From NCBI GenBank assembly GCA_003586005.1, contig NSKI01000016.1, positions 1 through 53,212 on the forward strand: a stretch of DNA of 53,212 nucleotides, given 5' to 3'. The notes under the pieces were generated by a model that saw nothing but the letters and a program-made list of their open reading frames with translations, ran no database searches and was not told the DNA's origin. Shown piece by piece: positions 1 to 53,212 of this stretch (position 1 is the stretch's first letter; each line of letters starts with the position of its first letter). The DNA is from Haloplasmatales bacterium 4B (GTDB taxonomy: Bacteria > Bacillota_I > Bacilli_A > Haloplasmatales > Haloplasmataceae). The position numbers and the translations under genes are program-made.

Positions 1-63
1 AATTCATTTAGAATCACCTTCCATTATATTTCAATATCCAATTAACCTTTACTTATTTAGATT
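1..63. repeat. Left arm of a 63-bp perfect inverted repeat around arsR
   Basis: Bases 1-63 are the exact reverse complement of 639-701. Identity stops abruptly at base 64; the left limit is unknown because the window starts here. The right arm carries the last arsR codons, the spacer, the ribosome-binding site and the first bases of the permease gene. The left arm therefore holds a minus-strand copy of that permease start (ATG at 7-5) reading out of the window. It may be a second, divergent permease copy, an invertible segment boundary, or a contig-end fold-back artefact. Confidence 0.93.
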
Positions 64-85
64 ATTAATAGTTTATCCAATTTAT

Positions 86-114
86 TATTTAATAACTACC
101 AATAATTATGTCAA
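86..114 (-). promoter_or_regulatory. Candidate leftward promoter upstream of the left repeat arm
   Basis: On the minus strand, TTGACA (114-109) is followed after 17 nt by TAAATA (91-86). Transcription would run left into the copied permease start at 7-5. This is a pattern match only, in very AT-rich DNA. The rest of 64-240 shows no gene. Confidence 0.4.
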
Positions 115-240
115 AATAATTCTCTACAATAACTTTCATTATTATAACATTTTTCCAAATAATTATATATTAATTTTTAACAATATACCAGATGTATTTT
201 AATTATTTTTTTAAAGTAAAATTATAAAATATTTTTTTAA

Positions 241-294
241 TTGACAAATTAAATTACTTGATAGTATAATACTTATATGCGTATAAAGGCATAT
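241..294 (+). promoter_or_regulatory. Promoter and probable ArsR operator of the arsenic operon
   Basis: TTGACA (241-246) and TATAAT (265-270) are separated by 18 nt. Just downstream, ATATGC (275-280) and GCATAT (289-294) form an inverted repeat with an 8-nt spacer, in the position expected for an ArsR/SmtB-family operator that blocks initiation. The promoter elements are clear; the operator role is inferred from the adjacent regulator gene. Confidence 0.8.
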
Positions 295-313
295 GATAAT
301 AGGAGGTGCAAAT

Positions 314-649
314 TTGAACAATTTAACAAATTTTTATAAAATACTATCCGATGAAACTAGAATAAGAATTCTTATGCTTCTAAAGCAAAAAAAATTATGT
401 GTTTGTGAGCTTTGTGGAATCATGGAAGAATCGCAACCTAAAATTTCTAAACATTTAGCGAAGTTAAGAGACATAGGGCTCATTATTGATGAGCGTCACC
501 AACAGTTTGTTTTTTATTCCTTGCGAAAAGATAACAAATTATATTTAGATACATTAAATATTTTAGTTGAAGCTATAGACGATTACCCTCTTATAAAAAA
601 AGATTTAGAAAAAAGCAAAGATGCTGAAAAATATATTGAATCTAAATAA
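314..649 (+). CDS. arsR: ArsR-family arsenite-responsive repressor
   Basis: Winged-helix repressor of 111 residues, first gene of the arsenic operon. The recognition region holds the pair C29-V-C31-E-L with a further C34. This matches the CVC metalloid-binding motif of classical ArsR proteins, whose As(III) or Sb(III) binding releases DNA. I chose the TTG start at 314 because AGGAGG (301-306) lies 7 nt before it; the longer frame from ATG 293 would place this site inside the gene and overlap the operator half-site. The last codons lie in the right inverted-repeat arm. The product very likely represses its own operon through the site at 275-294. Function rests on family motif and context. Confidence 0.93.
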   Translation: MNNLTNFYKILSDETRIRILMLLKQKKLCVCELCGIMEESQPKISKHLAKLRDIGLIIDERHQQFVFYSLRKDNKLYLDTLNILVEAIDDYPLIKKDLEKSKDAEKYIESK

Positions 650-701
650 GTAAAGGTTAATTGGATATTGAAATATAATGGAAGGTGATTCTAAATGAAT
701 T
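639..701. repeat. Right arm of the 63-bp inverted repeat
   Basis: Exact reverse complement of 1-63. It spans the arsR stop, the intergenic spacer, the GAAGGTGATT ribosome-binding site (681-690) and the first 7 bases of the permease gene. The arms enclose 575 bp carrying only arsR and its promoter, so recombination between arms would flip the regulator relative to the permease. Confidence 0.93.
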
Positions 702-1741
702 TTTTACAGCAAATCTTTAATTGGTTGAGCAATCAATTACTAAAAATGGACTGGCTTTATGATATAATAAAACTATTAGTTGAAAAAGTTTTTGGGCTAT
801 CTATGAAAACCAAAATTGGGGAAAGCACCCATTTCTTTATATATGATACAATTAAAATATTTATATTGTTATCAGTATTAATATTTATGATTTCATATAT
901 TCAAAGTTATTTTCCACCTGAAAGAACAAGAAAAATCTTAAGTAGAGTAAAAGGAATAAAGGGAAATTTATTAGGTGCCTTACTTGGAACTATTACACCT
1001 TTTTGCTCATGTTCAAGTATTCCGATATTTATTGGTTTTACTTCTGCAGGACTACCTCTAGGTGTAACATTTTCGTTTTTAATTTCTTCGCCTTTGGTTG
1101 ATTTAGCGTCATTTTTATTACTATTGTCATTCTTTGGTTGGGAAATTGCCACTGCATATGTTATAGTTGGCCTAGTTCTTGCGGTTTTTGGTGGTACAAT
1201 AATTGACAAATTAAAACTAGAGAAATACATTGAAGGTTATGTATTAGATATAAGAGATGTTGAATTAGCAAAGGAAAATAATAATGATAATGAAAATGAT
1301 ATTTTTGTTTTAAATAGGAAGGAAAGAATTAATTATTCAAAACAACAAGTGAAAGACATTATTAAAAAGGTATGGTTATATATATTAATTGGAGTAGGAA
1401 TAGGTGCTCTAATTCACAATTGGATACCTACGGATATAATAAATAACATTATTGGTAAAAACAATCCTTTTTCTGTGCTTATTGCTGCAATAGTAGCCAT
1501 TCCAATGTATGCTGACATATTTGGAACACTACCTATTGCTGAAGCGCTGTTTAATAAAGGTGTGGGTATTGGAACTATATTAACATTCATGATGGGAGTA
1601 ACAGCATTATCATTACCATCAATCATTTTGTTGAGTAAAGTAGTTAAAAAGAAACTTTTAATTATATTTGTTTCCATAGTTTCAATGGGTATTATAATTA
1701 TTGGCTATTTATTTAACGCTTTTTCATATATTTTTATTTAG
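695..1741 (+). CDS. arsP: ArsP-like permease (COG0701/DUF318)
   Basis: Polytopic inner-membrane permease of 348 residues with about eight hydrophobic segments. A hallmark stretch, FCSCSSIPIFIGFTSAGLPL, lies near residues 106-125; the Cys pair there is typical of the COG0701 permeases that include ArsP, an exporter of trivalent organoarsenicals. A charged cytoplasmic loop (about residues 185-220) separates the two halves. It follows arsR by 45 nt and a thioredoxin-like gene comes 11 nt later, the usual company of these permeases in Firmicutes. Substrate (methylarsenite, arsenite or another metal) cannot be fixed from sequence. Its first bases lie inside the inverted repeat, so a second copy may start at the left edge. 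Confidence 0.85.
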   Translation: MNFLQQIFNWLSNQLLKMDWLYDIIKLLVEKVFGLSMKTKIGESTHFFIYDTIKIFILLSVLIFMISYIQSYFPPERTRKILSRVKGIKGNLLGALLGTITPFCSCSSIPIFIGFTSAGLPLGVTFSFLISSPLVDLASFLLLLSFFGWEIATAYVIVGLVLAVFGGTIIDKLKLEKYIEGYVLDIRDVELAKENNNDNENDIFVLNRKERINYSKQQVKDIIKKVWLYILIGVGIGALIHNWIPTDIINNIIGKNNPFSVLIAAIVAIPMYADIFGTLPIAEALFNKGVGIGTILTFMMGVTALSLPSIILLSKVVKKKLLIIFVSIVSMGIIIIGYLFNAFSYIFI

Positions 1742-1752
1742 GAGGAAAAATG

Positions 1753-1980
1753 ATGAATATTAAAATTTTAGGTTCAGGTTGTACAAATTGTAAAAAACTT
1801 GAAGAAAATACGAAAAAGGCTGTAGCTGAATTAGGACTTGTTGCTACATTCGAAAAAGTTACTGACTACAAAGACATTGTTTCTTATGGTGTTATGAAAA
1901 CACCTGGTTTAGTAGTAGATGGTAAAGTTAAACTAACTGGTAGAGTACCATCAACAGAAGAAATTAAAAAATATTTGTAA
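1753..1980 (+). CDS. Small thioredoxin/glutaredoxin-like protein
   Basis: Cytoplasmic 75-residue protein of the TM0996/MTH895 type: a minimal thioredoxin fold with a redox pair GSGCTNCKKL (C10, C13) after the first strand and a cis-Pro-like TPGLVVDG near residue 57. Two ATGs occur in tandem at 1750 and 1753; GGAGG at 1741-1745 has better spacing to the second, so I used it. These proteins are regularly encoded directly after COG0701 permeases in arsenic operons and probably reduce or deliver the substrate or protect permease cysteines. That role is inference from context, but fold assignment is firm. Confidence 0.85.
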   Translation: MNIKILGSGCTNCKKLEENTKKAVAELGLVATFEKVTDYKDIVSYGVMKTPGLVVDGKVKLTGRVPSTEEIKKYL

Positions 1981-2008
1981 CTAATTCGTACGATTTGGAG
2001 GAATATAT

Positions 2009-2527
2009 TTGGTTAATAGCAATATTTGTTTTGATGAATCAGTTGTGATTGATTTCTTATATTTAGACCTAAATATATGTGAACGTTGTAAAGGTACAGA
2101 TTTAGCATTAGATGATGCATTAAATGACGTAGCAAGCGTCTTAAAGGCATCAGGTAAAGAAGTAATTGTCAATAAAATTAATGTTAATAGCGAAGTTTTG
2201 GCAATTACTTATAAATTCATGAGTTCTCCAACTATTAGAGTAAATGGGCAAGATATCCAAATGGTAATAAAGGAAGATAATTGTGATTCTTGCGGTAGTT
2301 TATGTGGAGACAAAGTCGATTGTCGTACGTGGGTTTACCAAGGGAATGAATATTCTACTCCACCAAAAGCATTGATTATTGAATCAATATTAAAAATAGT
2401 CTATGCTAATAAAAAATCAGATATAAAGCAAGAATATAAAATTCCTGAGAATTTAAAAAACTTTTATAAAAAAATGAAGGATAAGACACAAAAAAAGCCA
2501 TCAAAGTTATTTCTATCTAGGAAATAA
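2009..2527 (+). CDS. DUF2703 cysteine-rich protein of the arsenic operon
   Basis: 172 residues starting with TTG, preceded by GGAGGA at 1997-2002. The central part matches the DUF2703 family pattern: an N-terminal strand with CERC (C24, C27), then SSPTIRVNGQDI near residues 72-83, and a Cys cluster C92, C95, C99, C105 ending in a CRTWVY motif. The layout suggests a thioredoxin-like fold with extra metal or metalloid ligands. A Lys-rich tail of about 40 residues follows. Members often sit in arsenic or mercury gene clusters; no biochemical role is established that I know of. It is the last gene before a long hairpin. Confidence 0.82.
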   Translation: MVNSNICFDESVVIDFLYLDLNICERCKGTDLALDDALNDVASVLKASGKEVIVNKINVNSEVLAITYKFMSSPTIRVNGQDIQMVIKEDNCDSCGSLCGDKVDCRTWVYQGNEYSTPPKALIIESILKIVYANKKSDIKQEYKIPENLKNFYKKMKDKTQKKPSKLFLSRK

Positions 2528-2530
2528 AGG

Positions 2531-2636
2531 AAAGACAGAGCGTTTAATATGATCACCTTTTTGCAAATAGTACTATTAATTTTTATGTACTATCTACTTA
2601 GAGAATCATATTGACTTAGGCTCTGTCTTTTTAAAA
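2531..2636 (+). terminator. Long compound hairpin ending the arsenic operon
   Basis: Three nested arm pairs match exactly: AAAGACAGAGC 2531-2541 with 2620-2630, AATATGAT 2546-2553 with 2605-2612, and ATAGTAC 2567-2573 with 2587-2593. The outer stem is followed by TTTTT, so it can terminate transcription. A 100-nt hairpin with such clean outer arms is much longer than a normal terminator and could be a small palindromic or MITE-like element; no target-site duplication is visible. The remainder to 2750 holds only a 9-bp inverted repeat (2659-2667 with 2686-2694). Confidence 0.75.
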
Positions 2637-2747
2637 TTTAACTAACACACAAATGATATGTAAATCCCCATTTAAAACTAACTTAGGATTTACACTTAAT
2701 CAATATAATATTAACTCGATTACATTACCATGGAAATATACAAACAA

Positions 2748-2793
2748 GAAAATACAGTTAGTTAAATTCTTTGAGAATGTAAACTAACTGTAT
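2748..2793 (-). terminator. Terminator of the copper operon
   Basis: Perfect 12-bp stem, 2752-2763 with 2782-2793 and an 18-nt loop. Read on the minus strand it is followed by TTTCTTG. It lies 26 nt after the copZ stop. T-rich tails on both sides mean it could also act on + transcripts. Confidence 0.8.
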
Positions 2794-2818
2794 CTTTTAA
2801 AATTCTTCACTTAACAAA

Positions 2819-3034
2819 TTATAATAAATCTATTCCAACAACCTCGTACCCTACTTCATCAATTGCCAATTTAATATCTTCATCTTTAACATTATCATTT
2901 GCATTTAATAAAGCATATTTCCCTTCTAAAGATACATTTACATTTGTTATTCCACTCAATTCAGATAACGCCTCTGTAACATGCATAACACAGTGTCCGC
3001 AGCTCATTCCTTCAATTAAAATTTTCTTTTTCAT
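2819..3034 (-). CDS. copZ: Copper chaperone CopZ
   Basis: A single heavy-metal-associated domain of 71 residues with the Cu(I)-binding motif GMSCGHC near residues 9-15. It is a cytoplasmic carrier that hands copper to the amino-terminal domains of CopA. AGGAGG lies 7 nt before the ATG. The gene follows copA by 24 nt in the csoR-copA-copZ order, so it is almost certainly co-transcribed and induced by copper through CsoR. Length and motif are normal for the family. Confidence 0.93.
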   Translation of the reverse strand: MKKKILIEGMSCGHCVMHVTEALSELSGITNVNVSLEGKYALLNANDNVKDEDIKLAIDEVGYEVVGIDLL

Positions 3035-3058
3035 TATATATTCCTCCTATATATTTTT

Positions 3059-5518
3059 TTATTTTGCTGGTTTAAATCTTTTTAATCTTAATGCATTTAG
3101 TAATACTGAAACAGAACTAAAACTCATCGCTAAAGCTGCAATCATCGGTTTCAAAAGTGGACCATCAAAGATATATAACAGCCCCATAGCAATTGGTATA
3201 CCCAAAGAATTATAAGCAAATGCCCAAAATAAATTTTCTTTAATATTTCTTATAGTACTTTTACTTAAACTTATTGCTGTAGGAACATCCATTAAATTAC
3301 TTCTCATAAGCACTATATCTGCTGATTCTATAGCAACATCAGTTCCTGAGCCGATTGCGATACCAATATCAGCTTGAGCTAATGCTGGTGCATCATTTAT
3401 TCCATCACCAACCATTGCTACTTTCTCCCCTTTTTCCTGAAGTTTTCTTACTTCGTTAGCCTTATCTTCAGGAAGAACCTCAGCTAAAACTATATCGATA
3501 CCAACTTGTTTAGCAATCGCTTTGGCAGTTCTTTTATTATCACCAGTAATCATCGCTACTTGGATACCCATTTGATGAAGCTTTTCAACAGCTAACTTAC
3601 TATGCTCTTTAACGACATCAGCAACTGCGATAATTCCGGATAATTTTTTGTTAATGGCTACATACATTGGCGTTTTGCCTTCGCTAGCAAGTTTATCTGA
3701 GATATCTTCTAGATTTTCTAAATCGATATTATTTTCAATTATTAATTTTCTATTTCCGAGTAATATATCATTACCATTAATTCTAACTTCAATTCCATGA
3801 CCTGGTATTGCTTTAAATGACTCATGAGAAATTAATTCTAACCCTAGATCTTCTGCACCTATCACAATTGCTTCTCCAAGTGGATGTTCCGAACCTTTTT
3901 CTGCTGATGCGGCGTATTGCAATAATTCATTTTGTGTTATATTATTGTTAACAATTATATCTGTTACCTTTGGTTTACCCTCTGTAATCGTACCTGTTTT
4001 ATCAAATACAATTGTTTTTATCTTATGCGTAGTTTCTAGTGCTCCTCCACTTTTAATCAAGACTCCATACTCTGCACCTTTACCAGTTCCAACCATAATA
4101 GCCGTTGGCGTTGCTAATCCCAAAGCACAAGGACATGCAATTACTAAAACGGAAATAAATATTGTTAATGAAAATATAGTTGATTTATCACCAATAAAAT
4201 ACCAAGCAAGTGCGGATACTGCAGCAATTACTAAAACAACAGGAACAAAATACCCAGAAATTATATCAGCTAATTTAGCTATAGGAGCCTTAGAACCTTG
4301 AGCATCTTCTACTAGTTTAATAATTTGCGCTAAAGCTGTATCTTTACCAACTTTTGTAGCTCTATATTTTATCGTACCATTTTTATTGATACTAGCTCCA
4401 ATAATATTATCGCCAGAAGTTTTTTCTACAGGAATGCTTTCACCTGTAAGCATCGACTCATCGACTGATGTATTACCCTCCACAACTTCTCCATCAACAG
4501 GCATTTTTTCTCCTGGTTTTACGATAATAATATCTCCAACTTCAACTTCTTCAATAGATAAATCTATTTCTTTACCATCTTTAAGAATGATTGCTGTTTT
4601 AGGTGCTAAACCCATTAATTTTTTTATTGCTTCTGATGTTTTTCCTTTTGTTACTGCTTCTAAATATTTTCCAAGCAATATCAATGTTATAATTACGCCA
4701 GCAGCTTCAAAATACAATTCGCCTGTATACTCAACATTTCCATTATATATCTGCACAATAGCATATAAGCCATATAAAAAAGCAGCTGAGCTACCTATAG
4801 CAATAAGTGAATCCATATTAGGGCTCCGTTTAATTAATGTCTTAAATCCAACTGTAAAGAACTTATAACCAGCAATCATCACTGGTATAGTTAAAAGAAG
4901 TTGAGTTATCGCAAAAATCCTAGGATTTATCATTGGGTCAATAAAACCAGGTAAATTTAAACCAATTAAATCACCAAGCATGTGTCCCATTGCTATATAA
5001 AGTAGGGGAATTGTAAAAACAGCTGATACAATAAACTTTTTTAATAAAAGTTGTATTTCTTTTTCTTTTTTCGCTTTATCAGCGTCTATAGTTGTTTCTA
5101 CTTCTACTGCTTTATAGCCAGCCTTTTCTACAGCGTTTTTAATGTTTACGACATTTACTAAAGTTGGTTCATAGCTAATATTTAACTTCTCTGTTGCGAA
5201 GTTAACATTTACAGCTGTAACTCCATCGAGTTTTTTAGTTGCTCTTTCTACCGCTTTTACGCATGAAGCACAAGTCATTCCTTCAATAGTAAATTTTTTA
5301 CTAACAGCCTCCGTTGTGGCTTTATATCCAGCTTTTTCAACAGCTGATTGTATTTCTCTACTAGAAATTTTAGTTTCATCAAAATTAATATTTAACTTCT
5401 CTGTAGCGAAATTAACATTTACTTCTGTGACTCCATCTAGTTTTTTTGTTGCTCTTTCAATTGCTTTTGCACAAGATGCGCAAGTCATTCCTTCTAGTTT
5501 AAAAACTTTTTTATCCAT
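3059..5518 (-). CDS. copA: Cu(I)-exporting P1B-type ATPase
   Basis: 819 residues. Two amino-terminal metal-binding domains (about 4-67 and 74-138) each carry GMTCASC. Then come eight membrane helices, the actuator motif TGES, the transmembrane copper site CPC (about residue 461), the phosphorylation site DKTGT (about 506), the nucleotide-site HPL motif and the hinge GDGINDAP. The last helix has [15 protein letters not shown] with the Met and Ser residues typical of Cu(I) pumps. It exports cytosolic copper using ATP. The two metal-binding domains are strikingly alike, down to [16 protein letters not shown] in both, suggesting an internal duplication. It lies between csoR (16 nt) and copZ (24 nt). 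Confidence 0.96.
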
Positions 5519-5534
5519 TTCTTACTCCTTCTTA

Positions 5535-5801
5535 TTATTTATCAGCTAGCCTAGATAATATTTCCATTATTTCAATAATTTTTTCATTGCCATTACCATG
5601 TTCAAAAGCTTCTTTAACACAGCTATTCATATGCTGTTCTAATATCAACAAGTTAGCCTTTTTCAAAAGAGATTGCGCTGCCATAATTTGATTTGATATA
5701 TCAACACAATACCTGTTATCATTTAACATTTTTATAACTGCTTCAATCTGACCTCTTGCAGTTTGTAGTGATTGTAGTGCTTTTTTTCGATGACTATTCA
5801 T
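5535..5801 (-). CDS. csoR: Copper-sensing repressor CsoR
   Basis: All-helical DUF156-type repressor of 88 residues. The Cu(I) ligand set C32, H57 and C61 is intact (YCVDIS and LEQHMNSC), equivalent to the Cys-His-Cys site of characterised CsoR proteins. Copper binding releases the operator and opens the csoR-copA-copZ operon. GGAGG lies 7 nt before the ATG. A GC-rich operator sits directly upstream at 5817-5835, as expected for autoregulation. CsoR relatives sensing nickel or formaldehyde differ in ligands, so copper is the best reading. Confidence 0.94.
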   Translation of the reverse strand: MNSHRKKALQSLQTARGQIEAVIKMLNDNRYCVDISNQIMAAQSLLKKANLLILEQHMNSCVKEAFEHGNGNEKIIEIMEILSRLADK

Positions 5802-5816
5802 AACTGACCTCCGTTC

Positions 5817-5870
5817 ACCCCCTGGGTAGGGGGGTATTTATATAATAATACTATAAATAAAGGTCGTCAA
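5817..5870 (-). promoter_or_regulatory. CsoR-controlled promoter of the copper operon
   Basis: On the minus strand TTGACG (5870-5865) and TATTAT (5847-5842) are 17 nt apart. Immediately downstream, ACCCCCCTACCCAGGGGGT (5835-5817) is a G/C-tract inverted repeat of the kind bound by CsoR. It stands out in AT-rich DNA and overlaps the start of the transcript. Confidence 0.87.
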
Positions 5871-5913
5871 GTATTTTATTTATAGTAGTTTATGGACTTT
5901 TATTATTTATATA

Positions 5914-5957
5914 AAAAATCACCTCTTAAGTTTACTAACTTAGGAAGTGATTTTTTA
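5914..5957. terminator. Bidirectional terminator after the cyclophilin gene
   Basis: The stem pairs AAAATCACCTCTTAAGTT with AACTTAGGAAGTGATTTT around a short ACT loop, with A and T runs on both sides. It lies directly after the cyclophilin stop on the minus strand. Confidence 0.8.
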
Positions 5958-5960
5958 ACA

Positions 5961-6479
5961 TTATATTGTAACAGGTTCTGGATAATTAGTTCCAAGAGTA
6001 TCTACTATAACTTTTTTTATTACTTGAGGAGTGATTGGTTTATCAGAGGCATTTGTTTGGACTTTTGCTATTTCATCAACAACATCAAGACCGTTAAGCA
6101 CTTTTCCAAACGCTGCATATTCCCCGTTTAAATGCGGAGAATCATGATGCATGATAAAAAATTGACTTCCTGCTGAATTAGGATCAAATGCCCTTGCCAT
6201 AGAAATTACACCACGACTATGATTTAAATTGTTTTCAAATCCATTTGACTTAAATTCGCCTTTAATACCATATCCAGGTCCACCGGTCCCATTTTTTTGG
6301 GGACATCCACCTTGAATCATAAAACCTTCAATTACACGATGGAAAATTAAGTCATTATAAAAACCTTTGTTTATTAAACTTATAAAATTATTAACCGTAT
6401 TTGGGGCAATATCTGGATATAACTCTAACTGAATCTTCTTTCCATTTTCCATTTCAATTGTTACTAAGGGATTGCTCAT
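5961..6479 (-). CDS. Cyclophilin-type peptidyl-prolyl isomerase
   Basis: Cytoplasmic 172-residue prolyl isomerase. The catalytic core is present: FHRVIEGFMIQGG (Arg and Phe of the active site), GVISMAR, NSAGSQFFI and FGKVLNGLDVVD. No signal peptide is seen. I start at the ATG at 6479 because AGGTG ends 6 nt before it; a GTG three codons upstream overlaps that site. It has its own promoter (6524-6553) and terminator and so stands alone between the copper operon and the fmt cluster. Length is typical of small bacterial PpiB-like enzymes. Confidence 0.93.
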   Translation of the reverse strand: MSNPLVTIEMENGKKIQLELYPDIAPNTVNNFISLINKGFYNDLIFHRVIEGFMIQGGCPQKNGTGGPGYGIKGEFKSNGFENNLNHSRGVISMARAFDPNSAGSQFFIMHHDSPHLNGEYAAFGKVLNGLDVVDEIAKVQTNASDKPITPQVIKKVIVDTLGTNYPEPVTI

Positions 6480-6523
6480 TTTCTTCACCTACTATATTTT
6501 TTTGTAATAATTTACATATTTAT

Positions 6524-6553
6524 ATTATAATAAATTTATGGGGTATAATTCAA
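6524..6553 (-). promoter_or_regulatory. Promoter of the cyclophilin gene
   Basis: On the minus strand TTGAAT (6553-6548), an 18-nt spacer and TATAAT (6529-6524), 45 nt before the gene start. Confidence 0.65.
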
Positions 6554-6576
6554 TGACTATTTAAATAAAATTATAT

Positions 6577-7506
6577 TTATTCAAATTTTAAACCGATTGC
6601 AAATGGATGCTTCCCATTAAAGACATTTTTTAGTAATTGTCTTTTCTTACCTTCTAGTTGAACTTCTAAAACTTTAATACAAGTTGAATTTCTCGTAGCA
6701 ACTAAAATACCATCTTTATCTATACGTATAATTTCTCCTGGTTTATGCTTATGAATATAAGTTACTTCTTCACTTTTATAAATTTTAACTCTTTTACCAT
6801 TTAAAAATGTATGAGCTCCTGGCCATGGATCCAGCCCTCTAATTTGATTATAAATATCTTCACCAGATTTGTTCCATTTAATTAACTCATTAATCGGTTT
6901 AATATTATAAGCATAAGTTGCTTGGAGATGATTTTGTTCTATTCTCTCATTAGTCTTATTAAAAATACTAGGTAATATTTCTATTAGGAGCTTAGCACCA
7001 AGTTGACTTAACAACTTATGCAAGTCTAAAACATTGTCCTTATGGTCAATTTCAATTGCTTTTTGGGAAATAATATCTCCCTCATCCATTTTTTCACTCA
7101 TATACATGATACTAATACCTGATGTTTTACACCCATCGATAATCGCTTGATGAATCGGAGCGCCTCCGCGATATTTAGGAAGCAATGAGGCATGAACATT
7201 TATTGCTTTATAAGGTGGGGTTTCAAGTAATATTTTAGGGATAATTTGCCCATATGCACATGTAATAATTAGATCTGGTTCCCATAACAAAACCTGTTTA
7301 TAATCTTGTTTAATTTTTTCCGGTTGAAAAACTGGTATTTGATATTTATTAGCCAATTTTTTAACTGGAGGAGCAGTTTTAATTTGCTTACGCCCAACTA
7401 ATTTATCTGGTTGGGTTACAACACCTACAACTTCATAATTGCTATCAATTAAAGCCTGTAATATATTAAGTGAAAAATCTGGTGTTCCCATAAATACTAT
7501 TTTCAT
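6577..7506 (-). CDS. fmt: Methionyl-tRNA formyltransferase
   Basis: 309 residues. It formylates initiator Met-tRNA with 10-formyl-THF. The amino terminus MKIVFMGTPDF and the catalytic region INVHASLLPKYRGGAPI, with Asn-His and a following GDI-type motif (EKMDEGDII), are diagnostic; the carboxy-terminal OB domain carries LDPWPGAHT. The start at 7506 has AAGGAG 7 nt upstream; an upstream in-frame extension would overlap priA and lacks such a site. It follows priA by 16 nt in the frequent priA-fmt order of Firmicutes. No def gene is adjacent. Confidence 0.96.
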   Translation of the reverse strand: MKIVFMGTPDFSLNILQALIDSNYEVVGVVTQPDKLVGRKQIKTAPPVKKLANKYQIPVFQPEKIKQDYKQVLLWEPDLIITCAYGQIIPKILLETPPYKAINVHASLLPKYRGGAPIHQAIIDGCKTSGISIMYMSEKMDEGDIISQKAIEIDHKDNVLDLHKLLSQLGAKLLIEILPSIFNKTNERIEQNHLQATYAYNIKPINELIKWNKSGEDIYNQIRGLDPWPGAHTFLNGKRVKIYKSEEVTYIHKHKPGEIIRIDKDGILVATRNSTCIKVLEVQLEGKKRQLLKNVFNGKHPFAIGLKFE

Positions 7507-7522
7507 TATTTTCTCCTTTTTA

Positions 7523-9874
7523 TCACAATAGAAAATTAGGGTACATATCAATTGTAACATTAACTTTATTTTCTTGATAAGACATTAAAATACTTTCTAA
7601 AGTCTTTTTAAGTAATGGCTCTTTTCGATACTTAACAATTATTTGCGAAAAATAATTGTTTTTGATTCGTTTAATTTGAGGTACAACCGGCCCCAATAAA
7701 ATTACATCATTTGACAATTTTTCTTTTAAAAACAAATAGATTTTATTTGCCTCTTTTAAAGTCTCCTGAAAAACATCATCAGTTATAACTATTTGTGTCA
7801 TAAAATAATAAGGTGTATATTTTCCCAGTCTTCTTAATCGCATATCTTGACTAAAAAAAGCTTTATAATTATTTTGAGCTGCTAAAGTAATTGCATAATG
7901 AGTTGGATTAAAAGTTTGGATGATTACTTCGCTGTCACTTTTATGACGTCCGGCTCGACCTGATACCTGAGTTATAAGTTGAAATGTCTTTTCACTAGCC
8001 TTATAATCCGGTAATTTTAAAATTGTATCAGCACTTAGAACCCCTACTAGGGTAACATCTTCAAAATCTAGGCCCTTAGCTATCATTTGTGTACCTAACA
8101 AAACATCAGCTTGCTTATTTCTAAAGGCATTAAAGTGTTTTTCATAATCACCTTTATTGCTTGTTGTATCATTATCCATACGGATTATTCTTAGTTGAGG
8201 AAATTGCTTTAATAATTCTTCTTCAACTTTTTGAGTACCATAGCCAAAACCTTTTAGATGTTCACTTTTACAATTAGGACATTGTTTTATACTACTTTGT
8301 TCAAAGCCACAATAATGACACTTCAAACGATTGTTATATTTATGATAAGTTAAAGTTATATCACAATTAGGACACATTAAAGTTTGACCACAACTTCTAC
8401 ACATCAAAAAGTTATCATACCCTCGACGATTTAGCAATAGAATTGCTTGTTCATTTTTATTTAAACGTTTTGTTAAGGCAATTGATAAAGCTTTTGAGAT
8501 AATAGTCATATTCCCAGTTTTAAATTCTTCTGCCATATTAACAATCGTTGTACTTGGTAAATCCATAGATGTAGCCCTTTTAGTCAATTCAAGTAATTGA
8601 TAGACATTTTTAATAGCCCGAGCATAAGATTCAAGTGAAGGGGTGGCACTTCCAAGAACAACTGTCGCTCCATGGTATTTAGCCCTTATTTTTGCGATTT
8701 CAACAGCATGATACTTAGGCATTTCATCCTGTTTATATGTTGATTCATGTTCTTCATCTATAATTATCACCCCGATGTTAGTAAAAGGGGCAAAAATTGC
8801 TGAACGGGCTCCTACAACTATCTTTACTTCTCGCTTCCGAATTTTCCGCCATTCATCATATTTTTCACCAAGTGAAAGTCCACTATGTAAAACTGCAACT
8901 TTTTGTCCAAAACGAAGTTTAAAAATTCTGACAATTTGCGGAGTTAATGATATTTCTGGTACTAACATAATCGCATCTTGTCCATTATTTATAACTTTTT
9001 CAATAACATTTAAATATACTTCAGTTTTCCCAGAACCCGTTATCCCATGAAGTAAAAATATTTTTTTGTTTTCTGTATTTATACTTTCAAGAATCTCATC
9101 AAATGCATGCTGTTGTTCATCATTAAATTTATGCTTTACAAGTTTATCCTCATCATGTACTTGATATGGATCTCTGTAAACTTCAGTAATTGTCTCTTTA
9201 ATAATTAATTTATCAACTAGAGATTTTATTGTACTATTTTTTAGGTGAAGATCATTTACCAAAGTACTTTTTGATACCTTGTTTTGAACCGATAAATAAT
9301 TAATTACAGCTTGTTGCTTTTTACCAGTAACTTTTTTATTACTAATTAACTCAATTATCGTTTCATATTTAATATTTAATTTATTTTTAACTTCATATTT
9401 CAGTTCTAATTGATTATCATTAATTCCTTGCTTAACTAATTTTAAATCAATTTGTTCAATTTTATCAAACTCTACCTCATTATTACGATTAAAATAATGA
9501 GTTAAAGAAGAGTCGATATCACCTATCTTCATAATTTTTTTTACATACTTTGCTTTTATTGCGGTTGGTAACATGGCTTGAATACAATTAATTAAAAAAC
9601 TTGATGTCTCATCACTCATTTTATAAGCAAGTGATAACAGCTCATCTGTTAAGGAAGGAATTATATCTAAAAGTTCTGATATTGGTTTAAGTTGATCTAC
9701 TTCTCCATTTTTATCGATGAGATTTACCACAAACCCTAAAATTTCTCGATGTCCAAAAGGAACCTTTACTCTCATCCCTTTTTCGATGACTTCTTCTAAA
9801 TAATGAGGAACAATATAACTGAATGGTCTATTTACATTTTTCACTTTTATATCCACAATAACTTCAGCTATCAT
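7523..9874 (-). CDS. priA: Primosomal protein N' (replication-restart helicase)
   Basis: 783 residues. PriA reloads the replicative helicase at stalled forks. Visible parts: amino-terminal 3'-DNA-end-binding domain with PFGHREILGFV; Walker A HGITGSGKTEVY (about residue 275); DEEH box IIDEEHESTYKQD; LGSATPSLES; a double zinc-binding insertion with CRSC, CPNC, CHYC and CPNC pairs; GYGTQKVEEEL; and the helicase motif QVSGRAGR. AAGGAGA precedes the ATG by 6 nt. A hairpin lies between rpoZ and this gene, so expression may be partly attenuated. Confidence 0.97.
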   Translation of the reverse strand: MIAEVIVDIKVKNVNRPFSYIVPHYLEEVIEKGMRVKVPFGHREILGFVVNLIDKNGEVDQLKPISELLDIIPSLTDELLSLAYKMSDETSSFLINCIQAMLPTAIKAKYVKKIMKIGDIDSSLTHYFNRNNEVEFDKIEQIDLKLVKQGINDNQLELKYEVKNKLNIKYETIIELISNKKVTGKKQQAVINYLSVQNKVSKSTLVNDLHLKNSTIKSLVDKLIIKETITEVYRDPYQVHDEDKLVKHKFNDEQQHAFDEILESINTENKKIFLLHGITGSGKTEVYLNVIEKVINNGQDAIMLVPEISLTPQIVRIFKLRFGQKVAVLHSGLSLGEKYDEWRKIRKREVKIVVGARSAIFAPFTNIGVIIIDEEHESTYKQDEMPKYHAVEIAKIRAKYHGATVVLGSATPSLESYARAIKNVYQLLELTKRATSMDLPSTTIVNMAEEFKTGNMTIISKALSIALTKRLNKNEQAILLLNRRGYDNFLMCRSCGQTLMCPNCDITLTYHKYNNRLKCHYCGFEQSSIKQCPNCKSEHLKGFGYGTQKVEEELLKQFPQLRIIRMDNDTTSNKGDYEKHFNAFRNKQADVLLGTQMIAKGLDFEDVTLVGVLSADTILKLPDYKASEKTFQLITQVSGRAGRHKSDSEVIIQTFNPTHYAITLAAQNNYKAFFSQDMRLRRLGKYTPYYFMTQIVITDDVFQETLKEANKIYLFLKEKLSNDVILLGPVVPQIKRIKNNYFSQIIVKYRKEPLLKKTLESILMSYQENKVNVTIDMYPNFLL

Positions 9875-9892
9875 CTTATCTCTCCTTGTCTA

Positions 9893-9939
9893 TAAAAAAA
9901 CCTTGAAGGTTTTTCATATTAGAAAAAATTCAAGGTTTT
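9893..9939 (-). terminator. Hairpin between rpoZ and priA
   Basis: AAAACCTTGAA (9897-9907) pairs with TTCAAGGTTTT (9929-9939), overlapping the rpoZ stop. On the minus strand it is followed by a T run. It may end the gmk-rpoZ transcript or act as a leaky intercistronic terminator before priA, whose ribosome-binding site follows at once. Confidence 0.7.
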
Positions 9940-10129
9940 AATATTTTATGTCAATTTTATCTTCAAGTATTTCTTCTAAAGCAATTCCTACTGGTTTAAA
10001 ACAAACGTGTTCTTCAAATTGTGCTAGTGAACCTTGTTCTATTTCTTTAGCTCTTTTTGCTGATAATAAAACTAATTTGTATTTTGAATCCACTTTACTT
10101 AATAATCGATCAATTGATGGATACCTCAC
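9938..10129 (-). CDS. rpoZ: RNA polymerase omega subunit
   Basis: 63 residues beginning [20 protein letters not shown], the conserved start of omega, followed by the helix [11 protein letters not shown]. It helps assemble the beta-prime subunit. The start is GTG at 10129-10127, sharing its first G with the gmk TAG stop. GGAGGTGG inside the end of gmk serves as its ribosome-binding site, so the two are translationally coupled. The gmk-rpoZ order is standard in Firmicutes. Slightly short at the carboxy end but within range. Confidence 0.95.
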
Positions 10130-10749
10130 TATTCCACCTCCAGTATTTTCATATATTTATGAATGGTTCTTTCCGTTTTTGCATGCTCCGCTCTAATAAT
10201 CGCCATTATTCTGTCAGCTGCATTTTCAACATTATCATTAACTACGATATAATCATATTTATGAGCTAGTCCAAATTCACGTTCTGCCTTATCCATTCGC
10301 TTATTAATAATATCCTCGGTTTCAGTAGCTCGCTTTGTAATACGATCTCTCAAAGCTCCTTTACTAGGTGGTACAATAAAAACAAAAACAGCATCTGGCA
10401 TTTTTTCACGTACTTGCATTGCACCTTGTACCTCAATCTCTAAGACTACCTCTTTACCTTCATTTAACCTATCTTCAACATAATCAATTGGAGTTCCATA
10501 ATAATTTCCTACAAATTCTGAATATTCTAAAAGCTTTTCTTCCTTAATACGATTTTCAAATTGTTTTCGAGTCACAAAGAAATAATCAGTACCATCAAAT
10601 TCTCCAACTCTTGGAAGTCTAGTGGTCATTGATACAGAATATTCCAAATTATGTTTTTCTCGTGCGAATAATGCTTTTCGGACTGTTCCTTTTCCTACTC
10701 CTGATGGTCCAGAGATTACAATCAACAGTCCTCTATCGTCTAGCTTCAT
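10129..10749 (-). CDS. gmk: Guanylate kinase
   Basis: 206 residues. It converts GMP to GDP with ATP. The P-loop [11 protein letters not shown] lies near residues 14-24. The GMP-binding region shows [16 protein letters not shown] and [10 protein letters not shown]; later come [13 protein letters not shown] and the lid segment around [15 protein letters not shown] precedes the ATG. It is the first gene of a gmk-rpoZ(-priA-fmt) run transcribed away from rqcH. No strong promoter was identified in the AT-rich divergent spacer. Confidence 0.97.
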
Positions 10750-10873
10750 AAATTTTCATCCCTTCAGATTAGGTGTCTCTGTACATTCATTATTTAATAA
10801 TACCATTTTTTAAGTTTTTTTTTAAGTACTTTTATTTATTTATTTTATATTTTTTATTTTATCGACAATAGCT

Positions 10874-10903
10874 TTGAATTTTCATTTAATTTCATGTTAA
10901 AAT
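10874..10903 (+). promoter_or_regulatory. Candidate promoter of rqcH
   Basis: TTGAAT (10874-10879) and TAAAAT (10898-10903) with an 18-nt spacer, 30 nt before the rqcH start. Confidence 0.5.
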
Positions 10904-10932
10904 AATATCATAAAGAAGAAAGAGTGATTAAA

Positions 10933-12630
10933 ATGGCTTTTGATGGAATATTCAGTCACTATATAATAAAGGAACTAAATCAGAATTTATTAAACGGGAG
11001 AATAAATAAAATTTATCAAATATCAAGTTATGAATTAATTTTTGTGATTAGAGCTAATAACCAAACCCAAAAATTACTAATTTCCATTAACCCAAACTAT
11101 GCTCGCTGCCATGTCTCAAAGAATGATTATTCATATCCAAAAGAACCCCCAATGTTTTGTATGTTGTTAAGAAAGCATTTAGAAGGTGGTATTATTGTTG
11201 ATATTACTCAAAAGGACAATGATCGAGTCTTTATTTTTAGTATTGAACATCTGAATGAGATTGGTGACAAGGATATAAAACTACTCATTGTTGAAATTAT
11301 GGGAAAACATTCAAACATTATTTTACTAAATCAGAAAACTAACATTATTATCGATAGTGTTAAGCATATATCTCCATTTCTTAATAGTTATCGCACCTTG
11401 CAACCAGGTGCTTTATATATCTATCCCCCAACAAATGATAAAATAAACTTTTTCAAAGCTGAAAAATCAGACTTTGAAACCTTTAATTATGAAGATAGTA
11501 ATTTAAGTAAACAATTAGTACAATATTTTGAAGGAATGTCGCCTTTATCAGCTAATGAACTTATCTATAATTCCCCTTATTTAAATGCTTTTGCTGTATA
11601 TTGTACTTATCTAGAATGGGTTAATTATTTAGAAAACAATATAACACCTACTATTATAAATACAGAAAAAAAAGCATATTTCTATATAACACCACTAAAA
11701 TCATTGCATGGAGAAAGAAAGTATTATAAGACCATTGGAGAAATGCTTGATAGATTCTATTTTAAAAAAGACGAACAAGTACGAATTAAGCAACATACCG
11801 AAGGCTTAGAAAAATTTATTAAAAATGAAATAGAGAAATACAAACATAAACTTACAAATTTAGAAACTGATTTATTAATAGCTAAAGATTCTGATAAATA
11901 TCGAATTTATGGAGAACTAATAATGGCTAATTCATATCACTTAACTAAAGGAATGGCAAGTTGTAAAATCCCAAATTTTTATGAATCTAACAAGTATATT
12001 GAAATTGAATTAGATAGTTTACTAACACCAATTGAAAACTCACAGAAATATTTTGCGAAATATCAAAAGGCAAAAAAAGCTGTTGGTCACATCACTGAAC
12101 AAATTAAATTATCAATTCAAGAATTAATTTATTTTGAAACTCTTTATGAACAAATACAAAACGCTACTCTAAATGATGCTCTTGAAATTAGGCAAGAACT
12201 TGTAGAAGGGCGATATTTAAAAAGAAGTCGTTCAATAAAACAAAAGAAAAACAAAAAACCATTATATGAAACATTTATTGTTGATGATACTGAAATATTA
12301 GTCGGTAAAAATAATTTACAAAATGATTATTTAACTCATAAATTAGCAAGCAAAAATGACACATGGTTGCATGCTAAAGATATGCCTGGATCACACGTGA
12401 TTATTCGTAGTGACAATGAATTGTCAGAAAATGTATTACGAACTGCAGCTCAACTTGCAGCTTATTATTCAAAAGGAAAATTATCCTCAAGCGTTCCGAT
12501 AGATTATACTAAAATTAAATACGTAAAGAAAATTTCTGGGGCTAAACCAGGATTTGTAACTTATGATTCTCAGAAGACAATTTACATTGATCCCGATGAA
12601 GACTTTATCCATTCTTTAAAAAAGCAATAA
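10933..12630 (+). CDS. rqcH: RqcH (NFACT-family ribosome quality control protein)
   Basis: 565 residues of the NFACT family, long annotated as fibronectin-binding protein A. RqcH binds stalled 50S-peptidyl-tRNA complexes and recruits tRNA-Ala to add C-terminal alanine tails as degradation tags. The NFACT-N domain begins MAFDGIFSHYI; PPMFCMLLRKHLEGG follows near residue 75. A central coiled-coil spans roughly residues 285-430. The NFACT-R domain carries DTWLHAKDMPGSHVII near residue 475. I start at ATG 10933, since the upstream GTG at 10924 overlaps the AGAAAGAG site. It is monocistronic on +, divergent from gmk. Confidence 0.95.
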   Translation: MAFDGIFSHYIIKELNQNLLNGRINKIYQISSYELIFVIRANNQTQKLLISINPNYARCHVSKNDYSYPKEPPMFCMLLRKHLEGGIIVDITQKDNDRVFIFSIEHLNEIGDKDIKLLIVEIMGKHSNIILLNQKTNIIIDSVKHISPFLNSYRTLQPGALYIYPPTNDKINFFKAEKSDFETFNYEDSNLSKQLVQYFEGMSPLSANELIYNSPYLNAFAVYCTYLEWVNYLENNITPTIINTEKKAYFYITPLKSLHGERKYYKTIGEMLDRFYFKKDEQVRIKQHTEGLEKFIKNEIEKYKHKLTNLETDLLIAKDSDKYRIYGELIMANSYHLTKGMASCKIPNFYESNKYIEIELDSLLTPIENSQKYFAKYQKAKKAVGHITEQIKLSIQELIYFETLYEQIQNATLNDALEIRQELVEGRYLKRSRSIKQKKNKKPLYETFIVDDTEILVGKNNLQNDYLTHKLASKNDTWLHAKDMPGSHVIIRSDNELSENVLRTAAQLAAYYSKGKLSSSVPIDYTKIKYVKKISGAKPGFVTYDSQKTIYIDPDEDFIHSLKKQ

Positions 12631-12697
12631 AACCCATTTTTTAAATAATAATGAATGTACTGTTTAAATTAAGCAGATATCATTTGTTATTTTTTTT

Positions 12698-12733
12698 ATT
12701 GCCAATTTTAATTTTTTTTGGCAATTTCTTTCA
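12698..12733 (+). terminator. Probable rqcH terminator
   Basis: ATTGCCAA (12698-12705) pairs with TTGGCAAT (12718-12725) and is followed by TTCTTTC. Moderate stem, no perfect T run. The rest of the spacer to murE shows nothing else. Confidence 0.55.
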
Positions 12734-12797
12734 CTTTTAATTTCGACAAGATTCAACATAATAATATTGCGAGGATGTCACATTGGAGGGAGAGAAA

Positions 12798-14282
12798 ATG
12801 CTTAGTAAAGATGTATTAAAAAATATTGAAATTCTTTATAAAAGTGATAATTACACTGATATGATAACAATTGATCATTTAACAGATAACACTAGTGATA
12901 TAGACTTTAACTCTTGTTTCGTTTGCGTAAAAGGAAATAAATTTGATAGTCATGATTTAATAGATAAAGCAGCAATTACACCTAAATTAATTATCGCAAA
13001 CAGAGAAATTAAAACTAATACGCCCTATGTTATCATTAAAAACACTACAAAAAGTTTACCTTTAATTTGCGCAAATTTTTTTAAAAATCCATCAAGTGAA
13101 CTGAATTTGATTGGGGTTACGGGAACTGATGGAAAAACAACTACATCGCAAATCACAAAACAACTTCTTGATAGAGTTAATAGTTGTGCTTATATTGGTA
13201 CTAATGGCTTTATGTTTGGAGAAAAAAAAATCAGTACACATTTAACGACTCCGAAGCCAATAATCTTAAATCGTTTTTTAACAAATATTAACCGTGAGTT
13301 TATAAAAAATGTTACTATAGAGGTATCTAGTCAAGGGATAGATGCACATAGAGTTGATTATTTAAACTTCAAAGTTGCAGTATTCACTAATTTAAGCCAT
13401 GAACATCTTGATTATCATAAAACAATTGAAAATTATTTTCTTTCTAAATTAAAATTGTTTCAAATGTTAAATAAAGAAAGTCATGCCGTCATTAATCTAG
13501 ATAGTGAGCCTTACGCTTCAAGGATTATTAAATCAACAAAGGCAAATTTGATAACGTATGGAACAAATATTAATTCTATGTTTAAAATAGCGAACATTAA
13601 AACATCATTAGTCAAAACAATATTCGATTTATTTACACCAGAGGGTGTTTATAAAAAAATTAGTCTTAACATGTTTGGAGATTATAATGTTTTTAACGCT
13701 ACGGCAGCAATTTGTAGTTGTTATGCTTTAGGCTACAAAATAGATGATCTAATTAACACTCTTGATACATTAGAAGAAATTGATGGAAGAATGCATATAA
13801 TAGATTACGGACAACCCTTTAATGTGATTGTCGACTTCGCACATACACCAAATGCATTAAATTGTTTATTAAAAAACTTGTCAAAGTTGGATAGTAAAAT
13901 AATAATTGTTTTTGGTTCAGCAGGAGAGAGAGATAAATCAAAACGTTCAATAATGGGTGAAGTGGTTGAAAAATACGCATCACAAATCATTTTAACTAGT
14001 GAAGATCCAAAAAGTGAAGATTCACTAGAGATTATTAATGATATTCTAAAAGGAATAAAAAACACATTTAAAGTAAGTATAATTCCTGATCGTAAAAATG
14101 CAATTGTTAGAGCTCTAGAAAAAGCACAAAATGGTGAAACAGTTATTATAACAGGTAAAGGTAATGAAAAGATTGAAGTGTTTAACGGCTATATTGTAGA
14201 GCACAATGATATTGATGTATCTGAAGACTTTCTAAATCAAAAATATCATTCACAATGCACTTATAGTATAGCCAATTTGTAA
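12798..14282 (+). CDS. murE: MurE-type Mur ligase (divergent)
   Basis: 494 residues. MurE adds the third residue of the peptidoglycan stem peptide to UDP-MurNAc-dipeptide. The three Mur-ligase domains are clear: amino-terminal domain, P-loop GVTGTDGKTTTSQ, TTPKP substrate motif, EVSSQGIDAHRV (usually EVSSHAL), TNLSHEHLDYH, and the carboxy-terminal FAHTPNAL and GSAGERDKSKR. Where diaminopimelate enzymes have DNPR, this protein has E402-D-P-K405, so the third residue added cannot be read from the motif. The start is ATG 12798 after GGAGGGAG; a TTG upstream overlaps that site. It lies outside any division or cell-wall cluster. It could act in wall synthesis or be a MurE-like amide ligase. Confidence 0.85.
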   Translation: MLSKDVLKNIEILYKSDNYTDMITIDHLTDNTSDIDFNSCFVCVKGNKFDSHDLIDKAAITPKLIIANREIKTNTPYVIIKNTTKSLPLICANFFKNPSSELNLIGVTGTDGKTTTSQITKQLLDRVNSCAYIGTNGFMFGEKKISTHLTTPKPIILNRFLTNINREFIKNVTIEVSSQGIDAHRVDYLNFKVAVFTNLSHEHLDYHKTIENYFLSKLKLFQMLNKESHAVINLDSEPYASRIIKSTKANLITYGTNINSMFKIANIKTSLVKTIFDLFTPEGVYKKISLNMFGDYNVFNATAAICSCYALGYKIDDLINTLDTLEEIDGRMHIIDYGQPFNVIVDFAHTPNALNCLLKNLSKLDSKIIIVFGSAGERDKSKRSIMGEVVEKYASQIILTSEDPKSEDSLEIINDILKGIKNTFKVSIIPDRKNAIVRALEKAQNGETVIITGKGNEKIEVFNGYIVEHNDIDVSEDFLNQKYHSQCTYSIANL

Positions 14283-14291
14283 AAAAATTAT

Positions 14292-14336
14292 AAAACACCT
14301 TATTATTAGTTTAATTAATAATAAGATGTTTTTTTA
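14292..14336 (+). terminator. murE terminator
   Basis: CTTATTATTA (14298-14307) pairs with TAATAATAAG (14315-14324), followed by ATGTTTTTTTATT. Confidence 0.8.
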
Positions 14337-14424
14337 TTATTTGACAAGATATTGCATGTTATAAAAATGTAATATTGGGCTTATAAATGTTATAGTAATA
14401 ACCTATAGATAGCCAAAATTCCCA

Positions 14425-14461
14425 ATCTTTGTTTACATTTGAATCAATAACAAACAAAGAT
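14425..14461 (+). promoter_or_regulatory. Inverted repeat before a small ORF
   Basis: ATCTTTGTTT (14425-14434) and AAACAAAGAT (14452-14461) are perfect 10-bp arms with a 17-nt loop. The right arm ends 3 nt before the ATG at 14465 and would hide the only AAAG ribosome-binding sequence. No convincing promoter is seen in 14341-14424. Confidence 0.5.
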
Positions 14462-14464
14462 CAC

Positions 14465-14545
14465 ATGACATTACTACAATTAGTGGTTGTAATTTCTACA
14501 CTTTATTTAATATATAAATATAAAATGCTTAAAAATAATAAATAG
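14465..14545 (+). CDS. Possible 26-residue membrane peptide
   Basis: An ATG-TAG frame encodes a peptide that begins MTLLQLVVVISTLYLIYKYK and ends in Lys and Asn residues: one hydrophobic helix followed by a basic tail. This is the general shape of type I toxin peptides, but no family is recognised. The ATG sits just after a stem that would mask the ribosome-binding site, and a bidirectional terminator starts 5 nt after the stop. The reading frame is short enough to occur by chance. No antisense RNA was identified. Confidence 0.35.
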   Translation: MTLLQLVVVISTLYLIYKYKMLKNNK

Positions 14546-14550
14546 TAAAC

Positions 14551-14599
14551 AAAAGAGGTGTATTAAAATCAATATAATTTCAGTACACCTCTTTTCCTT
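14551..14599. terminator. Bidirectional terminator after leuS
   Basis: Perfect 12-bp stem AAAAGAGGTGTA (14551-14562) with TACACCTCTTTT (14584-14595). It lies 9 nt from the leuS stop on the minus strand and just after the small ORF on +. Confidence 0.88.
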
Positions 14600-14607
14600 T
14601 TAAATAA

Positions 14608-17043
14608 TTAACTTACAACAATATTCACTATTTTATTTGGAACATAAATTACTTTTCTTATTTGTTTATTTTCTGTATGTCTTACTACATTTTCAGCTTT
14701 TAAGGCAAGATTTTTGACTACCTCTCCATCCTCGCCCATTTTTACATTGATTCGATCACGTAATTTACCATTTACTTGTACAGCAATTTCTACTTCTTCA
14801 TCTATTGTTTTAGATTCATCATAAGCTGGCCATGTTTCATAAGTTATCGTGTCATTATGACCTAAAATCTGCCATACTTCTTCTGTTAAATGTGGAGCGA
14901 TAGGATTAAGCAATTTTATAAATCCTTCTACATATTCAACTGGTAATACATTTGCTTTATATGCTTCATTGGTGAAAATCATCATTTGCGAAATAGCGGT
15001 GTTAAAAGATAATTTTTCATAATCTTCTGAAACTTTTTTTACAGTTTGATGATAAACTTTTGTTAAACTATCATCAATTTTATTTTGAATTTTTGGAGAT
15101 ATAGTATCTTCTTCTGTCACAAACAACCGCCACACTCGTTCTAAGAACCTTTTTGCTCCATCAAGACCAGTTGTACTCCATGGTTTTGAAGCTTCTAATG
15201 GACCCATAAACATTTCATACAAACGTAGGGCATCTGCACCATGTGATTTTACAATATCGTCTGGATTAACTACATTCCCTTTTGACTTCGACATTTTTTC
15301 ATTATTTTCATCAAGAATCATGCCTTGGTTAAATAGTCTTTGGAATGGTTCTTTTGTAGATACTAATCCGCAATCATACAATACTTTATGCCAAAATCTC
15401 GCGTAAAGTAAGTGTAGCACAGCATGTTCTGCCCCACCAATATATAAATCAACAGGTAGCCAAGTATCTAACAATTCTTTTGCTTCTTGACTATTTATAG
15501 GCGTGAATTCGTTATTTCCTTGGTTTAATATATAACCAATGTAATACCAACAACTACCTGCCCATTGTGGCATAGTGTTTGTCTCGCGTCTTCCTTTAAC
15601 ACCATCAGCTCTTGTAACTTCGAGCCAATCTGTCTCATGTGCTAATGGACTCTCACCAGTTCCTGTTGGTTTAAATTTTTCAACATGTGGTAATTCAAGT
15701 GGCAACTCAGATTCATCTAATACTGTTATTTCCCCATCTTCCCAATGAATAACTGGGAATGGTTCTCCCCAATAACGTTGACGGGAAAATAGCCAATCAC
15801 GAATTTTATAATTTACTGTTTTTTTACCTAGTTCATGTTTTTCTAAATATTCTATGACTTTGCTTTTAGCTTCTTCATTTTTTAGGCCATTAATGAAATC
15901 GGAAAAAATATGCAACCCATCTCCTGTATAGGCTGTTTTAGAGATGTCCCCCTCAACTACTTGTCTAATTGGTAAATCGTATTTTTTTGCAAATTCATAA
16001 TCACGTTCATCATGACCAGGAACTGCCATAACCGCACCTGTACCATAGCTGATTAAGACATAATCACCAATCCAAATTGGTAGTTTTTCTTTTGTGATTG
16101 GATTTATTCCGTAACCACCTGTAAAAACACCTGTTTTAACTTTATTTAATTCAGTTCTTTCTAATTCTGTTTTAGTTTTTGAATTTTCAATATAAGTTAA
16201 AACAGATTTAATTTGTTCATTTGTAGTAATTTTTTCAACTAATGGATGTTCTGGAGAAAGCACTAAATAAGTTACCCCAAATAATGTGTCTGGTCTTGTA
16301 GTAAAAACATCAAAACTATCATCAGAATTTTCAATATTAAAAGTAACTTTAGCCCCTTCACTGCGACCTATCCAGTTTTTTTGCATATCTTTAAGACCTT
16401 CTGTCCAATCTAACGAGTCAAGGTCTTCTAATAAACGATCAGCATATTCCGTAATCTTTAAAACCCATTGTTTCATTGGTCGTTTTATTACTGGATAATT
16501 ACCTCGTTCAGAAACCATTTTCCCATCAATATTAAGAACCTCTTCATTGGCTAAAACCGTACCTAACTCGCTACACCAATTTACATCAATTTCTTTAATT
16601 TCTGCTAATCCCATTTGAAATAAGCGGGTAAAGATATATTGTGTAGTCCTGAAATAGTGAGGATTAGTTGTATTTAACTCCTTATCCCAATCATAAGACA
16701 ACCCTAACTCTTGAATTTGCTTACGGAAAGTGTTTATATTTTTAACCGTGAAATCTCTTGGATCATTTCCTGTTTGGATAGCATATTGTTCAGCGGGTAA
16801 ACCAAAAGCATCCCATCCCATCGGATGTAAAACATTATAACCTTGCATTCTTTTCATTCTTGTCATAATATCAACTGCAGTGTAACTTTCTGGATGCCCT
16901 ACATGAAGCCCTGAGGCAGAAGGATACGGAAACATTGATAGTCCATAAAATTTAGGTTTATCAAGATTGTTTGTTGTTTTAAATGTTTTGTTTTTCAACC
17001 AATATTCTTGCCATTTTTTTTCAACTTTTTTGTGATTATACAT
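14608..17043 (-). CDS. leuS: Leucyl-tRNA synthetase
   Basis: 811-residue class I synthetase. The HIGH-type signature lies in [20 protein letters not shown] and the KMSKS loop in [18 protein letters not shown]. The connective-peptide editing domain (about residues 220-420) contains [20 protein letters not shown] and the aspartate-bearing [12 protein letters not shown]. The carboxy end has the usual [10 protein letters not shown]. It is monocistronic, with a T-box leader upstream that senses uncharged tRNA-Leu, and a strong terminator downstream. A TCCTCC complement gives a good ribosome-binding site. Confidence 0.98.
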
Positions 17044-17069
17044 GACTTCCTCCTATTATAAATTTTAAT

Positions 17070-17306
17070 TAAAAAAAGCACCCTTAAATCTAAGGACGCT
17101 AAAATACGTGGTACCACCCTAGTTGCAAGAAATAATTCCTGCCACTTAAATACTTATAACGCAAGTTCACGATACATACTACTAAGATTACCTGTTCGCA
17201 CATATAACTCAAAGGCTAGTTCACAATTTCTTCCCTGGATTTTCACCAAACAGCCAGTCTCTACATGTAAAGAAAATTGCTAATACTCCTAATCATCGTT
17301 TTATAT
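17070..17306 (-). ncRNA. T-box leader of leuS (specifier CUA, Leu)
   Basis: The minus strand contains GGGTGGTACCACG, the antiterminator T-box sequence that pairs with the tRNA acceptor end (about 17119-17107). It is followed by the terminator AGCGTCCTTA...TAAGGGTGCT and a T run (17094-17070). Upstream, stem I carries the specifier loop GAACTAGCC; the codon CTA is at 17219-17217, a leucine codon. Uncharged tRNA-Leu should favour antitermination and leuS expression. The element fills the 305-nt gap between leuS and the DUF1189 gene. Confidence 0.95.
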
Positions 17307-17311
17307 TATAT

Positions 17312-17340
17312 ATTATATGTTTATTTTTCATTTAATGCAA
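17312..17340 (-). promoter_or_regulatory. Promoter of the leuS T-box transcript
   Basis: On the minus strand TTGCAT (17340-17335), 17 nt, TATAAT (17317-17312), directly before the T-box leader. Confidence 0.75.
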
Positions 17341-17348
17341 ATGTTTTT

Positions 17349-18182
17349 TTAAAATTCTTGATCTTTATGAGCAGTAACTGATGCTAAAATAGCAATATAA
17401 ATATAAATAAATGTTATTGTCGTAATCAAAAATGAAGAAAAACTATTTATTCTTAATAAATCTAAGATTACACCGATTGTAATAGCGAATGTTTGTGCGA
17501 ATACCGCAATTTTAAATATTTCTTTAAATCTCAAATTAAATCTTCGATAAAACATGAAAAATAAAAGGGCGTAAAATAAAGTTTCTAAAATACTAATAAC
17601 AAAAGTAATTAGAATATTAATACCTAAAATTACAGGAACTAATGGTTTCATTAATTGGTTTAATCCACCCGTAAATAAATAATAAAATTCTTCTTCAGGA
17701 TTACTAGCATTTTTAATTGTTTCAAAATTAAATTGTTGCCATTTAGTAGGCAATTCATCATAAGTATATTCAATATAAACAATATTTCTATCAACTATCT
17801 TAACACCTTTTTCAGTTAATTTCAGATAGAATAGATTACTATCAATCTTAAGTGAATCATCTAAATCAGTTGTTATGACAAACATCCGACCAGCACCAAT
17901 TTCCTGTTGTTTAGATCCATCATCTTTGCACGCTAATGTTTTATTACTTAACGAACAATTAGGCAATTTATTAGCATTATCAAAATCAAAACCAGACATC
18001 GATTCTACTATTTCTTTATCTGAAAGAGTTAATTCTGGACTAGAAATAGTCTCAATAATGGGAACAACTAAAGAAAAAATTGTTAGTATTAATAAATAAA
18101 GCAATACTTTTAATAAATGTGTTTTTCTATATTCAATTAATGTTGATGGGTGAAATAAAATATTATTTAATTTTTCTGTCAT
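17349..18182 (-). CDS. DUF1189 family membrane protein
   Basis: 277 residues. One hydrophobic segment lies near residues 23-43 and three or four fill the carboxy-terminal third (about 180-270), separated by a polar domain of roughly 130 residues. The pattern and sequence (amino-terminal FHPSTLIEYRK, carboxy-terminal FRRF-like repeats after YALLFFMFY) resemble the DUF1189 family, once linked by genome context to maltodextrin use in Bacillus (YvdJ). No catalytic motif is visible and the function is unknown. It is divergent from ytqA and ends just before the leuS promoter. The family call is moderately sure. Confidence 0.7.
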   Translation of the reverse strand: MTEKLNNILFHPSTLIEYRKTHLLKVLLYLLILTIFSLVVPIIETISSPELTLSDKEIVESMSGFDFDNANKLPNCSLSNKTLACKDDGSKQQEIGAGRMFVITTDLDDSLKIDSNLFYLKLTEKGVKIVDRNIVYIEYTYDELPTKWQQFNFETIKNASNPEEEFYYLFTGGLNQLMKPLVPVILGINILITFVISILETLFYALLFFMFYRRFNLRFKEIFKIAVFAQTFAITIGVILDLLRINSFSSFLITTITFIYIYIAILASVTAHKDQEF

Positions 18183-18303
18183 TACTGATCACCTCAAATT
18201 ATACTATTACTATTTTAACGCGTTTTGAACATTTTTTAAACATAAAGTGGAAAAATAAACAAAAAACTAACTTTTTTATGTTAAAATTATCTTAGGTGAT
18301 AAA

Positions 18304-19254
18304 ATGAATTCTAGTGAATTAAACAAAAAACGTTATTATACATTAAGCAATTATTATAAATTTAGATTCCATGAAAAGGTATTTAAAGTATCATTAAATG
18401 CAAATTTTACATGTCCTAATAAAACCGGCAAATCAGGTTTTGGTGGTTGTACATATTGTTCGCCACTAGGAAGTGGTGATTTTGCTGGCAATAAACAAGA
18501 TGATCTTTTAACTCAATTTGATGTAGTTAAAGAAATGATGCATAAAAAATGGCCAAAAGCTAAATACATTGCTTATTTTCAAGCAAATACTAATACTTAT
18601 GCACCAGTAGAAGTATTAAAAGAAAAATATGAGAGAGTATTAAATTACTGTGATGATATTGTCGGTTTATCTATTTCAACAAGACCCGATTGTTTAGAAG
18701 ATGATATTGTTGATTATTTATGTGAATTAAATAAAAAGACAAATCTCTTTGTTGAAGTAGGTTTACAAACAATTCATGAAGAAAGTGCAAAGTTAATTAA
18801 TAGAGGCCATAATTTACAAGTGTTTATCGATGCGGTTAATAAATTACGAAATAAAAACATTGAAGTAATTGTCCATATTATAAATGGATTACCTTATGAA
18901 ACCCAAGAAATGATGTTAGAGACAGTTAAAGAACTTGTTAAACTAGATATTCAAGGTATAAAAATCCATCTTCTTCATGTTATTAAAAATACTAGAATGG
19001 GTAGAGATTTTATTAAAAATCCATTTCCACTTATGACAAAAGATGAATATGTTGACACAGTAATAAAACAATTAGAATTAATACCTAAAAATGTCGTAAT
19101 CCATCGTTTAACAGGAGATGCAGTAAGAGAAGATTTAATTGGTCCTATGTGGAGTTTAAAAAAATGGGAAGTATTAAATTCTATAGATGATGAATTTAAA
19201 AAAAGAGATACTTATCAAGGTAGGTTATATGATGAATCTAGAACAAGTAATTAA
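18304..19254 (+). CDS. ytqA: Radical SAM protein of the YtqA/TIGR01212 family
   Basis: 316 residues. The amino-terminal region carries the cluster ligands in NFTCPNKTGKSGFGGCTYC, a long-spaced radical-SAM motif typical of this family. It continues through a barrel with VGLSISTRPDCL and VEVGLQTIHEES, and ends with IHRLTGDAVREDLIGP. The reaction is not settled in my knowledge; the family is conserved next to ytqB in Firmicutes, which suggests a link to tRNA wobble-uridine modification. AGGTGAT precedes the ATG. The next gene overlaps its 3' end. Confidence 0.93.
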   Translation: MNSSELNKKRYYTLSNYYKFRFHEKVFKVSLNANFTCPNKTGKSGFGGCTYCSPLGSGDFAGNKQDDLLTQFDVVKEMMHKKWPKAKYIAYFQANTNTYAPVEVLKEKYERVLNYCDDIVGLSISTRPDCLEDDIVDYLCELNKKTNLFVEVGLQTIHEESAKLINRGHNLQVFIDAVNKLRNKNIEVIVHIINGLPYETQEMMLETVKELVKLDIQGIKIHLLHVIKNTRMGRDFIKNPFPLMTKDEYVDTVIKQLELIPKNVVIHRLTGDAVREDLIGPMWSLKKWEVLNSIDDEFKKRDTYQGRLYDESRTSN

Positions 19255-19804
19255 CTACGCTAAGACATTAATTAAAGCGTGTACAAAATCAGGGGATATA
19301 ACAATTGATGCCACGGTTGGAAATGGCTTTGATACTATTTTTTTAGCTCAAGTAGTAAAAGAAAAAGGTATTGTGTTTGGTTTTGATATTCAAAAACAAG
19401 CAATCGAAAATACAAAAAAACGACTAGATAATTACAAGATTAAAAATGTAAATTTATTTCAAGTTGGGCACGAGTATTTGCAAGAATATATTCCCAATAA
19501 ATATCATGGAAATATAGCTAGTGCTATTTTTAATCTAGGGTTTTTACCTAAAGGCAACAAAGCAATAACTACAAAATGGGAAACAACAATTGAAGCAATA
19601 AAACAGATACTTAATATTATAAAAATCAATGGCGTAATTGTTATTATTGTCTATCCTGGCCATAAACAAGGAAAATTAGAAAAAGAAAAATTATTAGAAT
19701 ATTTATCAACATTAGATCAAAAAGAAGAACAAGTGTTAACATACAAATTCATCAATCAAATCAATGATGCTCCATTTTTAATAGCGATTGAGAAAATAAG
19801 GTAA
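19232..19804 (+). CDS. mnmM: tRNA wobble-uridine methyltransferase MnmM (YtqB)
   Basis: 190-residue Rossmann-fold SAM methyltransferase. The SAM motif is ITIDATVGNGFDTIFLA, then FGFDIQKQAIENT; a later NLGFLPKGNK replaces the usual catalytic NPPY, and VYPGHKQGKLEKE is typical of the YtqB family. YtqB has been shown to complete mnm5s2U at tRNA position 34 as MnmM. Tandem ATGs at 19229 and 19232 follow AAGGTAGG; I used the second for spacing. It overlaps ytqA by 23 nt, so the two are co-expressed. Confidence 0.9.
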   Translation: MNLEQVINYAKTLIKACTKSGDITIDATVGNGFDTIFLAQVVKEKGIVFGFDIQKQAIENTKKRLDNYKIKNVNLFQVGHEYLQEYIPNKYHGNIASAIFNLGFLPKGNKAITTKWETTIEAIKQILNIIKINGVIVIIVYPGHKQGKLEKEKLLEYLSTLDQKEEQVLTYKFINQINDAPFLIAIEKIR

Positions 19805-19824
19805 ATAAATTTAAGTTTTTCCAA

Positions 19825-20883
19825 CTACTCTACAATTCTTTTAATATGAGGAGGTAAAACTGTTGTTACTTCATAAGTTATAGTTTGTAAATGCTTTGCG
19901 ATATAAATTGCTTTAATATGTGGTCCAATTATTTCAACATCAGCAGTAAGTCCTTTTTGGGGCAAATTTATCATCATTGAATTCATACAGATATTACCAA
20001 TTATATCGCAGTAGTTTCCATCTATATATACTTTTCTCCCTGTATTTTTACGAATGATCCCGTCACTATATCCTAAAGGCATTACCCCAATAATAGCATC
20101 TTGATAAGCCTTAAAATTAGCGTTGTAACCAACGGTTTCTCCTTTTTTTACTTCTTTTTCAATTACAACTTTAGAATACATTGATAAAACTGGTTTAACA
20201 TAATTGCTTTCACATAAACCATATAGTCCTAACCCTATTCTTACGTGTGTAGATTGCTTAATATCTAAATTGTTTAACGTAGCAGATGTACTACACAAAT
20301 GTACATATTTAAACTCATAAGGTATAGATTGATATATTTCTAAAAATTTCTCTTGTTGAGATTTACTATAAATTATATTGTGAGGGGAATGAAAATGAGT
20401 ATAAACTCCTACTGCTTTTAAAACTTCACTTTTTTTTATAAATTTTAAAATAGCTTGGTATTCCTCAATCGATTTTAACCCCATCCGATTCATACCTGAA
20501 TCAATTTTAATATGAACTAAGACTTTTTTTTCAAAATGTTTGTATCTTTCTTCAATTAATTGTGCATCATTCAAACTACTAATTGTAATCATGATATCAT
20601 TATTTACTGCTATCCCTACAAATTCTATGTTGAGCGGATTTAACACTAATATAGGTAAATCAATATCACCATTTCTTAAAGCAATTGCACTATCTAGTGA
20701 AGCAACAGCAAAGAGATCAGCTTCTGTTTTTAATACTGAGGCAACTTCAAGTAATCCATGTCCATAGGCATTACTCTTAATAACAGCAATTAACTTTTTA
20801 TTGCTTAAGTCTTTAAAATATTTGGCATTGTGTTTTAGATTTTCCCTACTAATTTTTATATACGTTTCACAAAATTGGTTCAT
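19825..20883 (-). CDS. alr: Alanine racemase
   Basis: 352-residue fold-type III PLP enzyme interconverting L- and D-alanine for cell-wall precursors. The PLP lysine is in AVIKSNAYGHGLLEVA near residue 35. HIKIDSGMNRMGL holds the conserved Arg, the catalytic Tyr is in VGYNANFKA, and MPLGYSDGI and ICMNSMM complete the carboxy-terminal domain. AGGGAG precedes the ATG. It follows rsmI after a hairpin. Together with murE it suggests peptide-bearing cell-wall or wall-like chemistry in this organism. Confidence 0.96.
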   Translation of the reverse strand: MNQFCETYIKISRENLKHNAKYFKDLSNKKLIAVIKSNAYGHGLLEVASVLKTEADLFAVASLDSAIALRNGDIDLPILVLNPLNIEFVGIAVNNDIMITISSLNDAQLIEERYKHFEKKVLVHIKIDSGMNRMGLKSIEEYQAILKFIKKSEVLKAVGVYTHFHSPHNIIYSKSQQEKFLEIYQSIPYEFKYVHLCSTSATLNNLDIKQSTHVRIGLGLYGLCESNYVKPVLSMYSKVVIEKEVKKGETVGYNANFKAYQDAIIGVMPLGYSDGIIRKNTGRKVYIDGNYCDIIGNICMNSMMINLPQKGLTADVEIIGPHIKAIYIAKHLQTITYEVTTVLPPHIKRIVE

Positions 20884-20917
20884 ATTTTACTCCCTTTTCT
20901 CATTTATTTATAATAGA

Positions 20918-20946
20918 CAAAAAATGCCTAGGGTATACTAAGCATT
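20918..20946 (-). terminator. Terminator after rsmI
   Basis: AATGCCTAG (20923-20931) pairs with CTAAGCATT (20938-20946) with one mismatch, overlapping the rsmI stop. On the minus strand it is followed by TTTTTTGTC. Confidence 0.7.
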
Positions 20947-21802
20947 AATTCTGTTGATGATAAACATTATAAATATCCCTTTTAGCTACTTTTCTATCAA
21001 GAGCGACTCTTCTAATCGCATCATTTTTCGACATACCAATCTCTAAATAATAATTTACGTGTTCTACTACATCCATTTCTAATAGTGAATCATCAATTTC
21101 TTGTGGATGAGTATTAGCCTCAACAATTATTACAATTTCACCTTTGATCTCTTCATAATAAGAATTTACATCGTTAATTAATCCACGATAAACTTCCTCA
21201 TAGCGTTTTGTAATCTCTCTAACAATAGCGCATTTTCTCTCCCCAAAAATCTCACTCATGATAGAGATAGTTTCTTTAAAACGATGTGGTGATTCATAAA
21301 AAATCATAGTATATGGATGATATTTTATCTCTTCAATTTGTTTCCTTTTACTAGATTTTTTATGATCTAAGAAACCAAAAAAGGTAAAAGGATGTGGCAT
21401 AATCCCTGAACAAATAAGTCCAGATATTAAGGCACTTGCTCCTGGAATGGGTACAACATCTATATCTTTTTCAATTGCTAAACAAACAATTTCATACCCA
21501 GGGTCAGAAATACATGGAGTTCCGGCATCACTTACTAATGCTACATTTTTACCCTCCAATATTTTATTGATAATTCCGATTCCTGCTTCATATTTATTAT
21601 GTTCATGATAACTAATTAAAGGTTTTTTAATCTCATAATAATTTAATAACTTTATGGTCACACGGGTATCTTCACACGCAATATAATCAACCATTTTTAA
21701 AGTTTCTAATCCTCTTAATGTCATATCGCCTAAATTCCCAATAGGTGTTGCCACTAAATATAACTTGGAATTTTCTTTTTTAAAACTTTTTTGAATATTC
21801 AT
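20945..21802 (-). CDS. rsmI: 16S rRNA (cytidine-1402-2'-O)-methyltransferase RsmI
   Basis: 285 residues of the tetrapyrrole-methylase superfamily. Signature motifs: LYLVATPIGNLGDMTLRGLE, CEDTRVTIKLLNYY, SYHEHN, ALVSDAGTPCISDPG, PIPGASALISGL, FFGFL and FYESPHR. It 2'-O-methylates C1402 in the 16S decoding centre, usually with RsmH. It has a promoter on its own (21875-21902) and is followed by a terminator before alr, so alr may depend on readthrough or another start. Confidence 0.97.
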   Translation of the reverse strand: MNIQKSFKKENSKLYLVATPIGNLGDMTLRGLETLKMVDYIACEDTRVTIKLLNYYEIKKPLISYHEHNKYEAGIGIINKILEGKNVALVSDAGTPCISDPGYEIVCLAIEKDIDVVPIPGASALISGLICSGIMPHPFTFFGFLDHKKSSKRKQIEEIKYHPYTMIFYESPHRFKETISIMSEIFGERKCAIVREITKRYEEVYRGLINDVNSYYEEIKGEIVIIVEANTHPQEIDDSLLEMDVVEHVNYYLEIGMSKNDAIRRVALDRKVAKRDIYNVYHQQN

Positions 21803-21874
21803 ATTTCACCACCAGTTTTTATTTTTACAAGCTCGTACTTATTTAAACATGAATATTAAGTAATCTATATTTAA

Positions 21875-21902
21875 ATTATAATACATAACAATAATATGTC
21901 AA
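21875..21902 (-). promoter_or_regulatory. Promoter of rsmI
   Basis: On the minus strand TTGACA (21902-21897), 16 nt, TATAAT (21880-21875). Strong consensus match. Confidence 0.75.
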
Positions 21903-21903
21903 T

Positions 21904-21944
21904 AAAAAAAGCTGTTGGCTAGATAGCTCACCAACAACTTTGTG
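21904..21944 (-). terminator. thiT terminator
   Basis: On the minus strand GTTGTTGG pairs with CCAACAGC around TGAGCTATCTAG and is followed by a run of seven T. It lies 14 nt after the thiT stop. Confidence 0.85.
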
Positions 21945-21957
21945 ATTAGTAATATAA

Positions 21958-22536
21958 TTATTCTGCAAATAATTGCTTTGCGTATTTAAATAAAGCTACT
22001 AAAACAATTGTCGATACGATTATTGTTGGAATCATATAAAGACCATTATAAAAAATCGACCAAGTATGAGGATTAAAACCTTTTAATGTCTTACCAAAAA
22101 TCTTAAATTCCTCTGGTACGTATGCACTCCAAAAAATAACTCCTGCTAAGTAATGAGAGAAATATCTTAACAAACCTGCAATAATTGCTCCCATTATTAG
22201 CTGAAAAGAACTTAGTTTTTTATGAAAAGTAGTTAAAATTCCAGCAAAACCTACAACAGCATAAGGAACAGGATAATCCAAAATATATTGAAAAAATTGG
22301 AGAAAGTGTCCTCCCCAAATAATTTGAATGGTTCCTACAATAAGACCTGTTGTAACCCCAGCAATAATCCCTCTCCTAAATGAAATAACCATAATTGGGA
22401 CCATAGCAATACTAATAGATCCACCATAAGGATAAATTGTTCCTGTTGTTATTTGCGCTAAATAATCTAACGCCAAAGCAAGTGCTGCCAAAATTGAAAT
22501 TTCGGCAATGACTAATGTTTCTTGATTTGTTTTCAT
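21958..22536 (-). CDS. thiT: Thiamine ECF transporter S component ThiT
   Basis: 192-residue membrane protein with about six helices. YPYGGSISIAMVPIMVISFR near residues 36-55 is the conserved ThiT signature, and Trp-bearing loops WGGHFLQF and YNGLYM fit the thiamine-binding face. It is the substrate-binding subunit that joins a shared EcfA-EcfA'-EcfT energising module, which is not encoded in this window. A TPP riboswitch directly upstream independently supports thiamine as substrate. GGGAGGAG precedes the ATG. Confidence 0.95.
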   Translation of the reverse strand: MKTNQETLVIAEISILAALALALDYLAQITTGTIYPYGGSISIAMVPIMVISFRRGIIAGVTTGLIVGTIQIIWGGHFLQFFQYILDYPVPYAVVGFAGILTTFHKKLSSFQLIMGAIIAGLLRYFSHYLAGVIFWSAYVPEEFKIFGKTLKGFNPHTWSIFYNGLYMIPTIIVSTIVLVALFKYAKQLFAE

Positions 22537-22591
22537 GTATTTCTCCTCCCTTTAACAAGGAAGCTTCGCGCATACCCTGATGACTAATATT

Positions 22592-22718
22592 AAATAAAAA
22601 ACCTCTTGAAAAGATCAAGAGATTTAGAGTCATCTGTCTTTCCCTACGCTAGCATTACCTAGACCAGGTTCAACGGGTCGTTAATTTAATAACCTCTCAG
22701 CCTTATAAGCTCCCCAAA
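22592..22718 (-). ncRNA. TPP (THI-box) riboswitch controlling thiT
   Basis: On the minus strand the aptamer runs GGGGAGC, GGCTGAGAGG, then GACCCGTTGAACCTGGTCTAG and GTAATGCTAGCGTAGGGA, matching the conserved THI-box core (CUGAGA, ACCCGUUGAACCUGAUCUGG, UAAUGCCAGCGUAGGGA). It is followed by a terminator, CTCTTGA...TCAAGAG with TTTTTTA (22621-22592). ATGACT before and AGTCAT after the terminator can also pair. TPP binding should switch off thiT. Confidence 0.97.
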
Positions 22719-22782
22719 ATTAAATTGTACACATATATTATAACAATAATAAATATGTTTGTAAATTAAATTGCTTAATTTT

Positions 22783-24999
22783 TTAAGAAATTAAAGTAAT
22801 TGCCGGGTGATTAATATCTAATTTTTTTATACCATGGGCTGCTGAGAAAGCAATTGTACAAATATCTTTATCGATATTCACAACCACACCTTCACCAAAT
22901 CTAGAATGAATAATTTTAGCCCCTAATTTAACTTGTTTTTCATTTATATTACTTTTTTTATCTGGAATATCAAAAGTAGGGACTGAACTTATTTGTTTTT
23001 TAATTTTTTCCAATTTCTTAACTTTTTTTACACCTTGATAACTTAGCAAATCCGGATCAATTTCAGAAATAAACCTCGATTCCAAATTCACTCGATAATT
23101 ACCATATAATTTACGCATTTCTGAATTTGTTATAAACAGCTCATTTTCAGCCCGGGTAATTGCCACATACATTAATCTTCGCTCTTCTTCTAATTCTTCA
23201 GGCATTACATCATCTCTTCCTAATGGGAAGATATTTTCTTCAACTCCATAGATAAAGACTACTGGGAATTCTAAACCTTTCGCTGCATGAATCGTCATTA
23301 ATTTAACTGCGTTGTCTTTATTAACCTTTCTGTCACTAGATAGGGTAATGTTATTCAATATTAAACAGAGTTTATCATATGCTGTAATTTCTTCCTTTCC
23401 AATTTCGCCTGATTCATTTAAGTCTTCTTCAACATCTAAGGTTAATGTTTTAAACTCCGCTAAGTTTTCTATTCTAGCGTTTGCTTCATCACTATTTTCT
23501 AGTTTTAAAGCACTTAGATAACCTGTCTTTTCTAAAACCATATCAATATAATCATTAATATCAATATCAATTAATTCCGTTTTAAGTTTTTCAATTATTC
23601 TGGTAAACTCCATCAAACTTGATTTCGCCCTACTAGGTAATGTACTAGCTTTTTCAACAGCAGTAAATAAAGAAACATCATGAAGAGTTGAATACTGCTT
23701 TAATAATTCTAAGGTCGCATTACCCACCCCCCTCTTTGGTACATTCACTACTCTTAAAAAAGCTATATCATCATCTTTATTAACTATTAATCGCAAATAT
23801 GCGACTAAATCTTTAATTTCTCTACGTTCAAAAAAACCAACATTTCCATAAATAAAATAATCAATTTTATAACGGATAAATACCTTTTCAAGCGCTAAAC
23901 TCATCGCATTAGTTCGATATAAAATTGCAATATCATTTAGTTTATACTCTCCGCTTTTACATTTTTCAATTATTTTTTGAGCAATATATTCTGTCTCAAC
24001 ATCACTATTTAAAGCACGATAATATATCGCATGATTTTTTTCATCATTTTTTTGACTCCATAATTTTTTAACATATTTTCCTTTACTATAATTATTTTGA
24101 ATCACACAATTTGCGATATCTAAAATATTTTGATATGAGCGATAATTTTGCTCTAAATAAATGGTTTTAACTAATTTATTAGAATTTACAAAATCCTTCT
24201 CAAATTCAATAATATTACGAATATCAGCTCCACGCCAACTATATATTGACTGATCCGAATCACCAACAGCAAAAATATTATAATGCATTTTCGAAAGCAT
24301 CTTTACAATTTTAAATTGTGATTGATTTGTATCTTGATATTCATCTACTAATATAAATTGAAACTTCTTTTGATAAAAACTTAAAACAGTTTCATCACGC
24401 TCAAATAAACGGATAGTAAGCATAATTAAGTCATCAAAATCTAGAGCGTTTGCTCTTCTTAAACTTTCCTGATATCTTTTATAAACACGATAGACAATAT
24501 CTGTGTATTCATCTTCAATTAATTTCTTAAAATCTTCTGGAAACAAATAATCATTCTTTGCGTTTGATATCGTATTTTTAATTCTTTTTGGTGGAAAATG
24601 TTTAGCATCAATATTTAAATCAGTTAATACTTTTTTTATTAAACTAAATGTATCACCATCATCATAAATAATAAAATTAGAACGATACCCCAAAATATCA
24701 ATATCTTGTCTTAAAATATGAACACCTAGTGAGTGAAAGGTTGAAATATACATATCCCTACCAATAGGTCCTATTAAATCAATAACACGACTTTTCATTT
24801 CTTTAGCCGCTTTATTTGTAAATGTAATCGCTAAAATATTATAATTTGAAACATTCTTCTCTTTTATTAAATAAGCAATTCTATTCGTCAATACCTTTGT
24901 TTTTCCACTTCCTGCTCCAGCCATTACTAACAAAGGACCTTCAAAATGCTTAACAGCCTCAAGCTGTTGTGGATTTAGATTCTCTAAAATTTGTTTCAT
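22783..24999 (-). CDS. pcrA: ATP-dependent DNA helicase PcrA/UvrD
   Basis: 738-residue SF1 helicase. Motifs in order: LNPQQLEAVKH (Q motif), VMAGAGSGKTKVLTNR (Walker A), ITFTNKAAKEMKSR, DEYQDTNQSQ (Walker B), VGDSDQSIYSWRGAD, LEQNYRSYQNIL, MTIHAAKGLEFPVVF and RRLMYVAITRAENEL. The carboxy tail KIIHSRFGEGVVV is the PcrA-type tudor-like domain that binds RNA polymerase. It unwinds DNA in repair, displaces RecA and acts in transcription-replication conflicts. No ligA or pcrB is adjacent. A palindrome overlaps its promoter region. Confidence 0.97.
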   Translation of the reverse strand: MKQILENLNPQQLEAVKHFEGPLLVMAGAGSGKTKVLTNRIAYLIKEKNVSNYNILAITFTNKAAKEMKSRVIDLIGPIGRDMYISTFHSLGVHILRQDIDILGYRSNFIIYDDGDTFSLIKKVLTDLNIDAKHFPPKRIKNTISNAKNDYLFPEDFKKLIEDEYTDIVYRVYKRYQESLRRANALDFDDLIMLTIRLFERDETVLSFYQKKFQFILVDEYQDTNQSQFKIVKMLSKMHYNIFAVGDSDQSIYSWRGADIRNIIEFEKDFVNSNKLVKTIYLEQNYRSYQNILDIANCVIQNNYSKGKYVKKLWSQKNDEKNHAIYYRALNSDVETEYIAQKIIEKCKSGEYKLNDIAILYRTNAMSLALEKVFIRYKIDYFIYGNVGFFERREIKDLVAYLRLIVNKDDDIAFLRVVNVPKRGVGNATLELLKQYSTLHDVSLFTAVEKASTLPSRAKSSLMEFTRIIEKLKTELIDIDINDYIDMVLEKTGYLSALKLENSDEANARIENLAEFKTLTLDVEEDLNESGEIGKEEITAYDKLCLILNNITLSSDRKVNKDNAVKLMTIHAAKGLEFPVVFIYGVEENIFPLGRDDVMPEELEEERRLMYVAITRAENELFITNSEMRKLYGNYRVNLESRFISEIDPDLLSYQGVKKVKKLEKIKKQISSVPTFDIPDKKSNINEKQVKLGAKIIHSRFGEGVVVNIDKDICTIAFSAAHGIKKLDINHPAITLIS

Positions 25000-25014
25000 A
25001 TAATCACCTATTCT

Positions 25015-25038
25015 TCATTATAACAAACATTAGTTTGT
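25015..25038 (-). promoter_or_regulatory. pcrA -10 region with adjacent palindrome
   Basis: On the minus strand a TATAAT at about 25022-25017 precedes pcrA. Just upstream lies ACAAAC-TAAT-GTTTGT (25038-25023), a perfect 6+6 inverted repeat in the usual spacer and -35 area. It resembles but does not match the Firmicutes SOS box (GAACN4GTTC). Confidence 0.45.
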
Positions 25039-25126
25039 ATTTCATTATTTTTTATAAATAAATCTTAGATAATTATAACAAACTTTCTAATAATAATAAA
25101 TAAAGAAATAAAAATTGGAGTACCAC

Positions 25127-25978
25127 ATGGATATTAAAGAAGTTTTAAAGATATCATTTGATTATAATAAAATTATTCAAAAGACAACACAAATAATTAT
25201 AATAATTGCTTTTGCAATAATTATTTATTATCTAATTAGTTTTATAATAAGAAGAATATTTTCTTTATCATTTAAAAAGTTTAGAATTAGATATCACGAT
25301 TTAATGCGCAAAAGACAAAAAACCATGGAAAAAATAATTTTAAGTTTGTGGCGTTATTTTGTTTACTTTGTTACATTTTTAATTTCTCTATCAGTTGTAG
25401 GAATTAACATTCAAACAATATTAGCTGGAGCTGGAATCTTAGGAGTAGTAATCGGTGTAGGAAGTCAAAATTTAATGAAAGACTTTTTAGAAGGCTTTTT
25501 CAACATATTTGAAAACAATTTATCTGTTAGTGATTATGTAGTAATTGATACTGTGGAAGGTAATATAATTGATATAGGATTAAGAACTCTCAAGATTAAA
25601 AGTTATACTGGCGAAGTGCATATTATACCTAATTCTAAAATTGGTCATATCATAAACTATTCTCTTGATGATGGAAAAGCACTTGTTGACATCCTAGTAG
25701 ACTACGAAGTTGATTTAGATAATGCACTTGAAACTATTAGAGCTACCCTTATTAAAATCAAACCTAAAAATAACAATATTTTATCTGAACCAATCATCCA
25801 AGGAGTCAATAAATTAAAAGAAATAGGTTATGAAATTAGGATTATTTGTATAACCGTAAGAGAGACGCATTGGTCCGTTCAACGTTTTATGCGTGGCGAA
25901 TTAATGAAAGCATTTAAAGAAAACCAAATAAATATTGGTATCAATCAAATTATTATTAAAGAACATATTTCAATATAA
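25127..25978 (+). CDS. MscS-family mechanosensitive channel
   Basis: 283 residues with membrane helices near 20-45, 75-95 and a pore helix around GAGILGVVIGVGSQNLM. Then follow the MscS hallmark KDFLEGFFNIFENNLSVSDY and a beta domain with VEGNIIDIGLRTLKIKSYTG and IIPNSKI. It opens under membrane tension to release solutes on osmotic downshock. It resembles Bacillus YkuT in size and layout. I start at ATG 25127, since a TTG at 25115 overlaps the TTGGAG site. Monocistronic on +, with a shared terminator downstream. Confidence 0.93.
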   Translation: MDIKEVLKISFDYNKIIQKTTQIIIIIAFAIIIYYLISFIIRRIFSLSFKKFRIRYHDLMRKRQKTMEKIILSLWRYFVYFVTFLISLSVVGINIQTILAGAGILGVVIGVGSQNLMKDFLEGFFNIFENNLSVSDYVVIDTVEGNIIDIGLRTLKIKSYTGEVHIIPNSKIGHIINYSLDDGKALVDILVDYEVDLDNALETIRATLIKIKPKNNNILSEPIIQGVNKLKEIGYEIRIICITVRETHWSVQRFMRGELMKAFKENQINIGINQIIIKEHISI

Positions 25979-26002
25979 ATAAATACCTTATATTTTATAT
26001 AT

Positions 26003-26037
26003 AAAATGTCTAAGCAAAAATACTTAGACATTTTTAT
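26003..26037. terminator. Bidirectional terminator between the MscS gene and ribH
   Basis: AAAATGTCTAAG (26003-26014) pairs perfectly with CTTAGACATTTT (26023-26034), with T and A runs on the outer sides. It ends both convergent units. Confidence 0.88.
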
Positions 26038-26050
26038 TCATATGAATTTC

Positions 26051-26512
26051 TTATAATTGTTTTATTAAATTTACCATCTCAATAGCTGTAACAGCTGCAT
26101 CATACCCTTTATTACCTGCTTTAGTTCCTGCACGTTCAATTGCTTGTTCAATTGTATCAGTTGTTAATACACCAAAGATCACTGGCAATTCAGTCTCTAA
26201 TGATACATGGGCAATTCCTTTAGAAACTTCATTTGCTACAAAATCAAAGTGTGGTGTTGAACCTCTTATAACTGCTCCTAAACAAATTACCGCGTTATAA
26301 TTATTAGATTTTGCCAGCTTTTTGGCAACTAATGGTATTTCGAAAGCTCCTGGCACCCATGCAACTTCAATCTGATTTTCTTCTACACCATGTCGTTTTA
26401 AAGCATCAATTGCTCCATCTAACAATTTACCACCAATGAATTCGTTAAAACGTCCAACTATAATAGCAAATTTCTGATTTAGTGATATTACATTTCCTTC
26501 AATATTCCTCAA
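26051..26512 (-). CDS. ribH: 6,7-dimethyl-8-ribityllumazine synthase
   Basis: 153-residue enzyme making lumazine from the ribityl-pyrimidine and dihydroxybutanone phosphate. Motifs: [23 protein letters not shown], and the active-site segment [19 protein letters not shown] with the catalytic His. It begins with TTG directly abutting the ribBA stop; GGAGG lies in the last ribBA codons. Last gene of ribD-ribE-ribBA-ribH. Confidence 0.97.
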
Positions 26513-27724
26513 TTAGTTATCCTCCTTAAATTTTAAAATATGTCCTAGTTTTTGTTTTTTAGTCCTTAAATAATATTCATTAAATTCATTATGATTCATT
26601 TGAATTGGAATACGATCTACAACCTCAATCCCATATCCAGATAAACCCTTTAATTTTCTTGGATTATTTGTCATTAGTTTAATTTTATGAGCACCTAAAT
26701 TTGATAATATTTGAGCCCCAATTCCGTAATCTCGCATGTCTTCAGGGAATCCTAACGCTATATTTGCTTCTACTGTATCCATTCCAGCATCTTGAAGGGC
26801 ATAAGTTTTTATTTTATTTATAAGTCCAATTCCTCTGCCTTCTTGACGCATATAAAGAATGATACCCCTACCTTCTTTCTCGATTTTTTCCATAGCGGAT
26901 GCTAATTGTTCGCCACAATCACAACGTAATGATCCAAATGCATCGCCTGTTAAACACTCAGAATGAACTCTAACAAGTACAGGCTCGTCTCCATTTATAT
27001 CACCTTTTACTAGTGCAACATGATGCTCATCATTTAATTTGTTAATAAAACCTATCATTGTGAAATCTCCAAATTTTGTTGGCAGCGAAGATTCAGCAAC
27101 GCGTTCTACCAATTTCTCTTTTTGATTTCTATAGAAAATTAAATCAGCAATTGTTATAATCTTTAAATAATGTTTCTTTACATATTCCATTAACTCAGGC
27201 ACCCGTGCCATTGTTCCATCTTCACTCATGATTTCACAGATTACGCCTGCTGGAATTTGTCCTGCAAGCCTCGCTAAATCAACCGCAGCTTCTGTATGAC
27301 CAGCACGTTTTAAAACCCCACCATCTCTTGCACGAAGAGGAAAAATATGGCCTGGCCTTTTAAAATCCGTTCCTTTTGTGTTTGGATCTAACACTTTTTT
27401 AATTGTTAACGCACGCTCGAACGCTGATATTCCTGTTGTAGTCTCAAAGGCATCGATTGAAACAGTAAATGCTGTTTGGTTTGGATCTGTATTGATATCG
27501 ACCATAGGTTTAATATCTAGTTCCATTAAACGTTTATCTTCTAGTGGCATACAAATCAAACCACGCCCATATTTAGCCATAAAGTTAATTGCTTCAGGTG
27601 TAACCTTTTCTGCTGACATTATAAGATCGCCTTCATTTTCTCTATTTTCATCATCGACTACAACAATTATTTTTCCATCTTGAATATCTTTAATAGCTTC
27701 TTCAATCGTATTAAATTTTAACAT
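26513..27724 (-). CDS. ribBA: Bifunctional DHBP synthase / GTP cyclohydrolase II
   Basis: 403-residue fusion. The amino-terminal RibB half has [19 protein letters not shown] and [14 protein letters not shown], and makes 3,4-dihydroxybutanone phosphate from ribulose-5-phosphate. The carboxy-terminal RibA half has [20 protein letters not shown] (zinc ligands) and [14 protein letters not shown], and opens the GTP ring. Both active sites look intact. It supplies both precursors of riboflavin. Close spacing places it in the operon. Confidence 0.98.
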
Positions 27725-27745
27725 TCCAACTACTCCTTTATCTAT

Positions 27746-28396
27746 TTATATAAAACCATGTTTATTTAAGAATTCTTGACTAATTTCTTTTTTTTGTTCC
27801 TTTTTATTCGGATACGCTAAGAGCTTCTCAACATATTTTCCAATCATATCACATTCTAAATTGACGGTATCACCAGGTTTTTTTCTTAGTAAAGTTGTGA
27901 CTTGTTTTGTGTGTGGTATTATTGAAACATCAAATTGTTTATCATCAACTGCCACAACAGTTAAACTGATGCCATCTATAGCTATAGAACCTTTATAAAT
28001 AATATATTTTAATATCTCTTGTGATGAATGTATCCTACACCAAAATGCATTCTCTTCTTTCGAAAAATCAACTATAATACCTGTACCATCAATGTGCCCA
28101 CTCACTATATGCCCGCCTAGTCGATCACTTAATTTTAATGCTCGTTCTAAGTTAACATCATCATCTATATTTAACAACCCTAAATTACTCCGACGCATAG
28201 TCTCTGCCATGACATCTACAGTAAATTGTTGGTGTGTATAATGGGTTACTGTAAGGCAAACTCCGTTAACGGCGATACTATCACCTAATTGAATCTGTTT
28301 TAATATTTTTTGAGCGTTTATTGAAATTTGAGCTGATTTTTTGTCTCTACTAATTCCACTTATTCTTCCAATTTCTTCGACTAATCCTGTAAACAT
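27746..28396 (-). CDS. ribE: Riboflavin synthase, alpha type
   Basis: 216 residues made of two lumazine-binding repeats. The first begins MFTGLVEEIGRI with SIAVNGVCLTV; the second contains GGHIVSGHIDGTG and SIAIDGISLTVV. It dismutates two lumazine molecules into riboflavin and the pyrimidine precursor. It follows ribD with a 5-nt gap. A carboxy tail of about 20 residues, rich in Lys and Gln, extends past the second repeat. Confidence 0.97.
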   Translation of the reverse strand: MFTGLVEEIGRISGISRDKKSAQISINAQKILKQIQLGDSIAVNGVCLTVTHYTHQQFTVDVMAETMRRSNLGLLNIDDDVNLERALKLSDRLGGHIVSGHIDGTGIIVDFSKEENAFWCRIHSSQEILKYIIYKGSIAIDGISLTVVAVDDKQFDVSIIPHTKQVTTLLRKKPGDTVNLECDMIGKYVEKLLAYPNKKEQKKEISQEFLNKHGFI

Positions 28397-28401
28397 TAAC
28401 T

Positions 28402-29499
28402 TTACTCCTTTCCTATATACCCGACTATCATAATATCCTCAGCGAACCTTTCAAAAGATATTGAGTGTAACGTAAATGCGTTTGTAATTTGTTTTATACC
28501 ATCACCACCAATAGGGGATTTTGCATTTTTTCCGCCAATAATTTTAGGTGCAATAAATTGATAAACTTTATCAACAATTCCCTCTTGCAACGCAGAAAAA
28601 TTTAATGTACTTCCACCTTCAAGTAAAATGCTATCAATTCCTCTTTTACCTAACTTTTCCATTAATTGTTGTAAATCAACTTTGTTATTTTTAGATTGAG
28701 TTATAATGATTTCAACACCATGTTCTACTAGTACCTTTAGTTTATTCTTATTAGCTAAATCAGTCGTAGCTAAAATTGTATATGCATTTGAATTAGGATT
28801 AATCACCTGAGCACATAATGGTAAACGAGCCATGCTGTCAACAATTATTCTGATTGGATCTTTCCCTGTACCATTCTTTAATCTGGTTGTTAACTTTGGA
28901 TCATCCACAAGCACTGTATTAATCCCCACCATAATTGCCATAACCTGATTTCGAATTGTATGAATAAATTCTCTTGATTTTTTATTTGTTATCCATTTTG
29001 AATCACCAGTATAAGTAGCTATCTTTCCATCCAGGGTCATAGCTGATTTTAAAATAACAAAAGGTTTTTTTGTCATAATATACTTTAAGAAGATTTCATT
29101 CATTTTAAGAATTTCAACATCTAAAACTCCCGATACTACTTCTATTCCGTTATTTTTCAGTAATTTAATCCCCTTTCCAGAAACAAGTGGGTTTGGATCT
29201 AACAATCCAACAATTACTTTTCTAATATTCTTTTCAATAATTAAATTTGCGCAAGGTGGTGTTTTCCCATAATGAGAACATGGCTCAAGAGTGACATACA
29301 TTGTTGCTCCTGTAACATCCTCTTTTGCATCTAAAAAAGCATTTACCTCAGCATGCGCTCCTCCAAAGTACTCATGATAACCTTCACCAATAATTTTTCC
29401 ATTCTTCACTATAACAGCACCGACTAATGGATTAGGTCTTGTAAGGCCTTGGGCTTTTTTGGCTAATTCAATTGCCCGCCTCATATATTTTAGTTCCAT
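28402..29499 (-). CDS. ribD: Bifunctional riboflavin deaminase/reductase
   Basis: 365 residues. The deaminase domain has the zinc motif AHAEVNAF and EPCSHYGKTPPC. The reductase domain has SAMTLDGKIAT, SKWITNKKSRE and the glycine-rich LLEGGSTLN. It performs the second and third steps of the riboflavin pathway. I start at ATG 29499: TAGGAG lies 11 nt upstream, and upstream GTG and TTG codons overlap or crowd that site. First gene of the rib operon, preceded by a terminator and a probable FMN-riboswitch relic. Confidence 0.96.
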   Translation of the reverse strand: MELKYMRRAIELAKKAQGLTRPNPLVGAVIVKNGKIIGEGYHEYFGGAHAEVNAFLDAKEDVTGATMYVTLEPCSHYGKTPPCANLIIEKNIRKVIVGLLDPNPLVSGKGIKLLKNNGIEVVSGVLDVEILKMNEIFLKYIMTKKPFVILKSAMTLDGKIATYTGDSKWITNKKSREFIHTIRNQVMAIMVGINTVLVDDPKLTTRLKNGTGKDPIRIIVDSMARLPLCAQVINPNSNAYTILATTDLANKNKLKVLVEHGVEIIITQSKNNKVDLQQLMEKLGKRGIDSILLEGGSTLNFSALQEGIVDKVYQFIAPKIIGGKNAKSPIGGDGIKQITNAFTLHSISFERFAEDIMIVGYIGKE

Positions 29500-29551
29500 T
29501 AATACCAACACTCCTAAATTATATTATTGCCACTTTATCGCTTTTAATTAA

Positions 29552-29584
29552 ATATAAAAAAACCTGATTAAAATCAGGTTCTTA
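29552..29584 (-). terminator. Terminator/attenuator before ribD
   Basis: On the minus strand AACCTGATT...AATCAGGTT is followed by TTTTTATATT. It sits between the FMN-riboswitch-like segment and ribD, where the expression platform of an FMN riboswitch would be. It may also terminate glnS. Confidence 0.8.
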
Positions 29585-29614
29585 AAACAATTTTATATTT
29601 AGTTGACTTTGAAA

Positions 29615-29660
29615 TACTTCCCGGCTTTACTGTCGGTTTTGCAAATTTGGGAAATTAATT
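29615..29660 (-). promoter_or_regulatory. Probable relic of an FMN riboswitch (3' part only)
   Basis: On the minus strand AAAACCGACAGTAAAGCC followed by GGGAAG matches the 3' conserved block of the FMN (RFN) aptamer. The equally conserved 5' block (GGGGCAGGGUGAAAUUCCC and ACCGGCGGU) is not found between here and the glnS stop at 29678, so the aptamer seems truncated. It lies just upstream of the terminator and ribD in the correct orientation. Only a covariance search can decide between relic and a divergent functional aptamer. Confidence 0.6.
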
Positions 29661-29677
29661 AAATTGCAAGCAGCAGC

Positions 29678-31333
29678 TTATTTATTTATTTTAAATGAAC
29701 TTTTTAAAGAAACTATCCTATTAAACACAATTTTATTATTTTTAGTGTACTTAGGGTCTACACTAAAATATCCATGGCGAGTAAATTGATATTTATCAAA
29801 AGGTTTTACATCTTTCATGTTTTCTTCTAAATATCCAGTTAAGATCTCTTTTGAATTAGGGTTTAGTTTTTCAATAAACGATAATTCTTTTGTTTCTTCA
29901 TTTTCTATTGTTAAATGATCAAATAAATGAAATTCACAACTTACATTATGTAAGGCATCAACCCAATGAATTGTTCCCTTTACTTTTCTTCCGGTAAATC
30001 CTGTTCCCGACTTAGTATCAGGATCGTAGGTTGCATGTACTTCAATAATTTTCCCAGTTTCATCTTTAATTACTTCGGTGCATTTTATGAAATAAGCATG
30101 AGCTAATCTCACTTCATTTCCAGGGAAAAGTCTGTGATATTTAGGAATTGGTACTTCCATGAAATCATCTTGTTCAATATATACTTCCCTTGAAAAAGGA
30201 ATTTTCCGGCAACCCATTTCGGGAACTTCTTTATTTATTTCTTCATCTAACCACTCTACTTGACCGACTGGATAATTTGTTATTACAACTTTAAGTGGTT
30301 TCAAAACAGCCATGGATCTTGGAGCTTTCATTTTTAAATCTTCGCGAATATAATACTCTAATTGTTGATAATCGACTATTCCATTTGATTTTGATAGGCC
30401 AGTTTCAAATACAAATTTCTTAATCGCCTCAGCTGTATAACCTCGACGACGCAAACCACGAATAGTTGCTAACCGAGGATCATCCCAGCCATCAACTATT
30501 TTATCTTCAACGAGTTTTCGTAAATTACGTTTTGACAAAACAGTGTCTGATAATAATAATTTCGCAAATTCAATTTGAGTTGGAACACAATCCATAACGC
30601 ATTCTCTTACAACCCAGTCATATAATGGGCGGTGGTCTTCAAATTCTAAAGAACATAGTGAATGAGTAATGCCTTCAATTGCATCCTCTATAGGGTGAGC
30701 AAAATCATACATTGGGTATAAACACCATTTATTGCCTGTATTATGATGCGTAATATAGGCGATACGATATATTACCGGATCACGCATATTAATGTTAGCG
30801 CTAGCCATATCAATTTTAGCTCGTAATACTTTAGATCCTTCTGGAAACTCTCGGTTTTTCATTCTTTCAAATAAATCAAGGTTTTCCTCAATTGTTCGGT
30901 TTCTAAAAGGAGATGCTTTTCCTGCTTCTGTCAATGTGCCACGATTTTCGCTTATTTCTTTAGCTGTTTGATCATCTACATAAGCTAAACCCTTTTTAAT
31001 TAAAAGAACTGCTTTGTTGTACATTTCTTCAAAATAGCTTGAAGCCCATAATAAAATATCCCATTTATAACCTAACCAAGATATATCTTCTTTAATTGCA
31101 TCAACATATTCAATATCTTCTTTAATAGGGTTTGTATCATCAAATCGTAAATTAGTTTTCCCATTAAACATTTTTGCCATTTCAAAATTTGCGGAAATTG
31201 CTCTAATATGTCCAATATGCAAATAACCATTTGGTTCAGGAGGGAACCTTGTAATAACATTTTTATATTTACCTGTTTTTAAATCTTTCTCAATGATAGT
31301 TGAGATAAAATTTGAAGAATATGTATTCTCCAT
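29678..31333 (-). CDS. glnS: Glutaminyl-tRNA synthetase
   Basis: 551-residue class I synthetase. [18 protein letters not shown] holds the HIGH motif, LRFDDTNP follows, and [14 protein letters not shown] is the KMSKS equivalent with GWDDPRL after it. The carboxy half is the GlnRS-type anticodon-binding beta-barrel pair. It charges tRNA-Gln directly; most Firmicutes instead use Glu-tRNA amidation, so direct charging is notable. I start at ATG 31333 after GGAGG; the 10-codon extension upstream overlaps that site. It ends just before the damaged rib leader. Confidence 0.96.
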
Positions 31334-31400
31334 ATAATCGCCTCCAATATTTATGTCTTTCATTATAACATAATTTGTATATAAATTAAGTAATATTTTT

Positions 31401-32054
31401 TTAAATTATCATTGTTTCAAAATTATTTCCTAAAGCAAACTGCTTATATAATTCTATACAGCAATCTATATCTTTAAGTAATCCTTTTTCTCCATTAAAA
31501 GAAATTACAAACAATAAGATGTTAGTAGTATTTTCAGTAACCATTGTTCGCAATGTATCGCTAGTCGGACTTCCAAATGGACCAATGTTGTCGCAATAAA
31601 CAGGAATTTTCTCAATATTTAGCTTTCCTCGTCCAATTCCCTCATACTCCTCATTTCGACCAATTCTAATAAAAATATCACCTTGAATTTGGTCTTCATC
31701 CAAAACAGCTACTGACCGCATCGTTTTTAATGATAAAATATTTCCTAAATCAACCAAATTATTTATTTGGTTTAATGAATTTCCCTTTACAATTCGTCTA
31801 AATAAAGATTCAACTGCTAAACGATATCTACTGGGATCTTTACCTAAAATCTTATAACCATCTCTTGCAGCTTTAATATTAGGAATCTTAAGAACTTCAT
31901 CTAAAGCGTAACTTTCCCTAATGTTTTGTTCAAGACTATTAATTAATATTTTTAAATCGATATCTTTAACAATAGAAGCCGAAAATGATACAACACCAAT
32001 TTTAAAGCCTTGAATTTTACTTAATAAGTCTTCAGATACTTTTATTTTTTTCAT
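31401..32054 (-). CDS. B3/B4 domain protein (tRNA-editing-like)
   Basis: 217 residues resembling stand-alone B3/B4 proteins, which share the fold of the phenylalanyl-tRNA synthetase beta-subunit editing module. Typical sequences are [18 protein letters not shown], a middle [20 protein letters not shown], and [26 protein letters not shown] role in clearing mischarged tRNA is suggested by the fold, but stand-alone members are poorly characterised. It lies between a membrane protein of unknown function and glnS, on the same strand. Confidence 0.85.
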
Positions 32055-32069
32055 TTTATCACCTAATTA

Positions 32070-32882
32070 TTAAATTAATAAATAAATTAATCCTAAATAA
32101 CATGTTAACAATAATACAATCACCTTAAACAAAAATAATATTACCAATAATAGATGATATTTCTTTCGAAATTCAACAACCTTAGCATCTACATAGTATG
32201 AATATTTATTAAGCTTTTCAATTACTGTATCAGGTTCAATTATACTTTTGACATCATATTTTAGTTTGAACGATTTTCTAATTGATTTCATTAGATGACT
32301 TTTAAGGATTTTTTGTTGAAAAGAAAATTTACGAAATATTACTTTAAATTCGTTTTCGGTTAACTTTTCTGAATTTTGGCCTAAATTTATTAATACATCA
32401 AAGTAATTATTTAAAACCATGACGTATAAACCACCTATTAAAGAAAAGTAAATTAGAATATTTACTAGATAATTATTGATATTAGACATATATAAAGATT
32501 TGCTAAGTAAAATTGTTACTACACAAATACCTATAAATGCATATATCCATCCATAATGGATTTTTTTTATTTTTTTAAGCTTAATTTTTGGTGTATTATG
32601 TAATATCATTTGTTTTTGTAAGTCAATATTTCTTTTAAAATCTTTTTCCCAAAATTTTAGTAAATCTTTAATAATCCTTTTTCTCTTTCTTCTTGTTTCT
32701 TTATTATCCTTAACAAATTCCCCCAATACTCGCTGTTTTTTCAACTTGTGATGATAAAAGGTTACTTGTTCAATAGTACTAACACCAATTTGTGTCTCCC
32801 TATCAGAATATGGACTAAATTCTGAATATACTTTAGCATTCTCTCTTATAGCTTGTTGAGCCAAATAATCAATTGTTTCCAT
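32070..32882 (-). CDS. Membrane protein of unknown function
   Basis: 270 residues, not recognised. A basic, soluble amino-terminal part of about 115 residues contains ETRRKRKRIIKD. Two hydrophobic segments lie near 117-165, followed by a cytoplasmic stretch rich in Lys and a final hydrophobic segment at the carboxy end. Its ATG lies inside the 3' end of the upstream gene (14-nt overlap) with AAGGTGGG there as ribosome-binding site, so the two are translationally coupled and probably act together. Confidence 0.75.
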   Translation of the reverse strand: METIDYLAQQAIRENAKVYSEFSPYSDRETQIGVSTIEQVTFYHHKLKKQRVLGEFVKDNKETRRKRKRIIKDLLKFWEKDFKRNIDLQKQMILHNTPKIKLKKIKKIHYGWIYAFIGICVVTILLSKSLYMSNINNYLVNILIYFSLIGGLYVMVLNNYFDVLINLGQNSEKLTENEFKVIFRKFSFQQKILKSHLMKSIRKSFKLKYDVKSIIEPDTVIEKLNKYSYYVDAKVVEFRKKYHLLLVILFLFKVIVLLLTCYLGLIYLLI

Positions 32883-34557
32883 CTATTTCACCCACCTTAA
32901 GCGTTCCCTTTATAATTTGAACCCTAGTATCACTATCATCACTAAGTAAATAACTTTCAGCTAAAACCTTTAAAGCTTCGACTGAAAACCTAGATTCATT
33001 CACTAAATAATTAATATATAACTCCTTACTTCCCTGAACGTTGACAAAGGGGCCCTCGTTAATCTCTAACATATAAGGTGCAGTTACTAATGCATAGATA
33101 AATTCAATAAAAAAATCTTCAGTAATAATGCCTTTAGCGATTGCATAATCTACATTTTCTAAATAACCATTCATTGTTTTAGTATCAACTTCATTATTTT
33201 TTATAAAATATTGAGGTATTATTATTTTAACAAGCGATTGATATCCATTTTCTCCTGGAATAAATTCAACTTCCTTTTTAGAAAATACTTTAAGTGAATC
33301 AATAACATAAGTTGCAAATAAAGGTGATTGTTTAAGCTCTAATAGATAATCAACTTGGTTAAATTTAGCTGCTAACAATTTATAACTAAAAGACATTTCT
33401 TCGGGCATTTTTTCCATTAATAATTTGTATTCTTCAACATATCTATAAACAAACTTATGAGTAGCGTCTAATTTTTTATTTAATTCACTTATCTGTAATT
33501 GCTTTAAGTCATGGATTAAGCCACTACTCTTTTCGTTGGCAAAATCAACGATTAAGGCATCAATTATCAAATTCATTTTTTCTTCATTTTGTAAGTAGAA
33601 TTTATCATAATTATCACCTAGTTGTTTTTGTAACCATTTTTCAGTAATCTGATAAATAATTGCTGCTATTTTTGTTTTTTCAAGTTTTGATAACATGTTT
33701 GAATCTTCAGTCAATTCATATATGTAATCATAATCTTTATAAAATTCATTAATAAAATCAATTTCATCAGTGTTTTTATCATTAACCCACAAAATAAGTC
33801 CTTTATAAGTTTTTATAAGTTCTAATTCCGTATCATCACATGGATTATTAATATATGCATATAAGTTAGGATATGGATAATTATCTAGTTGATAAACACA
33901 CTTATTATTTACTTGAGTTTCGAAATCGGCTAATGTATTTTCCAAATTAGTTATAAGCTGTAAATCTTGAAAATTATTTATATCTATTATCTCTAAAAAA
34001 TCACTTACTGAATTAGCTAATTGTACGACTTCTTCAGAGGCATTAGCATAGCGAGCAAATTGTATAAATGGTGGTGAGTTTTTAATAACAAAATTAGTAA
34101 GCGAATCACTTCTTGAAACAAAGCCCATCATAAAAAATGGTATAACTAATACTGAGGCAATAATATAAAATCTTATTATTCCTATAAATCCACCTATTCT
34201 ATTACTATATACACCAAGTTTATATGTAAACTTTTCTGAATTTATTTTTTTATGAAGTAATTTCATTACTATTTCAACAGTTAAATAAGCTCCCATAAAT
34301 ACAATAAAATATAATAATAATATAATATAAGTATTAATATAGGTAATATTATGAATAAAGGGAATTTTATTAAAAATATTAATAAATTGTTTTGAAGTAT
34401 AAACATAACGAGAAAAAATACCACCCAAATAATAAACAACAATAAAGGGTAGATACAATTTTAATAATTTTATCATTTCTGTTGTTGCACCGGTAATATA
34501 GCCAATAAAAATTATTGTAAACATGATAATAATAAATAATAATCCAACGCTAACCAT
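32869..34557 (-). CDS. CvpA-like membrane protein with long extracytoplasmic or soluble tail
   Basis: 562 residues. The first 170 contain four hydrophobic segments arranged as in CvpA/colicin V production proteins, including a conserved-looking GGFIGIIRFYIIASVLVIPFF near residues 116-136. The remaining 390 residues are soluble, acidic and unlike any family I recognise. The stop is TGA, which shows TGA is not reassigned. It overlaps the next gene by 14 nt. A plausible extended -10 (TGCTATAAT on the minus strand, 34595-34587) lies upstream. The function is unknown; the CvpA relation is a topology and weak-sequence judgement. Confidence 0.65.
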   Translation of the reverse strand: MVSVGLLFIIIMFTIIFIGYITGATTEMIKLLKLYLPFIVVYYLGGIFSRYVYTSKQFINIFNKIPFIHNITYINTYIILLLYFIVFMGAYLTVEIVMKLLHKKINSEKFTYKLGVYSNRIGGFIGIIRFYIIASVLVIPFFMMGFVSRSDSLTNFVIKNSPPFIQFARYANASEEVVQLANSVSDFLEIIDINNFQDLQLITNLENTLADFETQVNNKCVYQLDNYPYPNLYAYINNPCDDTELELIKTYKGLILWVNDKNTDEIDFINEFYKDYDYIYELTEDSNMLSKLEKTKIAAIIYQITEKWLQKQLGDNYDKFYLQNEEKMNLIIDALIVDFANEKSSGLIHDLKQLQISELNKKLDATHKFVYRYVEEYKLLMEKMPEEMSFSYKLLAAKFNQVDYLLELKQSPLFATYVIDSLKVFSKKEVEFIPGENGYQSLVKIIIPQYFIKNNEVDTKTMNGYLENVDYAIAKGIITEDFFIEFIYALVTAPYMLEINEGPFVNVQGSKELYINYLVNESRFSVEALKVLAESYLLSDDSDTRVQIIKGTLKVGEIDGNN

Positions 34558-34642
34558 AAAACTCCCCCATATTGTTTGATAAAGTTATTATAGCAAAATT
34601 TGACAAAATATAAAAGTTAATCCATTAGTTTTTATTAAAGAC

Positions 34643-34671
34643 TTGTATATCTATCCTTTTTGTTTTACAAT
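34643..34671 (+). promoter_or_regulatory. Promoter of the DUF1461 gene
   Basis: TTGTAT (34643-34648), 17 nt, TACAAT (34666-34671), 37 nt before the gene, with AAGGAG at 34691-34696. Confidence 0.65.
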
Positions 34672-34707
34672 CTAAACATGTCAAACTTTTTAAGGAGCTA
34701 AATAATT

Positions 34708-35361
34708 ATGAATAATAACAAAAATTTAATTACTATCTTAACAAGCCTATTCCTAACAATTTTTATAATAATTTTTGCGGTAAAATTGACCTTGAATTTC
34801 AGACAAATATATTATTTTGATGTTGATTATTTAAAAATTCCCTTAGCTACACAGTTAGAAAAAAAAGACATCATAAATAATTATAATGCCTTAATTGATT
34901 ATTTAAAAACATCAAATCACAGCGAGTTAAAATTTCCCACTTTACCGATGAGCGAAGAAGGTGAAATTCACTTTGAAGATGTTAAAAACATCTTTGTAAA
35001 ACTAGATTATCTAATGATTTTTTCATTTATTTTATCAATTATTGGAATTTATTTTTTACACAAAAAGAAAAACTTTCTATATTTGCGATATACATCAGCC
35101 TTATTATTTCTATTACCGTTAATACTTTTATTTATTATAGGTATTAATTTTAATAGGGCTTTTACTACATTCCATAAGATTTTCTTTCGAAATGATTATT
35201 GGTTATTAGACCCAGATACTGATCCAATCATTAATATTTTACCAGAAACATTCTTCATGCATTCAGCTCTTATCATTCTAATTATTATTACCTTATGCTC
35301 TCTATTATTAAATTTCTTATATCGTCACTTTTTATTTAAGTATATAAAAAACGCTAGATAA
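34708..35361 (+). CDS. TIGR01906/DUF1461 integral membrane protein
   Basis: 217 residues. An amino-terminal membrane helix is followed by an extracytoplasmic loop with NYNALIDYL, LPMSEEGEIHFEDVKNIF and later FRNDYWLLDPDTDPIINILPE, the diagnostic motif of the TIGR01906 family, then two or three further helices. Members occur widely in Firmicutes; their role is unknown. Monocistronic with its own promoter and a strong terminator shared with groEL. Confidence 0.88.
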   Translation: MNNNKNLITILTSLFLTIFIIIFAVKLTLNFRQIYYFDVDYLKIPLATQLEKKDIINNYNALIDYLKTSNHSELKFPTLPMSEEGEIHFEDVKNIFVKLDYLMIFSFILSIIGIYFLHKKKNFLYLRYTSALLFLLPLILLFIIGINFNRAFTTFHKIFFRNDYWLLDPDTDPIINILPETFFMHSALIILIIITLCSLLLNFLYRHFLFKYIKNAR

Positions 35362-35399
35362 AAATATACCATATCGATTTAATCGATATGGTATATTTT
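35361..35399. terminator. Bidirectional terminator between the DUF1461 gene and groEL
   Basis: A 19-bp perfect stem, 35361-35379 with 35381-35399, around a single T, flanked by A and T runs. Ends two convergent transcripts. Confidence 0.9.
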
Positions 35400-37320
<1,921 letters not shown>

Positions 37321-37348
37321 TTGTATAGTACCCTCCTTTAATATTTTG

Positions 37349-37375
37349 TTAGCAATCATATATAACGAGTGCTAA
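37349..37375 (-). promoter_or_regulatory. CIRCE operator (HrcA site) of groESL
   Basis: TTAGCAATC (37349-37357), 9 nt, GAGTGCTAA (37367-37375): the canonical TTAGCACTC-N9-GAGTGCTAA with one mismatch. It predicts repression by HrcA, whose gene is not in this window, and induction by heat or misfolded protein. Confidence 0.95.
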
Positions 37376-37386
37376 TTACATATATT

Positions 37387-37414
37387 ATTATACATATTTA
37401 TTATATTTTTGCAA
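37387..37414 (-). promoter_or_regulatory. Promoter of groESL
   Basis: On the minus strand TTGCAA (37414-37409), 16 nt, TATAAT (37392-37387), followed directly by the CIRCE element. Confidence 0.75.
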
Positions 37415-37456
37415 GAACTTTTTATACATTTTTTAGTAATTTTTACCCATAAAGTG

Positions 37457-37505
37457 TAAAAAAGATTACAAATATCCCCTTTTCTTAAAAATATCTATAA
37501 TCTTT
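37457..37505 (-). terminator. Terminator after the rex-linked envelope gene
   Basis: AAAGATTACAAATAT (37461-37475) pairs with ATATCTATAATCTTT (37491-37505) with a small internal mismatch. Minus-strand T run follows. Confidence 0.75.
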
Positions 37506-37512
37506 TATAAAC

Positions 37513-38595
37513 TTATTTATTATTTAATCCAAATATCAAATCAGAAATACTTGAATTTTCAGGAAGCCCAAGAGTTTGTAGGGCATTATTTAATGATTCT
37601 AAATCATCAAAAGTATCCTCAATAGAAGCTACTACTTCATTTTGTTTTTCTTCAGATAAATTTAAAAAACTTTCAGATAAATTTTCTAACAATTCTTCAT
37701 CTTCAGTTGTCAAATCTTTTATCTCATCAGGATTTTCAACTTTTTCCTTTAAACTTTCCATTGTGTCAGTAAATTCAGTTTTGAACACTTTTTCGATTTC
37801 ATCATTATCATCTAGTATGCTGCTTACTTCTTCTACTAACTCTTCATTTTTTACGAGATTATTTACTTCAGTAATAGCGTCTTTTAGCGCTTTGACTTCT
37901 TCATTAGCCTCATTCAATTCATAATTTAAAGTAAACTTGCTTTCTGAAAGCTCTACAGATTTAAATAATATAATATTTGTATTCATGTTTTTTTCTATAA
38001 TCCCATTAATGTAACTATTTTCAACAGTTACCGATAAACTATCATAATTAACTTCACCAAATTCATAATCTTCTTCTAGTTCTACGTCCATATATTCAGG
38101 CATTTTTTTTATAAAATAGGTAAGCATTGATTTAGGAAGTGGTAGTTTACCGATTTTTAATTGTTTAAATGATAATTTTACTGAATCATCTATATCAATG
38201 ATTTCTAATTTTAAAGTCATAGTAGTTTCTATTTTACGATATTTTATTGCTGAGTAAAAAGTTAGTTCGTTATCATTAAAATAAGTCCAAACCCCTGTTA
38301 ATTCTATTTCATCTGAAAAAACTGGTAAGCCAGGCAATTCCATAACTCTTTTATTAATAAGTTTATTAATTGTCTCATCATCAACGGAAATACTTGTATT
38401 TCCTAATGCACTTGATAATGCCACAGTTTCAATTTTCTTATTAATAAAATCCATTTCATCAAGAGTTGAATAATCAAAGTTCTCTAAATATGTTGGTAGA
38501 GTTGCGTCTTTAATTAGTGCAGCGCCACCAATAGCTAAAGGTGCACCTAATATAGCCAAAAAAAGTACTAAAATAAATCTTTTTATACCACGCAT
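37513..38595 (-). CDS. Membrane-anchored extracytoplasmic protein of unknown function
   Basis: 360 residues. An amino-terminal hydrophobic segment (FILVLFLAILGAPLAIGGAALI) serves as signal or anchor; no lipobox Cys is seen. The next 220 residues form a beta-rich domain with LSFKQLKIGKLPLPKSMLTY, which recalls YpmS/DUF2140-type proteins but I cannot be sure. The last 130 residues are strongly acidic and helical (many Glu and Asp, Leu heptads), probably a coiled coil. It follows rex by 15 nt and is probably co-transcribed, so it may be redox-regulated. Confidence 0.75.
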   Translation of the reverse strand: MRGIKRFILVLFLAILGAPLAIGGAALIKDATLPTYLENFDYSTLDEMDFINKKIETVALSSALGNTSISVDDETINKLINKRVMELPGLPVFSDEIELTGVWTYFNDNELTFYSAIKYRKIETTMTLKLEIIDIDDSVKLSFKQLKIGKLPLPKSMLTYFIKKMPEYMDVELEEDYEFGEVNYDSLSVTVENSYINGIIEKNMNTNIILFKSVELSESKFTLNYELNEANEEVKALKDAITEVNNLVKNEELVEEVSSILDDNDEIEKVFKTEFTDTMESLKEKVENPDEIKDLTTEDEELLENLSESFLNLSEEKQNEVVASIEDTFDDLESLNNALQTLGLPENSSISDLIFGLNNK

Positions 38596-38610
38596 ATTAT
38601 CAATTCCTTT

Positions 38611-39255
38611 CTATTCATATTTATTTTTAACGAAAAATAAAAACGATTGTAACTCATTTAATAGATCAACATCGTAAACATATACCCCTCTTGAGACATT
38701 TAAACTCATCGCAGAAAAATTAAAGATTCCTCTAATTCCCGATGTTTCTAATCTTGCAGCAATTTCATTAGCACTTTTAGCTGGTACTGAAAGAATTGCT
38801 ATTCTAATATTGTTTTTTTTAATAGTTTCTTCTAGCTTATCTATATTAATTACATCGACTCCACTAAAAGTTTTTCCTATGACATCATTTGAAATATCAA
38901 ACGCATGTGTAATTTTTATTGGATTCATATGGTTTTGCATTTGTGATTTCATAACATTATATTGTAAGAACGCCTTACCTAGGTTCCCTACTCCGATTAA
39001 TATACACTCTTCAACGTTATTTAAGTCTAAAAAATCGTTAAGAGCACGTAATACTTTATTAACCTCATATCCAAAACCTTGTCTACCTAATTCACCAATA
39101 TAGGAAAAATCACGTCTAATTGTTGCGGGATCAATTTTTAACATGTCACCAAGCTGCGAAGATAATATTCTTTGAATCCCTTGTTCGTGCAAACTTTCGA
39201 AGCAGCGTCGATAAAAAGGTAATCTCTTTACTGTTGCTTTTGGTACTTTTTGCAT
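38611..39255 (-). CDS. rex: Redox-sensing transcriptional repressor Rex
   Basis: 214 residues. The amino-terminal winged helix has KATVKRLPFYRRCFESL and DPATIRRDFSYIGELGRQGF, with GYEV closing the domain. The Rossmann domain has the NAD(H) motif IGVGNLGKAFLQYN, and the carboxy-terminal swap helix ends with the protein. Rex represses fermentation and respiration genes until NADH rises. No clear Rex operator (TTGTGAAN6TTCACAA) was seen in its own promoter region. It is divergent from the ABC-F gene and followed by an envelope-protein gene. Confidence 0.96.
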   Translation of the reverse strand: MQKVPKATVKRLPFYRRCFESLHEQGIQRILSSQLGDMLKIDPATIRRDFSYIGELGRQGFGYEVNKVLRALNDFLDLNNVEECILIGVGNLGKAFLQYNVMKSQMQNHMNPIKITHAFDISNDVIGKTFSGVDVINIDKLEETIKKNNIRIAILSVPAKSANEIAARLETSGIRGIFNFSAMSLNVSRGVYVYDVDLLNELQSFLFFVKNKYE

Positions 39256-39343
39256 TTTTTCACCACCATTTAAATATATTTCCTCTTTTTATTTTAAATA
39301 TAACATTATTCATTTTAAATGTAAATTAAAAAAAAGACTATTT

Positions 39344-39373
39344 TTGACATTTTTCTTAATATTGTAATAATGT
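39344..39373 (+). promoter_or_regulatory. Candidate promoter of the ABC-F gene
   Basis: TTGACA (39344-39349) with TAATGT (39368-39373) after 18 nt. The -10 is weak. Confidence 0.45.
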
Positions 39374-39423
39374 TTAATTTAAAATATTAATAATATATGT
39401 TAAAATGTTAAAAGGTGATTTAA

Positions 39424-41292
39424 ATGAATTTAATCTCAATCAACAATTTAACAAAGAGTTTTAGCTCAACAACAATATTAGATAATATTCAATTTAGCTT
39501 AAATAGTAATGAAAAAATTGCAATTGTGGGACGTAATGGAGCAGGGAAATCGACACTAGCAAAAATAATCTGTGGATATGAACCTTATGATAATGGAAAT
39601 ATATCTATTTCATCAAATATAAAAATCGGCTATTTCTCTCAAGACAGTTTTTTAAATTCTACTGATACAGTGTTAAATGAAATGAAGAAAGTTTTTGCAA
39701 AACAAATCGAAATTCAAAAAGAATTGGAAATTCTCGCAAATAAAATTAACACTAATTATGATGACCAGGTTTTAGATAAATATACCAAAATTTTACAAAT
39801 ATTTGAAGAAATTGGTGGATATACCTTTGAGTATCTTATTGAAACAATGCTTAATAAATTTGGTTTTAAAGAATACTATCAACAAAATATAAATAATTTA
39901 AGTGGTGGACAAAGAACACGCCTAGCACTAGCAAAATTACTTTTAGAAGCACCAGATATTCTAATTCTCGATGAACCAACAAACCACTTAGACTTAGAAA
40001 CTATCGAATATTTAGAAAATTTCTTAAGAATGTATAAGAAAGGGTTAATTATTATTTCCCATGATCGTTATTTTTTAAACCAGATTGTCAATAATGTTTA
40101 CGAAATTGAATTTAGTAAAGGATTTATGTATAAAGGTAATTATGATAATTACTTAAGTAAAAAAGTAGATCGATATAACGAAATGCTAAAACATTATGAG
40201 ATTCAACAAAAAGAGATTAAAAAAGAACAAGAGTTTATTGATAAAAACATTGTAGGTGCAGCTACTTCTTCAAGGGCAAAATCTAGAAGAAAAAAGTTAG
40301 AAAAATTAAAAATATTGGAAAATCCTAAAATAGATAACAAAAGTATAAATGTTAACTTTGGTTTCAACAAAAACACAGGTAATATTGTCTTAAATGTCGA
40401 AGACTTAGCAATAGGATATAATAAACCATTTTTAGCAAATATTAATTTTTTAATAAAAAAGCAGGAAAAAGTAGCAATTTTAGGTCCAAATGGAATTGGA
40501 AAATCAACACTTTTAAAGACAATTAATAAATTGATAAATCCATTTTCTGGAAATATTAAATATGGTGCTGGAGTTAATATCGCCTATTTTGATCAGGACT
40601 TAGCAATGCTAAATTCGAAAAAAACCGTTTTAGATGAACTATGGGATGAAAATAGACAAATGCTTGAAAAAGATGCTCGAAATGTCTTAGGTTCATTTTT
40701 ATTTACAGGAGATGATGTTTATAAAATTGTCTCTGAATTATCAGGTGGAGAAAAAGTTAGACTGGCTTTATCAAAATTAATGCTAGAAAAGGCTAATTTT
40801 CTTATTCTAGATGAGGTTACAAATCATTTAGATATTTCAAGTAAAGAAGTATTAGAAAGAGCTCTAATTAATTTCAATGGAACCATTATATTTGTGTCAC
40901 ATGATCGTTATTTCATAAATAAAGTTGCTTCAAGAATTATTGAAATTACAGAAACTGAAGTTACAGAATATATTGGTGATTATGCCTACTATTTAGAAAA
41001 AAAACAAGAGAAGACGATTAAAAATAAAGAGAAAAAAATAGCTCAAACAAACGCTTATTTAGAACAAAAGATGCAAAAAAGTGAACAAAGAAAACAACAA
41101 AAGCAAATTTCTCAACTTGAATCTGACATTGATCAATTAGAAACAGAAATTAATGAATTAAAAGCATTGCAACATACTGAAGCAGTTTATACTGATTATA
41201 TAAAAGCTCAGGAACTAGAAAAAAAAATTCAGGATAAACAACATTTATTAGACAAAAAACTCAACTTATGGACAGAATTAATAGATGAATAA
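39424..41292 (+). CDS. ABC-F ribosome-associated ATPase
   Basis: 622 residues with two ABC domains and no membrane segments, the ABC-F layout. Domain 1: Walker A GRNGAGKST, signature LSGGQRTRLALAKLLL, Walker B LILDEPTNHLD. Domain 2: GPNGIGKST, LSGGEKVRLALSKLML and LILDEVTNHLD. A charged linker (about residues 240-310) is the ribosomal P-site-tRNA interaction motif region, and a carboxy-terminal Gln/Lys-rich coiled coil spans about 525-620. Such factors rescue or fine-tune stalled ribosomes. The layout with a carboxy coiled coil resembles YdiF/Uup types; the subtype is not certain. AAGGTGAT precedes the ATG. Confidence 0.93.
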   Translation: MNLISINNLTKSFSSTTILDNIQFSLNSNEKIAIVGRNGAGKSTLAKIICGYEPYDNGNISISSNIKIGYFSQDSFLNSTDTVLNEMKKVFAKQIEIQKELEILANKINTNYDDQVLDKYTKILQIFEEIGGYTFEYLIETMLNKFGFKEYYQQNINNLSGGQRTRLALAKLLLEAPDILILDEPTNHLDLETIEYLENFLRMYKKGLIIISHDRYFLNQIVNNVYEIEFSKGFMYKGNYDNYLSKKVDRYNEMLKHYEIQQKEIKKEQEFIDKNIVGAATSSRAKSRRKKLEKLKILENPKIDNKSINVNFGFNKNTGNIVLNVEDLAIGYNKPFLANINFLIKKQEKVAILGPNGIGKSTLLKTINKLINPFSGNIKYGAGVNIAYFDQDLAMLNSKKTVLDELWDENRQMLEKDARNVLGSFLFTGDDVYKIVSELSGGEKVRLALSKLMLEKANFLILDEVTNHLDISSKEVLERALINFNGTIIFVSHDRYFINKVASRIIEITETEVTEYIGDYAYYLEKKQEKTIKNKEKKIAQTNAYLEQKMQKSEQRKQQKQISQLESDIDQLETEINELKALQHTEAVYTDYIKAQELEKKIQDKQHLLDKKLNLWTELIDE

Positions 41293-41309
41293 AGGATTAT
41301 AATTATTAT

Positions 41310-42080
41310 CTATAAATTAAAAAATAACTCATATTTTTTACCAATAGCCTTAAAACCACATTTTTTGTACATTTCTTTTGCTGTATCATTATCATCAGTA
41401 ACAACATATGCAGTGTCTACTTTCTGTATTTCTGCTTCTTTTAAGAAATGAAACAACATTTGACTGCCAAATCCCTTTCTTTGATAATCACTTAGTACAT
41501 CAAAATCTTCAATTTTTGCCATATTTAAGTTTTTGTCGATCATCATTTCACATGTACCTACTGCTTTTCCTTCAAAGAAACAAACATAAAAATTAATTTT
41601 TGAATTAGTTTGTTGATATATTTCAACTTTGCGTTTTATTCTATCATATACAAAATCTCCCATTCCAAAAATATTTGCAGCTATATCAGCTTCAATACCA
41701 GCATCAATTATTGTTTTTGTATTTGCTATGTTTACAATTCCTTTATCATTTCCATTGATATTTTTATAATTTTTTGTAGCTATATCCATAATAAGAAAGG
41801 TATTATAGTCCGGTTTTATTGGAAATTTATCAATAACTTTGTTTGAAATTGGAAATTCTGTTTCAATTCGCAAAAATGCCTTACCTTCATTTTTTCTTTT
41901 ATTAATCTCAGCAATAATTTTTTCATAAAGCTCAAAATCCTCCTTAATCAATGTGAAGTTAGTGGTATACATACCAGGAAGATTATCGTCTTTATATCTG
42001 ATTAAATTCTCTATTTTGCTTATTTCACAAAAATGTAGCGAATATTCATTTTCCATTATGAAATATTTTTTTAAATCCAT
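41310..42080 (-). CDS. GNAT-family N-acetyltransferase
   Basis: 256 residues. The carboxy half is a GNAT domain: CFFEGKAVGTCEMMIDKNLNMAKIED, then the acetyl-CoA loop VLSDYQRKGFGSQMLFHF (Q/RxxGxG/A form) and MYKKCGFKAIGKKYELFF. The amino half (about 120 residues) is less conserved. AGGAGGT precedes the ATG. It is the last gene of iadA-nucleotidase-GNAT on the minus strand, 14 nt after the nucleotidase gene. Substrate unknown. Confidence 0.88.
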   Translation of the reverse strand: MDLKKYFIMENEYSLHFCEISKIENLIRYKDDNLPGMYTTNFTLIKEDFELYEKIIAEINKRKNEGKAFLRIETEFPISNKVIDKFPIKPDYNTFLIMDIATKNYKNINGNDKGIVNIANTKTIIDAGIEADIAANIFGMGDFVYDRIKRKVEIYQQTNSKINFYVCFFEGKAVGTCEMMIDKNLNMAKIEDFDVLSDYQRKGFGSQMLFHFLKEAEIQKVDTAYVVTDDNDTAKEMYKKCGFKAIGKKYELFFNL

Positions 42081-42094
42081 TATCTATTTACCTC

Positions 42095-43024
42095 CTACTC
42101 TTCTTTTTCTTCAAATAAATTTATTTGCTTTGATAGGTTTTTATATGGAACTCTAGCAGAAGGAACAAAATCAGCTGAATATTTTAAATGAGCATCTTGA
42201 TCGTCAAAGAAAATATCTGCTCCAAATGCTTTTAATATCTCAGCTTTCCTAATTCCACCTAAAAAAAACATCTCATCTATCTTTACATCCCATGCTTGAA
42301 GAGTCCTAATTACTCTTTCATGTGCTGGGCTCGATCTAGCGGTTACGAGTGCTGTTCTTATTGGAACTTCTCCCTTATTAAATTCTTTTTGAATTTGTGC
42401 GATTGATTTTAAAAATTTAGCAAATGGACCTTCAGGAAGTGGTTTTAAAGCATTCCTTTTTTCATGTATAGTAAAAGCTTCTAATCCTTCTTTTTGATAT
42501 ATACGCTCCGATTCATCTGAAAATAATACAGCATCCCCATCAAAAGCAATTCTAATTTGGCTGTTTTCAACATTATCGTAATTATGGTTATAAATTAAGC
42601 CAGCAGCAATATTGCCATTTATTGCATCTTGAACATCAATTACATTAGTTGATAAAAATAAATTAACATTAAAGGCCTTGGCATAAGGCTTTAAAGGCAT
42701 CCCGCTAGTTAATGCTGCCCGTGATATATTTAAACCGTGATGTTCAATTGAATTAAAGAAACGCATGCTAGTTTCAGCACTATTACGACTCATAATAATA
42801 ACATCTACAAGCCTTTTGTTAGGAATTAACTGATTTAGATTCAATAAATTTTTTATTAATCTAAACCCTGGACCAGGATTTAAGATATCTTTTTCGTGGT
42901 CAATTTGGTATTTAATATATTCATCTAGTCCTTTATTTTTAAATATCTTTTCCTCAAGTTCCAGATCAAACAAAGCACTTGATGAAACACCAACAACTAA
43001 ATAACTTGATAACTCATAAGCCAT
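42095..43024 (-). CDS. Cytosolic-type 5'-nucleotidase (PF06189)
   Basis: 309 residues resembling the NT5C1A-like 5'-nucleotidase family. It has a HAD-like core with VGVSSSALFDL near residue 11, IMSRNSAETSMRFFNSIE, IAFDGDAVLFSDESE, VTARSSPAHERVIRTL and FLGGIRKAEIL with FFDDQDAHL. It should dephosphorylate nucleoside 5'-monophosphates, often AMP or IMP. A GGGAG site precedes the ATG. It lies between iadA (24 nt) and the GNAT gene, so the three form one unit. Confidence 0.9.
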   Translation of the reverse strand: MAYELSSYLVVGVSSSALFDLELEEKIFKNKGLDEYIKYQIDHEKDILNPGPGFRLIKNLLNLNQLIPNKRLVDVIIMSRNSAETSMRFFNSIEHHGLNISRAALTSGMPLKPYAKAFNVNLFLSTNVIDVQDAINGNIAAGLIYNHNYDNVENSQIRIAFDGDAVLFSDESERIYQKEGLEAFTIHEKRNALKPLPEGPFAKFLKSIAQIQKEFNKGEVPIRTALVTARSSPAHERVIRTLQAWDVKIDEMFFLGGIRKAEILKAFGADIFFDDQDAHLKYSADFVPSARVPYKNLSKQINLFEEKEE

Positions 43025-43048
43025 AACATAACTCCCATTTTAATAAAT

Positions 43049-44185
43049 TTATATTTCAAAAGTCCCATTAACAACAATTTCTTTATTTAACATCATTATT
43101 TTACCTTGTGAAATTACTGAATTTAAGTTAAAATCATTATCTAATATTAATATATCCGCATCATAATTTGTGTTTAAATAACCCTTTTGCTTGTTTAACA
43201 TTAAAGCATTAGCAACGTTACTAGTACCAAACTTAATTACATCTTCAATTTTTTCGCCATTTTCTATTAAAAACTTCATACTATTTAGCACTCCATCACT
43301 TCTTGAGACTCCTAGTTCAAGCAGTTTTCCAAATTCATCATTTTTGGACCAACTTCCATTTCCATCAGAACTGAATGTAACACGGTCTATTGCTTGCTCC
43401 ATCGCTTTAATTTTTTGTATATCTACTATTAGTTTATCTAGTGAAGAGCCCACTGTTAAATCAATAGTCCCACCTTTTTCTAGATATAATAGAGCCTGTG
43501 CAAATAATTCTTGATTACGATTAACATGAGTAGGTCTGAAATGATTAATCGGAATGCTAGTTTCATCAATAATATCAAAAATCATATTAAGTCTTGGAAA
43601 GTCATCACCTAGATGTAAAGCTATAATTCCTGCTTTAGATGCAACCATACTTGAAACTCTAACCTCTGATGCTAGTTTTTTAAGCTCAGCCTTTGTAATA
43701 TGTGATTCTCTATGGTCTGAAATAGCCAGCTTAACCCCTATAACTTCTTCGATAAAGGCAATATCTTTATCGACATGGCCTGTAATAGTTGGTGACGGAT
43801 AATGATAACCACCTGTAAGGCAAAAGGCTGACACCCCCTCGTTTTTTAGTGCTTTAGTTTTTGCGACTAAATTTTCAACACTACGAGTCAGAGAATCTGT
43901 GCCTAAAAGTCCAACAACTGTTGTAACTCCACCAATCAGCAAGTCTGATAATTTAACTTCAGGTGTTCTAGTATGAAAACCGCCTTCACCTCCACCACCA
44001 GTTACATGTATATGTTGGTCAATAATTCCTGGAATCGCTATATATCCTTCAAAATCAAGTGTTAATGCATCTGAAAAATCGATATGTTCAGCGATTTTTA
44101 CTATTTTGTTATTACAAATTAATATATCTTGTTTCCCAATTAATTTCGGATTATAAACAGTTGCATTTTTAATTAATTTAAACAC
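43049..44185 (-). CDS. iadA: Isoaspartyl dipeptidase (beta-aspartyl peptidase)
   Basis: 378-residue amidohydrolase. Metal ligands and substrate loop are in DQHIHVTGGGGEGGFHTRTP near residues 55-75, a signature of IadA. Further His residues (HYHYP-type and NHFRPTHVNRN) and the catalytic Asp in TFSSDGNGSWSK complete the binuclear site. It degrades beta-Asp dipeptides from damaged proteins. The start is GTG at 44185 with AGGTGAT 5 nt upstream. First gene of a three-gene run; a promoter was not clearly resolved. Confidence 0.95.
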   Translation of the reverse strand: MFKLIKNATVYNPKLIGKQDILICNNKIVKIAEHIDFSDALTLDFEGYIAIPGIIDQHIHVTGGGGEGGFHTRTPEVKLSDLLIGGVTTVVGLLGTDSLTRSVENLVAKTKALKNEGVSAFCLTGGYHYPSPTITGHVDKDIAFIEEVIGVKLAISDHRESHITKAELKKLASEVRVSSMVASKAGIIALHLGDDFPRLNMIFDIIDETSIPINHFRPTHVNRNQELFAQALLYLEKGGTIDLTVGSSLDKLIVDIQKIKAMEQAIDRVTFSSDGNGSWSKNDEFGKLLELGVSRSDGVLNSMKFLIENGEKIEDVIKFGTSNVANALMLNKQKGYLNTNYDADILILDNDFNLNSVISQGKIMMLNKEIVVNGTFEI

Positions 44186-44517
44186 TATATCACCTCAATA
44201 TAAGACAATTATACCATATGCAAATTAAATATTTAAATTATTTTATAATTCTACCTTTTTTGCGTATATAATAGTAGCAAATTATAACTTTTTTCGCTAT
44301 AATTAATTTGGGATAATAAATCCTAAAAAGTTACCCTAAAATAACTCGAAAAATGTCCTGAACATGACTATAAAACTGTTCTTTTTATATAAATATCATA
44401 ATCTATTTCATTTTTCTACCAATCTGTAAACATACTCACTATTTTTCTGAGGAACCAATCCTCAATGTCCTTATGGTAACCATTAAATCTTTTTTCATTA
44501 TATAAAAGAGAAAATAT
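44186..44517. other. Gene-poor stretch with possible decayed coding sequence
   Basis: No intact gene. On the minus strand 44490-44416 can be read as RFNGYHKDIEDWFLRKI followed by VSMFTDW and a stop, protein-like in composition but unidentified, with stops and frameshifts on both sides. A second frame has ATGAAAAAA at about 44499 giving only 19 codons without a ribosome-binding site. This may be the residue of a lost gene at the edge of the accessory island. Confidence 0.3.
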
Positions 44518-44541
44518 CACAAAAGGAGCCTAATGCTCCTT
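44518..44541 (-). terminator. Terminator overlapping the stop of the 45-residue gene
   Basis: AAGGAGC (44523-44529) pairs with GCTCCTT (44535-44541); on the minus strand TTTTG follows. Confidence 0.75.
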
Positions 44542-44667
44542 CAAATTTGTGTCGCCTTCAAGTTTTTTTTCATAGGCAATTAAAATATACTTGTTCCCTA
44601 ATTTATCTTCTAATTGCTGTATTAATTCTAGCTCATCGGATTTCAATTTTGATACATTATAATTCAT
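44530..44667 (-). CDS. Small conserved-looking protein (45 residues)
   Basis: Frame of 45 codons from ATG 44667 to TAG, with AAGGAGG 5 nt before the start, and a terminator at its stop, so it forms a complete small transcription unit. The sequence begins MNYNVSKLKSDELELIQQLE and continues with a segment ending YILIAYEKK. It resembles short Firmicutes proteins with a 'LEEELG...LIAYEK' pattern of unknown role. Predicted soluble, one amphipathic helix plus a strand. It stands alone in the gap between iadA and the c-di-AMP riboswitch unit. Confidence 0.7.
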   Translation of the reverse strand: MNYNVSKLKSDELELIQQLEDKLGNKYILIAYEKKLEGDTNLKEH

Positions 44668-45024
44668 AGCAACCTCCTTAGGTAATAGTATGCCAAAAAA
44701 GAGCTAAATTTAAACAGTATTTTTATTATAGAAAGGTTTATAAATTTAAAATTAATGAAGCAACAGTTTTAGGTCCAGATGAATTGATTGATGCAATCTA
44801 GTGCATAAAATATTTACAATTGTAAATATAACCAAGTTATAAACGACTATATAAAATGTTTCGTATAGTTAACAAAAAAAACAGAATAAAACTCTGTAAT
44901 TAATATTGCTATTTAAATATTTTTTTACAGATAAAAGCAAATTGTATAAGTATTCCTGTTATCCAAAACTCATTAATAAAATTAACAGTGGTCTTTATTA
45001 GTTTATTTATATCAAAAAACTCAA
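44668..45024. other. Gene-poor stretch with a coding fragment and a palindrome
   Basis: No intact gene. On + from about 44740 a frame reads RKVYKFKINEATVLGPDEL and ends at TAG (about 44800), without start or ribosome-binding site; it may be a gene remnant. TATTTACAATTGTAAATA (44811-44828) is an 18-bp perfect palindrome containing TACAATTGTA, the TACAnnTGTA form bound by CopY/BlaI-type repressors, but no such gene is near. Confidence 0.35.
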
Positions 45025-45055
45025 AAAAAAGGTTCAGAAATTTCAAACCTTTTTT
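45025..45055. terminator. Terminator of the riboswitch-nucleotidyltransferase unit
   Basis: AAAAAAGGTT (45025-45034) pairs with AACCTTTTTT (45046-45055). It lies 7 nt after the zinc-ribbon stop on the minus strand. Confidence 0.8.
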
Positions 45056-45061
45056 AAAAAT

Positions 45062-45265
45062 TTAATTAATTTTCTTAAATCTTTTACAACCACAGTTTTT
45101 AACTAATTTATATTCCAAACTTGGTTTGCTAACCTCGATAGTGTTACCACATTCACACAAACACAGATAGTGTTTTGTATCATGTTTACTTACATTTGAA
45201 ATACGTTTTTCACCAGTATATTCAATAACTGTTAATGATCCAAATGTTTTTCCAATAAGCATCAT
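45062..45265 (-). CDS. Small phage-type zinc-ribbon protein
   Basis: 67 residues. The pattern IGKTFGSLTVIEYTGEK, then CLCECGNTIEV and a final NCGCKRFKK, matches the 'G-x-x-FG-x-LTV' zinc-binding module common in phage and mobile-element proteins, where it often precedes HNH or AP2 domains. Here it stands alone with four or five Cys (CLCEC and CGC) as likely zinc ligands. GAGGAG precedes the tandem ATG start. It follows the nucleotidyltransferase by 50 nt and is followed by a terminator, so it probably belongs to the same transcript. Function unknown. Confidence 0.75.
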   Translation of the reverse strand: MMLIGKTFGSLTVIEYTGEKRISNVSKHDTKHYLCLCECGNTIEVSKPSLEYKLVKNCGCKRFKKIN

Positions 45266-45315
45266 TGATCAGCTCCTCAAATTAGTATTTGATAAATATA
45301 CAAAATTATACATAT

Positions 45316-46092
45316 TTAAACAAAGGGTATTAACTTAGATAATTTAGCCAAAGCTCGGTCCATTGACTGCTCATTTTTTATCTTAGCGATTTCTAACTTC
45401 AAATTTAATACTTTCAGTTTTTCTTGTTCATCAAGATCATTTACTGGAAGGCTTTCAACTGCACAATAAAAATAATCAATCAGAGTCTCCGATTCCTTAT
45501 AATCAATAAACGTTAGATGATTTTCTAAAAGATAAGGACTATATGGGTAATTATTTACAACATTCCAATATTTAATAACACGTAACAAGGGAATTATACT
45601 CTCATTATGATCAGAATTAAATTTTATTAAGTATTCATTTAAATTGTTTGGTACGGTTGCCACCCATTCAGTTTGCTCTTTGTACATAGATGGAATCTTA
45701 TAATTAATAAAATATTTCTCATCTTTGTAAGCGGGTATTAATTCAATATATATTCCGTTCAATTCCACAATACAAGTTGGCTGAGATTGAATGATATTTT
45801 CCGATTGAAAATTTTGAACAACAAAATCAGTTAGTTTTTTTAAAATCAAACTTGAATTTTCAATACTTCCTTGTTTGAAAACAATTAAATAATCAATATC
45901 AGAAAATTTATCGATTGCATGTGGTAGATATGTACTACGCATATAAGACCCAAAACAAAAATGCTCAGAAACACCACTTAAATGGTTGTTAATTTTTTTT
46001 TGCAAGTCATTTAAGGATGTTTTAATATTATCATTTTCAGCAACAGAAATAATTAATTGCTGAGACAGTTTTTCCAAATAACTATTTAACAC
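45316..46092 (-). CDS. CD-NTase-like (cGAS/OAS-fold) nucleotidyltransferase
   Basis: 258 residues with a polymerase-beta-type nucleotidyltransferase core: FGSYMRSTYLP (G48, S49), the metal-binding pair D65 and D67 in KFSDIDYLIVF, and a third acid E117 in IYIELIPAY. A helical carboxy part carries LLRVIKYWNVV, like the OAS/CD-NTase carboxy domain. In bacteria such enzymes make cyclic oligonucleotides in CBASS anti-phage systems, though other nucleotidyl transfers are possible. The active site looks intact. It starts with GTG, with AAAGGAGG 7 nt upstream. Unusually it lies directly behind a c-di-AMP riboswitch and has no recognisable effector neighbour. Confidence 0.85.
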   Translation of the reverse strand: MLNSYLEKLSQQLIISVAENDNIKTSLNDLQKKINNHLSGVSEHFCFGSYMRSTYLPHAIDKFSDIDYLIVFKQGSIENSSLILKKLTDFVVQNFQSENIIQSQPTCIVELNGIYIELIPAYKDEKYFINYKIPSMYKEQTEWVATVPNNLNEYLIKFNSDHNESIIPLLRVIKYWNVVNNYPYSPYLLENHLTFIDYKESETLIDYFYCAVESLPVNDLDEQEKLKVLNLKLEIAKIKNEQSMDRALAKLSKLIPFV

Positions 46093-46107
46093 TGTATGAC
46101 CTCCTTT

Positions 46108-46206
46108 TTACTTTCTAAAAAAATAAAAAAACCATAGAGAGACTATGGTTAGTAATAATATCAAAAAAGACACAAATAAGTTGTGATAAATTGTTGTGAA
46201 AACCAT
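46108..46206 (-). CDS. Possible 32-residue membrane peptide behind the riboswitch
   Basis: An ATG frame starting 4 nt after GAGGGAG, the sequence that closes the riboswitch aptamer, encodes MVFTTIYHNLF, a hydrophobic helix (about residues 12-30) and a final RK. The frame runs through the terminator hairpin, and its TAA is followed at once by the ribosome-binding site of the nucleotidyltransferase gene. It could be a real one-helix membrane protein, a leader peptide whose translation affects termination, or chance in T-rich DNA. No family is recognised. Confidence 0.4.
   Translation of the reverse strand: MVFTTIYHNLFVSFLILLLTIVSLWFFYFFRK
46120..46150 (-). terminator. Expression-platform terminator of the c-di-AMP riboswitch
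   Basis: On the minus strand AACCATAG (46150-46143), loop TCTCT, CTATGGTT (46137-46130), then TTTTTTATTT. An alternative helix is possible in which GAGGGA and ATGGTT just after the aptamer pair with TCTCTC and AACCAT, which would undo the terminator. Confidence 0.88.
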
Positions 46207-46209
46207 TTT

Positions 46210-46328
46210 TCTCCCTCAACGCTTACGAAGTTAGCTGCCGGGCTCGGTTTGAAAGAGTTAACCTATTCTTTAAAAGAAATTCGCCCCAAAAATGGGTCCT
46301 CCGTTTCAATAAGTGAATTCAGCGTTTT
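46210..46328 (-). ncRNA. c-di-AMP riboswitch (ydaO/yuaA class)
   Basis: On the minus strand the aptamer opens with AACGCT (46326-46321). It continues with GGAGGACCCA, TTGGGGCGAATT, GGTTAAC and CCGAGCCCGGCAGC, and closes with AGCTAACTTCGTAAGCGTTG, whose AGCGTT (46223-46218) pairs with AACGCT as P1. These are the conserved blocks of the ydaO/yuaA family, which binds c-di-AMP and usually turns expression off. Typical targets are potassium transport and wall-remodelling genes. Here the first full gene downstream is a CD-NTase-like enzyme. Confidence 0.95.
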
Positions 46329-46332
46329 GTAT

Positions 46333-46361
46333 ATTATAACATTATAATTGCATAAATGCAA
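46333..46361 (-). promoter_or_regulatory. Promoter of the riboswitch transcript
   Basis: On the minus strand TTGCAT (46361-46356), 17 nt, TATAAT (46338-46333). The predicted start is at or next to the first P1 base of the aptamer. Confidence 0.8.
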
Positions 46362-46433
46362 TAATATTGGATAATATAGTATATTCTTACATAATAAAAA
46401 ATTACAAAACCAATTATGGTTAATCATATATAT

Positions 46434-46477
46434 AATAAGAAACTGTATTTAAGAACCCTTAAATACAGTTTCTTATT
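46434..46477. terminator. Terminator of the SHOCT gene pair
   Basis: Perfect 20-bp stem, 46434-46453 with 46458-46477, around AACC. It isolates the riboswitch unit from the upstream gene pair. Confidence 0.92.
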
Positions 46478-46478
46478 A

Positions 46479-46934
46479 TTAATTAAGTAATTTTTGTTTT
46501 ATTGATTTAAACTCTTCTTCACTTATCACATCATTATCATATAGAGATTTGAATTTAACTATATCATTCGCTATTTGCAAAAAATCAATCTTAACTTTTT
46601 TTATTTCATCCATATTTATATCTTTTATGGTTTTTACTCGAGAAATCATTAATAATATTGAACCATAAATAGATAAAGTAAGAAAACCTAAAACTACAGC
46701 AGTTGTTTTTTCCTTAGTATTTCCTTTTAATATTTTGATATTAAATATAATAGAGTATAACGCTAATAAACCAACAAATAAATAAAGTAAAACTACAAGA
46801 ATAATGTTTATTATATCTTTACCATTAAAAGATAAAAATGTATTAACTGCTAAAACTTCTATAAAACTAGCAAATATTAAATTTATAATTGCCCCGGCAT
46901 AACCAAAGACATCTAACTTTAATTTTTCCTTCAT
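46479..46934 (-). CDS. Four-helix membrane protein with SHOCT-like tail (copy 2)
   Basis: 151 residues. Four hydrophobic segments (about 10-33, 40-68 as two, 80-98) precede a soluble helix pair. The carboxy end FKSLYDNDVISEEEFKSIKQ matches the SHOCT pattern (short helix, I-S/T-EEEF, Lys-rich helix), a module often found at the end of small membrane or oligomerising proteins. It is clearly paralogous to the gene just upstream, with the same order: charged start, GYAG or GKAG, helices, SHOCT. The gap is 9 nt. Function unknown. Confidence 0.8.
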   Translation of the reverse strand: MKEKLKLDVFGYAGAIINLIFASFIEVLAVNTFLSFNGKDIINIILVVLLYLFVGLLALYSIIFNIKILKGNTKEKTTAVVLGFLTLSIYGSILLMISRVKTIKDINMDEIKKVKIDFLQIANDIVKFKSLYDNDVISEEEFKSIKQKLLN

Positions 46935-46943
46935 AAAAACCCC

Positions 46944-47402
46944 TTAACTACTTAGTATTTTCCTTTTTATCATGCTGTATTCTTCAACTGTAATAGCATC
47001 ATTATCGAGTAATTCTTTAAATTTAATAAGAGTATCTGCTAAATCATTATTGTTTGTAGATGAGTTTCCAGATTCATATCCAATTTCTATATTTTGAGAT
47101 ACTATTAAAAGTACAGAACCTAATATAGATAATGAAACAAAACCTATAATACACGCTATATACTTATATTCTAACTCTCCAGATAAAACTCTTGCGTTGT
47201 ATACTAAACCAATAGTAGAAATTGAAATTCCACTAATCGATAATAAGATTATAACAATACTAATACCATCTCCTAAATTAATCAATCTCACTATTCCTAC
47301 AAAAAAATAGACGATAGAGAAAAAGGCTAAACCAGAACCAAAAATAACGTTTAATATTACTCCAGCTTTCCCTAACCCATCTAATTCATATTTACCTTTC
47401 AC
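46944..47402 (-). CDS. Four-helix membrane protein with SHOCT-like tail (copy 1)
   Basis: 152 residues beginning with GTG after GGAGGAG. The sequence starts MKGKYELDGLGKAGVILNVI, has four hydrophobic segments up to about residue 105, a Ser/Asn-rich linker (GNSSTNNND), and a SHOCT-like end FKELLDNDAITVEEYSMIKR. Its paralogue follows directly. The pair has one promoter (47433-47461) and one strong terminator. No enzymatic motif is visible. Proximity to a CD-NTase-like gene makes a membrane-effector role imaginable, but nothing in the sequence proves it. Confidence 0.8.
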   Translation of the reverse strand: MKGKYELDGLGKAGVILNVIFGSGLAFFSIVYFFVGIVRLINLGDGISIVIILLSISGISISTIGLVYNARVLSGELEYKYIACIIGFVSLSILGSVLLIVSQNIEIGYESGNSSTNNNDLADTLIKFKELLDNDAITVEEYSMIKRKILSS

Positions 47403-47432
47403 GTTAGCTCCTCCTAAATTTAATTTAAGATT

Positions 47433-47461
47433 ATTATACCTTTATCCGTCTATTAATACAA
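47433..47461 (-). promoter_or_regulatory. Promoter of the SHOCT gene pair
   Basis: On the minus strand TTGTAT (47461-47456), 17 nt, TATAAT (47438-47433). The spacer contains CTTTATCCG on + (47440-47448), repeated at 47506-47514, a possible regulator site. Confidence 0.7.
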
Positions 47462-47514
47462 GGAGATAACTAATTATATTTAAGTAAATTGTGTAATTCA
47501 TAAATCTTTATCCG

Positions 47515-47699
47515 CCCTTTTTTTATTAAATAATGTATCTTTTTAAATGATTTTATCAAAACCAATTATTATTTGAGGTAAAATGACAAAAGCTAATCCG
47601 CAAAAAATCATATATACAAATCATCGAAATCTTTTGGATTTTTAACATTATAATATCCAGTAATACAAATTAATGATTACATAAATTTATACGCAAAGA
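47515..47699. other. Non-coding stretch with a 20-codon frame
   Basis: Between the SHOCT pair promoter and the tsaD terminator only one short + frame has a ribosome-binding site: ATG 47583 to TAA 47645 after TGAGG, encoding MTKANPQKIIYTNHRNLLDF. It has no clear promoter or terminator and may be a remnant or chance. Confidence 0.25.
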
Positions 47700-47731
47700 A
47701 TAAAAAAAGCAAATTATTATATAACTTGCTA
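47700..47731 (-). terminator. tsaD terminator
   Basis: On the minus strand AGCAA...TTGCT is followed by TTTTTTTATT. The stem is short but the T run is strong. Confidence 0.6.
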
Positions 47732-47756
47732 TTTTCTTAAAAATTAATTTATATTG

Positions 47757-48764
47757 TTATAATTCAAGACTTGCTTTCCCATTTAGGCTTAAATCATCTC
47801 TAACACCATTAAGATAAGCGAATGTTCCGGCAACGCCTATCATTGCTGCATTATCAGTACAATACTTTAATGGTGGTATAATTAGTTTTATATGAGAATA
47901 ATTTTTCATTTCTACTTGTAGTCTTGCTCTTAAATCTGAATTAGCAGCAACACCACCTGCTAAGAGTAATTGCTTTACATTATAATTTTTTAAGGCTTTA
48001 AGCGTTTTGCCAACAAGAATATCAACAACACTTTCTTGAAAACTTTTAGCTAAATTTTCAATGTTTATAGACTCGTTCCGTTGATTGGCATTGTGAACAA
48101 GATTTATTACAGCTGATTTTAATCCAGAAAAGCTGAAATCATAATTATCTTGATTTAACATAACTCGGGGTAACTTATAAGTTTCTCTACCACTTTTAGC
48201 TAATCTGTCAATCTGGGGTCCTCCTGGATAAGTAAGATTAACAACTCTGGCCACTTTATCATAAGCCTCACCTACAGCATCATCTCTTGTTTTACCAATA
48301 ATATTAAAACTATTGTGATCTTCCATTAATACAAGTTCAGTGTGACCACCTGAGACAACAAGAGCTAATGAAGGAAACTCTAGATTTTCTACTAAATTGT
48401 TAGCATAAATATGCCCAGCAATATGGTGCACACCTACAATAGGTAAATCATGACTAAAAGCAAAGGCTTTTGCGGCGTTTATTCCTACGAGTAGTGAACC
48501 AATTAACCCTGGTCCTTTTGTAACAGCTACACAAGTAATATCGTTGATATTACAATTAGCTTCTTTAATTGCGGCATCTAACACTAGTGTAATATTTTCT
48601 ACATGATGTCTACTTGCTACCTCTGGCACCACACCACCAAATTTTTTATGTATATCAATTTGTGATGAAACAATATTAGACATTACTTCGGTTCCATTTT
48701 TGATAACTGCTGCACTTGTTTCGTCACAACTAGATTCAATTGCTAATACAACGATATCATTCAT
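47757..48764 (-). CDS. tsaD: tRNA t6A threonylcarbamoyltransferase TsaD
   Basis: 335 residues. It transfers the threonylcarbamoyl group to A37 of ANN-decoding tRNAs. Motifs: [15 protein letters not shown], the iron-binding [46 protein letters not shown], and [13 protein letters not shown] start at ATG 48764; the upstream GTG overlaps the AGTGAGTGA site. It follows the pullulanase-like gene, which separates it from tsaE-tsaB-rimI. A terminator-like hairpin sits just before it, so tsaD may depend on readthrough. Confidence 0.98.
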
Positions 48765-48784
48765 AAAATCACTCACTTTACATA

Positions 48785-48812
48785 GTAAAGGGGCAAATTG
48801 CCCCTTTTTTTA
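48785..48812. terminator. Hairpin between the pullulanase-like gene and tsaD
   Basis: AAAGGGGCAA (48787-48796) pairs with TTGCCCCTTT (48798-48807), a 10-bp GC-rich stem around one base. The T run is strong on + and short (TTTACT) on the minus strand. Confidence 0.65.
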
Positions 48813-50882
48813 TTTTCGATTTTTTCTTCTTTTTAGTAACATCCATAATCCTAATGCTCCCAAAGCATAACCTGAATATTTTTTGTAATCAGGTTTAGCT
48901 TTTTCAACAACAGTTACTTGATTAGCAAATTTTTCATTAGAGTATAGAACCATTGAAGTTAACTCTGGAACAACAATTTCATCACCAGTTATTTTTCTTA
49001 ATACTGTTGTTCCTGCTTTATCTTTATCAACAATAATATTCCATAGTCCAAAGTGTGGTAATTTAAATTTAACTTCACTTGTATTTGCATTAAAAATAAC
49101 GGCAATGTCAGCGTAAGTATCATTGTTAGCAGATCCCGTAATATTATAAGCTACAGTATTAGTAACTGGGTTATCTAAAAACAATAAATGTTTTTGAATC
49201 ATTTCAGTTGAAGTCATCCTAAATGCTGGATGAGCTTTACGAAGTTCAATTAAACCACGATAGTATTCAAATAAATCCAGATGATCATATTTACTATGCC
49301 AAACAATTTGATTAATTATATCAGGTGATTTATAACTATTACGATCTCCATTTTTTGTTCTTAACATCTCTTCTCCAGCTAGCAAGAAAGGGATACCTTG
49401 ACTTGTTAAGACAATAGTGTTAGCCATTTTCGCCATTTTAATTCGAGTTGTCATATCAAGTCCTTCAGTTGTTTCAACAATCTTATCATACAAACACAAA
49501 TTGTTATGACTAGAGACATAGTTAATCGTTTGATTAGGTTGTACTGCCCATGGTTTTTTTGAATAAATGACTTTTTCATAATCTACTTGAGGGTGTTCAC
49601 AACTTGCAACAATCGCAAATTTAACACTTTCCTCCATCCCAATACCGCCATTTACAAATCCTGGTTGCTCATCATAAATCACATGACCTTTGACACCATC
49701 CCGACAATCATTACTAAAAGCTGCGATTCGAGCCATTTTAGAAATATTTTCTTTTATCGCCTGATTACTAATTGGAAGAGGGGTATCACCAGCTGTAGAT
49801 CCTTCACCATAAATAATAATTGTTGGATCAATTTTATCTAATGCTACTCGGATTTCATTCATCGTTTCAACATCATGTAATCCCATTAAATCAAAGCGGA
49901 ATCCATCGATATGATATTCACTTGCAAAATAGCAAACAGAATCGACAATATATTTTCTAACCATTAATCTTTCTGAAGCGACTTCGTTACCAATTCCTGA
50001 TCCATTACTAAAATTGCCTTCTTCATCTTGACGATGAAAGTAATGCGGAAATGTCTTATGAAAATAAGAGTTTTCATTATAGAATGTATGATTAAACACA
50101 ACATCCATAATAACACGTATATTACTTTTATGTAATGAATAAACTAAAGTTTTAAACTCTTTTATTCTCGTTTCTCCATCAATTGGATTTGTAGAATAAG
50201 ATCCTTCAATACAATTATAATTTAATGGATCATACCCCCAATTATATTGCGGTTGATCTACGTGAGCTTCATCTATTGAAGCAAAATCAAATACAGGTAA
50301 TAAGTGAATATGTGTTATCCCTAATTCAATTAAATGATCTAAACCTGTTGTTAATCCTTCTGGACTTCTTGTATTATGTTGAGTTAATCCTAAAAATTTC
50401 CCTGGATGAGTAACACTTGCTGTTTTATGAATAGTTAAATCACGAACGTGAGCCTCATATATTATTGAATCCGTTGAATTTATTAGATTCGGACGAACAT
50501 CTTCAATAAATCCTTCGGGATTAGTTCTCTCAAGGTCAACAACCATTCCTCTCTCGCCATTTACGCCACAAGCTTTAGCATAAATATCAACAGTTTCGAA
50601 TTTTCCAGATCCATTTTCTATTTCATAGGTATAAAAAACACCGTGGAGATCTTCTTCAATCTCAACATACCATGTTCCTTTAATATCTTTAGTCATTTTA
50701 TTTTTATCATATGGTTTACTTTTATAGCCTTTATCGTATAAAAATAAAGTTGCTTTTGTTGCGGTTGGACTCCACAATTTAAAAGTTGTTTTCCCTTTTG
50801 AATAAACAGCTCCTAAATCATTGCCACTATAAAAATATTGGTTATTAAATTCATCAGTCATAAATTTTTTTGTATCAATCAT
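48810..50882 (-). CDS. pulA: Type I pullulanase-like GH13 protein with altered motif IV
   Basis: 690 residues. A CBM48-like amino domain (FKLWSPTATKATL) precedes a GH13 barrel with the pullulanase signature YNWGYDP (about residue 211), DVVFNHT, nucleophile D331 in GFRFDLMGLHD and acid E360 in IYGEGS, where GEGW is usual. Motif IV reads SSHNNLCLYDK: H459 is followed by N460 instead of the transition-state-stabilising Asp. Activity is therefore doubtful. There is no signal peptide, but the carboxy end has a hydrophobic helix (GYALGALGLWMLL) and RRKNRK. It has its own promoter inside the tsa cluster. Confidence 0.9.
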   Translation of the reverse strand: MIDTKKFMTDEFNNQYFYSGNDLGAVYSKGKTTFKLWSPTATKATLFLYDKGYKSKPYDKNKMTKDIKGTWYVEIEEDLHGVFYTYEIENGSGKFETVDIYAKACGVNGERGMVVDLERTNPEGFIEDVRPNLINSTDSIIYEAHVRDLTIHKTASVTHPGKFLGLTQHNTRSPEGLTTGLDHLIELGITHIHLLPVFDFASIDEAHVDQPQYNWGYDPLNYNCIEGSYSTNPIDGETRIKEFKTLVYSLHKSNIRVIMDVVFNHTFYNENSYFHKTFPHYFHRQDEEGNFSNGSGIGNEVASERLMVRKYIVDSVCYFASEYHIDGFRFDLMGLHDVETMNEIRVALDKIDPTIIIYGEGSTAGDTPLPISNQAIKENISKMARIAAFSNDCRDGVKGHVIYDEQPGFVNGGIGMEESVKFAIVASCEHPQVDYEKVIYSKKPWAVQPNQTINYVSSHNNLCLYDKIVETTEGLDMTTRIKMAKMANTIVLTSQGIPFLLAGEEMLRTKNGDRNSYKSPDIINQIVWHSKYDHLDLFEYYRGLIELRKAHPAFRMTSTEMIQKHLLFLDNPVTNTVAYNITGSANNDTYADIAVIFNANTSEVKFKLPHFGLWNIIVDKDKAGTTVLRKITGDEIVVPELTSMVLYSNEKFANQVTVVEKAKPDYKKYSGYALGALGLWMLLKRRKNRK

Positions 50883-50911
50883 TATTTCACCTACTTTTTC
50901 TCTCTATAATA

Positions 50912-50940
50912 ATATTACACAAAATTTGCTTTTTTTTCAA
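50912..50940 (-). promoter_or_regulatory. Promoter of the pullulanase-like gene
   Basis: On the minus strand TTGAAA (50940-50935), 17 nt, TAATAT (50917-50912), 30 nt before the gene. Confidence 0.6.
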
Positions 50941-51006
50941 TTTAAAAGTAAACATTTTAACAAATACTAGTAAAATCACATTATGAATTAAAATTACTTA
51001 AAATAT

Positions 51007-51456
51007 TTATAACACATCAAATTTCATTAAATAAGCATCATCACCATTTTCATAGTAATTTTTTCTTGAAACTACTTCATAAAAGCCATAACTTTTATAC
51101 ATCTTTATCGCTATTTCATTAGTTACTCTTACTTCTAAAGTAATATTAAGGCAATTTGCTTCTTTTACATGATTAATAATAAAATTCATCATTGTTTTGC
51201 CATAACCTAACCCTTGGTATTTTGGACTTACAGCTATCGTTGTAATCTGCGCATTTTCATAAATAATCCAAAGTCCAAAAAAACCAATAATTCTATCTTC
51301 AAGGATTAATTTATAATATTCACTATATGGATTATTCTGAAAATCATATATATATAGATTTTTTGAACAGGGGTCATTAAAGGCTTCTTTTTCAATTTCC
51401 ATGATTTCGTCAAAATCAATAAGTTCAAAGCTTCTTATCACACTTATATTTTTCAT
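51007..51456 (-). CDS. rimI: Ribosomal-protein alanine N-acetyltransferase RimI
   Basis: 149-residue GNAT enzyme. Motif A is TTIAVSPKYQGLGYGKTMMNF (about residues 72-92), with EVRVTNEIAIKMYKSYGFYEV as the following motif B, the RimI form. It acetylates the amino terminus of ribosomal protein S18 in E. coli; other targets are possible. One base separates it from tsaB in the frequent tsaE-tsaB-rimI order. Confidence 0.92.
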   Translation of the reverse strand: MKNISVIRSFELIDFDEIMEIEKEAFNDPCSKNLYIYDFQNNPYSEYYKLILEDRIIGFFGLWIIYENAQITTIAVSPKYQGLGYGKTMMNFIINHVKEANCLNITLEVRVTNEIAIKMYKSYGFYEVVSRKNYYENGDDAYLMKFDVL

Positions 51457-51457
51457 C

Positions 51458-52129
51458 TTACAATAAATTTATTTCTGCCTCGGCTAAACGTCTATAGTTA
51501 GGAATAACCGTATGAACATTTTGGACTTTTTCAAAATCGGAATTTATGACTAATTGAGCACAAAAATCACTTTCAAATGAAGATCTAATAATAAACTGAG
51601 GATTACCTTCAATTAAAGCGCGGAAATTTTCATTATCTAGTCCTACAAATAAAACTAAATCATCTGTTAATTCAGATACCTTTTTTAACAGTTCTGATAA
51701 CTGATATAAACCTTCATCTAATAAATTTATTAGGCAATTATTTTCTACTTTATATAAAGTAGAAAATACATTCCCACGTCTTGCATCAATTAGGGGGACA
51801 ATATATTTATTGTCATTTAAATAACTTGCACTAATGACCTTTAAGGTCGATATCTTATACAACAGTTTATTTAAGGCATAACTTAAAGTTTTCGCTACAG
51901 TTATACCAATTCTAACACCTGTATAACTACCTGGACCTTCAGTAACATAATATTCATCAATATCTTTTATATTAAGAGAATTGCGTTTTAGAATTTTATC
52001 GACATTAGGCATTAATAAAGAAGAATGATCTCTAATAATTATTTCAAAAATAGAATCAATAGCTACATTATCTCTGATTAAAATTATTGTTAATGCTTTT
52101 GTTGATGTATCAAAAAATAATTTATACAT
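51458..52129 (-). CDS. tsaB: t6A biosynthesis protein TsaB
   Basis: 223 residues of the ASKHA fold. It begins MYKLFFDTSTKALTIILI, with EYYVTEGPGSYTGVRIGITV as the hallmark loop and VVPLIDARRGNVF-like sequence later. It scaffolds TsaD and TsaE. I start at ATG 52129, which overlaps the tsaE stop by 8 nt (ATGTATAA); the longer in-frame extension lies inside tsaE. Confidence 0.96.
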   Translation of the reverse strand: MYKLFFDTSTKALTIILIRDNVAIDSIFEIIIRDHSSLLMPNVDKILKRNSLNIKDIDEYYVTEGPGSYTGVRIGITVAKTLSYALNKLLYKISTLKVISASYLNDNKYIVPLIDARRGNVFSTLYKVENNCLINLLDEGLYQLSELLKKVSELTDDLVLFVGLDNENFRALIEGNPQFIIRSSFESDFCAQLVINSDFEKVQNVHTVIPNYRRLAEAEINLL

Positions 52130-52577
52130 AGAATAGCTCCTCACATATATGTTCATATTTTTCCCCGTAGGGAATTATTTCAAATAAACGACCAGTAACT
52201 GATTCAACATTAATATTAATATGAAGCCGTTCCTGTGGAATTTGCGATATAATTTTACTTGCCCACTCAATAACACATACACCATCTCCAAAGAAATATT
52301 CATCAATTCCGATATCTTCTAACTCATCTTCTATTCGATATGCATCCATATGATATAGTGATAAGTCACCATCATATTCTTTTATGATCGTAAAGGTTGG
52401 ACTGTTTACGACTTTTGTTATATTGAGAGCTTTAGCTAAGCCTTGAGTAAATGTTGTCTTTCCTGCACCTAAATCGCCATCTAAAGTAATTATCGCACCG
52501 GGAAATAATTGCTTTCCAATTTTTTTTGCGAGAATGGTTGTTTCTTGTAAATTTTTAATTTGTATTTCTTTTTTCAT
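52122..52577 (-). CDS. tsaE: t6A biosynthesis ATPase TsaE
   Basis: 151 residues. The P-loop ITLDGDLGAGKTTFTQGLAK lies near residues 31-50, VNSPTFTIIKEY follows, and YHMDAYRIEDELEDIGIDEY with CVIEWASKI are family hallmarks. It hydrolyses ATP to reset the TsaBD complex. I start at ATG 52577, 5 nt after TTGGTGAT; a GTG four codons upstream overlaps that site. First gene of the tsa cluster. Confidence 0.96.
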   Translation of the reverse strand: MKKEIQIKNLQETTILAKKIGKQLFPGAIITLDGDLGAGKTTFTQGLAKALNITKVVNSPTFTIIKEYDGDLSLYHMDAYRIEDELEDIGIDEYFFGDGVCVIEWASKIISQIPQERLHININVESVTGRLFEIIPYGEKYEHICEELFYV

Positions 52578-52647
52578 AAATATCACCAATTTAATAGACT
52601 TCTTTTATTATATATCGTTTTGCAACATTATATCAACTATAAATTAA

Positions 52648-52693
52648 AAACAAAAAAGAATAATTAAAACTATTTTGTTAACCTTAATCATTC
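52648..52693 (-). terminator. Terminator of the edge membrane-protein gene
   Basis: GAATAATTAA (52658-52667) pairs with TTAATCATTC (52684-52693) with one mismatch; on the minus strand TTTTTTG follows. Confidence 0.75.
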
Positions 52694-52697
52694 ATCT

Positions 52698-53212
52698 TTA
52701 ATTTATGAAATTTTTAACTATTCCATCAGGATTATTTTTAATACCTAAATTCAAGATTTCAATCTCTTCACTAACAAGATAATAAGTTCTTTGTTCTAAA
52801 ATAAAATAAATAGTAATAGCAGTCATAAATATATAAGTAATAAAACCTATATAAAAGTTAAGTAGATAATATTTTTCAACAATAAATAGATAAATCAAAA
52901 TAAAACTAGTGGCAGTTAGAAAATATGTTTTAATTTTATTTTTATTAAAAAGAATTGAAAATAGATAAATAAGAATACTTTCAAAAATATATATAAATGG
53001 ATATATAGGGTTAAAAAGAGCTGTTAAAAGGATGTGATACCCAATTATATATAAAATACTATATTCAATAGTAAGTTGGTAGTGAAAAATATGATATCCT
53101 TCTTGCAAAATAATTAAACCATAAATTGATTTAACAATTAAATACCCAATTGGTAATAATATAAAAGTTACAATTAAAAAATTATTTAAGTTTTTTTCTA
53201 ATAGATTTAGTC
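52698..53212 (-). CDS. Partial membrane protein, start beyond the window
   Basis: The frame is open from the window edge to the TAA at 52698-52700: at least 170 residues with no in-frame stop and no convincing start, so the amino terminus is missing. There are at least four hydrophobic segments (for example NFLIVTFILLPIGYLIV and FIYIFESILIYLFSIL), then a soluble end NPDGIVKNFIN. A TTG at 53108 could be taken as a start but has no ribosome-binding site. The family is not recognised; it ends at a terminator before the tsa cluster. Confidence 0.75.
   Translation of the reverse strand, partial: LNLLEKNLNNFLIVTFILLPIGYLIVKSIYGLIILQEGYHIFHYQLTIEYSILYIIGYHILLTALFNPIYPFIYIFESILIYLFSILFNKNKIKTYFLTATSFILIYLFIVEKYYLLNFYIGFITYIFMTAITIYFILEQRTYYLVSEEIEILNLGIKNNPDGIVKNFIN

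Follow-up and report, generated by a model that had tools for sequence, protein, structure and literature searches.

The question raised by this locus is whether a perfect inverted repeat that brackets an arsR gene belongs to the chromosome, where it might form part of a genetic switch, or whether it was generated while the sequence was being prepared or assembled. The window that we analyzed spans contig C12 in full (53,212 bp), which belongs to a draft genome of the Haloplasmataceae family (2.26 Mb in 77 contigs); window and contig share their first base, with no sequence further to the left. An earlier, sequence-only reading had proposed that arsR lies between two divergent permease starts on a segment that recombination between the repeat arms could invert, and had named as its alternative a fold-back of assembly or amplification at the contig end.

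A perfect inverted repeat flush with the contig end

Script comparison of the two arms confirmed the exact 63-bp repeat described by the sequence-only reading: bases 1-63 are the reverse complement of bases 639-701 at 63 out of 63 positions, the arms are separated by 575 bp, and their identity drops to background at base 64 and beyond. The repeat search returned the same pair of arms, padded to 74 bp at 93%. Within 701 bp of that composition approximately 6e-29 such pairs are expected by chance, and a chance origin of the repeat is therefore excluded. The 63-mer has no further occurrence in the readable genome.

Read on the minus strand, the left arm (1-63) carries the final arsR codons with the stop codon, then the ribosome-binding site and the opening codons of the permease gene; it cuts across two genes without respecting any unit. 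The right arm (639-701, plus strand) is the genuine junction between the arsR stop, the ribosome-binding site and the permease start; it lies inside a continuous arsR-permease operon with the same gene order as in relatives, and it is the source of the copied sequence. We interpret the left arm as a fold-back (chimeric) extension rather than as chromosomal sequence, and place the presumed artificial junction between bases 63 and 64, where the loss of identity is sharp and from where the G+C content is low as far as about base 260.

The repeat is also rare. The search for other exact inverted repeats of at least 25 bp with a loop of 30-2500 bp in 853 kb of sequence (C12 and 800 kb of other contigs) found none, which leaves the arm flush with the first base of C12 as the only looped repeat of this kind. 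Nothing would lead a natural repeat to lie flush with the contig terminus, as this sole example does. Repeats of the kind formed by 1-63 and 639-701 were absent in all 23 relatives checked.

The arsR operon

The genes to the right of the repeat form a run on the plus strand. A sigma-70-type promoter (TTGACA-18-TATAAT, 241-270) matches the consensus at 12 of 12 positions and is followed at 271-296, between the promoter and the ribosome-binding site, by the imperfect palindrome ACTTATATGCGTATAAAGGCATATGA. This palindrome is likely to be the ArsR operator, and counterparts (CTTATATACGCATATAGGTATATAAG and similar) occupy the same place in the Haloplasmataceae-family relatives L163 and L202. The arsR gene (293-649, with a start at 293, or at 314 as in relatives) encodes an ArsR/SmtB metalloregulator (NF033788, 80.2 bits against a cut-off of 55; PF01022). 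Downstream of it lie the genes for an ArsP_1-family permease (695-1741; PF03773, E = 9e-69), for a thioredoxin-like protein of the MTH895/ArsE family (1750-1980; TIGR00412, 108 bits against a cut-off of 62; PF13192) and, as the last gene of the run, for a DUF2703 protein (2009-2527; PF10865, E = 4e-34). The locus hence has what an ArsR-regulated ArsP_1 operon comprises, namely an ArsR/SmtB regulator followed by a PF03773 permease, with a promoter and an operator palindrome, and the order arsR-permease-thioredoxin is the same in relatives. Very probably it is an ordinary rightward ArsR-regulated arsR-arsP-thioredoxin-DUF2703 operon for arsenic resistance and not a genetic switch.

The proposal of divergent permease starts around an invertible arsR segment found no support. 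The leftward promoter pair suggested at 114-86 was not recovered by our promoter scan, and the number of promoter-like sites in the region (21) was that of shuffled sequences (22.2 +/- 4.7). The second permease gene that the proposal entails was looked for in the readable genome, in which 25 contigs shorter than 3 kb are masked, and was not found. The left arm is a fragment of a gene junction ended by the end of the contig, and none of the 23 relatives carries an inverted copy. Examination of synteny gave no true left neighbour for arsR, as the three relatives examined each have a different gene upstream of it.

Other features of the contig were noted in passing. The copper-resistance genes csoR-copA-copZ (2819-5801, minus strand) adjoin the arsR operon and make up with it a small metal-resistance cluster. 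A T-box leader before a leuS-like gene (17089-17305), a TPP riboswitch (22624-22726) and a c-di-AMP riboswitch (46206-46334), all of them on the minus strand, score above the Rfam gathering threshold. At the right end of C12 (52698-53210) a minus-strand open reading frame is also cut, in AT-rich sequence, and this end overlaps no readable contig end.

Overlaps and dead ends in the assembly

We examined both ends of all 77 contigs, of which 104 ends were readable, the 25 contigs shorter than 3 kb being masked. Overlaps between contig ends measured exactly 77 bp in 23 cases, from which we conclude that the assembler most likely used k = 77. Among the 56 ends that share sequence, 46 have overlaps of at least 77 bp and 10 have shorter ones, including the 63 bp of C12. 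A graph built with k = 77 merges identical arms, so that an authentic arm of at least 77 bp would show up as an overlap of 77 bp or more and not as one of 63. The overlap in C12 falls short of k and has the look of a dead end, where reads stop before k bases, rather than that of a collapsed repeat. The notion that the arm was cut by a k-mer length of 63 was rejected, as the shared-end overlaps of this assembly measure 77 bp and not 63. In a separate case, the right end of contig C15 and the left end of contig C3 have a 70-bp match in common, with further partial matches at a spacing of about 72 bp, which suggests a repeat array split between the two contigs.

Two other contig ends retain sequence from library construction. 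At the left end of C11, bases 1-82 are made up of Illumina P5, an index, Nextera N5 and the mosaic end and contain several base errors; at the right end of C8, the last 19 bases begin with a mutated mosaic end. These adapter remains show that uncorrected read tails survive at dead ends of this assembly and that the library was made by tagmentation. Dead ends are in addition AT-rich, with a median G+C content of 0.22 over their last 100 bases, and the G+C content of C12 between 64 and 263 is 0.13; this stretch is consistent with failing coverage, in which a single odd read might settle where the contig ends. No further fold-back, exact or approximate, was found at the other readable ends among the 104, the remaining approximate hits being simple hairpins, and when 28 other dead ends were compared, by their terminal 50 bases, with the rest of the genome, only imperfect repeats and no clean chimeras came up.

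Origin of the repeat

The position of the arm at the contig terminus, its length relative to k, its rarity, the adapter remains at two other contig ends and the AT-richness of the neighbouring sequence all favour the fold-back that the sequence-only reading had offered as its alternative. We put the probability that 1-63 is a fold-back (inverted-chimera) artefact, arising at the contig end from library making or from assembly, at about 87%. This verdict is a strong inference and not a proof: what we observed comprises the repeat and where it lies, the k-mer signature, the adapter sequence at other dead ends and the absence from relatives, and from these we infer a chimeric molecule and a coverage gap. 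While the library was being amplified or prepared, one single strand read leftward, toward descending coordinates, may have come to an end close to base 64 and primed again on its own complement, some 575 bp distant; in the molecule so formed, the minus strand at 64 would be joined to the plus strand from 639 onward. True coverage would have run out in the very AT-rich region upstream of arsR, and the assembler, with k = 77, would have kept the chimeric read as a dead end, stopping 63 bases in, short of the 77 needed to merge with the genuine copy. Under this explanation the true left neighbour of the operon is absent from C12.

Some observations weigh against the artefact. The arm is free of errors over its 63 bases, unlike the error-rich adapter junk at C11, and so clean a match indicates that it came from a good-quality read or from several reads, which speaks slightly against one bad read. 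Fold-back is seen at just one of the 104 readable ends and is thus not common in this assembly, and the 25 masked contigs shorter than 3 kb could hold a second copy.

Such a second copy would be expected had part of the permease operon really been duplicated in inverted orientation to the left of arsR, as a divergent second permease or its remnant, with the contig broken inside it. The exact identity across the arsR stop, the ribosome-binding site and the ATG would suit a duplication of this kind, as would the masked small contigs, but arms of at least 77 bp would have merged in the graph and left the longer overlap seen at 46 other ends, the readable genome has no second permease, and the relatives lack any inverted copy; we regard this origin as improbable. 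An arm of 63-76 bp would escape the argument from merging, and the perfect arms do flank a regulator, so that the segment 64-638 might be inverted to switch the operon. On this supposition coverage would have to have failed, by coincidence, no more than 0-13 bp from where the arm ends. It also has against it the want of an outward-reading promoter in the left arm, above the level of chance, and of a readable second permease toward which inversion could redirect one, together with the absence of any other looped repeat of such a kind in 853 kb. Inversion would also take the arsR promoter and operator away from the permease gene. Among the readable contigs no second arrangement of the segment was seen. 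We consider it very unlikely that a real short repeat makes the segment invertible, and a shade more unlikely again that arsR is thereby a cassette coupled with and uncoupled from a metalloid-efflux permease in a phase-variable arsenic-resistance switch. A real arm would point to a metal-resistance regulator that can be switched.

That the sequence folds back near a contig end might also bring to mind the hairpin telomeres by which linear replicons can be covalently closed. Such telomeres fold right at the end of the DNA, around a loop only a few bases long, whereas here 575 bp lie between the arms, on which ground we rejected this possibility. The contig also carries what, to judge by the translations, are core chromosomal genes (groEL-, leuS- and ribD-like), and we give the hairpin hardly any credence.

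As an artefact, the repeat is a useful warning that, in short-read drafts, terminal inverted repeats lying flush with contig ends call for a test against the assembly k, and another against adapter junk at other contig ends, before they are given a biological meaning.

Comparison with known systems

Invertible promoter or regulator segments flanked by inverted repeats are a known class, and the locus shares with them the inverted arms around a regulatory gene; it differs in that one arm sits at a contig end, with no outward promoter and no second orientation seen.

The resemblance to inverted fold-back chimeras extends to an inverted join over less than 10 kb, to the skipping of the stretch between and to a terminal place in the assembly, the present case being known from the contig end alone (PMC1855051, PMC10908179). 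Among 475 chimeras from phi29 amplification, 406 were inverted and 337 of those spanned less than 10 kb, short-distance inverted joins being the dominant class (PMC1855051), and fold-back reads have been described from library preparation (PMC10908179). Our search of the literature on Nextera-specific fold-back at contig ends found nothing specific.

As for the genes themselves, the locus agrees with ArsR-regulated ArsP_1 permease operons in the order of arsR, ArsP_1 permease and thioredoxin-like gene and in having, ahead of arsR, a promoter and a palindromic operator; here a DUF2703 gene follows, and the operon is otherwise ordinary.
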